A DNA stretch of 64,000 nucleotides from Maricaulis sp. (GTDB taxonomy: Bacteria > Pseudomonadota > Alphaproteobacteria > Caulobacterales > Maricaulaceae). This document shows, in pieces, positions 1 through 64,000 of this stretch. Each line of letters starts with the position of its first letter. Position 1 is the first letter of the stretch. The notes beneath the pieces are model-generated. The model worked only from the letters and a program-made list of their open reading frames with translations. It did no database searches and had not been told where the DNA came from. The stretch lies in contig JAEPND010000012.1 in NCBI GenBank assembly GCA_017643585.1, forward strand, positions 20,583-84,582. Reading direction: 5' to 3'. A program made the position numbers and the translations under genes.

Positions 1-3000
1 CTGCCGGGCATCAGCGTGGTCTCCATCGGTGGTGATGGTGGCCAGGGCGGCGATGCCTATGGTTTTGGCTTCAAGGGTTATGAAGGCGGTGAAGGCGGCG
101 AGGGCGGCCTGGTCGATCTGACCAGCTATGTCGATGTCACCACGTCCGGCATCAATTCTCACGGTATCTTCGCCATGAGCCGCGCGGGGCGCGGTGGTGA
201 TGGCGGTTCCGGCTTCATCTGGTCGGATGGTGGTTCTTCGGGCGAGGCGGCCGAGGGTGGCATCGTCAATGTCACCAATCATGGCGCGATCAGCACGACG
301 GGCGATGGCGCTGTGGGTATCATGGCCATGTCGATGGGTGGCGCATCGGGCAATGCCGGCGACAGTTTCGGAATTGTCGGCGATGCCGACAGCGGCAGCA
401 CGGGCGGTAATGGCGCCGCGGTCACGGTCGACAATTACGGCTCCATCATCACGACCGGTGTCGGAGCTGATGGCATTTTCGCGCAGAGCCTTGGTGGCTC
501 CGGCGGCAATTCCGGTTCCTCGGGTGGTATTGTCGCCTTTGGAGGCGGCGGTGGCGGCGCCGGCAATGGCGGCGAGGTCACGGTTACAAACCGGTCCGGC
601 GCGACCATCACCACGCGTGGCGATGAATCCGTTGGTATCACCGCCCAGTCGATTGGTGGCGGTGGCGGCCGGAGCGGTGCGTCTGGCGGTGTTGTGGCCC
701 TGGGCTCAAGCTCAGGCGCGGGCGGCGATGGTGATACCGTTCGTGTTTACAATTACGGCGCCATCTCGACCGGGTTCGATACCCAGGGCAATCTCGGCAT
801 TACCGGTGATCGGGCTCACGGCATCCTGGCCCAGTCAATCGGTGGCGGCGGTGGTTCCGCACGTGGCACGGGCGGCCTTGTGGCCGTTGGTGGTGGTGGC
901 GGCTCCGGCGGTGCGGCCAGTAATGTTTATGTTCACAATGACGGTCTGATCACCACGATGGGCGAGGGTGCGATGGCCATCCTCATTCAGTCCATCGGCG
1001 GCGGTGGCGGTAACGGTTCCAGCTCCGGCGGTATTGCGGCGATTGGCGGCACCGGCGCGGGCGGCGGTTCGGCTGCAGGCGTCTATGTCACAGGCAATGG
1101 CACGATTTCGACGACCGGCGTTGATGCGCATGGTGTCCTGGCGCAGGCGATTGGTGGCGGCGGCGGTAATGGCGGCACCAGCGGTGGTATCGTTGCCGTG
1201 GGCGGCAGCGGTGATGATGGCGGCGACGGCGGCATCGTGAATGTTGCCATGGGCAGCGTGCTCACCGAGGGCGACCGGTCCTTTGGCATCCTCGCTCAGT
1301 CGATTGGCGGCGGCGGCGGTAATGGCGCCGCAGGCGGCGGAATTGTCGGCATTGGTGGCTCCGGCACGGGCGGCGGCCTCGGCAATACGGTCACTGTGAC
1401 CACGTCAGGTCTGATCCAGACGCAGGGCTTTGGAGCAACCGGTATTGTCGCCCAGTCGATCGGTGGTGGCGGTGGTAATGGCGGCGCTGGCGGCGGTATT
1501 GTGGCTGTCGGCGGCGGCGGCGGTACGGGCAATCACTCCAATACCGTCACGGTGAATGCCAATGGCAATATCCTGACAACCGGAGAGAACTCAGGCGCGA
1601 TCCTCGCCCAGTCCGTTGGTGGCGGCGGCGGTAATGGTGGCAGCGCTGTTTCCGGCGGCCTGTTTGCCAGTGTTGCCATCGGTGGCAATGGCGGCGCCGG
1701 CGGTGATGGTGGCAGGGTCTCTGTCAATACGGGTGCCGGCTCTGCAATCGAGACCCGTGAAAACGGATCGACAGGCATTTTTGGTCAGTCTGTTGGCGGT
1801 GGCGGCGGTAACGGCGGTTATTCCGTATCCGGGTCCATTGGTCTGTTCGGGTCTGTTTCCGTAGCCGTCGGTGGTGATGGCGCGACGGGTGGCGACGGCG
1901 GTGTCGTCAGCATGGATATCGACGGGTCGGTCCTGACATTTGGTGACAATGCGCACGCCATTCTCGCCCAGTCCGTGGGTGGCGGCGGCGGTAATGGTGG
2001 CCAGAGTTTTGCCGGGTCGGTCAGTGCGGGCCTGGGGGCTTCGGCATCGGTATCCGTTGCGGTCGGCGGCGATGCCGGTTCAGGCGGCGACGGTGACCAT
2101 GTCATTGTCTACACGTCCGACACGATCCAGACGAGCGGCAATAACTCCTCCGGTTTGCTGGCGCAATCTATCGGCGGCGGCGGTGGTAATGGCGGCTGGA
2201 CCGGTACGGCGACGCTGGCCATTTCCGACGGCGCTGCCGTTGGTATAGGCGTTTCCATGGGTGGTGCCGGCGGCGGCGGTGGCTACGGAAATTCGGTTTA
2301 TGTCGACTCGACCAGCAACACGATCACGGTCGGGAACAACTCTCACGGCCTTGTCGCCCAGTCCATCGGTGGCGGCGGCGGTAATGGCGGCTTCTCCTTC
2401 TCCGGATCGCTGACTGCGGGTGGCGCAGCCGGTATCGGGGTTGATGTCGCCATGGGCGGTGATGGCGGCGCGGGCTCCTACTCGGATGCGGTGACGCTGC
2501 ACAGTGATGGCATCATCCAGACCTCCGGTGACAATTCTCACGGTCTCTTTGCCCAGTCCGTCGGTGGCGGTGGTGGCAATGGTGGCTGGTCGGCGACGGG
2601 CAGTCTCTCCATCGGTGGCACCGCGGGCGTCGGTGTTGGAGTTTCCCTGGGCGGCGATGGCGGCTCTGGCGGCACGGTGCTTGCCGACGTCCTGGTCACG
2701 TCCGACGGTGGTGTCTTCACCTTTGGTGATATTTCTCACGGCATCCTGGCCCAGTCCATCGGCGGTGGGGGCGGTAATGGCGGTTTCGCCTTCTCCGGCA
2801 CGCTCGGTGTGGGTGGAACGGCAGGTGGCGCCGTCAATGTGGCGCTTGGCGGTGACGCGGGCGCCGGCGCGTATGCCAATGACGTAACCGTTCACGCGAC
2901 GGATGTGGTCGAGACGACCGGTGACGGCTCTCACGGTATCGCAGCACAGTCCATCGGCGGCGGCGGGGGCAATGGTGGCTGGTCTGCGACCGGCAATATC

Positions 3001-6000
3001 ACTGCAGGCGGCACAGGCGGCGTCGGTGTGGGCGTCTCGATTGGCGGCGGCGGCGGTGCCGGTTCCTATTCGGGCACGGTGACGGTCACACAGACAGAGC
3101 ATGTCATCACACAAGGCACCGAATCTCACGGTATCCTGGCGCAGTCGATCGGCGGCGGCGGCGGTAATGGCGGTTTTGCTATCGCAGCCGGTGCCGGTTT
3201 CGGCGGCACGGTCGGCGGTTCGGTCAATGTCGCCCTGGGCGGTTCTGGCGCCATTGGTGGCGATGCCAACCACGTTTACGTAACCGCTGAGGATGTCGCC
3301 ACGAACGGCGACGGATCAGTTGGTGTCCTCGCGCAGTCCATCGGTGGCGGCGGCGGTAATGGCGGTTTTTCCATTGCAGCGGGCGTTGGCGGCGGCGGCA
3401 CTGTAGGTGGCGCGGTGAATGTCAGCATTGGCGGTGGCGCCGGTGATGGCGGTGTCGCGCGCAATGTCACTGTTGTTGTCGAAGATGTTGTCACCATGGG
3501 GGATGACGCGATCGGCGTTCTGGCCCAGTCGCTCGGCGGCGGTGGCGGTAATGGCGGCTTCTCCATCGCTGCTGGCGCGGGTGCTGGCGGCACGGTCGGT
3601 GGCGCGCTTGGCGTTTCCATCGGCGGCGGCGCCGGTGATGGCGGTTCTGCGGGTGATGTCACGGTCACGACCGATGCGGTCACGACCATGGGTGACGGCT
3701 CCCATGGTATTTCCGCCCAGTCGATCGGCGGAGGCGGCGGTAATGGCGGCATGTCCATTTCCGGCGGTCTCAGCTTCGGCCAGCAAACCGCGACGATCGG
3801 AGTGACCATCGGTGGTGGCGGTGGCACCGGCGATACGCCTGGCATCGTTCGGGTGACAGCCAATGAGCAGGTTTACACCATGGGCGATGACGCCCACGGC
3901 ATCATGGCCCAGTCCATCGGTGGCGGCGGTGGTGATGGCGGTCTCGCCATCTCCGGTTCGATCACCGCGGGCAGCTCGAACGCTGCCGGCATCAATGTCG
4001 CCCTGGGTGGTGATGGCGGTGGCGGTGCCAACGGCAATGACGTCTATGTCACGACTGAAGACGTTGTTTACACCGAGGGGGACCGGTCTCACGGTATCCT
4101 GGCCCAGTCCATCGGCGGCGGCGGCGGTAATGGTGGCATGTCCATCACCGGCTCGATCACCCTTGCGGGTTCCAATGGCGGTTCGATTGGTGTGTCCATC
4201 GGCGGCGGCGCAGGCGCGGCAAGCGATGCCGGCAATGTCACCACGGTGTCCAACGCCGCGGTCATGACGCTCGGCGACGAGTCGACGGGTATCTTTGCCC
4301 AGTCGATCGGTGGCGGCGGCGGTAATGGCGGCTCTTCGATCTCCGGTTCCATCAATGGCACCGGGTCCAACTCAATCGGTCTGGATCTGTCCTTCGGCGC
4401 CAGTGGCGCAATCGGCGGCAATGCCGGTTCAGTCTCGCTGACGTCTGCAGATTGGGTCTCCACGAGCGGCGATCGTTCGCACGGCATGTTCGCCCAATCC
4501 GTCGGTGGCGGCGGTGGTGCGGGTGGTTTCTCCATCTCCGGCAATGTCAACGCATCGGGCTCCCGCTCGCTTGGCGGAGCGCTGGCGCTCGGTGGTGATG
4601 GCGGCAATGGCGGCAATGCCGGTGCTGTAACGCTCAACAATTCCGGCGATTTCGTCACGACGGGTGGTGATGCTGCCCATGCCATCTTCGCGCAATCGCT
4701 GGGTGGCGGCGGCGGCGATGCCGGATTTGCAGTCTCCGGATCAGCAACTTTCGCAGGCACGACCACCTCATTTGCTGTGCCCTACTCCATCGGCGGCAGC
4801 AGTTCTGATGGCGGTGACGGCTCAACCGTTGGCGTCACCAACAGCTCGCTTCTGGTAACCAGTGGCGATGCCGCGATGGGCATTCTGGCCCAGTCGATCG
4901 GCGGCGGCGGCGGCAATGGCGCCTTCTCGGCAACCGGCAGCCTGGGTATCGGATCCAATGGTGTGGCCGCATCCTTCGGCATTGGTGGCCAGGACGGTGG
5001 TTCTGGCGGCGTCGCCGGTGCGGTGACGGTGAACAATACCGGTGAAATCCTGACGTTCGGCGATTCAGCGATCGCGCTCGCAGCGCAGTCGATCGGTGGC
5101 GGTGGCGGTAACGGTCATTTTGGTCTCAGTGTTGGCCTTGCCGCAGGCACCTCGTCCTTACCGGCGATTGGTTTTGCCATGGGTGGTGATGGCGGTACCG
5201 GTGGTGCCGCATCGACTGTGAATGTTACCAATTCGGCGATCATCAATACCGGCGGCAACAGTGCCCATGGCATCTTCGCCCAGTCCGTCGGTGGCGGCGG
5301 TGGCAATGGCGGCTGGGCCGGCGCGGTGGCGCTGTCCGGTGGCACGAATGCCTATGCCGCGTCTGTCGCTATGGGTGGCGATGGAGGCAGCGGCGGCACC
5401 TCGGCTGGCGTAACGGTTGGCAATACGGCCGGAATCGCAACGCTCGGTGACAATGCGCATGGTATCCTGGCGCAGTCCGTCGGCGGCGGCGGCGGTAATG
5501 GCGGCTTCTCCTTCGCCGCATCCGGTTCGGCCGGCTCGACCGCAGGATCGCTTGCCCTGAGCATGGGTGGTGATGCCGGCAGCGGTAACAATGCGGGCAC
5601 GGTCGACGTCACCAACACGGCGACGATCACGACGACCGGTGTCAATGCGTCTGGCGTGGTCGCGCAGTCCGTTGGCGGCGGTGGCGGTAACGGCGGTTTC
5701 TCCGTCTCCGGTGCGATTTCCGTGGGCTCGACTGCGAACGCAGCGTCTGTCTCGCTTGGTGGCGATGGCGGTACGGGAGGTCTTGGAAACAACGTCACCG
5801 TGACCAATTCCGGCGCCATTGGCACCACCGCGAATGGCGGTGTTGGCATTCTGGCCCAGTCTGTTGGTGGCGGTGGCGGTGCTGGCGGCTTCTCGCTTTC
5901 CGGCTCCGCAGCGGTCGCCGGTTCCAGCAGCCCGCTTTCAGCCTCTGTCTCGCTGGGCGGCAATGGTGGCGATGGCGCAACCAGTGGCACGGTCACTGTT

Positions 6001-9000
6001 GCGAACTCCAATATCATCATGACCGAGGGCGACCAGGCCCAGGGCATTCTGGCCCAGTCCGTCGCGGGCGGCGGTGGTCGTGGCGGATGGTCGGGTTCGC
6101 TGGCCTTTGCTATCGGCAATTCGACCGCGACGGCCTCTGTCAGCCTCGGCGGTGACGGCGGCAGCGGTAATGACGCGGGTGCGGTCTCGGTCACCAATTC
6201 GGCCATGATCTCGACCGTGGGCAATGATTCCACCGGTATCCAGGCTCAGTCTGTTGGCGGCGGCGGCGGTACGGGCGGCTTCTCCCTGTCCGGGTCCGGC
6301 GGTGGCGCAAGCCAGTCTGCCAATACGGCCAGCGTATCCATTGGTGGTACGGGTGGCGGCGCAGGCAATGCCGACGCTGTGACAATCGCGTCCACGGACG
6401 GAGTTGTCACGCAGGGCGATCGGTCGCACGGCCTCTTTGGTCAATCCGTCGGCGGCGGCGGTGGTAATGGCGGCTGGTCCGGCAATCTGGCTGCGGCCTA
6501 TTCCGGCTCCACGAGCCGTTCGATCGGTGTCTCGCTCGGCGGATCCGGTGGCGGTGGCGGCGATGCCGGCAATGTCTCCGTATCGCAGCAGGTCGGCGTA
6601 TCGACCCAGGGCGATGCCGCGCATGGTATCTTCGCACAGTCGCTGGGCGGCGGTGGCGGTAATGGCGGCTTCTCGGTCGCCGGTTCGCTGACGGGTGGTT
6701 CCGGCAGCACGTCGCTGAATGTGTCGCTGGGTGGTTCCGGCGGAACCGCCGGTCATGCCGGCACGGCCAGCATTACCTCGCAGGGAACGGTCACGACGGC
6801 CGGTGCGGGCTCTCACGGCCTGTTCGCCCAGTCCATCGGCGGCGGCGGCGGTAATGGCGGCTTCTCCGGAACCTTCTCCGGTGCGCTGACCTCGTCCCAG
6901 ACGACCTCGCTCGGTGTCGCCATTGGCGGCAGCGGTGCGGGTGGCGGCGACGGCAACAGCGTCTCGATCTCCTCGACGACGGATATCGGCACCGTTGGCG
7001 ATGCTTCCCACGGCATTTTCGCGCAGTCCATCGGCGGCGGCGGCGGTAATGGCGGCTCGACCTTCTCCGGTTCGTTCTCTCTGTCCAACTCCAACTCGCT
7101 CAACGTCTCTATCGGGGGCAGTGGCGGTATTGGTGGTTCCGGTGGTTCGGTCACGGTCAGCCAGTCCGGCGTGATCACGACCTCGGGCGCAGCCGCTTAC
7201 GGCGTGTTTGCAGAATCCGTTGGCGGTGGCGGCGGACAAGGCGGCTATGCCGGCAATCTGTCCCTGACGGGCTCCAACTCCAACACGCTGGACCTGTCTA
7301 TCGGTGGTGATGCCGGCGACGGCAGCACTGGCGGTGCGGTCTCTGTCACGGCGGACGGTGTTGTCCAGACGACGGGCGAGGCCTCGCATGCGATCTTCGC
7401 TCAGTCGATCGGTGGTGGCGGCGGCCAGGGCGGCATGGTTGGTGTCGATGAAGACACGTTCGGCGCCTTCCTGACCGGTTCTACTTCCGGCAGCGCGGGG
7501 ACCAATTCCAACAGCCTCAACGTCTCTATCGGCGGCTCGGGCGGTGCTGGCAACTCCGGTGGCTCGGTGACCGTCAACACGGATGCGACCATCCTGACCC
7601 TGGGTGACCAGGCGGTTGGTGTGTACGCCCAGTCCATCGGTGGCGGTGGCGGTGATGGTGGTGTCGGCTTTGCCACGTCCGGTTCCTTCGGCAAGGGCAA
7701 TAACGGCAATTACGCGATCGGCATTGGCGGATCTGGTGGTGCGGGCAGCGTCGGCGGATCTGTCGACGTGACCAATACCGGCACGATCGTCACGCTGGGT
7801 GGCGCAGCACACGGTGTCTTCGCCCAGTCTGTCGGCGGCGGCGGTGGCCGTGGCGGTGATGCCGGCGGTTTCGTAACCTCCTACAATTCCACTGACGGCG
7901 CCGGAACGCGTGATACCCAGGTATCCGTTTCCATGGGTGGCTCTGGTGGCACCGGTGGCGATGGCGGCGCAGTGACCGTTGATAACCAGGGTTCAATCGG
8001 CGTCGGCGGCGAAATGTCGAACGGTATCTTCGCCCAGTCCGTCGGTGGCGGTGGTGGTGAAGGCGGGCTGGTGTCCCAGTCCGGCGAGCTGGTCAAAACC
8101 TGGCTTGGCTTCATCTCCAACGATGAAAACCGCGCAGCGTCGATCAATATCGGTGGTTCCGGTGGCGCAGCGGGTGATGGCGGCAATGTTGTCGTCACCA
8201 ATAGCGGCGTGATCCTCGCGGATAATGCACGCAGCGGCTACGGCATCTTCGCCCAGTCCGTTGGTGGCGGCGGTGGTGTCGGCGGTTCCGGCCTGGCTGG
8301 CAATGTCGCGGTTGGTGGTGCTGGCGGTGCAGCCGGTGACGGGGGCAATGTCACCATCGACAATAGCGGTTCGGTGACCACTTACGGATCCAATGCGCAC
8401 GGTATCTTCGCCCAGTCCATCGGTGGTGGCGGCGGCGTTGGTGGTGCAACCGATTATGATGACAGCAATGACAGCCGGACGGCTCTTGGCGCTGCAATCC
8501 AGTCGGCGGCAGACCTGACCGAATTCTACCAGTTGCTCAACAGTTTCGAGAACCCGTCCCTGACGCTGAATATCGGTGGCCGGGGTGGCGCAGCCGGTGA
8601 TGGTGGCGATATCAACATCACCAATTCCGGCTCGATCTACACCACCGGTGACGGTGCTCACGGCATCATGGCGCAGTCGATCGGCGGCGGTGGCGGTGTC
8701 GGTGGTGCCGGTTCGGTCGGTGCCTGGGGCGATGTGACGATTTCCGGTATCGGCGGCTCGGCCGGCGATGGCGGTGATATCAACATCACCCATGTCGGTG
8801 ATATCACCACGGAAGGCTTCGGTGCCTACGGTATCTTTGCACAATCCATCGGTGGTGGTGGCGGCGCAGCCGGGGACTACTCTTTCGGCTTTGGCACCTA
8901 CACGACCAATGTCGGACTGAACCCGTTCTCCGGCGGCGATGGCGATGGCGGCGACATCACGATCCGTACCAACGGCCATATCAATATCCGTGGCTTTGGC

Positions 9001-11403
9001 GCGACGGGCATCTTTGCCCAGTCCGTTGGCGGCGGTGGTGGTCTGCTGGGTAATTTCGGCTCGCAGCTGGGATCTCTCGGCAGCTTCCTCGGTGCCGGTA
9101 CGGCGGGTGAAGTGAACATCATCCACTCCGGTGATGTGATCGTTCCGGACGTCAATGCGGTGGCTGTGCTGCTGCAGTCGGATGCACGTGACGGCACGGA
9201 TGACATGAGCATCACCCTGGATAGCCATATCCGCGGTGGCTCACTGTTCGGCCTGGGCGTCTTCTTCGACGGCGGGGCGAATAACGTCCTCAACACGTCC
9301 GGTACCTTGTCTGCTGTGTCAGGCCAGGCGATCACCACGACGACCGGCAATGATACGGCGAACAATACGGGCTGGGTCGTCGGCAATATCGATATGGGTT
9401 CGGGACTGAATGCCTTTAACAACCAGATCGGTTCAACCTATATGGCCTTCAGCACGATTGATCTGGGTGGCCCACAGCCGACGACGCCGCAAGAGCCGGT
9501 CACCCTGGTGACCAGTGACAAGGGCCTCGTCCAGGTCCAGGACACTACAGCGGCCCCGGCGAGCACCGGTGGAGCTGTGAGTGTCCAGGTCCAGGATGCC
9601 GCTCCGGTCACGGCCCTTGAGGGCGGCAAGCCGACCTTCCAGGTCCAGGACACCGGGCTGCCGGTCCAGGTGGTTTCATCTGACATGATGACGAACGGCA
9701 AGGGCTCGGCTCCGGTTCAGGACCTCGAACTTCCCGTCCAGGCTGGTCTGTCCGACAAGGGCTCGGCTCCGGTTCAGGATCTCATCCCGATGGGGGCGTC
9801 CGCTGACAGTTTTGTGGCTCCGGTCCAGCGGGATCTCACGGCCAATATGCCGGCGATCTCCGGTGGCACCTTCACCAATGAGGGGCGCTTCCTGATGGGC
9901 CTGGCGGCGACAACCCGTCCGATCGATCTGCGCGCTGGCGAGGAGTTCTACAATCTCGATGCCGATGGCGATCCGCTCTACAACATCTTCTATGGTGCTC
10001 GGGTGGTGAACCAGGTGGCGCTGAACGGTGACTATGTCCAGACGGACGATGGCTATCTGAACTTCGATGTTGCCTTTGGCCCGTACGACTATGACCTGGT
10101 GACCATCACCGGCGATACGACGGTCGACGGCACCGGTGATGCGACCTTCATCTGGTTATCAGACAATCGTGACCTGCCGCTGTTCACCTCGGCGAACGGT
10201 ACGGCCACGGATAATGGTCTGGACATTACAGACACGCTTGCTGTTGATTTCGGCATCCGGGCCCAGGCTGGCGACATCCTGCTCACAATCGATACCGACT
10301 TTGGCGGTGTGGATGGCCTGAACCGCAATGAGAGCGCTCTGGGTGGTCACATGGACTCCAACCTGGACGTCGGTGGTGCGGAAGGCACGGGTCGTCTCCT
10401 GGCATGGCTCGGCAATCTGCAGGATCCGGATCTGTACAAGTACATCATGACGGAACTGAACCCGGAGCCGCATGTCGCGGTGCTGCAGGGCCTGACCAAT
10501 ACCAGCCTGTCCTTCTCTGACGATCTCATCAATTGCGGTACGCCGTCCTCGATGCGTTCGGAGGAGGAGTGCAACTGGTCACGCATGGATGTGGGTACTG
10601 CGGATCGCGATCGTTCCTTCGAGCGCTTCTCGACCCAGGCGGACACCTTCTCTGTCCGTGCCGGTTTCCAGCGTCCGATCAATGACACCTGGAATGCGGG
10701 TGCGGCGATCGGTTACGAGACGATTAACTTCCACGACATTGATGGTTCGCGTGCGGGTACCAATGGTGAGGGCGTGACGGTCGGTGCCACGGTCAATCGC
10801 GACTTCCAGGGTGGCGGTATCTTCGCGGCGACCCTGACCGGTGGCTGGATGAAGTATGAGACGGTTCGCATGATCAACGTCTTCGAGCCTCAGATTGCCG
10901 AAAGCGAGCCTGAGGCGGGTTATCTCGATCTGCGGGTCCGTTCGGGTCTGATGACCGAGTTCGACAACGGCTTCTATCTGTTGCCGCGTGCCGACCTCAG
11001 CTTCACCAACCTGATCCACAATGGTTTCAACGAGACCGGCGCGGATGGCATCGGCATGCGGTCCGGTGGCGATAGTGACTGGATGATCATCGGTAGCCCG
11101 GCTCTGGAAATGGGTTGGTCCCGTGAGTTCGAAGATGGTCGCGAATTCATCGCCAGCGCGACATTCGGTGGACGTTGGCATTCTGATGATTATCTCGGAT
11201 TGCCGATGAGCTTTGTTGAGGCTCCGGCGGGCGTCATCCCGGCTCAGATCGAGACCCAGATCGATCAGGAAATGTATACGTTCGATGCTGGCTTCGAGTT
11301 CATCCAGGGTGACCGGATGAACCTCTCCTTCGGCTATCGCGGCGAATATGGTGAAACGACCGAGAACCACCAGGCGGGCTTCCAGCTCGGTCTGCGCTTC
11401 TAG
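1..11403 (+). CDS. Giant Gly-rich repeat autotransporter (5' end outside window)
   Basis: The frame is open from base 1, so the start and signal peptide lie upstream; about 3,800 residues are visible. The passenger (about 130-9050) consists of some 46 hand-counted copies of a 60-70 residue unit. Each carries [ILVM]xAQS[IVL]GGGGGNGG, then a short beta stretch and a 'T.GD.SHGI' segment. A linker (about 9480-9850) with repeated VQD/VQDL motifs follows. The last 280 or so residues (about 10570-11403) look like a type Va autotransporter beta barrel, with alternating aromatic/hydrophobic strands and a C-terminal Phe. Known autotransporters thread the passenger to the cell surface through this barrel; the role here (adhesin, matrix or surface layer) is unknown. 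Two hairpins follow the stop codon. The family call is firm; the function is not. Confidence 0.9.
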   Translation: MPGISVVSIGGDGGQGGDAYGFGFKGYEGGEGGEGGLVDLTSYVDVTTSGINSHGIFAMSRAGRGGDGGSGFIWSDGGSSGEAAEGGIVNVTNHGAISTTGDGAVGIMAMSMGGASGNAGDSFGIVGDADSGSTGGNGAAVTVDNYGSIITTGVGADGIFAQSLGGSGGNSGSSGGIVAFGGGGGGAGNGGEVTVTNRSGATITTRGDESVGITAQSIGGGGGRSGASGGVVALGSSSGAGGDGDTVRVYNYGAISTGFDTQGNLGITGDRAHGILAQSIGGGGGSARGTGGLVAVGGGGGSGGAASNVYVHNDGLITTMGEGAMAILIQSIGGGGGNGSSSGGIAAIGGTGAGGGSAAGVYVTGNGTISTTGVDAHGVLAQAIGGGGGNGGTSGGIVAVGGSGDDGGDGGIVNVAMGSVLTEGDRSFGILAQSIGGGGGNGAAGGGIVGIGGSGTGGGLGNTVTVTTSGLIQTQGFGATGIVAQSIGGGGGNGGAGGGIVAVGGGGGTGNHSNTVTVNANGNILTTGENSGAILAQSVGGGGGNGGSAVSGGLFASVAIGGNGGAGGDGGRVSVNTGAGSAIETRENGSTGIFGQSVGGGGGNGGYSVSGSIGLFGSVSVAVGGDGATGGDGGVVSMDIDGSVLTFGDNAHAILAQSVGGGGGNGGQSFAGSVSAGLGASASVSVAVGGDAGSGGDGDHVIVYTSDTIQTSGNNSSGLLAQSIGGGGGNGGWTGTATLAISDGAAVGIGVSMGGAGGGGGYGNSVYVDSTSNTITVGNNSHGLVAQSIGGGGGNGGFSFSGSLTAGGAAGIGVDVAMGGDGGAGSYSDAVTLHSDGIIQTSGDNSHGLFAQSVGGGGGNGGWSATGSLSIGGTAGVGVGVSLGGDGGSGGTVLADVLVTSDGGVFTFGDISHGILAQSIGGGGGNGGFAFSGTLGVGGTAGGAVNVALGGDAGAGAYANDVTVHATDVVETTGDGSHGIAAQSIGGGGGNGGWSATGNITAGGTGGVGVGVSIGGGGGAGSYSGTVTVTQTEHVITQGTESHGILAQSIGGGGGNGGFAIAAGAGFGGTVGGSVNVALGGSGAIGGDANHVYVTAEDVATNGDGSVGVLAQSIGGGGGNGGFSIAAGVGGGGTVGGAVNVSIGGGAGDGGVARNVTVVVEDVVTMGDDAIGVLAQSLGGGGGNGGFSIAAGAGAGGTVGGALGVSIGGGAGDGGSAGDVTVTTDAVTTMGDGSHGISAQSIGGGGGNGGMSISGGLSFGQQTATIGVTIGGGGGTGDTPGIVRVTANEQVYTMGDDAHGIMAQSIGGGGGDGGLAISGSITAGSSNAAGINVALGGDGGGGANGNDVYVTTEDVVYTEGDRSHGILAQSIGGGGGNGGMSITGSITLAGSNGGSIGVSIGGGAGAASDAGNVTTVSNAAVMTLGDESTGIFAQSIGGGGGNGGSSISGSINGTGSNSIGLDLSFGASGAIGGNAGSVSLTSADWVSTSGDRSHGMFAQSVGGGGGAGGFSISGNVNASGSRSLGGALALGGDGGNGGNAGAVTLNNSGDFVTTGGDAAHAIFAQSLGGGGGDAGFAVSGSATFAGTTTSFAVPYSIGGSSSDGGDGSTVGVTNSSLLVTSGDAAMGILAQSIGGGGGNGAFSATGSLGIGSNGVAASFGIGGQDGGSGGVAGAVTVNNTGEILTFGDSAIALAAQSIGGGGGNGHFGLSVGLAAGTSSLPAIGFAMGGDGGTGGAASTVNVTNSAIINTGGNSAHGIFAQSVGGGGGNGGWAGAVALSGGTNAYAASVAMGGDGGSGGTSAGVTVGNTAGIATLGDNAHGILAQSVGGGGGNGGFSFAASGSAGSTAGSLALSMGGDAGSGNNAGTVDVTNTATITTTGVNASGVVAQSVGGGGGNGGFSVSGAISVGSTANAASVSLGGDGGTGGLGNNVTVTNSGAIGTTANGGVGILAQSVGGGGGAGGFSLSGSAAVAGSSSPLSASVSLGGNGGDGATSGTVTVANSNIIMTEGDQAQGILAQSVAGGGGRGGWSGSLAFAIGNSTATASVSLGGDGGSGNDAGAVSVTNSAMISTVGNDSTGIQAQSVGGGGGTGGFSLSGSGGGASQSANTASVSIGGTGGGAGNADAVTIASTDGVVTQGDRSHGLFGQSVGGGGGNGGWSGNLAAAYSGSTSRSIGVSLGGSGGGGGDAGNVSVSQQVGVSTQGDAAHGIFAQSLGGGGGNGGFSVAGSLTGGSGSTSLNVSLGGSGGTAGHAGTASITSQGTVTTAGAGSHGLFAQSIGGGGGNGGFSGTFSGALTSSQTTSLGVAIGGSGAGGGDGNSVSISSTTDIGTVGDASHGIFAQSIGGGGGNGGSTFSGSFSLSNSNSLNVSIGGSGGIGGSGGSVTVSQSGVITTSGAAAYGVFAESVGGGGGQGGYAGNLSLTGSNSNTLDLSIGGDAGDGSTGGAVSVTADGVVQTTGEASHAIFAQSIGGGGGQGGMVGVDEDTFGAFLTGSTSGSAGTNSNSLNVSIGGSGGAGNSGGSVTVNTDATILTLGDQAVGVYAQSIGGGGGDGGVGFATSGSFGKGNNGNYAIGIGGSGGAGSVGGSVDVTNTGTIVTLGGAAHGVFAQSVGGGGGRGGDAGGFVTSYNSTDGAGTRDTQVSVSMGGSGGTGGDGGAVTVDNQGSIGVGGEMSNGIFAQSVGGGGGEGGLVSQSGELVKTWLGFISNDENRAASINIGGSGGAAGDGGNVVVTNSGVILADNARSGYGIFAQSVGGGGGVGGSGLAGNVAVGGAGGAAGDGGNVTIDNSGSVTTYGSNAHGIFAQSIGGGGGVGGATDYDDSNDSRTALGAAIQSAADLTEFYQLLNSFENPSLTLNIGGRGGAAGDGGDINITNSGSIYTTGDGAHGIMAQSIGGGGGVGGAGSVGAWGDVTISGIGGSAGDGGDINITHVGDITTEGFGAYGIFAQSIGGGGGAAGDYSFGFGTYTTNVGLNPFSGGDGDGGDITIRTNGHINIRGFGATGIFAQSVGGGGGLLGNFGSQLGSLGSFLGAGTAGEVNIIHSGDVIVPDVNAVAVLLQSDARDGTDDMSITLDSHIRGGSLFGLGVFFDGGANNVLNTSGTLSAVSGQAITTTTGNDTANNTGWVVGNIDMGSGLNAFNNQIGSTYMAFSTIDLGGPQPTTPQEPVTLVTSDKGLVQVQDTTAAPASTGGAVSVQVQDAAPVTALEGGKPTFQVQDTGLPVQVVSSDMMTNGKGSAPVQDLELPVQAGLSDKGSAPVQDLIPMGASADSFVAPVQRDLTANMPAISGGTFTNEGRFLMGLAATTRPIDLRAGEEFYNLDADGDPLYNIFYGARVVNQVALNGDYVQTDDGYLNFDVAFGPYDYDLVTITGDTTVDGTGDATFIWLSDNRDLPLFTSANGTATDNGLDITDTLAVDFGIRAQAGDILLTIDTDFGGVDGLNRNESALGGHMDSNLDVGGAEGTGRLLAWLGNLQDPDLYKYIMTELNPEPHVAVLQGLTNTSLSFSDDLINCGTPSSMRSEEECNWSRMDVGTADRDRSFERFSTQADTFSVRAGFQRPINDTWNAGAAIGYETINFHDIDGSRAGTNGEGVTVGATVNRDFQGGGIFAATLTGGWMKYETVRMINVFEPQIAESEPEAGYLDLRVRSGLMTEFDNGFYLLPRADLSFTNLIHNGFNETGADGIGMRSGGDSDWMIIGSPALEMGWSREFEDGREFIASATFGGRWHSDDYLGLPMSFVEAPAGVIPAQIETQIDQEMYTFDAGFEFIQGDRMNLSFGYRGEYGETTENHQAGFQLGLRF

Positions 11404-11421
11404 GCGTCACACCTGAACAGC

Positions 11422-11459
11422 AAAAAGGGGCGGAAGGTTTGACCTTCCGCCCCTTTTTT
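11422..11459 (+). terminator. Rho-independent terminator of the autotransporter gene
   Basis: A GGGGCGGAAGG / CCTTCCGCCCC stem with a TTTGA loop is flanked by A5 on the left and T6 on the right, about 20 bases after the TAG. The A and T tracts make it potentially active in both directions. Confidence 0.9.
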
Positions 11460-11490
11460 GTGTCTGGCATGTCGGTCCAAAGATCGACAG

Positions 11491-11525
11491 AAAAAGGGCG
11501 CTGACCGGTCGTCAGCGCCCTTTTG
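11491..11525 (-). terminator. Terminator of the metalloprotease gene
   Basis: The stem GGGCGCTGAC / GTCAGCGCCC with loop CGGTC is bounded by A5 on the left and T4 on the right. Read on the minus strand it lies just after the stop of the gene ending at 11530 and ends in a T5 run. Confidence 0.85.
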
Positions 11526-11529
11526 GTTG

Positions 11530-13773
11530 TTATTCGCTGTCCGCCGCGACGGGCGGCGTGAAGTGTGCGGCGCTGAAGCTGTAGGCTGGTGACGCGATGC
11601 CAGCGCGGCTGGCACTGATATCCAGCGAGTAACCGGCACCGGAACACTCGCCCGGCGTTTCGGGCAGGGTCCGGTTGAAAATCATCAGCGCAGTATAGTC
11701 ATTGCCGGTCGTATCGACGGTGCCGTCGCGGCCAATCGGTGTGACGTGCACCTGGTCTCCGGCATGCGCCAGGACCACGACTTCCATGTTCGCATCGCTG
11801 TCCAGCTGAACATTATATCGACCATCCAGGCCAAACTCGATGTAGTTTGCGCCGGTCTGTTCCAGTCCGCCCTTGGTTGTCCAGCGACCCTCGCTGGCGA
11901 GCGTGTGCTGCAGGCGGACCGTGGTATCGAAATGCGGCGCCAGGTCATAGTCGAGCGCGAAATTCTGTGCGCGCCAGCGCAGGACGGCGTCCAGGAGCGT
12001 TGTGCCGGCAGCCTCAAACTCGGTCGCCATGGTTTCGAACCCGTCCATGTCGACCGAATTCTCCCAGAAACGCACAACCATGTTCTCGCCGTGAACATCT
12101 GCGATGGATTGCAGCAATGTCCACTGAGCGTAGTCGAAACCGCTCTGATTGGTCGTCCAGCAGATCTCTGGCGCCTCGTAATCCGTCACCACGTAGTCGG
12201 TCGCATCCTGATCGGCGCCAACGGTTACAGTCTCGATCCAGGACGCGGTGGACTCGTAGAGCCAGCCAAGTTCTTCCTCGGAATCATACCCAAACTGGAC
12301 CACGTGGTTGAACTCATGGGTCGCGGTGGCGCGCATCAGGCTGTACACGGAGGCTTCCTTGCCCAGGCCGCGGAAGTCATTCTCGATCAGGAAAACAGTC
12401 CGCGCCGCGGTGTTCTCGAGCTTGGTCGTGTTCGGATTGTCGAAAATGATCTGCACCGGATAGGTCACGCCCATCGCGCCGTCTGCGTCGGCGATAAAGG
12501 CCCGGTACATGCCATCATCATCCCGAACCGGCTCGACCCAGCCCATGCGGTCCACCTGGATGTCGAGGACTTCCTGAAGGGCTTCGCCAACCTGAACAGC
12601 ATAGGCTTCCGAGGACGCATCCACACCGTCGAGCGTGTAATGGACGATGAAATCATCTGTTGTGATGGTGCGGGTTTCGCCGCTCAGCGTGACAACACGA
12701 TCCAGCAGGTCCTGAAGCAATTGCACCACGGACGGATCGACATTGAGAATGTTGAGCTGGAACTCGCCGGAGCTGTCGCCGCTGCGATAACGCTCCATTG
12801 AAACCGTATAGGTGCCGGCCTCCGGTGCCGTGAAGGCAACTGCGGAATGGAGCGAACCGTCACCGCGGTCATCATTCAGGGCCACCGGATTGCCTTGAGG
12901 GTTCACCAGGCGGAGCACGGTGTCGAGATCACCGCTGACGGTTTCAGCGACCGCATAGATCGTCTGGCCAGCATCGAGCTGGATCGGGTAGCTGTGAGTC
13001 TGGTTTTCGCTGTCGATATAGCCGGTATGAGCTTCGATCAGCTCGCCCTCAATGGTCGAGAAATCGAACGGGACCGTTGCATGAGGGTCCGTGGCCAGCG
13101 ACAGGATCGCATCGCCCGAGCCGGCATTGTTGAACGTGCCCAGTTCAATCTCGACCTGCATGGCGCTGTCGGCCTGGAAGACGATCTGCGAGTTAAGGGA
13201 CCCGTCTCCGCGGTCATCATTGGTCGAGATGATGTCGCCGTTCCCGGCGTAGAGCGTGAGCGTGGTATCCAGCTCCTCGGTCAGCGCATAGGTCGTCGCG
13301 ACCAGAATGTCCTCTGCGGCCAGCTCGACCGGGAAGCGGGGGCTGGCACCGCGTCCCAGCGCGATGGATTGTTCGGAGATAATCGTGGCGTCGCCGGACA
13401 GGCCAAGTTCAAGCCCGTTGGTCACCTCCAGTTCGAACGAGCCCGTCGCCCCGCCATACCCGCTGACCACGGCTGTGAAATCACCTGTGGAGCGCGGCAT
13501 GAAGATGATCTGCGACTGCAGGATGCCCGGCTGCATGTCGTCATTGTCGGCGAGGGGTTTTCCATCCGGCGCGAGCAGGCGAAGCATCGTGTCGTAGTTT
13601 TCTTCCGATGACGTCGTCAGCGTGACGAGCTGGCCCTCCTGCAGGGGAATTGTGAATTCCAGGCTGCCGCCTTCATCGGTGATGGTGCCGGCCATGGGCG
13701 CCTCGTCCGCCGGCTGCGCACAGGCGCTTCCGGCCATAAGGGCGAACATGGATGTGAGAACGGTGTGTCGCAT
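11530..13773 (-). CDS. Secreted HExxH zinc metalloprotease with PPC-like repeats
   Basis: 747 residues. I chose the ATG at 13773 because AGGGGA sits 5-6 bases upstream and the protein then begins with a signal peptide ending ACA|Q; the longer frame adds 57 Arg/Cys-rich residues that do not look real. The N-terminal 400 residues hold three or four beta modules with 'D(T/N)xLRL..P.G.P.A.NDD' and 'G.Y.v.v' patterns, resembling bacterial pre-peptidase C-terminal domains. H486-E-F-N-H490 is a zincin motif, and downstream 'LYESTASWIE' could give the glutamate ligand of a gluzincin. The gene stands alone, bounded by its own terminator and divergent from flagellin. Secreted peptidase is a confident call; the exact peptidase family is not settled. 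Confidence 0.8.
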   Translation of the reverse strand: MRHTVLTSMFALMAGSACAQPADEAPMAGTITDEGGSLEFTIPLQEGQLVTLTTSSEENYDTMLRLLAPDGKPLADNDDMQPGILQSQIIFMPRSTGDFTAVVSGYGGATGSFELEVTNGLELGLSGDATIISEQSIALGRGASPRFPVELAAEDILVATTYALTEELDTTLTLYAGNGDIISTNDDRGDGSLNSQIVFQADSAMQVEIELGTFNNAGSGDAILSLATDPHATVPFDFSTIEGELIEAHTGYIDSENQTHSYPIQLDAGQTIYAVAETVSGDLDTVLRLVNPQGNPVALNDDRGDGSLHSAVAFTAPEAGTYTVSMERYRSGDSSGEFQLNILNVDPSVVQLLQDLLDRVVTLSGETRTITTDDFIVHYTLDGVDASSEAYAVQVGEALQEVLDIQVDRMGWVEPVRDDDGMYRAFIADADGAMGVTYPVQIIFDNPNTTKLENTAARTVFLIENDFRGLGKEASVYSLMRATATHEFNHVVQFGYDSEEELGWLYESTASWIETVTVGADQDATDYVVTDYEAPEICWTTNQSGFDYAQWTLLQSIADVHGENMVVRFWENSVDMDGFETMATEFEAAGTTLLDAVLRWRAQNFALDYDLAPHFDTTVRLQHTLASEGRWTTKGGLEQTGANYIEFGLDGRYNVQLDSDANMEVVVLAHAGDQVHVTPIGRDGTVDTTGNDYTALMIFNRTLPETPGECSGAGYSLDISASRAGIASPAYSFSAAHFTPPVAADSE

Positions 13774-14076
13774 GCGATTTTCCCCTGCTCTGTGGCCGGA
13801 AAAACCGGGCACTAACTCTGTCCCGTTTAGACGTTCAAGCCACCAACAACAAGTCGCCCGCGCGAGAAGCCGGGGTCGTGTTGCAATGGCGCAAACACGG
13901 GGCAACGACCGGTGTGTCCGGGGCGCGCAAGGCCGGGTTTCCACAACCTCAACGCGTCGTTTCCGAAAAATCCAACCTGTTTTGCTAGCGTACAGACATG
14001 GCGATGACCTTGTCAGGAGACAAAGAGCTCCGGCCCATCGTCATTTGTAGATACAGAAAGTGTGGGGAGCCAAGAA
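13774..14076. other. Divergent intergenic region, metalloprotease/flagellin
   Basis: This 303-base region separates the minus-strand metalloprotease from the plus-strand flagellin. Besides the two ribosome binding sites, the only signal I can point to is the sigma-54-like element at 13999-14014. No ORF here looks like a gene. Confidence 0.6.
13999..14014 (+). promoter_or_regulatory. Candidate sigma-54 promoter of flagellin
   Basis: TGGC at 13999 and TTGT at 14010 have the -24/-12 spacing (GG-N10-GT). Caulobacter flagellin genes are known to use sigma-54 with FlbD. The -12 GC is GT here, so the match is imperfect. A start near 14025 would leave a leader of about 50 bases before the ATG at 14077. 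Confidence 0.4.
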
Positions 14077-14901
14077 ATGGCGACTATCAATACCAATGCG
14101 GGTGCCATGGTGGCGCTACAGAATCTCAATTCCACCAACCGTGACATTGAGCAGGTTCAATCTCGCATCAACACGGGTCTCGCGGTCGCATCCGCCAAGG
14201 ACAATGGTGGTGTCTACGCTATCGCCCAGAAAATGCGTGCAGACGTAAAAGGTTACGAGGCTGTCGGCAATTCGCTCGACCTGGCCGCATCAACCGTCGA
14301 CGTTGCACTGGCAGCGGGCGAGGCAGTCTCTGACATTCTTGTCGAGATGAAAGAGAAAGCCCTGGCTGCGTCCGACGCCTCGTTGGACAGCGCCTCGCGT
14401 ACGGCCCTGAACGAGGACTTCAAGGCCCTGCGTGACCAGGTTGGCAAGATCGTATCGAATGCCTCCTTCAACGGCACCAACATGATCAACAACTCGGTGA
14501 CCTCGATCTCGGCCCTGGCCAATGCATCCGGTTCCTCCACGATTTCAGTCCAGGACGAGAACCTCTCCCTGGGTGGCGGCGTTGTGACGCTGTCGGCGAC
14601 GGCATCGTTTGAGTCTGCCGGTGCCGCGAGTACGATCGCCGGTACGATCTCGACCTCGATCAACAATCTGAACTCGTCCCTGGCTCGTCTCGGTACGGCG
14701 TCCAAGTCCCTGGGCATTCACAAGGACTTCGTTGGCAAGCTGTCGGACTCCCTGGAAAAGGGTATCGGCAATCTGGTCGATGCGGACCTGGCCAAGGAGA
14801 GCGCACGCCTGCAGTCGTTGCAGGTGAAGCAACAGCTGGGCGTTCAGGCCCTGTCGATTGCCAATAGTGCTCCGGCGACGATCCTGGGTTACTTCCGCTA
14901 A
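14077..14901 (+). CDS. Flagellin (Caulobacter FljK type)
   Basis: 274 residues, the usual length for Caulobacterales flagellins. The N-terminal D0/D1 helices are present (MATINTNAGAM, 'IEQVQSRINTGL.VASAKDN'), as is the C-terminal helix ('LVDADLAKESARLQSLQVKQQL', ending 'TILGYFR'). The middle is short, without D2/D3 domains. The ATG at 14077 has GGGGAG 8 bases upstream; the frame could start 5 codons earlier but the conserved MATIN start decides. It is exported by the flagellar type III system and polymerises into the filament. No other flagellar gene is nearby, as often happens for dispersed flagellin copies. A hairpin terminator follows, so the gene is probably monocistronic. Confidence 0.96.
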   Translation: MATINTNAGAMVALQNLNSTNRDIEQVQSRINTGLAVASAKDNGGVYAIAQKMRADVKGYEAVGNSLDLAASTVDVALAAGEAVSDILVEMKEKALAASDASLDSASRTALNEDFKALRDQVGKIVSNASFNGTNMINNSVTSISALANASGSSTISVQDENLSLGGGVVTLSATASFESAGAASTIAGTISTSINNLNSSLARLGTASKSLGIHKDFVGKLSDSLEKGIGNLVDADLAKESARLQSLQVKQQLGVQALSIANSAPATILGYFR

Positions 14902-14929
14902 GGCCTTCGCGGAAAACCAGATATGAGAA

Positions 14930-14961
14930 GGGCCTGAGCCGGCGACGGTTCAGACCCTTTT
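14930..14961 (+). terminator. Terminator of flagellin
   Basis: GGGcCTGAgCCG pairs with CGGtTCAGaCCC around a GCGA loop, followed by TTTT, 29 bases after the flagellin stop. Confidence 0.85.
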
Positions 14962-14970
14962 CCTATGGCA

Positions 14971-16134
14971 TCAGGACCAGATCTCGCGATAGAGCGCGAT
15001 CATGTCGGCCTGGCTGGGCTGGCGCGGATTGTTGGCTGGCGAGCCGGACGCCTCGGCTTGTTCCGCCATTGTTTCCAAAACTTGGTGATAACGCACCTTG
15101 TCCAGGCCGTATTCCGACATGGATGGGACGCAAAGGTCCGCATTCAGGGCGATCAGGGCGTCAACCAGCTGATCACAGGCGCTTTGATCGCTGGCGTCCG
15201 CCTCGGCGATGCCCATAACGCGCGCGCAGTCTGCGTACCGCCCGGGGGCGCCGGAAATTGACCAGCGTGTGATGGCCGGTAGGAGCATGGCGTTTGAGAG
15301 ACCGTGCGGGACATGGAAGAAGGCGCCGATGGGGCGGCTCATGCCGTGAACCAGCGCCACAGACGCGTTGGAGAAGGCCATCCCGGCCAGCATCGCCCCG
15401 GTCATCATGGCGTCGCGGGCCGCGTGATTGTCCGGTTCGTGGAAGGCCGTCCGGATATGTTTTGCGATCAGTCGCATCGCACCCAGCGCCTGCTGGTCTG
15501 AAAAGGCATTGGCCTTGCGGCTGACATAGGCCTCGATCGCATGCGTCAGGGAGTCGATACCGGTATCGGCCGTTGTTCGGGGCGGCACGGTCAGGGTCAG
15601 CTCATAGTCGACAATTGCAGCCGCCGGCATCAGGCCAGGCCCCATGCACAACATTTTCTCGTCAGTGTCGCCATCGGTGATGACCGTGACCCGCGTGACT
15701 TCGGAACCGGTCCCCGCCGTCGTGGGGATGGCGATCACGGGCGGACCGCGCCGGCTGATGACGTGCGGCACCTTCAGAGTGCCCATCGGCTGGTCATAGG
15801 CCAGCCGTGCGCTCATCGCCTTGGCCGTGTCGATGGCGCTGCCGCCACCCAGCGCCACCAACCCGTCATAGGCATCGCCGGAGAAGGCCTCGAGGCCAGC
15901 ATCGACACAAGCGATGGTCGGCTCCGGTACCGTGTCCAGGAATGCGCGGGAGGTGAGGCTGGCGGTGTGCAGAACGTCCTGCACACGCGCCAGATAGCCC
16001 AGCTCTTCCATCACCCGATCGGTGATGATGAGGACATTTCGACATCCCGCCCGCACCAGCGCGTCCGGCAGTTCAGCCAGCGCGCCGCCGCCCAGACGCA
16101 AATCCGGGGTCAGGTCGATGCGAGCGGGCGCCAC
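14971..16134 (-). CDS. Iron-containing alcohol dehydrogenase
   Basis: 387 residues, the normal length for the type III (Fe-ADH) family. GGGSAIDTAK at about residues 96-105 is the NAD(P)-binding signature. 'GTGSEVT', 'DSLTHAIEAY' and 'HGMSRPIGAFFHVPHG' supply the conserved Asp and His metal ligands. It is predicted to be a cytosolic oxidoreductase interconverting an alcohol and an aldehyde; the substrate is unknown. The GTG start at 16134 lies 3 bases after the TGA of the upstream reductase gene, so the two are almost certainly cotranscribed. Confidence 0.92.
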   Translation of the reverse strand: MAPARIDLTPDLRLGGGALAELPDALVRAGCRNVLIITDRVMEELGYLARVQDVLHTASLTSRAFLDTVPEPTIACVDAGLEAFSGDAYDGLVALGGGSAIDTAKAMSARLAYDQPMGTLKVPHVISRRGPPVIAIPTTAGTGSEVTRVTVITDGDTDEKMLCMGPGLMPAAAIVDYELTLTVPPRTTADTGIDSLTHAIEAYVSRKANAFSDQQALGAMRLIAKHIRTAFHEPDNHAARDAMMTGAMLAGMAFSNASVALVHGMSRPIGAFFHVPHGLSNAMLLPAITRWSISGAPGRYADCARVMGIAEADASDQSACDQLVDALIALNADLCVPSMSEYGLDKVRYHQVLETMAEQAEASGSPANNPRQPSQADMIALYREIWS

Positions 16135-16137
16135 GTC

Positions 16138-17310
16138 TCAGCTCTCCATCACGAATTTCAGACCCGCATGCTCCTGCAGGCGGGTGATCAGGGCGTCGCC
16201 CATCGCCGGGGCCGGGGTGTAGACACCTCCCGCAGTCTGCGCGCGGTCGACGTTCTGGACCAGGCAGAGCGCGGCTTCGGCGATCATCTTGGACGTGGAG
16301 CCATAGCCCGGGTCCTTGTCACCGCTGACACCGGCAGTCAGGCGGGTGCCATCCGGTGTCACGCCAGTGAACATGGCGTCGTAGAAACCCGTTTCCCGCT
16401 CTTCCTTGCTGGGGCCTTCGCCGGGTTTGGGCGGGTTTTCCGCCATCGACTTGTCGTTGGCGATCATGTTGGCGAATTGCTCACCCTGTTCACCCGGACC
16501 GGTCGAGAACATCTCGTCATAGACAAAGTCCTCGCCATAACGATGGCCCAGCAGGGCATTGGAGCGGTGGACATTCTTGGTGTTGATCGACGCCATGATG
16601 AAGGGTGCGGACCAGGTATTCAGATCGTCCTCGAAGATCACCTTGCTGCCAGAGGGCTGACGCGGACCGTCAAAACCGGGGACCAGGCTGAACGGATCGC
16701 GCAGGCGGTTGATCACCTCCGGTTCCTTGGCCGCGCGTGCCATGGTCTGGGCGAAGCTGGCGGCGGTCCCGCCGGAGAAAGTGCCCTTCATCTTGCGCAC
16801 ACGGCCCTTGATGCGGGCCAGCGGCGCGCCGGTCTGGTCGATGGCGTGGGATTGCAGAAAGTAGACGCCCAGGTCGAACGGGATAGAGTCGAAGCCGCAG
16901 GACAGCACAATTCGGGCGCCGCTGTCGCGAGCGGGTGCGTCATGGGCTGCGATGATGTCGTGCATCCAGGCCGGCTCGCCGCACAGGTCGACATAATCCG
17001 TGCCTGCATCGACGCAGGCCTTGACCAGCGCCTCGCCATACAGCTGGTACGGGCCGACCGTGGTGATCACGGCAGCCGTCTGCTCCGCCATCGCCGCCAG
17101 CGAGGCGGGGTCGGAACTGTCAGCGGCGATCAGGGGCGTGTCGGCTGGCGCGCCGATCTCGTCACGGACCAAAGCCAGCTTGTCCAGCGAGCGTCCGGCC
17201 ATGGCCCAGCGCACGGCGGACCCATATTCGGCCGCAAGATATTCCGCGACAAGGCGACCGGTGAATCCGGTGGCGCCGAAGATAACGACATCATAGGTGC
17301 GCTTGGTCAT
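16138..17310 (-). CDS. Saccharopine dehydrogenase-like NADP-binding reductase
   Basis: 390 residues from the ATG at 17310 (AGGACAG upstream); the longer frame's 49-residue Cys/Arg-rich extension looks spurious. 'YDVVIFGATGFTGRLVAEYLA' near the N terminus is a Rossmann fingerprint. Internal sequence such as 'YVDLCGEPAWM' and 'GFDSIPFDLGVYFLQ' matches the saccharopine dehydrogenase/trans-acting enoyl reductase family. Mycobacterial members reduce polyketide intermediates, but many bacterial members have no known substrate. It is the first gene of a two-gene unit with the Fe-ADH, so both may act on one carbonyl metabolite (inference). Confidence 0.85.
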   Translation of the reverse strand: MTKRTYDVVIFGATGFTGRLVAEYLAAEYGSAVRWAMAGRSLDKLALVRDEIGAPADTPLIAADSSDPASLAAMAEQTAAVITTVGPYQLYGEALVKACVDAGTDYVDLCGEPAWMHDIIAAHDAPARDSGARIVLSCGFDSIPFDLGVYFLQSHAIDQTGAPLARIKGRVRKMKGTFSGGTAASFAQTMARAAKEPEVINRLRDPFSLVPGFDGPRQPSGSKVIFEDDLNTWSAPFIMASINTKNVHRSNALLGHRYGEDFVYDEMFSTGPGEQGEQFANMIANDKSMAENPPKPGEGPSKEERETGFYDAMFTGVTPDGTRLTAGVSGDKDPGYGSTSKMIAEAALCLVQNVDRAQTAGGVYTPAPAMGDALITRLQEHAGLKFVMES

Positions 17311-17478
17311 GTTCTGTCCTGACTTTTGGGAGGTGGGCGAAGCCCATCGGAAACAGCAAATTGGGGTCTTCAGAGCCACAAGTCGAGGCTTGATCGCGTT
17401 CGGCCTGCGACACAAAGCGGTCGACAGGCATCGGGCAGCCGCGCATAGTCTGTGCAAACGGTAAGCTTTCCAGAGACC

Positions 17479-18084
17479 ATGACAGTAAAATTCTTGATTG
17501 CCCTTGCCCCGGTCGCGCTTGCGTCGGCGGCTTTCGCCCAGGACGACAACTCCGCCCTTGCGCCACTGTTTGCGTGCCAGTCCATCGCGGACGCATCCGA
17601 GCGACTGGCCTGCGCCGACGCCGCGATTTCAGGTCTGCGAACGGCGACAGAGAGCGGCGCGGTTGTGGTCGTCAATCGCCAGCAGATCGAGGCGGCGGAA
17701 CAGCAATCCTATGGTCGTGATGGCGGTGGCTTCAGCCTGGCCGATGTACCGAGCATCTCCCTGCCCAGCCTGACATCGGAATCCGAAGATCTCGCCGATG
17801 CCTCCACCAGCACCAATGCCAATGTGGTGCGTGACGAGGAAGGCCAGATCAACCGCATTGAAAATCTGCCCGTGACCAGTCTGCGTACCAATCGCCGTGG
17901 CCGCTTTGTCATCGAGCTGGAAAACGGCCAGGTCTGGGTGCAAACGGATTCCTCGCGTATCTGGATCCCGCCGAGTGTCCGCAACGGCCCGATGAGTGTG
18001 ACGGTCGAAAACGCCGCGCTGGGCTCCCACCGCATGCAGATCATCGGCACCAATCGCTGGTTCCGCGCCCGTCGTGAGGACTAG
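17479..18084 (+). CDS. Secreted protein of unknown function with RLACxD motif
   Basis: 201 residues from the ATG at 17479. A signal peptide ends ASAAFA|QDD. The mature N terminus has 'ACQSIADASERLACADAAI', a two-Cys motif of the kind seen in several periplasmic proteins such as the TagO/VasI group. The centre is Ser/Glu-rich and probably disordered. The C-terminal 65 residues ('RFVIELENGQVWVQTDS.RIWIP', 'IIGTNRWFRARR') look like a small SH3-like beta domain. It is divergent from the reductase gene. I cannot assign a function. Confidence 0.75.
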   Translation: MTVKFLIALAPVALASAAFAQDDNSALAPLFACQSIADASERLACADAAISGLRTATESGAVVVVNRQQIEAAEQQSYGRDGGGFSLADVPSISLPSLTSESEDLADASTSTNANVVRDEEGQINRIENLPVTSLRTNRRGRFVIELENGQVWVQTDSSRIWIPPSVRNGPMSVTVENAALGSHRMQIIGTNRWFRARRED

Positions 18085-18108
18085 TCCCCGCGTCTCTCTC
18101 GACAGTTG

Positions 18109-18124
18109 ATGAGAGGCCTCTCAT
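18109..18124. repeat. Perfect 16-base palindrome
   Basis: ATGAGAGGCCTCTCAT lies between the convergent genes ending at 18084 and 18121 and overlaps the stop of the DUF1826 gene. No T-run follows, so it is not a classic terminator; it may be a weak one or chance. Confidence 0.4.
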
Positions 18125-18765
18125 AGCTTGATCATGCCGTTTGGAAGCGTGTCGTGAGCCTCGTTCATGACGACCAGAAAGCGTGTAATTCCATCCCCCT
18201 CGACGGGCGGGGACCGATGCAAAAGCACGTGATCAGACGATTGAGACCAGACCTTGCCTCTCAAAATCACGGGCATGCCTGTTGCTATGCGATTTGAGTG
18301 TGTGGGTTGTTCGCGGTCATGGCGGACGAATGCGTATTCTGTGCCGGGGCCCTTATAGGTGCAGATCAGGCGCGCTTTGACGACATCCTTGTGAAATCGT
18401 CGGCAGGCATCATCACGAACCGGTTCCACACGGACGAGAAGTCGCGATGCTTCCAGCAATTCCGCCATTGTGAAAGCGAGATCGCTTATATCGCTGACGA
18501 GCCAGTTCCGAGCGTTAGTCGTCAGTCCGCGCCAATCATCGAGAATGTTGCGGACATGCGATTCCACATCGCTGGGCTTGGAACAAAAGCGAACGGGTTG
18601 GGCATGCTCGATATTCCACTGACGAAGGGCATGCGTGACCTGGCTTGGTATGTCGCGGTTCCAGATCACGCCCTCTACCCCGTCATTGCGCAGCAGGAAG
18701 ATCTGCTCTCTCACCCCAGTCTCGAGCAGGGGTGTTGCAGGGGCAATGTGGCGGGTGAGTTGCAT
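18121..18765 (-). CDS. DUF1826 family protein
   Basis: 214 residues. The second half carries 'CRRFHKDVVKARLICTYKGPGTEY' and 'GMPVILRGKVW..HVLLHRSPP', which I recognise as DUF1826. The His/Asp pair, the later His and the beta-rich pattern resemble a jelly-roll (cupin or 2-oxoglutarate oxygenase-like) fold, but that is inference. The ATG lies 2 bases after the CobW stop, so it is the second gene of a zinc-responsive operon. From memory, DUF1826 genes sit next to CobW GTPases under Zur in Pseudomonas and other proteobacteria, suggesting a role in zinc starvation. Confidence 0.82.
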   Translation of the reverse strand: MQLTRHIAPATPLLETGVREQIFLLRNDGVEGVIWNRDIPSQVTHALRQWNIEHAQPVRFCSKPSDVESHVRNILDDWRGLTTNARNWLVSDISDLAFTMAELLEASRLLVRVEPVRDDACRRFHKDVVKARLICTYKGPGTEYAFVRHDREQPTHSNRIATGMPVILRGKVWSQSSDHVLLHRSPPVEGDGITRFLVVMNEAHDTLPNGMIKL

Positions 18766-18767
18766 AT

Positions 18768-19988
18768 CTATTCCGCGGCTTCGGTGAGCTGCCAGACCGG
18801 GAATGGGTCATTCATGTCCGGAACCTGGCTCGTTGAATAGGACTGGACCTCGGGTAGCAAAGCGGCGTCCAACTTCGCTTTCAATGCCGCCCAATCAATT
18901 CCGGAACCGATGAAAACCAGTTCCTGTCTTCGGTCTCCGAAGGGCTCTTGCCAGTGGTTCGCGAGGTATTCCTCCACGCCTGCCCCTTGTGGCCAGTTCT
19001 CGCGAGGGACGCTGGCCCACCACGTTCCGATGGGTTCGACACTCGAGAGCGCGCCGGCAAGGGAGAATTCCGCGACCCAACCGGGGCGGGTTGCCAGCCA
19101 GAAATGCCCCTTGGCTCGAATGACGCCGGGCAAGGGGCCATTCAGAACAGCGTGCAGTCGCTCAGGATGAAATGGGCGCCGCGCTCGATAGACATAAGAG
19201 CTAACGCCATACTCTTCGGTTTCCGGTGTGTGGTCGGCATAGCCGTAAAGTTCCTTGGCCCACATCGGATGCTCGTGGGCTTTTTCGAAATCGAACAGAC
19301 CCGTATTCAAAATGGAGCCGGTGGGCACTTGCGAATAATTGGTCTCAATGATGCGGACGTCGGCATTCAGGCTGCGGATGATTTTGCGGGCTGCGTCCAC
19401 CTGATCCGGTCGCGCATCGTCGACCTTGTTGAGAATGATGATGTCCGCAAACTCGATCTGGTCTGTCAGCAAGTGTACCAGGGTCCGAGCATCCTCCTCT
19501 CCCAGCGACTCGCCGAGATCGCGAAGGAATTCATGGCTGGAAAAATCGCGCAGAAGGTTCACGGCATCAACAACGGTGACCATTGTATCGATGCGGGCAA
19601 CATCCGAGAGGCTGTCGCCCTCTTCCGTGCGAAAATCAAACGTGGCCGCGACCGGAAGAGGTTCGGAAATGCCGGTTGATTCAATCAGCAAGTAGTCAAA
19701 GCGCTGCTCTTCCGCCAGGCGGCGCACCTCTGCCAGCAAATCATCCCTCAGCGTGCAGCAAATACAGCCATTGGACATCTCCACGAGCGTTTCATCTGTT
19801 CGGCTCAGCTCCGATCCGGCGCGAACCAGATCCGCGTCGATATTGACCTCGGACATGTCGTTCACGATCACTGCGACCCGCAATCCATCCCGATTGTTGA
19901 GGACGCGATTGAGCAATGTGGTTTTGCCAGCCCCCAGGAATCCGGACAGCACGGTTACGGGGAGGCGTGCATCAGCAGAAGAGGCCAT
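18768..19988 (-). CDS. CobW/COG0523-family GTPase, putative zinc chaperone
   Basis: 406 residues from the ATG at 19988 (AAGGA upstream). Walker A is GFLGAGKTT at residues 17-25. The G3 region precedes CxCC at C75/C77/C78 ('NGCICC'), the metal site of G3E GTPases. 'ILNKVDD' is the NKxD base-recognition motif. The C-terminal CobW domain is present, and the length fits the YeiR/ZigA group. These proteins deliver zinc to client enzymes under starvation, at the cost of GTP. A Zur-type palindrome lies 50 bases upstream, fitting repression by zinc. The frame extends to 20066, but that would run the coding region through the Zur box. Confidence 0.92.
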
Positions 19989-20037
19989 CTGAACTATTCC
20001 TTCCATTTCGGATCTTTGGTGAGAGCGAAGTTCGATT

Positions 20038-20054
20038 ACGTTATAATATAACGT
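20038..20054 (-). promoter_or_regulatory. Zur box upstream of cobW-DUF1826
   Basis: ACGTTATA-A-TATAACGT is a perfect 8-base inverted repeat around one base. It matches the core of the known proteobacterial Zur consensus (GTTATAnTATAAC). It is AT-rich in a GC-rich setting and sits 50-66 bases upstream of the CobW ATG, over the expected promoter. Confidence 0.85.
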
Positions 20055-20298
20055 CATTGTGAACAATACACCGCTCGCTGTTCGGATGTGTTCAGATTCT
20101 CAGGCATAACAGGAGAAGCGGGCGGGGAGGTGTTCCGGCGAGAGCGGGTCTGTTCCGTTTGATTAAGGAAAATCAACCGGTCAGAAATGTCTTCGTTCGC
20201 CTGGGCGCTAGAAGGATATCGACGCCACCTGGCTTCAAACAAGAATTTTCGCAACCAGGTTATAACTGAGGGGTCGAGCGGTCCACGCTCGGGAGACA
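20055..20298. other. Divergent intergenic region
   Basis: Between the Zur box and the M3 peptidase start. GGGAGA before the ATG at 20299 is its ribosome binding site. I see no further convincing promoter or ORF. Confidence 0.5.
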
Positions 20299-22203
20299 AT
20301 GAAAACGTTCAACAAGCTTCACCGTTCCGCCGTCAAAATGGCTGCAGCGAGCTCGCTGGTGCTGGCAGCGCTTACCGCGCCGGTATTCGCTCAAGAGGTC
20401 ATGCAGGATGCTGTCGACGAACAATATGTCTGGGATCTGACGCCGTTCTACGCGACTTATGCTGATTGGGAGGCGGAACTCGAGCGGCTCCAGGGTGAGA
20501 TTGACGGCCTCGCGGCGTTTGAAGGCCGCCTCGGTGACAATGCCGAGACCTTGCTGGCTGCCCTTGATGCGCAATCGGCCTTCTACAAGGAAGTTCTGCG
20601 TGTTTGGACCTATGCGTCAAATACGCGCTCGACCAATCTGGGTGACCCGAATGGCCAGGCGATGGTGGGTCGCGTGCAGGCTCTGTTCCAGTCTGCCAGC
20701 GCTGCACAAAGCTATATGGCACCGGAAATCGTCGCCCTGGGCGAGCGCCGCATCGAGCGTTTCATTGCGCAGGAGGATGGCCTCGACAAGCATGCGTTTG
20801 GTTTGCGCAATACGATCCGCCAGGGCGCGCACGTTCTGACGCCGGAAGCGGAACAGGTTCTTTCCCTGATGGGAACAGCCCTCTCAGCCTCACAAAACGC
20901 GCGCAACCTGTTGGCAAATGCAGAGATTGAATGGCCGACGATCACGCTCAGCGATGGAACGGAGGCGCATCTCACGCCTGCAGGTTACGGCCTCTATCGC
21001 GAAGCCTCCAATCGGGATGACCGCGTCGCCGTCTTCGACGCATTCTGGGGGCGCTGGTCAGACTTCGAGAGCACGTTCGGCGCGACGCTGAACGGCGAGG
21101 TCCAGGCGAATGTCGCGACGGCCCAGGCTCGCAATTACGACAATACGCTGCAGTACTTCCTGTCCGGCGACAACATCCCGGAAGACGTCTATCGCACGCT
21201 GGTCCAGGTCACGAACGACCGGATCGATGTCCTGCACCGCTACTTCCGCCTTCGCGCACGCATGCTCGAAATCGATGATCTGGGATATCACGATATCTAT
21301 CCCGCGATGGTTGAAACGGATCTGAGCTTCCCGATCGATGAGACGCGCGAGCATGTTCTGGCGTCCATGGCGCCGCTCGGCTCGTATTATACCGAGAGCT
21401 TCGCGGAGGCTTCACTGGAACGCTGGATGCATGTCTATCCGCAACCCGGCAAGGCATCCGGCGCCTATATGTCAGGCTCTGCCTATGATGTTCATCCGCT
21501 GATCCTGCTCAATCACCAGGACACCTATAACAGCGCCTCGACCTATGCCCACGAGTGGGGGCATGCGATGCACCAGGTGCTGACCAATGAGAACCAGCCA
21601 TACGAACTCTCCGGCTTCTCCATTTTCACCACCGAGATCGCCGCGATCGCCCAGGAGTTGATGCTCCAGGAACACATGCTGGAACAGGCGCAGTCCGAGG
21701 AAGAACGCCTCTTCTATCTCGGTTATGCGCTGGAGCAGATGCGCGGTACGTATTTCCGCCAGGTCATGTTCTCAGAATTTGAACTGGCCATCCACGAAGC
21801 CGTCGAACGGGGTGAGGCGCTGACAGGTGCGCGCATGACTGAGATGTATGGCGAAATTCTTCGTCGGTATCACGGTCATGATGAGGGCGTGCTGGAGATC
21901 ACAGAGCGCGAGATGATTGAGTGGGCTTATATCCCGCACTTCTATTTCAACTTCTATGTCTACCAGTATGCGACCTCTATTGCGGGTGCGGCCTATTTTG
22001 TGGACCAGATCGGCTCCGGCGGCGATGCAGCCCGTGAAACCTATCTCGACTTCCTGAAGGCGGGCGGGTCCGATTATCCGGTGGAAATCCTGCGTGATGC
22101 CGGGCTCGATATGACGACTACGGATCCCTACAATGCCGTGATCGATCGCATGGACGCGGTTATGGACGAGATCGAGGCGATCCTCGACGCTCGCGAGCAA
22201 TAG
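20299..22203 (+). CDS. Exported M3 family oligoendopeptidase F
   Basis: 634 residues. A signal peptide ends LTAPVFA|QEV, so the enzyme should be periplasmic, unlike cytosolic PepF of Firmicutes. H418-E-W-G-H422 ('YAHEWGHAMHQ') is the M3 zinc motif, and 'FTTEIAAIAQEL' supplies the third ligand, Glu. 'HFYFNFYVYQYATSIAGA' near the C terminus is the conserved substrate-binding Tyr/His region. It is expected to cut short peptides, probably for peptide nutrition or signal peptide turnover. It stands alone, with a shared bidirectional hairpin after it. Confidence 0.93.
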   Translation: MKTFNKLHRSAVKMAAASSLVLAALTAPVFAQEVMQDAVDEQYVWDLTPFYATYADWEAELERLQGEIDGLAAFEGRLGDNAETLLAALDAQSAFYKEVLRVWTYASNTRSTNLGDPNGQAMVGRVQALFQSASAAQSYMAPEIVALGERRIERFIAQEDGLDKHAFGLRNTIRQGAHVLTPEAEQVLSLMGTALSASQNARNLLANAEIEWPTITLSDGTEAHLTPAGYGLYREASNRDDRVAVFDAFWGRWSDFESTFGATLNGEVQANVATAQARNYDNTLQYFLSGDNIPEDVYRTLVQVTNDRIDVLHRYFRLRARMLEIDDLGYHDIYPAMVETDLSFPIDETREHVLASMAPLGSYYTESFAEASLERWMHVYPQPGKASGAYMSGSAYDVHPLILLNHQDTYNSASTYAHEWGHAMHQVLTNENQPYELSGFSIFTTEIAAIAQELMLQEHMLEQAQSEEERLFYLGYALEQMRGTYFRQVMFSEFELAIHEAVERGEALTGARMTEMYGEILRRYHGHDEGVLEITEREMIEWAYIPHFYFNFYVYQYATSIAGAAYFVDQIGSGGDAARETYLDFLKAGGSDYPVEILRDAGLDMTTTDPYNAVIDRMDAVMDEIEAILDAREQ

Positions 22204-22219
22204 GTCCAATCACTTCAAG

Positions 22220-22260
22220 ACGGGCGCTGTGGAGCAATCCATGGCGCCCGTTCTGTTTTC
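22220..22260 (+). terminator. Terminator between convergent M3 peptidase and symporter genes
   Basis: The stem CGGGCGCtgTGGA / TCCatGGCGCCCG, with loop GCAA, is followed by TTCTGTTTT. The end of the symporter gene overlaps its right edge. Confidence 0.75.
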
Positions 22261-23977
22261 AGGACCGATCATCCCGGCTCGACTGTGGTCCACGCCCGGC
22301 CCATAGCCAGCAGGCGATATTGGCGGCAGCGAGCGCCGTCAGGGCCAGGTAGAAGCCTGGTCCGGGTGCCTCGCTGGCCAGGCCGATGGGTGAGAAGACC
22401 AGGTAGAGCAGCACCACCAGCGATAACAGGGTGAAGGCGACAGGCCTCGCATGGCGCCAGGGTGTCATGTCGACCTGGTGATTGTCTTCCAGCTTCCAGG
22501 CCTGTTGGCGCGGGGCGAACCGCCCGGCCAGCAGCATGATGGCGACCTCGATGACAAACAGGATGGCGTAGATGTGCAGGAAGTGCAGCGTCACCCAGTC
22601 GGCGAGGGCGAACTTCAACAGGCCATAGGTGATGACGTGGAAGATGATCACGATCTTCGCGGCCATGGCCGGCGTGTGGCGCGCGAACAGCCCGACCAGC
22701 ACAATCACGACAATGGGAATGTTGTAGAAGCCGGTAAAGATCCGGATGACTTGCCACAGGCCTTCCGGCGCGAACCACAGCAGGGGCGCCACGCAGAAGG
22801 AAAACAGCGCAATGACCACGCTGGCGATCATCGCGATGCGCACGGTCTGTTGTTCACTCAGCGCGGTTTTGCGCATTGGCGCATAGATATCCAGCGTAAA
22901 CATGGTCGCCGCGCTGTTGAGCAGCGAGTTGAACGAGGAAAACACCGCGCCGAACAGAACGGCCAGGAAAAAGCCCATCATCCAGACCGGGAAGACATCC
23001 CGGATCAGCGCCGGATAGGCCTGGTCGATACTGGCCAGCCCCGGACCGTAGAGGTGGAAGGCAATCACTCCCGGTATCATCATGAAAAACGGCACCAGGA
23101 TCTTGAAGAAGCCTGACAGCAGGACGCCTTTCTGGCCCTCGGCCAGTGAGCGCGCGGCCAGGGTGCGCTGGATGACGTATTGGTTGGCACACCAGTAGAA
23201 CAGGTTGGCAAAGATCATCCCGGTGAAAATCGTCCCGAACGGGATGGGCGATTGTTCACCCCCGATCGCATTCAGCTTGTCGGGATGCTCGCTCAGCAGC
23301 GTGCGCAGACCGGAAAGCAGGTCGCCCTCGCCCAGGGCGATCAGTCCCAGCACCGGGACCAGGGCGCCGACGATCAACAGGCCCACCCCGTTGAGCGTAT
23401 CCGAGACGGCAACGGCCTTCAGCCCGCCGAACACGGCGTAGACGGCGCCGATACTGCCGATGACCAGGATGGTGACCACCAGGGCCTCGAACTGGCTGAT
23501 GCCGAACAATTCGGGGATATCGAACAGGCGGATCACGGCGATGGAGCCGGAATAGAGGATGGAGGGAATGGTCACCAGGCCATAGCCGAGCATGAACAGG
23601 ATGACCGACAGGCGCTGCACGTCCCGGTCAAAGCGACTGGCCAGGAATTCCGGCAGGGTGGTAAAGGCGCTGGCCAGGTATCGCGGCAGAAAGATCAGGG
23701 CCATGGCGATGGTGGCGAGGGCGGCGGTGACCTCCCACGCCATCGACGACATGTCGAAGCCATAGGCCGAGCCGTTCAGCCCGATCAATTGCTCGGCCGA
23801 CAGATTGGTCAACAACAGCGAACCGGCAATGAACAGGCCGCCGAGATGGCGACCGGCGAGAAAATACCCGTCGCGTGTACTGACGTCCTCGCTGGCCTGG
23901 CGGAATGACCACCACGCCACCAGCGCCATCACCACCGCACAACTGGCCAGTGCCAGCCCGATTTCGGTTATCGACAC
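22259..23977 (-). CDS. Sodium:solute symporter, SGLT type (SSS family)
   Basis: 572 residues from the GTG at 23977, chosen because GGGGG lies 5 bases upstream and the next residues lead into the first membrane helix; the longer frame adds 40 hydrophilic residues. It has about 14 hydrophobic segments. 'NLSAEQLIGLNGSAYGFDM' and 'FLPRYLASAFTTLPEFLASRF' closely resemble Vibrio vSGLT and YidK. It is predicted to import a sugar or related solute with Na+ across the inner membrane. No sugar-metabolism gene is adjacent, so the substrate is open. Confidence 0.9.
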   Translation of the reverse strand: MSITEIGLALASCAVVMALVAWWSFRQASEDVSTRDGYFLAGRHLGGLFIAGSLLLTNLSAEQLIGLNGSAYGFDMSSMAWEVTAALATIAMALIFLPRYLASAFTTLPEFLASRFDRDVQRLSVILFMLGYGLVTIPSILYSGSIAVIRLFDIPELFGISQFEALVVTILVIGSIGAVYAVFGGLKAVAVSDTLNGVGLLIVGALVPVLGLIALGEGDLLSGLRTLLSEHPDKLNAIGGEQSPIPFGTIFTGMIFANLFYWCANQYVIQRTLAARSLAEGQKGVLLSGFFKILVPFFMMIPGVIAFHLYGPGLASIDQAYPALIRDVFPVWMMGFFLAVLFGAVFSSFNSLLNSAATMFTLDIYAPMRKTALSEQQTVRIAMIASVVIALFSFCVAPLLWFAPEGLWQVIRIFTGFYNIPIVVIVLVGLFARHTPAMAAKIVIIFHVITYGLLKFALADWVTLHFLHIYAILFVIEVAIMLLAGRFAPRQQAWKLEDNHQVDMTPWRHARPVAFTLLSLVVLLYLVFSPIGLASEAPGPGFYLALTALAAANIACWLWAGRGPQSSRDDRS

Positions 23978-24201
23978 GACGTCCCCCTCTTCCGCGACCG
24001 ACAGCTTATGTCGGTTCCGGGGGGAATTTGAAGCGAAGGTTGAGGGAAGGGCAATGAACGGGTCTGGACGAGGCTGGGCCCTTGGCTGGAAACACACTCT
24101 TCTGTCGGGTCAATTCCCTTTGACTGGGCATTTGATGTGGGGTTGGGTTTCTGATCGGCGATAAAGCATGGGACCGCTGTCAGGTATATGGAGGTCGGTG
24201 A

Positions 24202-24726
24202 ATGATTGGCGAGCTGCTCTACATCGCAGAACCCGCTTCTTTCCAGAACTTACTGGGCGACGAGGTCAGATTCTTTAACTTGGTGAATGGGGAAGCCGCG
24301 CGCTGCTATGGAGGTCGGTCTGGAAGGTGTGAAACTGTCGTTGACTGTGGTGACACGCAATATTGGTGTTTGGAGTGGTCGGCGGGCATCTCGATCAGTT
24401 TGGCCCGGGAGTATTCAGACGGGTTCCTGGCTGGATCGCAATGGAGCCATCGGGGTAGTTCGTTTCACGTCTACGCGGTAGGTGGCGGACTGACGGCGAG
24501 CGACCCTTTCACACTCACGATGGTGAGGCACGGCGAAGACGGGTTGTCGGCTGCGTATGTCTTCAGAACGGGCTGCGGTCTGACGGCATTTGCCGAACTG
24601 GAAAGCCCCTCAGCGGAGGGCCCCAAAGATTGGCGCGCCGAGACGCTTCATTTCAACAGCAGTTGTGGTTTTCTTCAGGACTGGGTGCCGGCGCCCACAC
24701 TGTCGCAGATACGTGGGCCGAACTAG
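24202..24726 (+). CDS. Unknown Cys-containing protein
   Basis: 174 residues, ATG with GGAGG 7 bases upstream. There are seven Cys, including 'CYGG', 'CETVVDC', 'CGL' and 'SSCGF', and many Gly/Trp. No signal peptide or membrane helix is clear, and I recognise no family. Codon use is less GC-biased than in neighbours, which suggests an accessory gene. Confidence 0.5.
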   Translation: MIGELLYIAEPASFQNLLGDEVRFFNLVNGEAARCYGGRSGRCETVVDCGDTQYWCLEWSAGISISLAREYSDGFLAGSQWSHRGSSFHVYAVGGGLTASDPFTLTMVRHGEDGLSAAYVFRTGCGLTAFAELESPSAEGPKDWRAETLHFNSSCGFLQDWVPAPTLSQIRGPN

Positions 24727-24778
24727 GCCGGAGAGCGAGGCTTGTGAGCGAGAGGAGGCCGCTCTCCGCTTGTTGGCC

Positions 24779-24991
24779 CTAGTCGGTGAAGTCCAAACGA
24801 TCACAAACCGGGTAGCGCCCCTCAGGGAACAAGTGCCGGATCCGTCGATAGGTCCGAGTGAAACTGCGCTCCAGATCGTCCCGACTAAATCCATCTGCGA
24901 CCGGAATATGCTCTCGTCGAAGCGCAAGTCTGCAGAACCCAGGCCTGACGAAGGGCGCCAATTCCGGATCGTGATCGGCAATCTCAGCCAT
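24779..24991 (-). CDS. Small hypothetical protein, overlapping the ORF upstream
   Basis: 70 residues, Arg-rich ('DLERSFTRTYRRIRHLFPEGRYPVCDRLDF'). Its ATG overlaps the end of the previous small ORF by 8 bases (GGATGGCTGA), as in translational coupling or a frameshifted single gene. No family recognised. Confidence 0.35.
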   Translation of the reverse strand: MAEIADHDPELAPFVRPGFCRLALRREHIPVADGFSRDDLERSFTRTYRRIRHLFPEGRYPVCDRLDFTD

Positions 24992-25187
24992 CCAGGATCT
25001 TGATGTTGAGATGGTCTGCGAGCGCCGCGAAGTTGTCAGGCGTCACTTGATGTTCAATGCGCTCATAGTGCTGCACGAGAAATTCGACATCGGTTACAGC
25101 CGTAGTAAGCGCGAGAGGGCTGTGTTCCTCGCTTTCATCGCTGCCAGCTCCCAGACTCACGATGAGAAGCAGTGCAATGTGCATCAT
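24984..25187 (-). CDS. Small putative secreted protein
   Basis: 67 residues from the ATG at 25187. The hydrophobic N terminus (MMHIALLLIVSLGAGS) could be a signal peptide, followed by an acidic stretch and 'YERIEHQVTPDNFAALADHLNIKI'. No good ribosome binding site is seen, so support is modest. Possibly one gene with the ORF at 24779-24991, broken by a frameshift. Confidence 0.35.
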   Translation of the reverse strand: MMHIALLLIVSLGAGSDESEEHSPLALTTAVTDVEFLVQHYERIEHQVTPDNFAALADHLNIKILDG

Positions 25188-25410
25188 AGTCAAAACCCGG
25201 GTTCAAAGTTTGCTTGGTGTTGAAGCGTACAAGACGCGGTGATTCAGTTGGCAATCGTCCAACAGCAATCCAAACGCGACTTTCGAACAGATCGGGCCGA
25301 AAAGCTACAGTCAGTCAAATCGAAATGTCCCCAAAAGAGTACAATAATGGGTTGTGCGTCGCGGTTGTTCGAGTGTTTACTTGGCATGACGTGGCGATAG
25401 CGCAGCGCAA

Positions 25411-26856
25411 TCATTCGGCGGCGCCAGGCACCGCGTATTGAGGCGCCGGGCGTGCGAAGACACACAGCTCGGATTCCGCGACCGACAGCATTGCCTCAGG
25501 GGTTTCCATAAAGCGTCCGACCATCAACATGGCACATCCATCCCCACCCCATTGCTGGGTTGGACCATGCGCTTCCCCCCTCACGCTGACCACGCGGCTG
25601 TTCGCGAGGGTCTCGGCGGCGCGCAGCCCCCAGGCTGGAGGCGTCAGGGGATCGAACTCTCCCGCGACGATCAGGGTCGGCACTTCGGAAACCACCGGCG
25701 CAATGAACTCGGCGCCCAGCGGCGGCACATCCCAGGCGGCGCAAAGCTCTGGCCGGATCGCGGCGCTTTCATATCCGCCCAGTGCCGGCCCGGCTTGCGA
25801 ACGCCGGCTCCGGTCACTGAAGGGCAAGGCCTCACGGCACCAGACCGACAGGCGCATGCCCCAGGCAAGATTGCTGGCCGCTCTCGGTCTGGACATCACA
25901 CCGGCTATGCCTGGGTCGAGATTTGCAACGGCATCCATCCTGCCCGGAGCTGCGATGACATCGCGTCCCGAAGACAGGACAATCAGCGCGGCCAGGTCGG
26001 CCCCCGTCACAGGTTCGGCAAGACCTTCCATGCGGAACGGGGCACGTGTGGACGCTTCGATCCGATTGAAAAAGCGCGCTTCCAGGTCCGGATAGGCCGC
26101 CGCGCACGCCGGTTGCGCGGCACAATCTGTCGTGATCGCGCGCAGCGCAGCCTCGAAATTCACCGCGCTTTCATCGTCATAAATGGCGTTGGGCGGCAAG
26201 GGTGAATCAAGCACCATGGCCCGCAGGCTCGCGCTGTGATCTCGCGCATATGACAGCGCCAGCCGGGTCCCGTACGACACCGCATAGAGATTCCAACTCT
26301 CGATTTCCAACACCTGGCGCAGATCCTCGAGATCGGCAACGCTGGCCGGGCTGTGGTAGTGCTCCACGCCTATTCCCGCTGCGGTGAGGCGGTCGCGGCA
26401 CTGGCGCACGGCATCGGCGAGATCGCTGCCGGAACTCACCGCATCCCGATACTCTGGGCACATCAAGGCCGGCTGTGCACTGGCAGTTCCGCGCTGACCG
26501 AAAACGATGAAATCCCGGTCTTCCAGCCAGGGGTAGGCGCCCGGATAAGCCGCCGCCGGAAGTCCTGATGCGCCAGGTCCACCGGCGAGATAAAGGACCG
26601 GTTCGCCTCCCCGTCCCGAGCGATTGTGCACGACGGCAACAGGCAGTCTGATCTCCGGGGACCGCGGATCTGTGCGATCCTCTGCGACCACCAGCCAGCC
26701 GCGGGTCGAGGCGAAGGACGATGGCACTTGAACCGGAAAATCCTCACCCGCCGCCACCGGCTCGAACCGGGGCAATGATCGCTGTGGTTCACCGGCAGGT
26801 TGGCACGCCGCCAGCAGGATCAGGAGCCCCAGGGACAAGACGGTCAGACGGCTCAT
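25411..26856 (-). CDS. Lipoprotein alpha/beta hydrolase (S33, TAP-like C terminus)
   Basis: 481 residues from the ATG at 26856 (AGGAGA upstream). The signal peptide ends in lipobox LAAC. The oxyanion motif is 'LAGGPGASG', the nucleophile lies in 'YAVSYGTRLAL' (Ser within AVSYG), the acid in 'VAGEFDPLTPP' and the base in 'RGEAHGPTQ'. This arrangement and the C-terminal block fit secreted tripeptidyl aminopeptidase/proline iminopeptidase-like hydrolases. It would act on peptides or esters at the outer membrane or in the periplasm. Single gene. Confidence 0.88.
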   Translation of the reverse strand: MSRLTVLSLGLLILLAACQPAGEPQRSLPRFEPVAAGEDFPVQVPSSFASTRGWLVVAEDRTDPRSPEIRLPVAVVHNRSGRGGEPVLYLAGGPGASGLPAAAYPGAYPWLEDRDFIVFGQRGTASAQPALMCPEYRDAVSSGSDLADAVRQCRDRLTAAGIGVEHYHSPASVADLEDLRQVLEIESWNLYAVSYGTRLALSYARDHSASLRAMVLDSPLPPNAIYDDESAVNFEAALRAITTDCAAQPACAAAYPDLEARFFNRIEASTRAPFRMEGLAEPVTGADLAALIVLSSGRDVIAAPGRMDAVANLDPGIAGVMSRPRAASNLAWGMRLSVWCREALPFSDRSRRSQAGPALGGYESAAIRPELCAAWDVPPLGAEFIAPVVSEVPTLIVAGEFDPLTPPAWGLRAAETLANSRVVSVRGEAHGPTQQWGGDGCAMLMVGRFMETPEAMLSVAESELCVFARPAPQYAVPGAAE

Positions 26857-27177
26857 GTTTTTCTCCTTGCGACATGTCGAAAACCGCTGTGGTAAAGACG
26901 GGAAACGCACCGACAGGCTAGCTGATCGCCCTTGTAACTCAAGATTTCGAGCGCCGCAGGGTGCCACTCGCTAACAAAACACGACGAAAGCTGTCACTGA
27001 CTATCTGTGAGGGCAAATACTAGGACGGATGGTCGAACCGGGACACAACCATCAACGATGTCCACCAATCAGGCTGATCCCACACGCCGACTGCATGTGA
27101 ATCGAAATTTCATAGCCAAGCAAAAACCCAGGTTTTAGGATTCCCGTATCCCGGCAGAAGGCAATGACAGGCAGCAC
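26857..27177. other. Divergent intergenic region upstream of the six-gene cluster
   Basis: 321 bases, less GC-rich than the flanking genes. The only signal I see is a 5-codon ORF (27164-27181, MTGST) preceded by AGAAGG; its TGA overlaps the start ATG of the next gene. The region should hold the promoter of the cluster, but I cannot place it with confidence. Confidence 0.45.
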
Positions 27178-28185
27178 ATGACAGCTAGCAATGGATCAGC
27201 GGCGATCACGGGCACCGGAATATTCCTGCCGGGCGCGCCGGTCAGATCGGACGAGCTGGATCAACGTCTCGGCATGCCGCGCGGCTGGCTTGAGGACAAA
27301 TGCGGCGTTCAGACCCGCCATTATGCGACCGAAGCCGACAGCCAGGAAAGCATGGGCGTGGCAGCGGCCCGTGCGGCGCTTGCGGATGCGGGTATTGAAC
27401 CGGATGATCTGGATCTTTTGATCTTTTGTGGTGCTGTCGGGCGACAGCCCGTGCCCGCAACCGCGCCACTGATCAAACGGGAGCTTGGACTGTCCGCCCG
27501 GGCCTTCCCGGCCTATGACGTCAACGCGACCTGCCTGGGCACGCTGCTGGGCCTTGACCATGCCGCCATGGCGATCGCCACTGGTCGCGCCAGCACCGTG
27601 CTGGTGGTGGTCTCGGAAATGCCTTCGCAAGCCATTCCGTGGAAACAGGATCCCACTACCGCCGGGCTGTTCGGCGACGGGGCGGCAGCGCTCGTCGTCG
27701 AGGCCGGGAGGGCGGGCGATATGTGCCTGGGCCCCTTGCTGATGGAAACTCATGCGGACGGTTACGAATACTGCCAGGTCGGCTCCGGGGGTACGCGCTA
27801 CAACCCGGTAACCGAGGCCGAGGCCTTCGAGGACAACGCCGTCTTCTCCATGGACGGGAAGGGCGTGTTCAAGCTCTCCTCGAGGACCTTCCCGCGCTTC
27901 CTCGACCAGGTGCTCGACAGAACAGGTTGGTCATTGGGAGAGGTCGATCTTGTCGTGCCCCACCAGGCCAGTCCGCACGCCATATCCCTGATGGTCAAGC
28001 GCTGTGGCATCCGCCCCGAACAGATCTTTGATGTTGCCAAGACCATGGGCAACCAGGTTGCAGCCTCTTTGCCCATCGCCCTGCACCAGGCGCGTCTGGC
28101 CGGGCGCATCCAGTCGGGCATGAAAATCCTGATGGCCGGCACATCGGCGGGTATCTCGCTGGGTGCCATGACCGTGACGACGTGA
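27178..28185 (+). CDS. FabH/OleA-like 3-oxoacyl-ACP synthase III family protein
   Basis: 335 residues, the typical length. The catalytic triad is visible as C119 ('VNATCLGT'), H262 ('VPHQAS') and N292 ('TMGNQVAAS'). These enzymes condense an acyl-CoA with malonyl-ACP, or two acyl-CoAs (OleA). 'GDGAAALVVE' is the usual conserved stretch. It is the first gene of a six-gene unit, and its TGA overlaps the next ATG (TGATG). With an SDR reductase next, the pair resembles OleA/OleD of olefin/beta-lactone lipid biosynthesis, but OleB and OleC are not in the cluster. Not the housekeeping FabH by context. Confidence 0.9.
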   Translation: MTASNGSAAITGTGIFLPGAPVRSDELDQRLGMPRGWLEDKCGVQTRHYATEADSQESMGVAAARAALADAGIEPDDLDLLIFCGAVGRQPVPATAPLIKRELGLSARAFPAYDVNATCLGTLLGLDHAAMAIATGRASTVLVVVSEMPSQAIPWKQDPTTAGLFGDGAAALVVEAGRAGDMCLGPLLMETHADGYEYCQVGSGGTRYNPVTEAEAFEDNAVFSMDGKGVFKLSSRTFPRFLDQVLDRTGWSLGEVDLVVPHQASPHAISLMVKRCGIRPEQIFDVAKTMGNQVAASLPIALHQARLAGRIQSGMKILMAGTSAGISLGAMTVTT

Positions 28186-29162
28186 TGATGCAGACGATCT
28201 GGGTCACCGGTGCGACCGGGTTTCTGGGCGGCCGGGTGGTCGAGGACTTGCTGGAGAGTGGCCATACGGTCATCGCCAGCGGTCGCCAGACCTATGTCCT
28301 CGATCGGTTGCAGAAAAAGGGCGCCCGGACACTCGCCTTCGATCTTGCCGATCCGACCCCGCCTGACCTGCCGGCGGTGGACGCGGTTGTGCACTGCGCC
28401 GCGCTGTCCAGTCCCTGGGGCCGTTATGCAGACTTTCACCGTGCCAATGTCATTGGCACACGATCCGCGCTGAAGCTGGCCCGGCAGGCGGGCGCGCAAC
28501 GCTTCGTCCACATCTCCACGCCCAGCGTCTATTTTCGTTTTCGCGACCAGTTGGACGTCCACGAAACACAGCCCCTGCCATCGCCGGTCAATGCCTATGC
28601 CGCCACCAAGGCCCGGGCCGAACAAGAGGTGCTGGCGCAGGAGGCGCTCGACCCGGTCATCCTGCGGCCGCGCGGGCTGTACGGGCGCGGCGACACTGCC
28701 CTGCTCCCACGCCTGATGGCGGCGGCCCGGGAACGTCCGCTGCCCCTGATGAACAAGGGTGAGACGGTCACCGATCTGACCCATGTCGACGATGTTGTTT
28801 CAGCGGTTCGCGCAGCGCTCGATCTCGCACCTGCCCCGACACAACGCCTGTTCAACATCTCGGGTGGGGAAGCCCTCAAGCTGAAATCCGTCACGGAAGA
28901 GGCGGGACGACGCGCCGGTGTCCCGGTCCGCTGGCGCCCGGTCCCCAGCTGGGCGGCGTTGACGTATGCACGCGGCCTGGAAACGATTGCTCGGATAAGT
29001 CCCGGTTACCCGGAACCGCGGATCACCGCCTATGGAGTCGGTCTGTTCGCCTACAGCCAGACGCTCGACATTTCCGCGGCGCGGGAGGTGCTGGGATGGA
29101 CACCCAGGATCAACATTCAAGAGGGCCTGGGCCGCACCTTTTGCGAGGACACCGACGGATGA
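28185..29162 (+). CDS. NAD(P)-dependent SDR epimerase/dehydratase (OleD/3-beta-HSD-like)
   Basis: 325 residues. TGATGFLG at residues 8-15 is the extended-SDR cofactor motif, and Y138-A-A-T-K142 is the catalytic YxxxK with the Ser/Thr of 'HISTPSVYF' before it. It probably reduces a beta-keto group made by the preceding condensing enzyme, by analogy with OleD; that step is inferred. The start is placed at the ATG overlapping the upstream TGA; a GTG at 28182 and an ATG at 28188 are alternatives. Confidence 0.9.
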   Translation: MMQTIWVTGATGFLGGRVVEDLLESGHTVIASGRQTYVLDRLQKKGARTLAFDLADPTPPDLPAVDAVVHCAALSSPWGRYADFHRANVIGTRSALKLARQAGAQRFVHISTPSVYFRFRDQLDVHETQPLPSPVNAYAATKARAEQEVLAQEALDPVILRPRGLYGRGDTALLPRLMAAARERPLPLMNKGETVTDLTHVDDVVSAVRAALDLAPAPTQRLFNISGGEALKLKSVTEEAGRRAGVPVRWRPVPSWAALTYARGLETIARISPGYPEPRITAYGVGLFAYSQTLDISAAREVLGWTPRINIQEGLGRTFCEDTDG

Positions 29163-29929
29163 TGCCCAGCTTCCCCGACAGCGCCACGGTGCGCGCTCCA
29201 GAGCGGTTGGTGCTTCGCGGTGGTCGCTGGACAAGCCTCGACCTGACCGTGCGTTACGGGCGTTTCGAACATCCCGAGGCGGGCACTTGCCTGATCGATA
29301 CGGGTTACACCTCGCGGGTGACCCGGGGCCGGCGCTCCTTCGCCCTGCGCGTCTATAACGCACTGCTCAAGCCCGAACTGTCCGCCGATGCCCTGCCTGC
29401 AGCCTGCCCAAAGGTCGACACCATTCTGCTCAGCCACCTGCATGCCGACCATGTGTCCGGACTGCGTGATTATCCGAAGGCAAGGATCTATGCCCATGGC
29501 GGCAGTGTGGACCATTTCATCCGGGCCAGCTGGCTGCATCGATCGACCCACGGGGTTTTTGCGGAACTGCTTCCCGATGACCTTGCAGACCGGATGATCC
29601 GGTTCGAGGACCTGCCGATCGTTTCGGCCCCCTTGGGCCTGGGCCACGCCTACGACATCTTCGGTGATCAGAGCTTGCTGGCCGTGCCACTGCCCGGGCA
29701 CATGCTCGGACATATGGGCTTTTGCTGGCCGGTGCCGGACAAGCCCATCCTCTATGCTGCCGACGCGCAATGGCTCCACCAGGCGGCAGTCGAGGGCACT
29801 CTGCCACCGCCACCCGCGCGCTGGATCCTGCATGATCCAAAAGCGGCGCTGGCCACCTCGGCGCGCATCGCCGACTTCGCACGCCAGGGCGGCCGGGTCA
29901 TTTATTGCCACGATCCGGAGGCCGTGTGA
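29159..29929 (+). CDS. Metallo-beta-lactamase-fold hydrolase
   Basis: 256 residues. H93-L-H95-A-D97-H98 ('LSHLHADHVSG') is the binuclear metal motif. 'PLPGHMLGHMGF', 'YAADAQW' and 'YCHDPE' supply the later His and Asp ligands. The fold hydrolyses esters, thioesters, lactones or phosphodiesters; here a thioesterase or lactonase role is a guess from context. ATG 29159 or 29162 overlaps the upstream TGA; the gene's own TGA overlaps the next ATG. Confidence 0.88.
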   Translation: MMPSFPDSATVRAPERLVLRGGRWTSLDLTVRYGRFEHPEAGTCLIDTGYTSRVTRGRRSFALRVYNALLKPELSADALPAACPKVDTILLSHLHADHVSGLRDYPKARIYAHGGSVDHFIRASWLHRSTHGVFAELLPDDLADRMIRFEDLPIVSAPLGLGHAYDIFGDQSLLAVPLPGHMLGHMGFCWPVPDKPILYAADAQWLHQAAVEGTLPPPPARWILHDPKAALATSARIADFARQGGRVIYCHDPEAV

Positions 29930-31212
29930 TGGCGCGGACGTCCGCCAGAATCCTGCTGGAAACCGCCCGGACCTGGCTGCAAACCCGCTGGCGTGCATCG
30001 CGCCTGGTGTCCCGCAGAGCAATCGAACAGCATCGGGAGCGACAACTCGGACGTTTCCTGAAAGAGGTCGCGCCGCGAGCAGAGGCCTTCCGTGATCTGG
30101 CCGGCCAGCCGCTGGAGGACTTCCCGCGCATGGACAAGGCCAGGCTGATGGCCGGGTTTCATCGCTATAACCGCTTCGGGATCAGGGCCGAGGATGCCTG
30201 GGCGGCCATGGCGCGCGGCGAGACGCTGCACGGCTGCCATGTCGGCGCCAGCACAGGCACGAGCGGCAATCGCGGCCTCTACCTGGTCAACCCGATGGAG
30301 CGGGCACGCTGGCTGGGCGTGATGCTGGCCAAGACCGGTATCGATATCCTTCGCACCCGACAGCGTGTCGCCATCCTTCTGCCCACCAACAGCCAGCTCT
30401 ATGAAACCGCCAATGAAAGCGGGCGGCTCCGGCTGGTCTTCTTTGATCTAAATGAGGGGGTTGCCGCTCACGCGGAGGCCCTGTCCAGCTTCGACCCGAC
30501 CGTGCTGGTCGCCACACCTCACGTGCTTAGCTTGCTGGCCGAGATGGATATCGCGCTGAACCCCGAGGTGATCTTTTCCGGCGCGGAGGTACTCGACCCC
30601 ACGGATCGCAGGACGATCGAAACCCGCTTCCAGCGCACCGTGCGCGAAATCTATATGGCGACCGAGGGCCTGTTCGCGGTCGCCTGTTCCCATGGCCGCC
30701 TGCATCTCACCGAGGATATGATGGCGTTCGAATGGGACAGCCAGCCGGACCTGCCCGGACTGCTTGCCCCGGTGATCACGGACTTCTCGCGCACCTCCCA
30801 GATGATGGTGCGCTATCAGATGAATGACCTCCTGCGCCTCGCCGACACGCCCTGCCCCTGCGGATCAGCTTTGCAGGCAGTCGACGAGATTGTCGGGCGA
30901 CGCGATGACATTTTCGACCTGCCGGGCACGGTTGGCCGCATCCCGGTCACCCCGGATATCATCCGCAATGCGATCATTCGCACCAGCCCGCGCATCGAGG
31001 ATTTCCGCGTCACCCAGACCGGCGCGGCCGAGATCGCCCTGGTCCTGCCCGAGGACTGTGCGGATTTGACGGGCGATGCGGCACAGGCGCTGAACACATT
31101 GTTCGCCCGGTTGGGGGCAAACGCCGACATCACCGCACATGCCGCCCCGCTGGTCAGCCCGCAGACCCGCAAGCTCCGCCGGGTTGTGCGCGAATGGCGG
31201 GGACCGGCATGA
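29929..31212 (+). CDS. Adenylate-forming enzyme, F390-synthetase/PaaK-like
   Basis: 427 residues, shorter than standard acyl-CoA synthetases and like the PaaK/F390-synthetase branch. 'GASTGTSGNRGLYLV' (residues 106-120) is the ATP-binding P-loop. 'FSGAEVLDP', 'IYMATEG' and 'RYQMNDLLRL' follow in the expected order, and 'CPCGS' is a Cys pair typical of this branch. It presumably activates a carboxylate as acyl-AMP for the pathway; the substrate is unknown. The ATG overlaps the upstream stop (TGATG), and the next gene starts inside this gene's stop (ATGA). Confidence 0.88.
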   Translation: MARTSARILLETARTWLQTRWRASRLVSRRAIEQHRERQLGRFLKEVAPRAEAFRDLAGQPLEDFPRMDKARLMAGFHRYNRFGIRAEDAWAAMARGETLHGCHVGASTGTSGNRGLYLVNPMERARWLGVMLAKTGIDILRTRQRVAILLPTNSQLYETANESGRLRLVFFDLNEGVAAHAEALSSFDPTVLVATPHVLSLLAEMDIALNPEVIFSGAEVLDPTDRRTIETRFQRTVREIYMATEGLFAVACSHGRLHLTEDMMAFEWDSQPDLPGLLAPVITDFSRTSQMMVRYQMNDLLRLADTPCPCGSALQAVDEIVGRRDDIFDLPGTVGRIPVTPDIIRNAIIRTSPRIEDFRVTQTGAAEIALVLPEDCADLTGDAAQALNTLFARLGANADITAHAAPLVSPQTRKLRRVVREWRGPA

Positions 31213-32186
31213 AGAAATCCGCCTGGTATCCCGTCGCTGCGACACGCGACCTGCGCGCTGGTCCCGCAAAGGCCCAGCTGTTCGGGACGCCGCTTGTCAT
31301 CTGGCGAGGCGAGGACGGTTACGGCGCACTGGCCGACATCTGCCCGCACCGCGGGGCGCCGCTGTCGGAAGGGTGCGTAGACAAGGCCGCGATCACCTGC
31401 CCCTATCACGGATGGCGCTTTGGCCCTGACGGGCAGTGCGTGGCGATGCCGGCCCTGGCGGAAACACCATCCCGCATCCGCGCCCAGGCCTTTGCGGCCG
31501 CGGAACATGACGGGCTGGTCTTCGTCCAGATGGAAGCCTCGAGGCACGACTTTGCACCGCCCCCGCCGCAGCAGGACATTGCGTCTGCAACGCGCGAGGA
31601 CTCGGTTACCATTCGGGCGTCGCTGGCCGACATGGCGGAGAATATCCTGGACACCACTCATACCTCTGTCGTGCACGCCGGCTATCTGCGCCAGGCCACC
31701 CGGCGTCAACTCGTCCAGCCCGAAGTGCGCTGCGGGGCGGACTGGATCGAGGTCGTCTATCCGGAAAGCGCCACGCCCAGCGGCCTGGTCTCCCGCCTGT
31801 TCGGGACGGATTGTTACGAGATCACCGACCGGTTTCGCGCCCCCGGCATTGCCGAGGTGGAATACCGGTGCAACGGTCGGATCGAATTTGCCTCGCGCTT
31901 TTACCTCTCCCCTGCCAGCGATAACGAAACCCGGATTTTCTCCAGGCTCTCCATTCGCGGAACTTCGCTGTTGTCCCAGCTGAAAGTCTCCATTGTCCGG
32001 GCCATGCTGCGCCGGGTGGTGTCCGAGGACGAGGAGATACTGGGCCTGGTGACCGACAACGTCGAACGCTTTGGACGCCGTCCCGGTCTCATCGCTCCGC
32101 AGGACTTCCTGCGTGCGGGCATCGACGCCATCCTGCGCGGTGAGGCGCCAGAGCGGCCCGACCACGTCCCGCAGATCTACGTGTGA
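31209..32186 (+). CDS. Rieske non-heme iron oxygenase
   Basis: 325 residues. The Rieske [2Fe-2S] cluster ligands are C45-P-H47 and C64-P-Y-H67. The mononuclear iron site is D148-T-T-H151-x4-H156 in 'ENILDTTHTSVVH'. It belongs with single-component alpha subunits such as VanA or sterol/chlorophyll-type oxygenases. It would hydroxylate, desaturate or demethylate a pathway intermediate. No dedicated ferredoxin or reductase is adjacent, so electrons must come from elsewhere. The start overlaps the stop of the adenylating enzyme by 4 bases. Confidence 0.92.
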   Translation: MKKSAWYPVAATRDLRAGPAKAQLFGTPLVIWRGEDGYGALADICPHRGAPLSEGCVDKAAITCPYHGWRFGPDGQCVAMPALAETPSRIRAQAFAAAEHDGLVFVQMEASRHDFAPPPPQQDIASATREDSVTIRASLADMAENILDTTHTSVVHAGYLRQATRRQLVQPEVRCGADWIEVVYPESATPSGLVSRLFGTDCYEITDRFRAPGIAEVEYRCNGRIEFASRFYLSPASDNETRIFSRLSIRGTSLLSQLKVSIVRAMLRRVVSEDEEILGLVTDNVERFGRRPGLIAPQDFLRAGIDAILRGEAPERPDHVPQIYV

Positions 32187-32193
32187 GACCGCG

Positions 32194-33273
32194 ATGTCAT
32201 TTGCCACGAGCCTGAACTTCACCTCGTCGAATGAGGATGGCCGCACCGAGCTGGCGGCACTCGCCCTGTCACCGGATGATCGCGTGCTCTGCCTCACGGC
32301 CAGTGGCACCCGGCCGCTTGATCTCCTGTTGGGAGATCCCGGCGACATCCTCGCCATCGACATCAACCCGGCCCAGAACCATCTTCTGAGGCTCAAAATC
32401 GCGGCCTTCAAAACCCTGTCCGATGACGAGTTATATGCCTATCTGGGGCTTGAGCAGACAGCAGACCGGCTGGCCATACATGCCCGGGTCGAAACCGCAT
32501 TGTCAGAGGACGCGCGCCGGTTCTGGAGCGCGAGAACGGCGGTCATCCGCAAAGGTGTCTGGAAAACCGGGCGATGGGAACGGGTCTTGCGTTTCCTGGC
32601 GGGCATACTGCGCCTGGTCAGGGGCCGCCGGCTCGATCAGCTTTTTGCGGCCCGGACGGTCGAGGAACAACATCAGATCTGGCTGGAGCATTTCGAGGAT
32701 GCCTTCTGGAAATCCAGTATTCACCTGCTCTCCAGCCGCTTCTTCTGGACCCATGTCATCGGCGAGCCGGGCGGACAATTCCTGCCTGACCGCACCGAAA
32801 CCACCCGGCGCCTGACTGCGGCCTTCCACAATGCCAGCAAACATTTCCTCTTCAGCCAGTCCGATTTCGCGACCCTGATCTTTCTGGGCCAGCACACATC
32901 CAGCAGCGCTCTGCCTGTACACCTGCAGCGCGCCAATCTCGCGCTTGTGCGCGACCGCCTGGATCGGATCCAGATCGCCGATATCGACCTCGCCGCTCTG
33001 GAGTCTGATCAGTACGGAAGCTTTTCGGCCTTTTCGCTGTCCGATTTCGGTTCCTACTGCACGCCTCAAGCCTATGCGGCGTGCTGGGATGGCGTGCTGA
33101 AAACCGCCCGACCTGGCGCGCGCTTCTGCGAACGCGCCTTCATGAACCCGCTCGCCCTGCCGACCGCGTTCGAACACCGGATATCCCTGGACAACTCCCT
33201 GTCAGACCAGCTCTCCACCCGCGACCGAGCGATCATCTATGACATCCGCGCCGGACGGCTGGATTGCAGCTAG
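32194..33273 (+). CDS. DUF3419 (BtaA-like) SAM-dependent transferase
   Basis: 359 residues from the ATG at 32194, 7 bases after the Rieske stop. 'VLCLTASGTRPLDLLLGDP' and 'ILAIDINPAQNHLLRLKIAA' are the SAM-site sequences of DUF3419/BtaA. BtaA transfers the 3-amino-3-carboxypropyl group of SAM to diacylglycerol in betaine lipid synthesis. No BtaB-like N-methyltransferase is adjacent, so the product need not be a classic betaine lipid. As last gene of the unit it may attach a headgroup to the lipid made by the upstream enzymes (inference). Confidence 0.85.
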   Translation: MSFATSLNFTSSNEDGRTELAALALSPDDRVLCLTASGTRPLDLLLGDPGDILAIDINPAQNHLLRLKIAAFKTLSDDELYAYLGLEQTADRLAIHARVETALSEDARRFWSARTAVIRKGVWKTGRWERVLRFLAGILRLVRGRRLDQLFAARTVEEQHQIWLEHFEDAFWKSSIHLLSSRFFWTHVIGEPGGQFLPDRTETTRRLTAAFHNASKHFLFSQSDFATLIFLGQHTSSSALPVHLQRANLALVRDRLDRIQIADIDLAALESDQYGSFSAFSLSDFGSYCTPQAYAACWDGVLKTARPGARFCERAFMNPLALPTAFEHRISLDNSLSDQLSTRDRAIIYDIRAGRLDCS

Positions 33274-33353
33274 ATTCGAGCCTGGTGAGCGAGCTTCACG
33301 CCAATCTTCTCCAGAAGTGTTTGATATGACAGCACCTTGCAGGGCCGGCGCCA

Positions 33354-34280
33354 TCAATCCGCAAGCTGTTGATCGATGAACTCCAGCATCAGCGTCCGCG
33401 CTGGCGACGGTGCATCGGGCTCGATCATTTCGTAGTAGAGCGACGCATGGGTCTCCTCGTTGAAGGCTTCGAACCGCACGAGGTCACGCATGGAACTCGC
33501 GTCGACCAGGCTTTGGAAATGATCGGCATAGATGACGCTCTGACCTTCGGAGATCACCAGCATCGGCGTGTCCGACTGCTCGAGATAGCTGGCCGGAGAC
33601 GCGGCGGCATGGCCAGGCCGCGGACCGAAGACGCCAACGACATGGTCCTGTGCAGCCTGCGCCCCGAGACCGTCGTTGATCATGCGAAAATAATGTTCGA
33701 CATCATAGGTTCCCCCGACCGGGATCGCGCCGCGAATGGCGTCGTCGGATAATCCCTCAGCAATCAGGTACCGCTCATCGGTCGCAAGCAGAGCCGAAAG
33801 ATGTCCGCCGGCGGAAAACCCGCTGACAAACAACGTCTCTCGATCAAGACCGTGCTCGGGCGCATGGGTCCACAGCCAGGCAAAGGCGCGTGCGACATCC
33901 TCGATATGCGCCGGATGCTGGACGCCGGTGTCGGGCAGGTTTTCCGACATCCATCGCCCCGGACTCAAGCGATATGACATGACTGCAACAGCAATGCCTT
34001 CGGCTGCCAGGGCTTGCGCCAGTCCCATTTCATCCGCTCTGCCGCCAGCCGCCCAGGCGCCACCATGAATCCACAACACCGTCGCCCGCGCTGCCCCGTC
34101 CGCCGGGAGCACGAGATTTAACGCGTGACGCTCCGGGTCGGCATCCGCTCCGTCGTAGTAAGCGATGTCATTCAGAACCCGGGCTGAAGGGGCTTCCGCG
34201 GTGTCTTGCAGGGCATGCGCCATAGGTGTTGCGGTCGGGGCGGCGGTGCCCAGTGCGAACACCAACATCAGGGACTTCAT
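33354..34280 (-). CDS. Secreted alpha/beta hydrolase (carboxylesterase/HSL-like)
   Basis: 308 residues; ATG with AAGGAAG upstream. A signal peptide ends near PMAHA. 'WIHGGAWAAGG' is the HGGxW oxyanion motif, and 'FVSGFSAGGHLSA' holds the nucleophile Ser in GFSAG. 'ETHASLYYEM' may hold the catalytic His. It is predicted to be a periplasmic esterase. It is convergent with the biosynthetic cluster and may or may not be linked to it. Confidence 0.87.
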   Translation of the reverse strand: MKSLMLVFALGTAAPTATPMAHALQDTAEAPSARVLNDIAYYDGADADPERHALNLVLPADGAARATVLWIHGGAWAAGGRADEMGLAQALAAEGIAVAVMSYRLSPGRWMSENLPDTGVQHPAHIEDVARAFAWLWTHAPEHGLDRETLFVSGFSAGGHLSALLATDERYLIAEGLSDDAIRGAIPVGGTYDVEHYFRMINDGLGAQAAQDHVVGVFGPRPGHAAASPASYLEQSDTPMLVISEGQSVIYADHFQSLVDASSMRDLVRFEAFNEETHASLYYEMIEPDAPSPARTLMLEFIDQQLAD

Positions 34281-34476
34281 GGATCTTCCTTCTTTGACCG
34301 GCTCTGATCAGTTGCGATCAGACATGCACGAAAAGGAATTGCCGCGGGAAAACCTGGATTGAAGTTTTCATCAGCCCCGAGCCTTTTCCATTGACGCGCG
34401 ATAACGTCCACCGGTCGTCACGCAACTCCGCTCCGCGCAGCGAAGCACGGCAAGGGTCTGATCTGTAGAAAGATAG

Positions 34477-34566
34477 TGGCGGAGAGAGAGGGATTCGAAC
34501 CCTCGGAACGCTTGCGCGCTCAACGGTTTTCGAGACCGCCCCGTTCGACCACTCCGGCACCTCTCC
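34477..34566 (-). tRNA. tRNA-Ser (anticodon CGA), reads UCG
   Basis: 90 bases including an encoded CCA. The acceptor stem is GGAGAGG/TCTCTCC, the anticodon loop CTCGAAA, the class II variable arm TTGAGCGCGCAAGCGTTCC, and the T arm GAGGGTTCGAATCCCTC. All arms pair. Confidence 0.97.
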
Positions 34567-34900
34567 GCGAAAACTCGCAGTCTGGAACCGGGGTCGAACC
34601 GGGCCGGGCTGGCCGGCGGCCTGCGAGGAGGCTGGCGTTTTGACGGACTGACCCGACAAAATCAAGGGGGGCACTGCCTTGCATCGCGTGATGGGCAAGC
34701 CTGCCTTGGCAATGGAAAGCGTGGGGGTCATGCATATTTCTATGCAGCGCGAGACCCCTGAGTGGTGATGTCCAGTCGGTTCGCCTAACAGGCGAGCCCT
34801 TGAAAGCTAAAAAATCGTCCTAGGATTATGTCCAAATGGTAAGTTGTTCGACAGCCAATTCCCGGCTTGCTTACCCGACTTTTTGGATTGGGAGGGGTCA
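34567..34900. other. Region between tRNA-Ser and the small lipoprotein gene
   Basis: 334 bases with no ORF I can support; short GGAACCGGG-type repeats lie just upstream of the tRNA. GGGAGGGG at its right end is the ribosome binding site of the TTG-initiated gene at 34901. Confidence 0.5.
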
Positions 34901-35053
34901 TTGCGTACCTTGTTGAGTATGATTATCGCAACCGTTGCTCTGGCGGATTGCGCAAGCACTGAAATGACAGACGAAGAGCGCACCGAGCGCCAGCGTGAGA
35001 CGTCTGTAACGCGCACGGATCGGGATTGCACCGGCAGCCGTCTTTGCCGCTAA
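34901..35053 (+). CDS. Tiny putative lipoprotein (TTG start)
   Basis: 50 residues. TTG with GGAGG 5 bases upstream gives MRTLLSMIIATVALADC: a charged start, a hydrophobic core and a lipobox-like LADC (Asp at -1 is unusual). The mature part is highly charged ('TDEERTERQRETSV') and ends with a Cys pair. A strong hairpin terminator follows, supporting a real transcript. No family recognised; it resembles small entericidin-sized lipoproteins only in form. Confidence 0.5.
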   Translation: MRTLLSMIIATVALADCASTEMTDEERTERQRETSVTRTDRDCTGSRLCR

Positions 35054-35100
35054 AACGCACGTGAAACTCCGATCCGGAGTTCGCTTGAGTTTGAATAGAG

Positions 35101-35136
35101 AGCGCCCCGGGCCATGGGGCCGGGGCGTCTTTTTAT
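35101..35136 (+). terminator. Terminator between small lipoprotein and DUF2891 genes
   Basis: CGCCCCGGgCC / GGgCCGGGGCG with a short ATG loop is followed by TCTTTTT. It serves the plus-strand small gene and overlaps the end of the minus-strand gene. Confidence 0.85.
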
Positions 35137-36248
35137 TCCAGCCCGCGGCGGGTGGTCAGATAGGTTGCGAAACTGCCCAGCCAGTGGCTGCCGGAATAGT
35201 GCTCGTCGGACACGGATGCGATCCCGGTTTCGGTATGCTCGGCCGCGCTGGCCATCAGGGCGGCGCGGCGCGGGTCATCCCCGGGCAGCCCCGCAGCGAT
35301 ACCCTCGAGGGCCCAGGCCCGCGACAGGTTGAGACCGTCCAGGTGGACAAGCTTGCCGTCACTGGCATCGAAGACTACGCCGGGAACCAGCCAGCCCGTC
35401 GAGCCATCGGCGGGAATTTGCGGCAGGAATTCTGAAAGCCAGGCGGCGAAGTCATCCGGTGGCAGCACGCGCCGCATGAGATCGGCTTCCATCAGGCAGG
35501 GCGACAGGAAATCCTCGCCCGAGGGCTCATAGGCCAGCGGGCAGTTGATGTCGGCGAGATGGAAGTCGCGCACCTTGTTGACGATCAGATCTTCCAGCGC
35601 TGCATCCCCGACCGTTCGCGCATAGTCGATCATCAGACCGAAGGCGAAAGCGGTCTGGGCATGGGTGCCCAGCCGGATCGGATAGGCCAGGTTGGGCAGC
35701 CAGTCCTTGATCTGGTCGACGATGGCCGTTTCCAGCGGCCGCAGCGTCTCGCGCCATTCCTGCTGCAGCGGTTGCTCGCTTTCTTCCAGTTCCGCGACCA
35801 GCTGGAGAAACCAGGCCAGGCCGTAGGGTCGCTCGAACGAGCGGCGACCCGGCTGTGTGTAATAGGCGAGCTCTCCGGCGATATTGGTCTCTGTGAAGCT
35901 GCGCCCCAAGGCTGTTTCGATGGCCGGGCGCATCGGCGTGTCCGGATCGATGGCGAGGATGCGCGTCAACAGCCAGTGCCCGTGCACCGAGGAGTGCCAG
36001 TCAAAACAACCATAAAAGGCCGGATAGAGCTCTCGCGGCGGACGCGCGTCTTCATCGCCTTGAAGGACATGGCTGATCTTGTTGGGATATTCCTGATGGA
36101 CGCAGCTCAGGGCAAGGACAGCGAAACGGTCTTCGACCACGTTTGCGCGTGGAGCGGGCCAGCTCAGGGCCTCTGCCGCTGGTGGCTCTGTTTCCGGACT
36201 GCACGCCGTCAGGCCTGCCAGGGTCAAAATCGAGATCCAAGTCCGCAT
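35133..36248 (-). CDS. DUF2891 family lipoprotein
   Basis: 371 residues from the ATG at 36248 (GAGGGGG upstream); the longer frame's N terminus is rejected because the lipobox LTAC then falls at the right place. 'ELYPAFYGCFDWHSSVHGHWLL' and 'RLGTHAQTAFAFGLMIDYA' are DUF2891 signatures. The alternating helices suggest an (alpha/alpha) toroid as in glycoside-processing enzymes, with no proven activity. Predicted outer-membrane or periplasmic lipoprotein. Confidence 0.87.
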   Translation of the reverse strand: MRTWISILTLAGLTACSPETEPPAAEALSWPAPRANVVEDRFAVLALSCVHQEYPNKISHVLQGDEDARPPRELYPAFYGCFDWHSSVHGHWLLTRILAIDPDTPMRPAIETALGRSFTETNIAGELAYYTQPGRRSFERPYGLAWFLQLVAELEESEQPLQQEWRETLRPLETAIVDQIKDWLPNLAYPIRLGTHAQTAFAFGLMIDYARTVGDAALEDLIVNKVRDFHLADINCPLAYEPSGEDFLSPCLMEADLMRRVLPPDDFAAWLSEFLPQIPADGSTGWLVPGVVFDASDGKLVHLDGLNLSRAWALEGIAAGLPGDDPRRAALMASAAEHTETGIASVSDEHYSGSHWLGSFATYLTTRRGLE

Positions 36249-36363
36249 GACGTTACCCCCTCGCGTGGAAATCTGGTTGCCGCGACGATAACGCGATGCG
36301 GGTTCGAGTAAACAAACTTCCACCGGATCGCCGTTCAGGCGCACCGCTTTGCTGTGCTTTGCG

Positions 36364-36391
36364 TTGACTCTCTCTCAGACCTGCGTATAAC
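36364..36391 (+). promoter_or_regulatory. Housekeeping promoter of rplU-rpmA
   Basis: TTGACT (36364-36369), a 16-base spacer and TATAAC (36386-36391) is a near-consensus -35/-10 pair. Transcription should start near 36398. Confidence 0.75.
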
Positions 36392-36411
36392 GCCCGCTCT
36401 TGCTCGTACGG

Positions 36412-36434
36412 CCAGTCCGTGCGGGCTGGTTTTT
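36412..36434 (+). promoter_or_regulatory. Attenuator-like hairpin in the rplU leader
   Basis: CCAGTCCG / CGGGCTGG (one G-U pair) with a 2-base turn, extendable by G-C pairs only weakly, is followed directly by TTTTT. It lies about 15 bases after the predicted start site and about 110 before the rplU start codon, so it looks like a regulated terminator in the leader. Confidence 0.55.
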
Positions 36435-36544
36435 GTTGGTACAACGCTCTTGTGAAAACGGAGCGAAGAAAAAGGACCTGCGGAGCTGTGTGGCCAGGGT
36501 GGCCGGCGGCGGACCGACGGGATCGGACAAAAGGATTTATGATC

Positions 36545-37210
36545 ATGTTCGCAGTGATCAAAACAGGCGGCAAGCAATACCGTGTCGCCACCGGAGACGA
36601 GATCCGGGTTGAGAAACTTGAAGGCCAGGCTGGCGACACGCTCGACATGGGCGATGTTCTGATGCTGGGCGGTGAAGAAGGTGTCACCGTTGGTGCGCCG
36701 ACGGTTGAGGGCGCGCAGGTTATCGGCGAAGTGCTGGTGACCGATCGCGACCGCAAGATCATCGTCTTCAAGAAGCGCCGTCGCCAGAACTACCGTCGCA
36801 CCAAGGGCCACCGCCAGTGGGGCACCACGGTTCGCATCGCCGAGATCGTTGCACCGGGTTCCAAGGCCAAGACGAAGCTGAAAACCACGACGGCCGCTCC
36901 GGTTGTCAAGGACGCCAAGACGGAAGCGCCGAAAGCCAAGGCTGCTCCGAAGAAGGCTGAAGCCAAGAAGGCCGCGCCGAAGAAGGAAGCTGCTCCGAAA
37001 AAGGAAGCTGCTGCTCCGGCCGCCAATGATGACCTGACCCAGCTGACCGGCGTTGGCCCGGCCCTGGCGAAGAAACTGAACGAAGCAGGTGTCGTGAGCT
37101 TTGCGCAGGTCGCAGCTTGGACCGAAGCAGACATGGAAGCCCTCGGCGTAACGGCGAAAGCCGAGAAGGGTGACTGGATTGCCGCTGCCAAAGCTCTGGC
37201 AGCGAAGTAG
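36545..37210 (+). CDS. rplU: 50S ribosomal protein L21 with C-terminal helix-hairpin-helix extension
   Basis: 221 residues, about twice the usual 103. Residues 1-105 are standard L21 ([14 protein letters not shown], '[14 protein letters not shown]'). A Lys/Ala/Glu-rich linker with repeated 'APKK' follows, then '[20 protein letters not shown]', a helix-hairpin-helix domain like that in RuvA or ribosome-associated proteins. Extended L21 proteins occur in alphaproteobacteria; the extension's role is not established. The ATG at 36545 is preferred over 36539 because AAGGA is then 9 bases upstream. Cotranscribed with rpmA. Confidence 0.96.
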
Positions 37211-37222
37211 GAGGACTAGTCA

Positions 37223-37492
37223 ATGGCTCACAAAAAAGCAGGCGGCTCATCCCGTAACGGACGCGACTCCGAAGGCCGGCGCCTTGGTGTCAAGAAATCC
37301 GGTGGTCAGCACGTGATCCCGGGCAACATCATCATTCGTCAGCGTGGCACCAAGGTAAATCCGGGCGCCAATGTTGGCATGGGTAAAGATCACACGCTCT
37401 TCGCACTGACCGAAGGTCGCGTGAAATTCCAGAAAAAGTCTGGCGGCAAATCCTACGTATCCGTAGAGCCGATTGCAGACGCAGCCGAATAG
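37223..37492 (+). CDS. rpmA: 50S ribosomal protein L27
   Basis: 89 residues starting [16 protein letters not shown], the form that needs no N-terminal processing; '[24 protein letters not shown]' is conserved. GGAGGA lies 7 bases before the ATG. It acts at the ribosomal peptidyl transferase centre. Follows rplU by 12 bases and is closed by a hairpin terminator. Confidence 0.98.
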
Positions 37493-37554
37493 AACGGTTC
37501 ATGAGATATCGGACCGTTCGCTTGAACAGCGGGGTCCGACGAGCGCAATAGCGC

Positions 37555-37588
37555 AAAAGGGGAGACGGGCCACCGTCTCCCCTTTTTG
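37555..37588 (+). terminator. Terminator after rpmA
   Basis: AAAAGGGGAGACG / CGTCTCCCCTTTTT with a short GGCCAC loop, ending in TTTTTG. Confidence 0.9.
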
Positions 37589-37618
37589 TTTCTTCCCGGG
37601 TGTTTGATGGAGACGGAC

Positions 37619-38158
37619 ATGGGTCCGCAGATAAGAACCGAGAGAACGTTGTTGCGTTTGCCCGAGCTGAGGGATGCCCCGGCCTTGTCGCGCTTTGCCG
37701 GAGATATCGATGTGGCGAAGATGACCAGCCGAATCCCCTCGCCCTATCCGCTGATCTCTGCCGAGATCTGGGTGTTGCAGACGCGGGCCGGATGGGCGCC
37801 GGGTCGCAATACGTCCATGACGGTCGAGATGGACGGTGAGCTGGCAGGTGGCGGCGGCGTGTTCCGCCGCGCGCCGGACAGCGACTGGGAGATCGGTTAC
37901 TGGATCGCCAAGCCCTTCTGGGGGCAGGGGCTGGGGACCGAAATCGGCCGGGCTCTTGTGGATTTTGCGCGAACCGAACTGGGCGCAGGCCGCGTGGTCG
38001 CCGGACACTATGCTGACAACCCCGCTTCGGGGCGCATCCTGCAGAAGCTGGGCTTTGAATATACCGGAGAGGAGCCGCACCTCTTCTCCATGGCACGAAT
38101 GGGACGTTATCCCTGCAAGAGCATGACGCTGGTCGGCGAAAAGCAAACGGCAGCGTAG
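37619..38158 (+). CDS. GNAT family N-acetyltransferase (RimJ/RimL type)
   Basis: 179 residues from the ATG at 37619, preferred over 37607 because GGAG sits 6 bases upstream. 'RTERTLLRLPELRDAPALSRFAGD' and 'EIGYWIAKPFWGQGLGTEIGRALVDFA' (acetyl-CoA binding Q-G-x-G) plus 'NPASGRILQKLGFEYTGE' define the RimJ/L group. The acceptor is unknown. It lies between rpmA and obg, as acetyltransferases often do in alphaproteobacteria. Confidence 0.92.
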   Translation: MGPQIRTERTLLRLPELRDAPALSRFAGDIDVAKMTSRIPSPYPLISAEIWVLQTRAGWAPGRNTSMTVEMDGELAGGGGVFRRAPDSDWEIGYWIAKPFWGQGLGTEIGRALVDFARTELGAGRVVAGHYADNPASGRILQKLGFEYTGEEPHLFSMARMGRYPCKSMTLVGEKQTAA

Positions 38159-38176
38159 TGAAAAGATGGCTTTTGA

Positions 38177-40380
<2,204 letters not shown>

Positions 40381-40392
40381 CGGAGTGGTTGC

Positions 40393-41652
40393 GTGACACT
40401 AGAAAGCGAGGCTCTGGACATGGCGCGGCGAGCCCAGGCCGCGCGCCAGGCGGCTGCTGACCGGACGGCGGCGGAGCGGTCTGCTGCCTTGTCTGCCATC
40501 GCATCGGCGATCGACGCGGCCACACCGAACATCCTGAGGGCCAATGCGCGTGACATGGTGGTGGCCCGCGAAAACGGCCGGCCAGCCGCGTTTCTGGATC
40601 GTTTGATGCTTAATGAGGCGCGGTTAAGCGCGATTGCCGCGGCTGTGAGGCAGATTGCCGCCCAGAATGACCCGCTTGGCGAAGTTATTGAGCAGTGGGA
40701 TGCGCCCAGCGGCGTGAATATCAGCCAGGTCCGCGTACCGATTGGCGTGCTGGGGGTAATTTTCGAAGCGCGGCCGAATGTAACAGCCGATGCCGCAGCG
40801 CTTGCAGTCCGGTCGGGCAATGCTGTCCTGCTGCGGTCGGGGTCGGACTCGCTGCAATCCGCCCTGGCGCTAGTCCGGGCAATCCGGTCCGGACTGGAGC
40901 AAGCCGGTTTCCCGGCCGATCTCGTTCAGCACCCGGAGACCGCGGACCGCGCCTTCGTCGGCGCTATGCTGTCCGGGCTGGAGGGTCAACTCGATCTCGT
41001 CATACCGCGGGGTGGAAAGGCGCTGGTTGCACGGGTCCAGGCCGAGGCCCGCATTCCGGTGCTGGGGCATCTGGACGGGATTTGTCACGCCTATCTACAT
41101 CCCAGCGCGGATCTGGACATGGCGCGCGCGATCATTCTCAACGCCAAGCTTCGTCGCACCGGTGTCTGCAATGCGCTGGAATGCCTGCTGGTGGACCGGG
41201 CTGCTCTCGATACGCACTGGCTGCCCATCGCTCGAGCACTGGCGGACGCAGGGTGTGAAATCCGTGCTGACGATACGTTGCGAACTGCGTTCCCGGACTC
41301 CGTATCGGCTCAGGACAGTGATTGGGGGCAGGAATTCCTGGACGCTATTCTCGCGGCCCGCACTGTTGATGGCTTGGAGGGCGCAATGAGCCATATCGCA
41401 CGCTACGGCTCGGGCCATACGGATCTGGTTCTGGCGGGGGATGCCGACGTCCAGGAGAGATTTCTCAACACGGTCGACAGCGCAGTAGTCATGGCCAATG
41501 CCTCGACCGGTTTCTCCGACGGTGGCGAGTTCGGTTTCGGAGCCGAGATCGGTATCGCGACGTCGCGCCTGCATGCGCGCGGACCTGTCGGCGCGCGTCA
41601 GCTCACGAGTTACAAATATGTGGTTCGCGGTCAGGGCGAGCTTCGTGGCTAG
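40393..41652 (+). CDS. proA: Gamma-glutamyl phosphate reductase
   Basis: 419 residues from the GTG at 40393 with GGAGTGG just upstream, 12 bases after proB. 'VIFEARPNVTADAAALAVRSGNAVLLRSGSD' and the catalytic Cys in 'RRTGVCNALECLL' are typical. It makes glutamate-5-semialdehyde using NADPH in proline synthesis. Confidence 0.97.
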   Translation: MTLESEALDMARRAQAARQAAADRTAAERSAALSAIASAIDAATPNILRANARDMVVARENGRPAAFLDRLMLNEARLSAIAAAVRQIAAQNDPLGEVIEQWDAPSGVNISQVRVPIGVLGVIFEARPNVTADAAALAVRSGNAVLLRSGSDSLQSALALVRAIRSGLEQAGFPADLVQHPETADRAFVGAMLSGLEGQLDLVIPRGGKALVARVQAEARIPVLGHLDGICHAYLHPSADLDMARAIILNAKLRRTGVCNALECLLVDRAALDTHWLPIARALADAGCEIRADDTLRTAFPDSVSAQDSDWGQEFLDAILAARTVDGLEGAMSHIARYGSGHTDLVLAGDADVQERFLNTVDSAVVMANASTGFSDGGEFGFGAEIGIATSRLHARGPVGARQLTSYKYVVRGQGELRG

Positions 41653-41740
41653 GCGGCGATCTACACCCGTTCGCGGACGCCGCTCGGCACCTGGCAGGCG
41701 CGCGGTCAGCTCCCTGCAGGGTGAGGCGCTGTCAAGGGGC

Positions 41741-42298
41741 ATGGCCGTGGGGGTTTTCGGCGGCAGCTTCGATCCGGTCCATGCCGGACATATGCATGTC
41801 GCCATAGCCGCGATGAGGCGGCTGGGCCTCGACCGGATCTGGTGGCTGGTATCGCCCCAGAATCCCATCAAGAACCGGCGAGCCGAGGCCTATGCCGAGC
41901 GCTTTGAGCAGGTCCGTACCCGCGTGTCGCTCCCCGGGATGGTTACCAGCGACATCGAGCTGCGTTGGCGGGTGCAGCATACGAAAGCGCTGTTGGATGA
42001 GCTGAAAAAGCGTCATCCGAACAATCACTTCGTCTGGTTGATGGGGGCTGATAATCTGCGCACCTTCCACCGCTGGTATCTCTGGAGGGAGATTCTGCAA
42101 AGCGTCCCTGTCGCCGTGATTTCGCGTCCTCAGGACCCGGTGCGAGCGCGTCTGTCAATGGCTGCAAGTCTCTATCGCAATGCACGAATTCGTGAAAGCC
42201 AGGCGAAAATTTTGCCACTTAAACCGGCGCCGGCATGGACCTATCTGATTGAACCGTTACAATCGGAGTCCTCAAGCGCGATCCGCGCCAAACGCTAG
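41741..42298 (+). CDS. nadD: Nicotinate-nucleotide adenylyltransferase
   Basis: 185 residues from the ATG at 41741: 'MAVGVFGGSFDPVHAGHMHVA' includes the HxGH nucleotidyltransferase motif, and 'WLVSPQNPIKN', 'WLMGADNL' and 'ISRP' follow. It makes NaAD for NAD synthesis. The start is uncertain: AAGGGG lies only one base before this ATG, and a GTG at 41645 overlapping the proA stop would give a 217-residue form with an Arg-rich N terminus. Confidence 0.93.
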   Translation: MAVGVFGGSFDPVHAGHMHVAIAAMRRLGLDRIWWLVSPQNPIKNRRAEAYAERFEQVRTRVSLPGMVTSDIELRWRVQHTKALLDELKKRHPNNHFVWLMGADNLRTFHRWYLWREILQSVPVAVISRPQDPVRARLSMAASLYRNARIRESQAKILPLKPAPAWTYLIEPLQSESSSAIRAKR

Positions 42299-42335
42299 AT
42301 CCCGCCTTTTTCTCCGCAGCAGACTGGAAGTTTAC

Positions 42336-43340
42336 ATGACCGACCAAGTGATCGGCCGCAAACCTGCGCATGCCACGATCGAGTACTTTGACGATCAGCA
42401 TCCGCCGCTCGGAGACTTCATGCGCGATGTGGTGGACGGGCTGTCTGCAACGCCGCGCTCCATCCCGCCGGTATATTTCTATGATCAGGCTGGCTCGGCG
42501 CTGTTCGATCAGATCACCGAACTGCCAGAATATTATGTCACGCGGACGGAGCTGGACCTGTTGGAAAGTATTTCCGATGAGCTGTCGCTGCGGGCCGGTC
42601 CGGGGGCTGTCGTGATCGAGCCAGGGTCGGGGTCCAGCGTCAAGATCCGCACATTGCTGGATGCGCTGGGCGATGCGGCGGCCTATGTGGGGCTCGATAT
42701 CTCCAAACAGCATCTGGTTGAAGCGTGTGAGGAGTTGGCACGAGACTATCCCGATGTTGCCATTGGTGCGGTCTGTGCGAATTTCACGACAGGGCTCAAA
42801 CTTGACCATCTTCCTCTGCCTGAAGGGCGGCGCCTGGTGTTTTTCCCGGGCTCGACGATCGGCAATTTCGAGCCTGCCGAGGCCCGCGCTGTTCTGGCCG
42901 GTTTCCGGACGGGCATGCGCAAGGGTGATGCGGTCCTGATCGGTGCTGACCGGGTCAAGGACGAGCAAATTCTCGTGGACGCCTATGATGATGCGGCAGG
43001 TGTGACGGCGGCTTTCAATCTCAACCTGCTCAAGCGGATTCGGGCCGAGTTGGGTGCCCAGCTGAACACCGATGACTTTGCGCACAAATCGATCTGGAAC
43101 CGGGATCTAGAGCGTATCGAGATGCACCTGGTCGCCAAGCGAGACACCTCGATCGAGTTGAACGGCGAGCGATATGTGTTCGAGGCGGGCGACAGCCTGC
43201 ACACAGAGAATTCTCACAAGTTCACACCAGAGAGTTTCGCGACTCTGGCGAAAGATGCCGGATATACGCTGGTCAAACACTGGTCTGACCCCGCTGAACT
43301 CTTCTCGCTCTACTGGCTCGAACCCAAGTGGGAAGCGTGA
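42336..43340 (+). CDS. egtD: EgtD-type L-histidine N-alpha-methyltransferase
   Basis: 334 residues from the ATG at 42336 (GGAAG upstream). 'YFYDQAGSALFDQITELPEYYVTRTE' and 'VIEPGSGSSVKIRTLLDAL' (SAM site) match EgtD, as do 'FFPGSTIGNFEPAEA' and the C-terminal 'LHTENSHKFTPESF'. EgtD trimethylates histidine to hercynine in ergothioneine synthesis. The usual partner egtB is absent from the window. The gene sits between nadD and rsfS, which are normally neighbours. Related family members methylate other substrates, so the specificity is probable, not proven. Confidence 0.87.
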   Translation: MTDQVIGRKPAHATIEYFDDQHPPLGDFMRDVVDGLSATPRSIPPVYFYDQAGSALFDQITELPEYYVTRTELDLLESISDELSLRAGPGAVVIEPGSGSSVKIRTLLDALGDAAAYVGLDISKQHLVEACEELARDYPDVAIGAVCANFTTGLKLDHLPLPEGRRLVFFPGSTIGNFEPAEARAVLAGFRTGMRKGDAVLIGADRVKDEQILVDAYDDAAGVTAAFNLNLLKRIRAELGAQLNTDDFAHKSIWNRDLERIEMHLVAKRDTSIELNGERYVFEAGDSLHTENSHKFTPESFATLAKDAGYTLVKHWSDPAELFSLYWLEPKWEA

Positions 43341-43390
43341 TATAGTGGACTTTGTTGTATTGGTGGTCAGAAAGGACAACCGCCCTGTCT

Positions 43391-43795
43391 ATGGAAACAA
43401 TCCGCCAGGTTGAAGGTGAATCGGCTGCGGCCGTTCGCGTGACTGGCGATGAAGGACCCGTCGAAGAGCTGGAAACGCTCATTCTCGACAGTTTGGAAGA
43501 CGACAAAGCCGAAGATATCGTATCGATCGACCTTCGTGGAAAATCGTCCGTCACCGACATCATGATCATCGCTTCGGGACGTTCAGCGCGCCATGTCAAC
43601 GCGCTGGCGGATCATCTCATGCGTGGCATCAAGGAAGCCGGTCGCAGCGATGCACGTGTCGAGGGCCTGCAGTCCTGCGACTGGGTGCTGATCGATATTG
43701 GCGACATCGTTGTTCACCTCTTCCGTCCGGAAGTTCGCAGCTTCTACAATCTAGAGAAGATGTGGTCGGTCGAGCCTGACGAGACGGCGTCCTAG
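43391..43795 (+). CDS. rsfS: Ribosomal silencing factor RsfS
   Basis: 134 residues from the ATG at 43391. 'ILDSLEDDKAEDIVSIDLRGKSSVTDIMIIASGRSARHVNALADHL' and 'DWVLIDIGDIVVHLFRPEVRSFYNLEKMW' are the RsfS/Iojap core. It binds L14 to block subunit joining in starvation. The N-terminal 25 residues are extra. Stop abuts the rlmH GTG. Confidence 0.95.
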   Translation: METIRQVEGESAAAVRVTGDEGPVEELETLILDSLEDDKAEDIVSIDLRGKSSVTDIMIIASGRSARHVNALADHLMRGIKEAGRSDARVEGLQSCDWVLIDIGDIVVHLFRPEVRSFYNLEKMWSVEPDETAS

Positions 43796-44266
43796 GTGAA
43801 GCTGACGATTGCGGCGCTGGGACGGCTCAAGGCTGGTCCCGAGCGCGAACTGGTGGACGATTATCTCAGACGCGCCAGTCAGACCGGCCGCCCGCTTGGG
43901 CTGGGGCCGGCTGGCGAGGTCGAGATCGACAATCGCAGTCTGAAAACCAAATCCGCAGAGAGCCGGACCTTGTCCGAGGCGCTTCCGGAAGGTGCGCGGA
44001 TCATCCTGCTGGATGAGCGTGGCAAGACCTTGACCTCGCCACAGCTGGCCCGACAGCTGGCGGCTTGGCGTGATGAAGGGGTACGGGAGACCGTCTTTTG
44101 TATCGGCGGCGCGGACGGTCATGACCGGGATGCTCTCCCCAAACCGCACCTGACCCTCTCGTTCGGCAATTTGGTCTGGCCGCATATGCTTGTTCGAGTG
44201 ATGATCGCCGAACAAATCTACCGGGCGGCCTCAATTCTGTCCGGATCCCCCTATCATCGTGATTGA
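43796..44266 (+). CDS. rlmH: 23S rRNA (pseudouridine1915-N3)-methyltransferase RlmH
   Basis: 156 residues, GTG start directly after the rsfS TAG. SPOUT fold: 'ILLDERGKTLTSPQLA', 'FCIGGADGHDRDAL' and the C-terminal knot '...LSFGNLVWPHMLVRVMIAEQIYRAASILSGSPYHRD'. Modifies helix 69 of the 70S ribosome. Translationally coupled to rsfS. Confidence 0.96.
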   Translation: MKLTIAALGRLKAGPERELVDDYLRRASQTGRPLGLGPAGEVEIDNRSLKTKSAESRTLSEALPEGARIILLDERGKTLTSPQLARQLAAWRDEGVRETVFCIGGADGHDRDALPKPHLTLSFGNLVWPHMLVRVMIAEQIYRAASILSGSPYHRD

Positions 44267-44297
44267 GCGTTAACCCCGCCAAAGTTAGCTTGCCCTG

Positions 44298-45530
44298 ATG
44301 GTTCCCTACCTGCTCGCTACCCTGCTGGCTTTCAGTCAGCCGCCAGACGCGACGCCGCCAGACGCGACGCCGCCCGATGCGGCGGAGGCTGAACGGCTGG
44401 AGGCCGAGCAGGAGCAGAGCGCGGCGGAGGCCGCGATTGCGCGCCAGCAGGCTGAGGCGATCGGACGGGAAATCTCGGCGCTGCAACAGCAATTGGTGGA
44501 ATTGGGGCGCCGGGTCGATGCCAGCGAGACGGCGGCCTTGCAGTCAGAGGGCGAACTGGCTCGGCTCAATGCCGAGGAAGCGTCGATTCTGCAGCGTCTC
44601 AATGAAAACCGGGAAATGTTGATCGATGTTCTCGCAGCGATCCAGCGCATTGAATCGCAGACCCCGCCGGCCTTGATGGCCTCGCCCGATGATGCTGCCG
44701 AGGCCGCGCGCGCCGCAAGCTTGATGTCCGAGCTCGCTCCCGCACTGCGCGAGCGGGCCGCACAATTGGCCCAGGAGCTGGACGCCTTGCGCGATGTTCG
44801 CGCCTCGATCGAAACCGAGCAGGTCAATCTGGCCAGCGCCGAAGATGCATTGACGGCGCAGCGGCTGGAGCTTCAGGTGATGATCGCCGAGCGGCGCGCT
44901 CTCGAGGCGCGGCGGCGGGACGAGGCGGAGGAATTGCTCACCGTCTCAAGCCAGGCCGGGCAGCGGGCCGAGTCGATCCGATCACTTCTCGGTGAGATCT
45001 CCCGGATGTCGGCCGTGATTCCAAGCATCAGTCCGCGTCGTCGCCTGGGCGGTGATGATGTGCCTACACCTCGCCTGCGCCCGGTGCGGGGATTGACGGA
45101 TGCCCAGGCTCCGCTTGTGCCCTTGCAGACATTACGTTTTGCAGACGCCCGGGGGCGCTTGCGACAGCCGGCTACGGGTGCCGTCGCTTTGGGTTTCGGT
45201 GATGTGACCGAAGATGGCACACGATCTGAAGGAATTTTCATTCGAACCCGGAATGGAGCACAGGTAGTGTCTCCTTTCGATGCTCAAGTTGAGTTCGCTG
45301 GACCGTTCAACACATACGGCGGTCTCTTGATACTGAATGTGGGTGATGACTACTATATTGTCCTGGCAGGGATGGCCGTAACCTATGCCAGCGCGGGGCA
45401 GAGTGTGCTGGCGGGTGAACCCGTTGGCGCGATGCCTCAAAACGGCCAAACGGCACCAGAATTGTATCTGGAGCTGAGAAGGAACGGAAATGCCATCGAC
45501 CCGGGGCCCTGGCTCCGATCAACGCAATAG
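44298..45530 (+). CDS. EnvC-like murein hydrolase activator with degenerate LytM domain
   Basis: 410 residues. A hydrophobic start is followed by a short repeat ('PPDATPPDATPPDA', 15-base units), then a long coiled coil (about 30-240, rich in E/A/Q/R/L) and a C-terminal M23/LytM domain. The zinc ligands of active LytM are missing: 'GIFIRTRNG' replaces HxGID and 'LAGMAV' replaces YAHL. Degenerate LytM proteins activate amidases during septum splitting, like E. coli EnvC; Caulobacter LdpF is a plausible homologue. Stands before ctpA, a common order. Confidence 0.88.
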   Translation: MVPYLLATLLAFSQPPDATPPDATPPDAAEAERLEAEQEQSAAEAAIARQQAEAIGREISALQQQLVELGRRVDASETAALQSEGELARLNAEEASILQRLNENREMLIDVLAAIQRIESQTPPALMASPDDAAEAARAASLMSELAPALRERAAQLAQELDALRDVRASIETEQVNLASAEDALTAQRLELQVMIAERRALEARRRDEAEELLTVSSQAGQRAESIRSLLGEISRMSAVIPSISPRRRLGGDDVPTPRLRPVRGLTDAQAPLVPLQTLRFADARGRLRQPATGAVALGFGDVTEDGTRSEGIFIRTRNGAQVVSPFDAQVEFAGPFNTYGGLLILNVGDDYYIVLAGMAVTYASAGQSVLAGEPVGAMPQNGQTAPELYLELRRNGNAIDPGPWLRSTQ

Positions 45531-45567
45531 CCGTTTCAGGAGTTACGCGGAAAGGACGCGCTGACAT

Positions 45568-46869
45568 ATGCGGATCAATATCCTCGCTTCGGTTTCAGCC
45601 TTCGCTCTGGGAGCTTTCGCTCTCGCAGTTTCGGCAGAGGGCAGTCAGGAAGACCGGACGGAGACATTTCGCCAGCTCGAGCTTTTTGGCGATGTGCTGA
45701 CGCGTATCGAAGCCGATTATGTGTCCGACACCGAGCAGGCGGCCCTGATCGAAGCCGCAATCGAGGGCATGCTGGACTCGCTGGATCCGCACTCCAGCTA
45801 TCATAATCCCGAGAGCTACCAGGACCTTCAGGTCACCACCCGCGGTGAATACGGTGGCCTGGGCATGGAAGTCGTCAGCCGCGATGATTACATCACCGTC
45901 GTTTCTCCGATCAGCGATACCCCGGCCGAGCGCGCGGGCCTGCGGACCAATGACCGCATCATCGCCGTCGATGGCGAGGATATCCGCGGAGCGTCGGTCA
46001 CCGATGCCGTGGAGCTGATGCGCGGTGCGGTGGGCGATCCGGTCACCATCACGATTTCCCGCGGCGATGATGTTCCGTTCGATGTCACCCTTGTTCGCGA
46101 TACCATACCGCTGCGCACGGTCGTGTCTCGTATCGAGGAGGGCTTGCCCTATCTGCGCATCTCCGGCTTCAACGAACGCACGACCGAGATGCTGCTGGAA
46201 CAACTGGTCGAGTTGGAACAGGAAAATGGCGGTCCTCTGTCAGGCCTGATCCTTGACCTGCGCTTCAATCCGGGCGGATTGCTCGACCAGGCCATTGGCG
46301 TCACCGACGCCTTCCTGGATGGTGGTGAAGTTGTTTCCACACGAACGCGCGACCCGCGCGACACCCAGCGCTATAATGCGCGCCCGGGCGACCGCCTGGA
46401 TGGCGCGCCGCTGGTTATCCTGATCAATGAGGGTTCTGCCAGTGCCGCGGAAATCGTGGCCGGCGCCCTGCAGGACCGGGAGCGCGCGCAGCTGGTCGGA
46501 ATGACCAGTTTCGGCAAGGGCTCTGTCCAGACCATCATTCCGTTGCGGGGTGGTCGTGATGGCGCGCTTCGCTTGACCACTGGCCGCTATTACACGCCGG
46601 CCGGTCGCTCAATCCAGGCGACGGGCATTATTCCGGACATCCAGATCAGTTCCTTCACGATCGAAGTCGAGGAAGAGCTGGACATCTCAACCGAGGCGGA
46701 TCTGAATGGTGCGCTGGAGAATGAGAGCGGTGCAGAGCGTGTCGAACAGGACGTTGCGGCCGTCGAGCATCCGCCGGAAGACTGGGATGAAACCGAAGAC
46801 TATCAGTTGCATCGGGCGCGCGAAATCCTGCGGGCCTCCATGGAGCGCCAGCAGGCGGCCCTGCAATAG
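45568..46869 (+). CDS. ctpA: S41 carboxy-terminal processing protease
   Basis: 433 residues. A signal peptide (to about residue 23) is followed by 'DPHSSYHNPESYQDLQVTTRGEYGGLG', a PDZ domain (about 85-165) and the S41 catalytic domain with Ser in 'NEGSASAAEIVAGAL' and Lys in 'TSFGKGSVQT'. Periplasmic; trims C termini of exported or cell-wall proteins. The acidic C-terminal tail is probably disordered. Confidence 0.95.
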   Translation: MRINILASVSAFALGAFALAVSAEGSQEDRTETFRQLELFGDVLTRIEADYVSDTEQAALIEAAIEGMLDSLDPHSSYHNPESYQDLQVTTRGEYGGLGMEVVSRDDYITVVSPISDTPAERAGLRTNDRIIAVDGEDIRGASVTDAVELMRGAVGDPVTITISRGDDVPFDVTLVRDTIPLRTVVSRIEEGLPYLRISGFNERTTEMLLEQLVELEQENGGPLSGLILDLRFNPGGLLDQAIGVTDAFLDGGEVVSTRTRDPRDTQRYNARPGDRLDGAPLVILINEGSASAAEIVAGALQDRERAQLVGMTSFGKGSVQTIIPLRGGRDGALRLTTGRYYTPAGRSIQATGIIPDIQISSFTIEVEEELDISTEADLNGALENESGAERVEQDVAAVEHPPEDWDETEDYQLHRAREILRASMERQQAALQ

Positions 46870-46976
46870 TGTGAGCTCGGTGGGTAACGTCCAGTCTCGG
46901 TTGCGAACCCTATGCCGTCTGACGCGTAGTAGAGTGGCGCCCACCTTTCAGGCGTCGATCCGGGCGGAGTGAAGGA

Positions 46977-47507
46977 TTGTTCGTTCAGGTCGTTAGCAGA
47001 ATACCGATCACGTTCGTTGCGCTGATCCTTTTGGTTGGCGGGAGTGCGGTCTCTTCTGCGCGCCAGCTGACAGATTCAGGTCATGTCGCGCATTTAGTGA
47101 GTGTTGGTGAAGATATTCAGGCGGCAGTGATTTCGCGTGACGTTCGCTTTTTCATCGATAATGGTGCGCCGAGTTATAACTTCGAGGGTGAGCAGTTCAA
47201 CGAACAGGTTCGGCGTTTTCTCTATGATGACGAATGGATGAAACAGGTCGGACAGGACCATGAAACTCGTTCAGTGGATTCGATCCTTCGTGATGATGAT
47301 ATCGTTATTACGCCGGTTGTTGATGGAACGCGCGTGACGTTGATCTATCACAACGGATCAGCGCAGCTCTCAACAGAGTTTCTCGAGAGTAGATTCATAA
47401 TCGAGTATGTTTCGGTCGAGTTTGAGATGACTGAACAGGGGTGGACGCTCATCAACTCGATTTTCTTTGCAGAGAGCGGTGGACCGAATCAAGTGTCAGC
47501 CGGTTGA
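46977..47507 (+). CDS. Putative secreted protein of unknown function, low-GC
   Basis: 176 residues from the TTG at 46977; GGAG lies 7 bases upstream. The N terminus looks like a signal peptide (hydrophobic 'ITFVALILLVGGSAVSSA'). The mature part is acidic and beta-rich ('DIVITPVVDGTRVTLIYHNGS', 'IIEYVSVEFEMTEQGWTLINSIFFAE'), like an NTF2-like or immunity-sized domain, but no family is recognised. Visibly more A/T than its neighbours, so it may be acquired. It splits ctpA from the deacetylase gene. Confidence 0.6.
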   Translation: MFVQVVSRIPITFVALILLVGGSAVSSARQLTDSGHVAHLVSVGEDIQAAVISRDVRFFIDNGAPSYNFEGEQFNEQVRRFLYDDEWMKQVGQDHETRSVDSILRDDDIVITPVVDGTRVTLIYHNGSAQLSTEFLESRFIIEYVSVEFEMTEQGWTLINSIFFAESGGPNQVSAG

Positions 47508-47636
47508 TCGTTGTATCAAGCGGCGCACAGTTCGTTCGAGCGTCGGGCCAGCCGTACACAGCGTTAACGCTTTCTGCACGGGCGCACTCCAATCTAGAGC
47601 CGAGGATCTGTGCCTGCCTGTCAGGCCAGCCATCTG

Positions 47637-48968
47637 ATGCCGAAGAGACGGATCATGACTGCTGCCGCTGCTGCCCTGCGCCACGCCGCTCCATTGCTGA
47701 ATATTCGCGCGCCCATCTTTGCCGGATTGGGCGCCGCGGGATTGTTTGCCCTGGTCGTTCTGGTTGTTGCGATTTTTGGTGACGGCCAGTTTGACGCGCC
47801 GAGCTCGACCGGCCGGGTTGGACCCGTGCCGCAATCCAGCCTGGTTGCTGATAGTGCCCCGGCCGAGGCGAACCAGAATCCCATCGCTTTCACTGCACCG
47901 GACGAAGCAGACGAAGTCAGCCTGACCGGCGTCAATGAGGGATTTGAGACATCGCACGAACCGGTGTCCGGCTCGGACCCGGCAGAAGCAGCGGCGAACC
48001 ATGCGGCGGCCAGCACGGCAGAGGCCGTCAATCCGGAGGCCTTGTCTCGCGCGCCGATCGCCGGTTTGACAGAACCAGGCCCGGGTGGACCGCTGCCGAT
48101 TATCGGCGCCAATAACCAGCGGCCATCGCGGGCTTATGCCCGCCCATTTCATGGCGATCCCAATACGCCGATGATCGGGATCGTCGTCGGCGGTATGGGG
48201 GTGAATCCGAGTGTCACCAACGCGGCGATCGAGAACCTTCCTCCAGAGGTCGCGCTGTCCTTCTCTCCCTATGTTGCCGATCTCCAGAGCTGGATAGACC
48301 GTGCACGCGCCGCAGGCCACGAGGTGCTGATCGAAGCGCCCATGGAGCCGTTCGATTATCCCAACAGCGATACCGGTCCGTACACGCTGCTGGCGGATGG
48401 CCCAACCGAGGAGAATGAACGGCGCCTGATGTGGATCCTGAGCCGTACGACCGGCTATTTTGGCGTGGCGAATTACCAGGGCACGCGCTTTTCGACCTCC
48501 CGTCCGGCTGTGGAGTCCCTGATGCATTCGCTAGAGCGGCGAGGCGTGGCCTATCTGCATGATGGCGTTGGACGTCGCAGCCTGATTGATACGGTCGGTG
48601 CATCCACCAATGTCGAATATGCGATCGCCGACCGCATTCTGGACGAGGAGCTTAGCCCGACTATCATCGATCAACGCCTGTTGGCGCTGGAGGCCCTGGC
48701 GCTCCAGAACGGTGCTGCGCTGGGCGGCGGCTTTGCCTATCCGGTAACTGTTGAACAGGTCGAGGCCTGGTCCCAGGGATTGGAGCTTCGCGGCTACCAG
48801 CTGGCGCCGCCATCCGCGATAATGTCCCGTCGCCGGCTCGAGGCACGCCTGGCTGCGGAGGCACAGGCCGGAACCGCCACCCATGACGAAGGGGCGCAAC
48901 ATCGCTGGATGGATGACGCCGGTGAGGGCGAAGAGCATGGCTCGGGCTATGATGATGACGGGCATTGA
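47637..48968 (+). CDS. Divergent polysaccharide deacetylase family protein
   Basis: 443 residues from the ATG at 47637; ATG 47655 is an alternative. One N-terminal membrane anchor (about residues 22-48) precedes a Ser/Ala/Glu-rich linker and a C-terminal domain with 'MIGIVVGGMGVNPSVTNAAIENLPPEVALSFSPYVADLQ' and 'HEVLIEAPMEPFDYP' (Polysacc_deac_2). The periplasmic domain probably has a deacetylase fold; activity is unproven. Between ctpA and rppH, as in many alphaproteobacteria. Confidence 0.9.
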   Translation: MPKRRIMTAAAAALRHAAPLLNIRAPIFAGLGAAGLFALVVLVVAIFGDGQFDAPSSTGRVGPVPQSSLVADSAPAEANQNPIAFTAPDEADEVSLTGVNEGFETSHEPVSGSDPAEAAANHAAASTAEAVNPEALSRAPIAGLTEPGPGGPLPIIGANNQRPSRAYARPFHGDPNTPMIGIVVGGMGVNPSVTNAAIENLPPEVALSFSPYVADLQSWIDRARAAGHEVLIEAPMEPFDYPNSDTGPYTLLADGPTEENERRLMWILSRTTGYFGVANYQGTRFSTSRPAVESLMHSLERRGVAYLHDGVGRRSLIDTVGASTNVEYAIADRILDEELSPTIIDQRLLALEALALQNGAALGGGFAYPVTVEQVEAWSQGLELRGYQLAPPSAIMSRRRLEARLAAEAQAGTATHDEGAQHRWMDDAGEGEEHGSGYDDDGH

Positions 48969-49480
48969 TCTTGGCTGACGAGCCCTATCCCAATCATCGA
49001 CCCAATGTTGGCATCGCCCTCTTCAACCCACAGGGCCAGGTCTGGATTGGCAAACGCGATGCCAGCGAGCCGCCCTGGCAATGGCAATTGCCGCAAGGCG
49101 GAATTGACCCGGGCGAGTCCCCGGAGGCTGCGGGTTTGCGGGAGTTGTTCGAGGAGACCGGTGTCGGGGCGGACAAGGTGACGTATCTGGGCACCATTAA
49201 GGACTGGATCGCCTATGACTATCCGCCGGATGTGCGGGACGATCCGCGCTTCGCGCGCAAGCGGCACCTGGGGCAGAAACAGCGATGGTTTGCCTATCGC
49301 TTTAACGGGACAGTCTCGGATTTCAATCTTGAAGCCCATGGCGAAGTGGAATTCTGCGACTGGCGCTGGGGTGATCTGAGCGAATTGCCGGGACTGATTA
49401 TTCCCTGGAAAAGGGCCACTTATGAGAAGGTCGTCGCCGCTTTCGAGCGATTCTCAACCGATCCCACACCCTCTGACTGA
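48965..49480 (+). CDS. rppH: RNA pyrophosphohydrolase
   Basis: 171 residues. The Nudix box is 'GGIDPGESPEAAGLRELFEETGVG' (GX5EX7REUXEEXGU). 'NHRPNVGIALFNPQGQVWIGKR' and 'WQLPQGG' are RppH-like. Removes pyrophosphate from mRNA 5' ends, opening them to RNase E decay. The start is either TTG 48965, overlapping the upstream TGA, or TTG 48971. Confidence 0.94.
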   Translation: MILADEPYPNHRPNVGIALFNPQGQVWIGKRDASEPPWQWQLPQGGIDPGESPEAAGLRELFEETGVGADKVTYLGTIKDWIAYDYPPDVRDDPRFARKRHLGQKQRWFAYRFNGTVSDFNLEAHGEVEFCDWRWGDLSELPGLIIPWKRATYEKVVAAFERFSTDPTPSD

Positions 49481-49569
49481 CCCGCACAAATAGCCCGGGA
49501 TTCGCCTGAAGAGCGAAACTGGCGCTATACTACCCCTCCCGAGGGACATCGGTTTAGGGGAGGGGATTG

Positions 49570-51123
49570 ATGAAACGTCTGTTCATCGCTTCCGTTATTA
49601 TTGGCGGATCACTGCTGACATCCAATCTGGCTATCGCCCAGGAAAGACGGCCGCTGCGGGCGTTGATGGAGCGTGCGGTTGGTGAGGTCGAGGTCAGGGC
49701 CGCACTCAACGACCCACAGGTCCAAGAGGCGCTGCGCACGCAGGTCCGCGGTATCGATACGCGCCAGTTGGAACAGGCCTCCGCGCGATATGCAGCGCGT
49801 GAAAACCCGATCGAGGTCGTGGATCTGGACCAGGATATCGCAGCACCGTCACGTGTCCTCAATGCCGGTCAGGTGGCCGCCTTGAGCGCACCCCAAAGGG
49901 GGCGCCGTGTCACCGCATCGCCGGACAATCTGGCTCCTGCCGTGACGCGGGCGACGCTCGCCGCAAGGCCGGAAGCCCAGAACCGGCGTGGAACGATCGA
50001 TGTCGATGCCATTCGACGCGCCGGTACAAGCAACCGTCCGGCCAATCCAGGCATGGACCTGAATGCACCGCCAATGCCGACCCTGGACGTCAACGGGTTC
50101 GGGGAAGCGGTACATGCTGCGCTTCGCAACTCGACGAATGGCTACACGCTGCGCATGCGGCGTGGCGGGCAGACCAATTACACACTCCAGTGGAACTGGG
50201 CCCAAAATCCAGGCGACGGGAATCGTGGATGGAATCCGGACCGCAGCATGCACATCGCCTCCATTTCCAAATTCCTGACAGCGGTGGCCCTGCTCGATCT
50301 CCTGGACCGTCGCAATATCGATTTCGACACAACTATCGCGCAATACCTGCCAGACTACTGGACATTAGGCCCCAATGTCGGGGGAATTACCTTCCAGGAG
50401 CTGATGAACCATACGTCTGGCTTCTCAACAGGCGGATCGGACTCCAGCTTTGCTTTCATGCGTCAGCGCGTAGCGGCGGGCTTTCCGGCTAGCCAGTCCG
50501 GTGATTACGACTATGAGAACATGAATTTCGGTCTCATGCGGATCCTCATCGCGACGATCGGCGGTTACGTCGATGAAGACGCGAATTTTGGGCCCTTGTT
50601 CAACAATATGATGTGGGATCTCGTCACCAAGATGGCCTATGTCGATTACATGGAAACACGGGTTTTCGCGCCGGCTGGCGTAACGGGCGCCTCGCTGGCC
50701 AGCGCCGCATCCACGGCGCACGGCTATACCCAGACGGGTGCCAATGGCCAGGACTGGGGCAATCTTTCCGACTGGGCCGGCGGTGCGGCATGGCATATGT
50801 CGGCAGATGATGTGCTTGATATTGCCAGCTGGTTCCGACGGTCAGGCGGTTCCATCTCGCGGGCGCGGGCGACCGAGGCCCTGCAGGAAGGATATGGCGT
50901 GGACGGGTCCTGGAATACGGCGGTGGGCCGGATCTATCACAAGAATGGCAGCTGGCGCACCGGGGGCGATTGCGACTCGCGCCGGCAGGTGCAGTCCATC
51001 CTCTTCTTCCTGCCCGAGGATATGGAAGTTGTTGTCTTCGTGAACTCGCCGATCGGTGCAACCTGCCAGAGCCTGCGGGATGTGATCCGCACGGCCTATG
51101 TCAACAATATCGACATGCCTTGA
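49570..51123 (+). CDS. Secreted serine hydrolase (class C beta-lactamase family)
   Basis: 517 residues; ATG with AGGGGA before it. A signal peptide ends AIAQ. A 170-residue Arg/Ala/Gln-rich region of low conservation precedes the catalytic domain. S231-I-S-K234 ('HIASISKFLTA') and 'YDYENMNFG' (YxN) are the active-site motifs; 'NHTSGFSTGG' is conserved in the family. Such enzymes are esterases or D-Ala carboxypeptidase-like rather than true beta-lactamases. A TATACT -10 element may lie at 49528-49533, but I cannot find a good -35. Confidence 0.85.
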   Translation: MKRLFIASVIIGGSLLTSNLAIAQERRPLRALMERAVGEVEVRAALNDPQVQEALRTQVRGIDTRQLEQASARYAARENPIEVVDLDQDIAAPSRVLNAGQVAALSAPQRGRRVTASPDNLAPAVTRATLAARPEAQNRRGTIDVDAIRRAGTSNRPANPGMDLNAPPMPTLDVNGFGEAVHAALRNSTNGYTLRMRRGGQTNYTLQWNWAQNPGDGNRGWNPDRSMHIASISKFLTAVALLDLLDRRNIDFDTTIAQYLPDYWTLGPNVGGITFQELMNHTSGFSTGGSDSSFAFMRQRVAAGFPASQSGDYDYENMNFGLMRILIATIGGYVDEDANFGPLFNNMMWDLVTKMAYVDYMETRVFAPAGVTGASLASAASTAHGYTQTGANGQDWGNLSDWAGGAAWHMSADDVLDIASWFRRSGGSISRARATEALQEGYGVDGSWNTAVGRIYHKNGSWRTGGDCDSRRQVQSILFFLPEDMEVVVFVNSPIGATCQSLRDVIRTAYVNNIDMP

Positions 51124-51174
51124 AGTTGACCTCGAACCAGCAGAATTTGTGACGCGGTTACACCGGATCCCTGG

Positions 51175-52056
51175 ATGATTGATCGCGTCACATCGCTGGA
51201 CGAGTACCGAAGCAGCGCTCGTTATCTCAATGGGCCGCATGGACGCATTGCCTGGTGGATGCGCGGCCAGGGACGCCCGCTTCTACTGATCCACGGGTTT
51301 CCCACCTGCTCGTGGGACTGGTCGCGGATCTGGCCGGGGCTTGTTGAAAGCGGGTTTAATCCCATCGCCCTGGACATGCTGGGCTTTGGTCTCTCCGATA
51401 AACCGGCGCGCCATCGCTATGATCTGATGCAGCAAACAGATCTGCATGCCCAGCTGCTGCAGTCACTCGAGCTGGGGGAGTGCGATGTTCTCGCCCATGA
51501 TTATGGGGTCTCGATCGCCCAGGAACTGCTCGCCCGGCAGAACCGGGGGCGACTGGGCTTCCAGATCAACTCTGTCACCTTCTTCAATGGCGGGCTCTTC
51601 CCTGACCAGCATCGCGCGCGCTTCATACAACGGCTTCTGAACAGCCCGCTGGGTCCTTTACTCAGTCAATTATTGACACGAGACCGCTTCGCCAAATCTT
51701 TCTCCAGCGTGTTCGGCGCTGAGACCCAGCCCGATGCGGCCGAGCTGGACGCGTTCTGGGAATTGCTGTGTGAGCATGACGGACATCGCATTGGCCATCT
51801 TCTGATCCGCTATATCGAAGATCGCAAACAACATGCGCGGCGTTGGTCGGAGGCGCTCACCGAGATAGGCCGGGCCCGCCTGCGGCTGATCAACGGCTTG
51901 CAGGACCCGGTTTCCGGGGCGCATCTCGCCGAGGCCTATGAGCAACGCATTCCGGGTGCTGACATTGTTCGTCTGGCGGGAGCTGGACACTATCCGCAAT
52001 GGGAAGCACCGGACGAGGTCCTGGCCGCGTTGCGCGTGTTTCTTGGGGCTGCCTGA
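51175..52056 (+). CDS. Alpha/beta hydrolase with Asp nucleophile (epoxide hydrolase/dehalogenase-like)
   Basis: 293 residues. 'HGFPTCSWDW' is the oxyanion region, D109 in 'VLAHDYGVS' is the nucleophile and H272 in 'GAGHYPQWEAP' the base. In haloalkane dehalogenases the positions after HG and after the nucleophile are Asn and Trp; here they are Phe and Tyr, so halide binding is unlikely. Epoxide hydrolase or lipid-modifying hydrolase fits better. Cytosolic. Confidence 0.85.
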   Translation: MIDRVTSLDEYRSSARYLNGPHGRIAWWMRGQGRPLLLIHGFPTCSWDWSRIWPGLVESGFNPIALDMLGFGLSDKPARHRYDLMQQTDLHAQLLQSLELGECDVLAHDYGVSIAQELLARQNRGRLGFQINSVTFFNGGLFPDQHRARFIQRLLNSPLGPLLSQLLTRDRFAKSFSSVFGAETQPDAAELDAFWELLCEHDGHRIGHLLIRYIEDRKQHARRWSEALTEIGRARLRLINGLQDPVSGAHLAEAYEQRIPGADIVRLAGAGHYPQWEAPDEVLAALRVFLGAA

Positions 52057-52186
52057 TCCCTTCGCCCGCTTCAGCCATCGACTAAACCGTTGTCCGTCCA
52101 GCAATTCTGGAAGCTTGCCCCGGAAAGTTGATGTGTCCTGCATTTATGCAGACCACTCGTGAAACGTTATGCAAAAACCATAATTT

Positions 52187-52208
52187 TATATTGCGCTGCA
52201 GCAATATA
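52187..52208 (+). repeat. AT-rich inverted repeat upstream of small membrane protein gene
   Basis: TATATTGC-GCTGCA-GCAATATA, a perfect 8-base stem with 6-base loop. Two TTATGCA words (about 52144 and 52167) lie just left of it. The cluster of AT-rich signals in GC-rich DNA suggests an operator or a structured leader. Confidence 0.5.
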
Positions 52209-52350
52209 GAAGGCGCCGCTAGCGTAACGCGAGTTGCGCATCGTCAGGTCGCCTGCGGGAACCTGCAAACCATCAGAGGCATATTGGTTTGTCTGAACTG
52301 GATCGCGTTTACGCAATACTTTCCGGCTGGCTGCGCTCGGCGCATTCCTG

Positions 52351-52716
52351 TTGGCCATTCATTCTGCCGCCTGGAGCGGGTTGATCATCGCCCAATTCCT
52401 CGGCGCGGAGCTGGGTGAGTTCATGGGTGTTAATGTGCATGCGGCCTATCTGATTCTGGGCCCAGCACCCTTGTTGCTGACGCTTTTACTCACCATTCTG
52501 CGTTCGCTCCTGGTTGTGCAGGTCATCCGCAGGAGCCTTCAGGCCCTGCCTCTTCAGGCCCTGATCGTGATTGTGCACGCCTGCCTGTTTATCAATCTGG
52601 CTTTCGAGACCACTTATGATTTCGCCTTGGGCTATGTTGTGATCGGGCTGGAAGTCTGTCTGCTTTACCCGTTATGGATGATGTGCCGACCAATCAGACA
52701 GGCCTTTGCCGAATAG
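52351..52716 (+). CDS. Small integral membrane protein, unknown
   Basis: 121 residues from the TTG at 52351; several hydrophobic segments ('LLLTLLLTILRSLLVV', 'LIVIVHACLFINLAF', 'ALGYVVIGLEVCLLYPLWM'). The frame is open further upstream to 52294, where 'RLRNTFRLAALGAFLLAIHS' also looks like a real N terminus, but no good start is there. A different frame starting with TTG at about 52289 (MSELDRVYAIL...) has a plausible start, so a frameshift near 52320 is possible. Inner-membrane; function unknown. Confidence 0.55.
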   Translation: MAIHSAAWSGLIIAQFLGAELGEFMGVNVHAAYLILGPAPLLLTLLLTILRSLLVVQVIRRSLQALPLQALIVIVHACLFINLAFETTYDFALGYVVIGLEVCLLYPLWMMCRPIRQAFAE

Positions 52717-52748
52717 AAAAAGCCGCCCCGAATGGAGCGGCTTTTCTT
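52717..52748 (-). terminator. Bidirectional terminator between membrane protein gene and atpC
   Basis: AAAAAGCCGC / GCGGCTTTT with a CCCGAATGGA loop region; A- and T-tracts on both sides terminate both the plus-strand gene and the minus-strand ATP synthase operon. Confidence 0.85.
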
Positions 52749-52767
52749 TTGTGATCTGTTCGCCCGC

Positions 52768-53169
52768 CTAGGCAGCTAGTGCAGCCTGCATGGCCTCGAA
52801 CTTGACCACCAGAGCTTCAGCGTGCTCGCGCTCTTCATCGGATTTGGCAGCGGTGATGTCCTCGCGGGCATCGGCCAGATCCTGAGCCAGCTTGTCGGCG
52901 TCGATCTCGGACAGCGGAATGGCTTCTTCTGCCAGGATGGTCAGGCCAGCCGGCGTCACCTCGGCGAAACCGCCGTGGATAAAGGTCTTCTCGGTTTCAT
53001 TTCCGTTCATGACGGTGATCGCACCGGGGCGGATCACGGACATGAATGGGGCGTGCTCCGGCAGGACGCCGAAATCACCCTCTTCGCCGGGAACGACAAC
53101 CTGGTCGACGTCACCGGCAAACAGGCGGCGCTCCGGAGAGACGAGATCGAAATGGAGTTTGTCAGCCAT
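52768..53169 (-). CDS. atpC: ATP synthase F1 epsilon subunit
   Basis: 133 residues: 'LHFDLVSPERRLFAGDVDQVVVPGEEGDFGVLPEHAPFMSVIRPG' is the N-terminal beta sandwich; a two-helix C terminus follows. Regulates and couples the central stalk. Last gene of atpHAGDC. Confidence 0.97.
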   Translation of the reverse strand: MADKLHFDLVSPERRLFAGDVDQVVVPGEEGDFGVLPEHAPFMSVIRPGAITVMNGNETEKTFIHGGFAEVTPAGLTILAEEAIPLSEIDADKLAQDLADAREDITAAKSDEEREHAEALVVKFEAMQAALAA

Positions 53170-53204
53170 CTTGGCTTCCTCCGCTCAAGGGAGACGGAGA
53201 CTGC

Positions 53205-55548
<2,344 letters not shown>

Positions 55549-55577
55549 AAGGCTCTCCTAGCAGTCGTTCTGTCCAG

Positions 55578-57678
<2,101 letters not shown>

Positions 57679-57902
57679 CGTGACGTCGCTCTCTATCCGG
57701 ATGAGTGCCTTGAAATCGTCTGATTGACGAAAGCACATCAATTTCAACAAGTTATCGAACCAAGCGTATTGTGTTGCACCGCACGCTTATTCGGTTCGGG
57801 CGTGCGATAGCACAGGCATGGTCACGCAGCAAGCCGAAGACTCCTACCGATTCAGCAGACGTGATCTTGAGCGCCAGCGAATTCGCGGCAAAACTCCGTG
57901 TG

Positions 57903-59024
57903 ATGACAGTCGATATAGGCATAATCGGTCTGGGGGCCATGGGCAGTGCTGCTGCGTGGTCACTGGCCCTGCGCGGGGCCACCGTTCTGGGCGTTGACCG
58001 CCATCCGCTCGGGCATGCGCTGGGTTCGTCGCACGGCAAGACGCGGATTATTCGGTCCGTTTATTCCGAAGGCAATATCTATGACGCGCTGGTGGACGAG
58101 GCTTATGCCGGTTGGGACCGTCTCGAACGGGAGTTCGGCCAGGCTTTCTTCCGCAAGACCGGCGGGCTGGACATTTCTGTAAGAGCTGATGGCATTTTCC
58201 AGGAGGCCCTGGCTGCGGCTAAGACAAGTGGCAAGCCGTTCGAGGTGCTGGAAGGCCAGGCCATTGAACAGCGCTTCCCGGCGCTGGATCTCAATGGGCG
58301 TGGACGAGCTGTCTATAACGCCGATGCGGGCTTGCTTGACAGCGATGAGGCTTCAGCCTGGATGCGCGCGGATGCGATCAGACGCGGGGCCGACTTGCGC
58401 GGGGAAACGCCGGTTGCCGGTTGGCAGCGTGTCTCGGACGGTTTCATCCTGAAGGCGGGTGATGAGGAGATTACCTGCCGCAAGCTGATCATGGCCGCCG
58501 GCGCCTGGTGCGGCGCGCTGGTGCCTGCCCTGCAGCCGGTACTGGTGCCCGAGCGCCAGGTGATTGCGTGGTACCGGGCGGACGGGGCGTCCTATGACAG
58601 CCTGCCGATCTTCCAGCTGGAAACAGATACGGCCGAGCGCTTCTATGTCTTCCCGCCGCATCGGGGGCAGGGCCTGAAGGCCGGTCTATACAATCACCGC
58701 CGCGAACGCGGCGCCGCACACATCGCCCCGCGCGGGGTTGATGAGGACGATCTGGCCTTGTTGGCGGCAGGCCTGTCCGATTGTCTGCCGGGCGTTGACC
58801 AGACACCGCTGGAAACAGCGGAGTGCCGTTTCACCCTCGCGCCCGGCGATCGCTTTATCATGGGATGCATGCCGGACGACAAGGATCTCGTCCTGCTTTC
58901 ACCCTGTTCCGGACACGGCTATAAATTTGTACCTGCGATCGGGGAGATTGCTGCGGATCTGGCTCTGGAGAAGGATCCAGCCGTGGATCTTGCCCCATTC
59001 AGTGTCGAGCGGGTGCTTAGCTAG
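57903..59024 (+). CDS. Monomeric sarcosine oxidase/N-methyltryptophan oxidase-like flavoenzyme
   Basis: 373 residues from the ATG at 57903. 'DIGIIGLGAMGSAAAWSLALRG' is the FAD Rossmann motif; 'GSSHGKTRIIRSVYSE' is typical of MSOX/SolA. Cys in 'TAECRFTLAPGDRF' aligns with the covalent FAD Cys, and 'SPCSGHGYKFVPAIGE' is the C-terminal FAD segment. It oxidises an N-methyl amino acid with release of formaldehyde and H2O2. Its stop shares CTAG with the convergent transporter gene. Confidence 0.88.
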   Translation: MTVDIGIIGLGAMGSAAAWSLALRGATVLGVDRHPLGHALGSSHGKTRIIRSVYSEGNIYDALVDEAYAGWDRLEREFGQAFFRKTGGLDISVRADGIFQEALAAAKTSGKPFEVLEGQAIEQRFPALDLNGRGRAVYNADAGLLDSDEASAWMRADAIRRGADLRGETPVAGWQRVSDGFILKAGDEEITCRKLIMAAGAWCGALVPALQPVLVPERQVIAWYRADGASYDSLPIFQLETDTAERFYVFPPHRGQGLKAGLYNHRRERGAAHIAPRGVDEDDLALLAAGLSDCLPGVDQTPLETAECRFTLAPGDRFIMGCMPDDKDLVLLSPCSGHGYKFVPAIGEIAADLALEKDPAVDLAPFSVERVLS

Positions 59025-60511
59025 CCGGCCGGGAACAGGACCGGGCCCAGAACCACGCCAATTGCTGTGATGATCAGGATGGCCGCCAGATTGATACGCA
59101 AGCCCGATTTGATCATCTGGCCCTGTGTCACGGCTCCCGACGCATAGACAATCGCATTCGGAGCTGTCGCAACGGGCAGCATGAAGGCCGTGGACGCTGC
59201 AATTGCTACCGGCACCACAAGGTGCTCTGGCGGGATGCCGGCATTGACGGCCAGAACGCCCAGCACCGGCAGGAAGGCGGTCGTAGTGGCGACATTCGAG
59301 GTCAGCTCGGTCAGGAACACAACAACAGCGACCATGACCAGCACCAGCAGCGGTGTCGGCCAGGCTTCAAGTAAGCCCATCTGATTGCCCAGCCAGGCGG
59401 CCAGTCCGGTTGCAGACAGCGCAGCGGCCAGCGACAGGCCGCCACCAAACAGGATGATCACATTCCACGGCAGGCGGGAGACGCCTTGCCAGTCCATCAA
59501 GGCCTGTCCCTTGCCCTTTTCACCGCCGGCCGGGATGAGGAAGGCGGCGAGGGCGCCCATCACGGCGATCTGGGTATTGCCAAGCTGGATGCTGACCGGC
59601 AGGGACAGGCTCTCGCTGATCGAGGCCAGCAACGGATTCCAGCCGATCCCGCCCGGCAGCGAACGGCCCATCCACAGAATGGCGACGGTACCAAACAGGG
59701 CAGCGACGCGGATTTCTGGCGCGGTCATCTTGCCGAGCTTGGCAAGTTCCGTGTCCAGATGCTCGCGCGCGGCCGAACTGGATCCACCGCCGCCAAGCTT
59801 GAACACAAAGCGGGTGAGGATAAACCAGGCAGCCGGGATAACCAGGGCGACGGTGGGAATGCCGAACATCATCCACTGGGCGAAATCAATGGTGCGGCCG
59901 AACTCGTTCTCCAGATATCCGATACCGATCAGATTGGTCGGCGTGCCCACCGGGGTCGCCATGCCACCGATCGACGCTGCATAGGCCACGCCCAGCGCCA
60001 GCGCCGTCGCGAAGGCCGGAGAGGACGTGCCCTCGTCCTGGACTTCCTGCGCCACCTTGAGGGCGATCGGGATCATCATCAGCGTTGTCGCGGTATTGGA
60101 GATCCACATCGAGAGGAGGGCCGAGGCGACCATGAAGCCGCCGACCAGCCCCACGGGGCTGCTGCCGAAGGTGCGCACGACATTGAGCGCGATGCGTGAG
60201 TGGAGATTCCACTTCTCAATGGCCAGGGCGACGATGAACCCGCCCAACAACAACATGACGATGGGGCTGGCATAGGGCGCGGTCGCAGCGCCGGTCGAGG
60301 TGATGCCAAAGAGCGGAAAGAGGGCAATGGGGACAAGCGCGGTCGCGGCGATGGGCAGGGCCTCGGTCGCCCACCAGCAGGCCATCATCAGGCCCAGCGA
60401 GGCCAGCAGCCAGGCTTCAGCCGGCAGTCCTTCGGGGCGTGGCAGTAATTGCAGACCGATGGCCAGAGCCAGGCCCAGAAACAGACCTATGCGTTGCGCT
60501 GTACTTCCCAC
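59021..60511 (-). CDS. DASS/SLC13 family anion:sodium symporter
   Basis: 496 residues from the GTG at 60511 with GGGGAGG upstream. Two SNT-type substrate motifs are visible: 'SNTATTLMMIPIAL' and 'TSNVATTTAFLPVLG'. About 11 membrane segments. Predicted to import C4-dicarboxylates, sulfate or similar anions with Na+. Confidence 0.92.
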   Translation of the reverse strand: MGSTAQRIGLFLGLALAIGLQLLPRPEGLPAEAWLLASLGLMMACWWATEALPIAATALVPIALFPLFGITSTGAATAPYASPIVMLLLGGFIVALAIEKWNLHSRIALNVVRTFGSSPVGLVGGFMVASALLSMWISNTATTLMMIPIALKVAQEVQDEGTSSPAFATALALGVAYAASIGGMATPVGTPTNLIGIGYLENEFGRTIDFAQWMMFGIPTVALVIPAAWFILTRFVFKLGGGGSSSAAREHLDTELAKLGKMTAPEIRVAALFGTVAILWMGRSLPGGIGWNPLLASISESLSLPVSIQLGNTQIAVMGALAAFLIPAGGEKGKGQALMDWQGVSRLPWNVIILFGGGLSLAAALSATGLAAWLGNQMGLLEAWPTPLLVLVMVAVVVFLTELTSNVATTTAFLPVLGVLAVNAGIPPEHLVVPVAIAASTAFMLPVATAPNAIVYASGAVTQGQMIKSGLRINLAAILIITAIGVVLGPVLFPAG

Positions 60512-60555
60512 GAAGCGCCTCCCCGCGTTTCAGTGAGATGAAAGGGACGCGTGTA

Positions 60556-60753
60556 TTACGCGTTCGGGTCCTCGGACGATCCGGCCCGCACAAAGCGGCG
60601 GTCGCAATAGGGACACTCGACAAAATCACCTTCGCCCATCTCCAGGAAAACCTTGGGATGGCCGAGGGCGCCGCCACCGCCATCACAGGCGATGCGGTGG
60701 TCTTCGGTCGCGATGATTTCGGACGGCGGAATGGAATTGGCGGCATCAGCCAT
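60556..60753 (-). CDS. zf-CHCC domain protein
   Basis: 65 residues. C23-x8-H32-x14-C47-x2-C50 with 'IACDGGGGALGHPKVFLEM' and 'CPYCDRRFV' is the zf-CHCC domain, related to the NDUFS6 subunit of complex I. GAGGG before the ATG. Binds zinc; probably a respiratory accessory protein (family inference). Confidence 0.93.
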   Translation of the reverse strand: MADAANSIPPSEIIATEDHRIACDGGGGALGHPKVFLEMGEGDFVECPYCDRRFVRAGSSEDPNA

Positions 60754-60831
60754 GCGCAGGCCCTCATGGACAGGACGAAAATCGATGCCTAACTATGGCG
60801 CTTGACCCATCCTCGTCAATTCCGAGCCGAC

Positions 60832-61791
60832 ATGTCTGACACTTCCAGCCTGCCCGAATACGCCATCGAGGCGATTGATCTGAAAAAGACTTATGGCGGA
60901 ACCCAGAAGGCACCGCCCAAGGAGGCGCTCAAGGGCGTCGACCTGAAAGTGCGCCGCGGATCCATTTTCGGTCTGCTCGGTCCCAATGGCGCCGGCAAGT
61001 CCACTTTCATCAATATCTTCGCCGGTCTGGTCAAAAAATCCTCGGGCACGGCGCGGACCTGGGGCATTGATATCGACAAGGACAGCCGGGCGGCGCGCGC
61101 GGCAATCGGCGTGGTCCCCCAGGAAATCAATATGGACGTGTTTTTCACGCCCTATGAGACGCTGGAACTGATGGCGGGCTTTTACGGTGTTCCCAAGGCC
61201 GAGCGTCGCACCGAGGAGTTGCTGGCGGCCGTGGGGCTTGAAGACAAGCGCAATGCCTATGTGCGCCAGTTGTCCGGTGGCATGAAGCGGCGACTGCTCG
61301 TCGCCAAGGCCATGGTGCATGCGCCGCCCGTCCTGGTGCTGGACGAGCCGACGGCCGGTGTCGATATCGAATTGCGCCGCCAGCTTTGGGATTATGTGCG
61401 TGAACTGCACGCGCGGGGCACGACCATCGTGTTGACCACGCATTACCTCGAGGAGGCCCAGGAGCTTTGCGACGAGATCGCCATCGTCGACCAGGGCCAG
61501 GTCGTGGCCTGTGAACCCAAGGAGCAATTGCTCCAGCGCATGGACCGGAAGACGCTGGTCATCGAGCCGGCCGAGGCCTTGTCTGCTGTGCCGGGCGAGC
61601 TGGCCGCGTTCGATGCCGAAATACGCGAGGACGGGGCCCTGGCCATCTCCTATCGCCGCGGCCAGGAATCGGTCGCCGAGATGATCGAGAAATTCCGGGC
61701 CTCGGGCGGGCGCATTGATGACCTGCGCACCGAGGAGCCGGATCTGGAAGACGTGTTCCTGGCACTGACCTATAACCGCGAGGACGCGTAG
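60832..61791 (+). CDS. ABC transporter ATP-binding protein (ABC-2 exporter type)
   Basis: 319 residues from the ATG at 60832. Walker A 'GPNGAGKST', Q-loop 'VVPQEIN', signature 'LSGGMKRR', Walker B 'VLVLDEPTAG', H-loop 'TTHYLEEA'. The last 90 residues resemble the CcmA/YadG-type C terminus. The expected ABC-2 permease gene is not adjacent; the next gene has only two membrane helices. Confidence 0.93.
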   Translation: MSDTSSLPEYAIEAIDLKKTYGGTQKAPPKEALKGVDLKVRRGSIFGLLGPNGAGKSTFINIFAGLVKKSSGTARTWGIDIDKDSRAARAAIGVVPQEINMDVFFTPYETLELMAGFYGVPKAERRTEELLAAVGLEDKRNAYVRQLSGGMKRRLLVAKAMVHAPPVLVLDEPTAGVDIELRRQLWDYVRELHARGTTIVLTTHYLEEAQELCDEIAIVDQGQVVACEPKEQLLQRMDRKTLVIEPAEALSAVPGELAAFDAEIREDGALAISYRRGQESVAEMIEKFRASGGRIDDLRTEEPDLEDVFLALTYNREDA

Positions 61792-61902
61792 GGGCGGGAT
61801 CAAAAGGCTTACAGTCCCGTAATGTCTGCCCGATTCTCGGCACAGTTTCTGCGCAATCTTCTGCTTGTCCGAGATGTATGATGAGCAAGGGAGGAAATCG
61901 CA

Positions 61903-62283
61903 ATGGGTAGGACGTTCAAGAGATTCTTTTCACTCCTGGTGGCAGCGCCGCTCTTTGTGTCATTGACCTGGTTTTTCGGCATTTACATGCAGCCCCAGGG
62001 ATCGACCGGAGCGGGTTTCGCCGCAATCCTCATATTTATCTCCGCCATTGCGTCCGTGATCGTCTACAGCTGGCTGATGCGTCCCGGGCCCAAGGTCCGG
62101 TTCCGCAATCGTGGTGTCGAGGGCTTCGACAAGGACTGGGGGATAGGCCTGACAGGACTGTCGCAGAAACAGGGACGAAGACGCCGGGATGATGATGCCG
62201 ATCCGGACGATCTGGGCGGTCGACGATCAAGCGGCGATGTGGACGATGCCGACGGTCTCGGCGAAGAAGGCCTGGTCGGCTGA
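61903..62283 (+). CDS. Small membrane protein with acidic C-terminal tail
   Basis: 126 residues; GGGAGGAAA before the ATG. Two membrane helices (about 10-28 and 38-58), then a basic 'RFRNRGVEGFDKDW' and 'GRRRRDDDADPDDL' and a Gly/Asp-rich tail. No family recognised. A G-C rich stem (62297-62321) without a T-run may end the transcript. Confidence 0.7.
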   Translation: MGRTFKRFFSLLVAAPLFVSLTWFFGIYMQPQGSTGAGFAAILIFISAIASVIVYSWLMRPGPKVRFRNRGVEGFDKDWGIGLTGLSQKQGRRRRDDDADPDDLGGRRSSGDVDDADGLGEEGLVG

Positions 62284-62326
62284 TGCCATACTGAAAGGGG
62301 GCTGCAGGCGCTGCGGCCCCCGACGA

Positions 62327-62355
62327 TTGCACGCGCTCCCGGCTTGGGTTATGGC
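62327..62355 (+). promoter_or_regulatory. Promoter of tRNA-Arg
   Basis: TTGCAC (62327), a 17-base spacer and TATGGC (62350-62355) place the start about 5 bases before the tRNA. Confidence 0.6.
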
Positions 62356-62366
62356 TGGCGCCACAC

Positions 62367-62443
62367 GCACCCATAGCTCAGCTGGATAGAGCGCTGCCCT
62401 CCGAAGGCAGAGGTCAGAGGTTCGAATCCTCTTGGGTGCGCCA
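62367..62443 (+). tRNA. tRNA-Arg (anticodon CCG), reads CGG
   Basis: 77 bases with encoded CCA. Acceptor GCACCCA/TGGGTGC, D arm AGCTCAGCTGGATAGAGC, anticodon stem CTGCC/GGCAG with loop CTCCGAA, T arm 'AGAGGTTCGAATCCTCT'. All arms pair. Confidence 0.98.
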
Positions 62444-62704
62444 TTTTTCCTTGAATTACCGTTCTAATTCGATGTGATGGTCGTTTTGGCGTGATTTCAA
62501 TCCAGCCTCGAATCCACCTTCTTGGTCGTGTGCCCGACGCCTATATGGCGCTGCCGGAAATTTATTTGACGCAGCAGTTCTTCGCCAAAGTATCGAGCCG
62601 GAACATGGTTGGCGGTCATCCATTTCCGCGCGGAACTGGCTTGGGGTTCTGTCCTTGCGTCGGTCGAACAACCTCGTCGCCGACATCCGACGCAATGCGA
62701 GTCG
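62444..62704. other. Region after tRNA-Arg without supported genes
   Basis: Composition is clearly lower in G+C than upstream. ORFs here on both strands lack ribosome binding sites and recognisable domains; it may hold remnants of a mobile element. Confidence 0.5.
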
Positions 62705-63598
62705 CTAACTCGGTTTACTCTGCGGCCCAAATGTATCCGAGAGATGCCCGAAAATTCTGCCTGCGGGGGAATCAGGTGAGAGGCTTGCGCTCGCGGTGAG
62801 CCATATCTCCTTCCGCACGGAGTACTCGGATAGAATTCGTTTCACATTCGGTGCGCTATCGCCAGCATCGATATTAATAAAGCCGATGCCCAGCCCGCTT
62901 CTCACAAACAGCCAAGCTAATGCACGGTTGTCGCATCGAATTCTGAATGCCGCGTCGCCAAAGCCATATCCCAGCGAGTCAAACGCGCGCACTATCTCTC
63001 GACTGTGTAAGCCTCCGATGAGCGTGTGTCTTTTCAGGTCCAAGGCGTTTTGGGGTTCACCGTGGCGTCGCAGATAATCAAAGCTCGCAAAGGCGCCTAC
63101 TTCATTCTCAATAACTAGGTTTGATTGAAGCGATGTATCGAGCGGGCAGAAAGTATTGAAGACGAGGTCGGCATCGCCGCGGTGCACATCGACTGCGTCG
63201 TCAGTCACCAAGATTTCGATTGTTGTGTTGGGAAATAGCTCGCGGCAAAGACACAAGATGGGTGGAAATGCGCCGACTGAAAATCCCTCGCTCACAGCCA
63301 TTCGGACCGTCTCTCGTGGAGTTTGAACATGACAACTGGCCTCGAAGTTGAACCTGTTGGCCGCATCCATGATGCGGTTGGCATATTCTCTGAGATGGGC
63401 CCCCTCTTCCGTGAGTACCAGTTTGTTGCTCGCACGTTCGAAGAGCGGCAACCCAAGTTGCTCCTCAAGGGATTTTATGTGACGCGAAAGCGTTGCTTCG
63501 CTCATGCACGTCCGTTCTGCTGCTTTTGAAAGCGATCCGAATGTTGCGACGTCACAGAAGGATTTGATCAAACTGAGATTGAATTTGGGATTTCGCAT
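62705..63598 (-). CDS. LysR family transcriptional regulator
   Basis: 297 residues from the ATG at 63598. N-terminal winged helix 'NLSLIKSFCDVATFGSLSKAAERTCMSEATLSRHIKSLEEQLGLPLFER' is the LysR signature; the rest forms the PBP-like effector domain. Target genes are not adjacent in the window. A/T-richer codons than the core genes suggest acquisition. The ribosome binding site is weak. Confidence 0.93.
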   Translation of the reverse strand: MRNPKFNLSLIKSFCDVATFGSLSKAAERTCMSEATLSRHIKSLEEQLGLPLFERASNKLVLTEEGAHLREYANRIMDAANRFNFEASCHVQTPRETVRMAVSEGFSVGAFPPILCLCRELFPNTTIEILVTDDAVDVHRGDADLVFNTFCPLDTSLQSNLVIENEVGAFASFDYLRRHGEPQNALDLKRHTLIGGLHSREIVRAFDSLGYGFGDAAFRIRCDNRALAWLFVRSGLGIGFINIDAGDSAPNVKRILSEYSVRKEIWLTASASLSPDSPAGRIFGHLSDTFGPQSKPS

Positions 63599-63684
63599 CA
63601 AAAAACGCCCAAAAGACGCTCCTAATCAAATCAAGAGCATGGTGCGATCACAAGCTGTGACAAGCCCGCCAATAATGTAATGCC

Positions 63685-64000
63685 TGAACCGCCCCGGTTT
63701 TCCCGGAGGCTATTTCGTTTGAGTTTATGCGGCCAAGTCGGCCTGTTCAAGTTTGGCGTTGTATTGCGCCTGGGCTTCGGCCGGCGGGATATTGCCGATG
63801 GGTTCGAGCAGGCGGCGGTTATTGAACCAGTCGACCCATTCCAGCGTGGCGTATTCGACATCTTCGAACGTGCGCCACGGGCCCTGCCGGTGGATGAGCT
63901 CGGCCTTGTAGAGACCGTTGATGGTTTCTGCCAGGGCGTTGTCATAACTGTCGCCGACGCTGCCCACGGATGGCTCGATCCCGGCCTCAGCCAGGCGTTC
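63685..64000 (-). mobile_element. IS3-family insertion sequence, one end (continues past the window)
   Basis: TGAACCGCCCCGG at 63685 followed by TTTTCCCGGAGG is an IS3-type terminal repeat with the 5'-TG end, 40 bases beyond the transposase stop. The other end lies outside the window, so target duplication cannot be checked. Confidence 0.85.
63725..64000 (-). CDS. IS3-family transposase OrfB, C-terminal part
   Basis: The frame is open to base 64000, so the 5' portion is outside. 'GSVGDSYDNALAETINGLYKAELIHR' carries the last catalytic Glu of the DDE triad (DNALAE), and 'WVDWFNNRRLLEPIGNIPPAEA' is the classic IS3 C terminus. The internal GTG at 63967 is not the true start. Confidence 0.95.
   Translation of the reverse strand, partial: ERLAEAGIEPSVGSVGDSYDNALAETINGLYKAELIHRQGPWRTFEDVEYATLEWVDWFNNRRLLEPIGNIPPAEAQAQYNAKLEQADLAA

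Follow-up and report, generated by a model that had tools for sequence, protein, structure and literature searches.

The locus at positions 27178-33273 of the window, the 64,000-nucleotide stretch of Maricaulis sp. DNA that was analysed, raises the question of what six closely packed genes make together and whether they constitute one pathway. The six ORFs are intact, run head to tail on the + strand and contain no internal stops. Gene A (27178..28185) encodes a FabH/KAS III-like condensing enzyme of 335 aa with a Cys119-His262-Asn292 triad, gene B (28185..29162) an extended SDR/epimerase-family reductase of 325 aa, gene C (29159..29929) a metallo-beta-lactamase (MBL)-fold hydrolase of 256 aa with the motif HLHADH, and gene D (29929..31212) a PaaK-like adenylate-forming enzyme of 427 aa, assigned to TIGR02304 ("F390 synthetase-related"). 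These are followed by gene E (31209..32186), encoding an alpha-type Rieske non-heme iron oxygenase of 325 aa with its two metal-site motifs intact, and gene F (32194..33273), encoding a DUF3419/BtaA-like protein of 359 aa which is a probable SAM-dependent 3-amino-3-carboxypropyl transferase. The junctions are TGATG (A/B), ATGATG (B/C), TGATG (C/D) and ATGA (D/E), with a 7-base gap between E and F. The initial annotation had described a translationally coupled six-gene run with these overlaps and with intact catalytic motifs in the first five genes; all ORFs, junctions and motifs of A-E are as described, and F exhibits the motifs DINP and LSDFGSY.

The six-gene order is not due to chance, as it recurs in 8 other loci among the 53 of a genome scan and as dN/dS is 0.064-0.252 for all six genes (6 pairs per gene, the values being rough in the two pairs where dS mostly exceeds 1). 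The conservation check suggested in the initial annotation thus found ABCDEF in loci labelled Maricaulis (1), Hyphomonas (4), Hyphomonadaceae (2) and Candidatus Sulfopaludibacter (1). Purifying selection acts on each of the six genes, and the view that A-F form a single operon-like biosynthetic unit, conserved elsewhere, is supported. The presumed operon promoter site is the intergenic region 26968..27177 (+ strand), between a divergent peptidase-like ORF and gene A. A sigma-70 consensus scan of this region gave no match, and the promoter and terminator scans yielded no more than in shuffled sequences. The GC content of the cluster is 0.62-0.66 per kb, that of the surroundings being only slightly lower. 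Among 19 Maricaulis genomes, the neighbouring peptidase gene is present solely in the two that carry ABCDEF, and for this reason no empty site is demonstrable in the other members of the genus. No account of the core or of the six-gene set was found in the open-access literature, which is not proof of absence.

The cluster consists of a four-gene core, A-B-C-D, and a two-gene tail, E-F, rather than of six equal genes. Besides the window, the complete core is present in 45 of the 53 loci. The endings comprise E-F in 8 loci and a glycosyltransferase in 14; of the remaining 31 loci, 18 have a Rieske gene together with ATP-grasp and GNAT-like genes; in some relatives, a sulfotransferase gene adjoins the core. 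F accompanies the core in 11 of the 53 loci, is found directly after it in Rhizobium (A-B-C-D-F), and in one locus (L091) occupies the exact place of H-N in the Sphingomonas type. A-D is therefore a widespread core that also occurs without E-F, and E-F is one among several interchangeable endings, so that the idea of the six genes as one indivisible pathway is unsupported. According to the annotations, the core is located on plasmids in Rhizobium, Shinella, Ketogulonicigenium, Paracoccus, Paraburkholderia, Pseudomonas, Pontibacillus and Paenibacillus, including two plasmids of Bacillota. On a tree of D, from which duplicates, L099, L101, L102 and proteins shorter than 350 aa were excluded and on which long branches were flagged, the glycosyltransferase endings form one clade (16 of 16 rows). 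The F endings are found in more than one part of this tree, which does not resolve a sister relationship between the window pair and the EF group of the Hyphomonas type. Given this scatter and the long branches, it is not established that the EF ending arose once.

The core families are also present, in the same order as in the window, at the narI-tRNA-Tyr locus of E. coli (CFT073 and other E. coli), where they share 30-37% identity with A-D. The other three genes of this seven-gene locus, downstream of the core, encode PAP2, FA_hydroxylase and FA_desaturase, whereas the window has the Rieske and DUF3419 genes in this place. The locus matches 672 of 5426 complete E. coli genomes, and no description of it was found in the open-access literature. 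An unexplained core of about one eighth of the complete E. coli genomes and of distant bacteria can thus be treated as one testable family. This E. coli setting, with genes for a fatty-acid hydroxylase, a fatty-acid desaturase and PAP2 beside the core, makes a lipid-like product plausible. This part of the pathway outlined in the initial annotation is retained, whereas its single six-gene pathway lacks support in view of the exchangeable endings.

Based on these observations, we propose, at roughly even confidence, that A-F form a small assembly line whose product is a polar, lipid-like acyl compound with exchangeable head groups, the reactions, their order and the product being predicted from the enzyme families. 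A would catalyse a decarboxylative Claisen condensation between an activated acyl group and a malonyl thioester, B would reduce the 3-keto group to a hydroxyl, and C would hydrolyse either the thioester resulting from A or a lactone. D may adenylate a carboxylic acid, which could be the starter or the completed hydroxy acid, leading to thioester formation or ligation. E, with a Rieske cluster as in the window, would hydroxylate the scaffold, and F would transfer the 3-amino-3-carboxypropyl group of SAM to a hydroxyl, yielding a homoserine-type head group. The E-F module therefore probably adds a homoserine-like head group, while relatives would finish the same core with a glycosyltransferase or with ATP-grasp and GNAT enzymes, or have a sulfotransferase beside it. 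Since these varied endings are found on the same core, the core would make the common scaffold and the last genes would choose the head group; the different versions (E-F, glycosyltransferase, ATP-grasp, sulfotransferase) can be read as internal hints at where this group is attached. The six encoded proteins include no carrier protein, which counts against the assembly line, as do the low identity of F to a presumed BtaA (24%) and the spread of the F endings over the tree of D.

With regard to the condensing enzyme, residues C119, H262 and N292 of A are invariant across 16 aligned proteins, the window's included. Its best NCBIfam model is beta-ketoacyl-ACP synthase III PRK07204 (292.5 bits, under the cut-off of 402), and it scores 203.1 bits with TIGR00747 fabH (cut-off 292.1). 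Of the earlier designation of A as FabH/OleA-like, the first half agrees with the triad and with PRK07204. The second half does not hold: at the position of the glutamate of the LEPST stretch, which we take to be the OleA catalytic base, the window A and five related core proteins exhibit Val, Ile or Leu, whereas both reference OleAs exhibit Glu in the same alignment. OleA-type condensation by A is accordingly unsupported. This also bears on an Ole-type beta-lactone or olefin chemistry with replaced parts, in which A and B would make a 2-alkyl-3-hydroxy acid, D would close the beta-lactone and C would open or decarboxylate it. The cluster resembles OleABCD in combining a KAS III-like enzyme, an OleD-like SDR and an adenylate-forming enzyme, and B, with the motifs GATGFLG and YAATK, has OleD (NF042422) as its best curated model and is 32-34% identical to three aligned proteins, two of them OleDs and the third OleD-like. 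However, the score of B (176.9 bits) is far under the OleD cut-off of 580, and a comparison of C and D with the ORFs of 200 aa or more in ole regions L152 and L153 gave no match at 1e-5, so that the cluster has no detected homologue of OleB or OleC. The classical Ole pathway was rejected on these three grounds, and its version with replaced parts appears quite improbable. A third ole region (L154) gave an OleD-like match only.

The core can also be compared with the PqsA/PqsD/PqsE pathway, which brings together an adenylating enzyme, a KAS III and an MBL hydrolase, as does the cluster, and in which PqsE hydrolyses a thioester. By analogy, D would activate an aromatic acid, A would extend it, C would hydrolyse the thioester and the tail would decorate a small aromatic or signal molecule. 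D, which exhibits the motifs STGTSG, YMATEG and PCPCGS and scores 276.5 bits with TIGR02304 (curated cut-off 251.9), has PaaK-type, i.e., phenylacetate-CoA-ligase-type, enzymes as its closest solved relatives. PaaK-type ligases act on aromatic acids, and this preference points away from a fatty substrate for D. A matches 3h76, the entry of a PQS biosynthetic enzyme (E 2.1e-30), although FabH and CorB entries rank above it and PqsD is not its top match. C has lactonase-like matches and scores higher with lactonase models than with thioesterase-type models, which counts against the assembly line. The cluster differs from the Pqs genes in the PaaK/TIGR02304 type of its D, in its extra SDR and in its other tailoring genes. 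In addition, the desaturase and hydroxylase genes for fatty acids and the PAP2 gene of the E. coli version, and the fact that F and a lipid head-group enzyme belong to one family, argue against an aromatic signal, which we consider unlikely. F could instead act on diacylglycerol in a homoserine (betaine-type) glycerolipid system, its neighbours being unrelated passengers. F scores 200.1 bits with PF11899 (DUF3419; gathering score 28.2) and shares the invariant residues E14-D15, G38, D56, D284, D344 and Y349 with a presumed BtaA, i.e., the product of a DUF3419 gene adjoining a methyltransferase gene. Relatives of F are present in 6 of 200 genomes of the order, and in two of these the relative (26-31% identity) has no core gene in the fetched stretch. 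On the other hand, F is the sole DUF3419 match in the genome of the window, and a search with one BtaB-type reference found no clear BtaB there, only four weak matches (best 30% over about 105 residues, E 4.7e-5). These results, together with gene partners of F that differ from those of BtaA/BtaB, the loci that unite F with the core and the purifying selection on all six genes, make the passenger scenario quite improbable. The classical betaine-lipid pathway was rejected for want of a clear BtaB with this single query, and the earlier statement that the cluster is neither the olefin nor the classic betaine-lipid pathway is borne out. E-F was also seen without the core in one genome, on a short contig, an observation counted against the assembly line.

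The window E exhibits the CxH-x(n)-CxxH [2Fe-2S] site (CPHR..CPYH, a stretch of 23 residues, residue 45) and the mononuclear iron site D-x2-H-x4-H with its distal Asp, like the Rieske oxygenases SxtDIOX/SxtT and dicamba monooxygenase DdmC, which are its best solved matches. Residues D148, H151, H156 and D274 are invariant across 13 aligned proteins. In contrast, the CxH-x(n)-CxxH site is missing from the protein in the E position in all seven complete Hyphomonas-type clusters found and in a partial one (L063), and PF00355 has no match in the E of L052 at E 0.001. The Hyphomonas-type E retains the mononuclear-iron motif and is under purifying selection. The oxidising step of the initial annotation is therefore doubtful as a conserved step, and the missing site speaks against a fixed oxygenation. 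A search of the open-access literature on Rieske-free oxygenases returned nothing related to the cluster. The Rieske-free E constitutes a natural experiment on the capabilities of a mononuclear-iron domain that lacks the [2Fe-2S] cluster thought to supply its electrons. More tentatively, A-D may make an undescribed class of polar lipids of Alphaproteobacteria, E. coli and Bacillota, the head group being set by swapping the last genes, with the Hyphomonas-type E as a working Rieske-free mononuclear-iron enzyme; we consider this possible, with a probability well below even.

The distribution of D was also followed outside the scanned loci. TIGR02304 matches 38 of 289 genomes of the class at E 0.001, mostly PaaK-like background, and its cut-off is passed in one genome only, that of the window. 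In the open-access literature, the name "F390 synthetase" appears as table entries, as a candidate phenol-degradation protein and as a guess in ladderane-lipid synthesis. Phages gave a single weak, partial match to D, and D-like matches are present on two unannotated plasmid records, from Fusobacterium and Burkholderia.

The cluster (27178-33273, forward strand) lies in a genome of the Maricaulis group and comprises six intact genes, here called A to F, whose junctions, read from the sequence, are as described in the initial annotation. This six-gene unit stands alone, as it is flanked by a divergent peptidase-like ORF (25411-26967, reverse strand) and a convergent alpha/beta-hydrolase-like ORF (33354-34280, reverse strand), both named from sequence reading. 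A tRNA-Ser gene (34477-34566) lies about 1.2 kb past the cluster. Of 19 genomes of the genus, only two carry the peptidase-like gene adjoining A, and the region around the cluster accordingly looks accessory. In a genome scan, the closest named relative of D was that of Maricaulis sp. HCUG1439-2 (93% identity). NG86 dN/dS values for the six genes in six pairs range from 0.064 to 0.252, and most of the dS values in the two most divergent pairs exceed 1; by these ratios all six genes are maintained, in the window and in its relatives.

We infer the reactions of the six gene products from their families. A is a KAS III enzyme (NCBIfam PRK07204, 292.5 bits; fabH, 203.1 bits; both under the cut-off) with the catalytic triad C119/H262/N292. 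B belongs to the Epimerase/SDR family, with 176.9 bits for the OleD model against a cut-off of 580. C exhibits a metallo-beta-lactamase fold with weak lactonase matches, and its residues H93, H95, D97, H98, H181, D202, and H251 are invariant in an alignment of 18 proteins. D exceeds the cut-off of the F390-synthetase-related model TIGR02304 (276.5 vs 251.9 bits), and its nearest solved structures are PaaK-like ligases. E comprises Rieske (PF00355) and VanA_C domains and is nearest, among solved structures, to SxtDIOX/SxtT and DdmC. F is a DUF3419 protein (200.1 bits), the sole match to this family in the window's genome, for which no solved relative was found by sequence at E 1. In the phylum scan, the TIGR02304 cut-off was passed in 7 of 398 genomes, including the window's own. 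Deinobacterium chartae was the only control genome over the DUF3419 cut-off and, in the phylum scan, also the one over that of TIGR02304.

Ole reference regions were obtained by searching 299 genomes for OleD, which gave matches in 10 at E 1e-100, four of them over the cut-off. Of the three regions taken, L152 and L153 each have matches to OleA and OleD together with an acyl-adenylating ORF that, from reading the ORF list, is OleC-like; L154 contains an OleD-like match only. B aligns with the OleD and OleD-like proteins of these regions at 32-34%, and the ORFs of at least 200 aa in the regions include no match to C or D. OleA exhibits a glutamate in LEPST, whereas A is hydrophobic at that position. 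The presumed BtaA-BtaB reference is a pair of adjacent DUF3419 and methyltransferase genes on a Rhizobium plasmid. F shares the invariant residues of this presumed BtaA and thus probably works like it. We rejected the betaine-lipid pathway as the identity of the cluster, since a search of the window's genome with the presumed-BtaB methyltransferase recovered only weak relatives.

A scan of genome contigs with an alignment of nine D proteins gave 53 loci, which is a lower bound because candidates required one of two exact peptide patterns. A to F and three further families were mapped on these loci. A, B, C, and D are all present in 45 loci, and contiguous in this order in 26. Not all four were found in the other eight (L063, L071, L073, L095, L096, L099, L101, and L102), several of which are located on stretches that are short or truncated; L102, from an archaeal MAG, matches at 26%. 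In a separate draw, D was found in 27 of 299 genomes of the order. Annotated plasmid records of Rhizobium, Shinella, Ketogulonicigenium, Paracoccus, Paraburkholderia, Pseudomonas, Pontibacillus, and Paenibacillus carry the same core, and in Pontibacillus and Paenibacillus an ATP-grasp gene separates A from B; no annotated core surrounds the D-like gene of a P. amygdali plasmid. The full order A-B-C-D-E-F occurs in eight loci (L050, L052, L053, L054, L055, L057, L062, and L082), and no description of this gene set was found in the literature searched. The proposed six-gene cluster is thus real and conserved, but belongs to a larger family than was visible from the window.

The last genes of these clusters vary. 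A glycosyltransferase follows A-B-C-D in 14 of the 53 loci. E-type proteins occur in 31 loci, GNAT-like proteins (N) in 22, ATP-grasp proteins (H) in 19, and F in 11; E, N, and H occur together in 18. Clusters of the Sphingomonas/Caulobacter type have the order E-N-H-C-B-A with D oriented divergently from it; in L091, F takes the place of N-H. The Rhizobium plasmid order is A-B-C-D-F followed by an unnamed protein, and in Ketogulonicigenium and Paracoccus a sulfotransferase and a TetR gene are divergent from A. A 60-row tree of D groups the 16 glycosyltransferase rows into a single clade (96/94). A second clade (100/98) unites the ATP-grasp/GNAT rows and the remaining F types, so F endings are not confined to one part of the tree. 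In G934, a genome of the order that is 63% complete, E-F adjoin an aspartyl-tRNA-synthetase-like gene (by sequence reading), with no core gene found on their 3.2 kb contig. The core may build a scaffold to which the swappable last genes would add a head group; the main argument for this design is that one core occurs with exchangeable last steps.

In sister bacteria with A-B-C-D-E-F clusters (Hyphomonas type), E has lost its Rieske site. All seven complete copies (the eight loci above except L050) lack the CPHR...CPYHGW stretch, as does the partial E of L063, and measure 283-284 aa vs 325 aa in the window. D-x2-EN-x2-D-x2-H-x4-H and the distal Asp are retained. A six-frame pattern scan found no Rieske motif elsewhere in the seven loci, and E of L052 matches VanA_C with no match to the Rieske model. 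In five pairs, dN/dS is 0.084-0.178 for the catalytic part vs 0.255-0.439 for the N-terminal remnant, which indicates that the catalytic domain is constrained after loss of the site. Among 299 genomes of the order, 13 E-like matches were found: ten with the motif, including G934 and the window, and three Rieske-free (G357, G473, and G913, taken to be L082, L057, and L052 again). Judged by titles, the literature searched held no description of a Rieske oxygenase lacking its Rieske domain.

The core is also present in Escherichia coli, where it lies between narI and tRNA-Tyr genes and genes for PAP2, a fatty-acid hydroxylase, and a fatty-acid desaturase come after it (L115, 4203-11084; L119, 6001-12882). 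Of 5426 genomes, 672 contain a match to the DNA of these seven genes, with coverage of 80% or more of the query in 671; no description of the locus was found in the literature searched. Between the window and E. coli, protein identity is 34% (A), 37% (B), 30% (C), and 34% (D). The presence of the core in E. coli, together with the swappable endings and the loss of the Rieske site in E, makes the cluster worth testing at the bench.

Three of the seven Hyphomonas-type loci bear the label Hyphomonadaceae or Sulfopaludibacter. In the D tree, L055 (which bears the label Candidatus Sulfopaludibacter, Acidobacteriota) clusters closely with Hyphomonadaceae; it is probably a misassigned MAG contig. L072 and L080 each exhibit two different DUF3419 genes in the cluster region, one of the window type and the other of a WYxAxNEDG / LSDYSSYC type. 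On a Roseinatronobacter plasmid (L127, 523-8507), a DUF3419 gene is part of another kind of cluster, alongside genes of the UbiA prenyltransferase, PEP/pyruvate-binding, and AMP-binding types.
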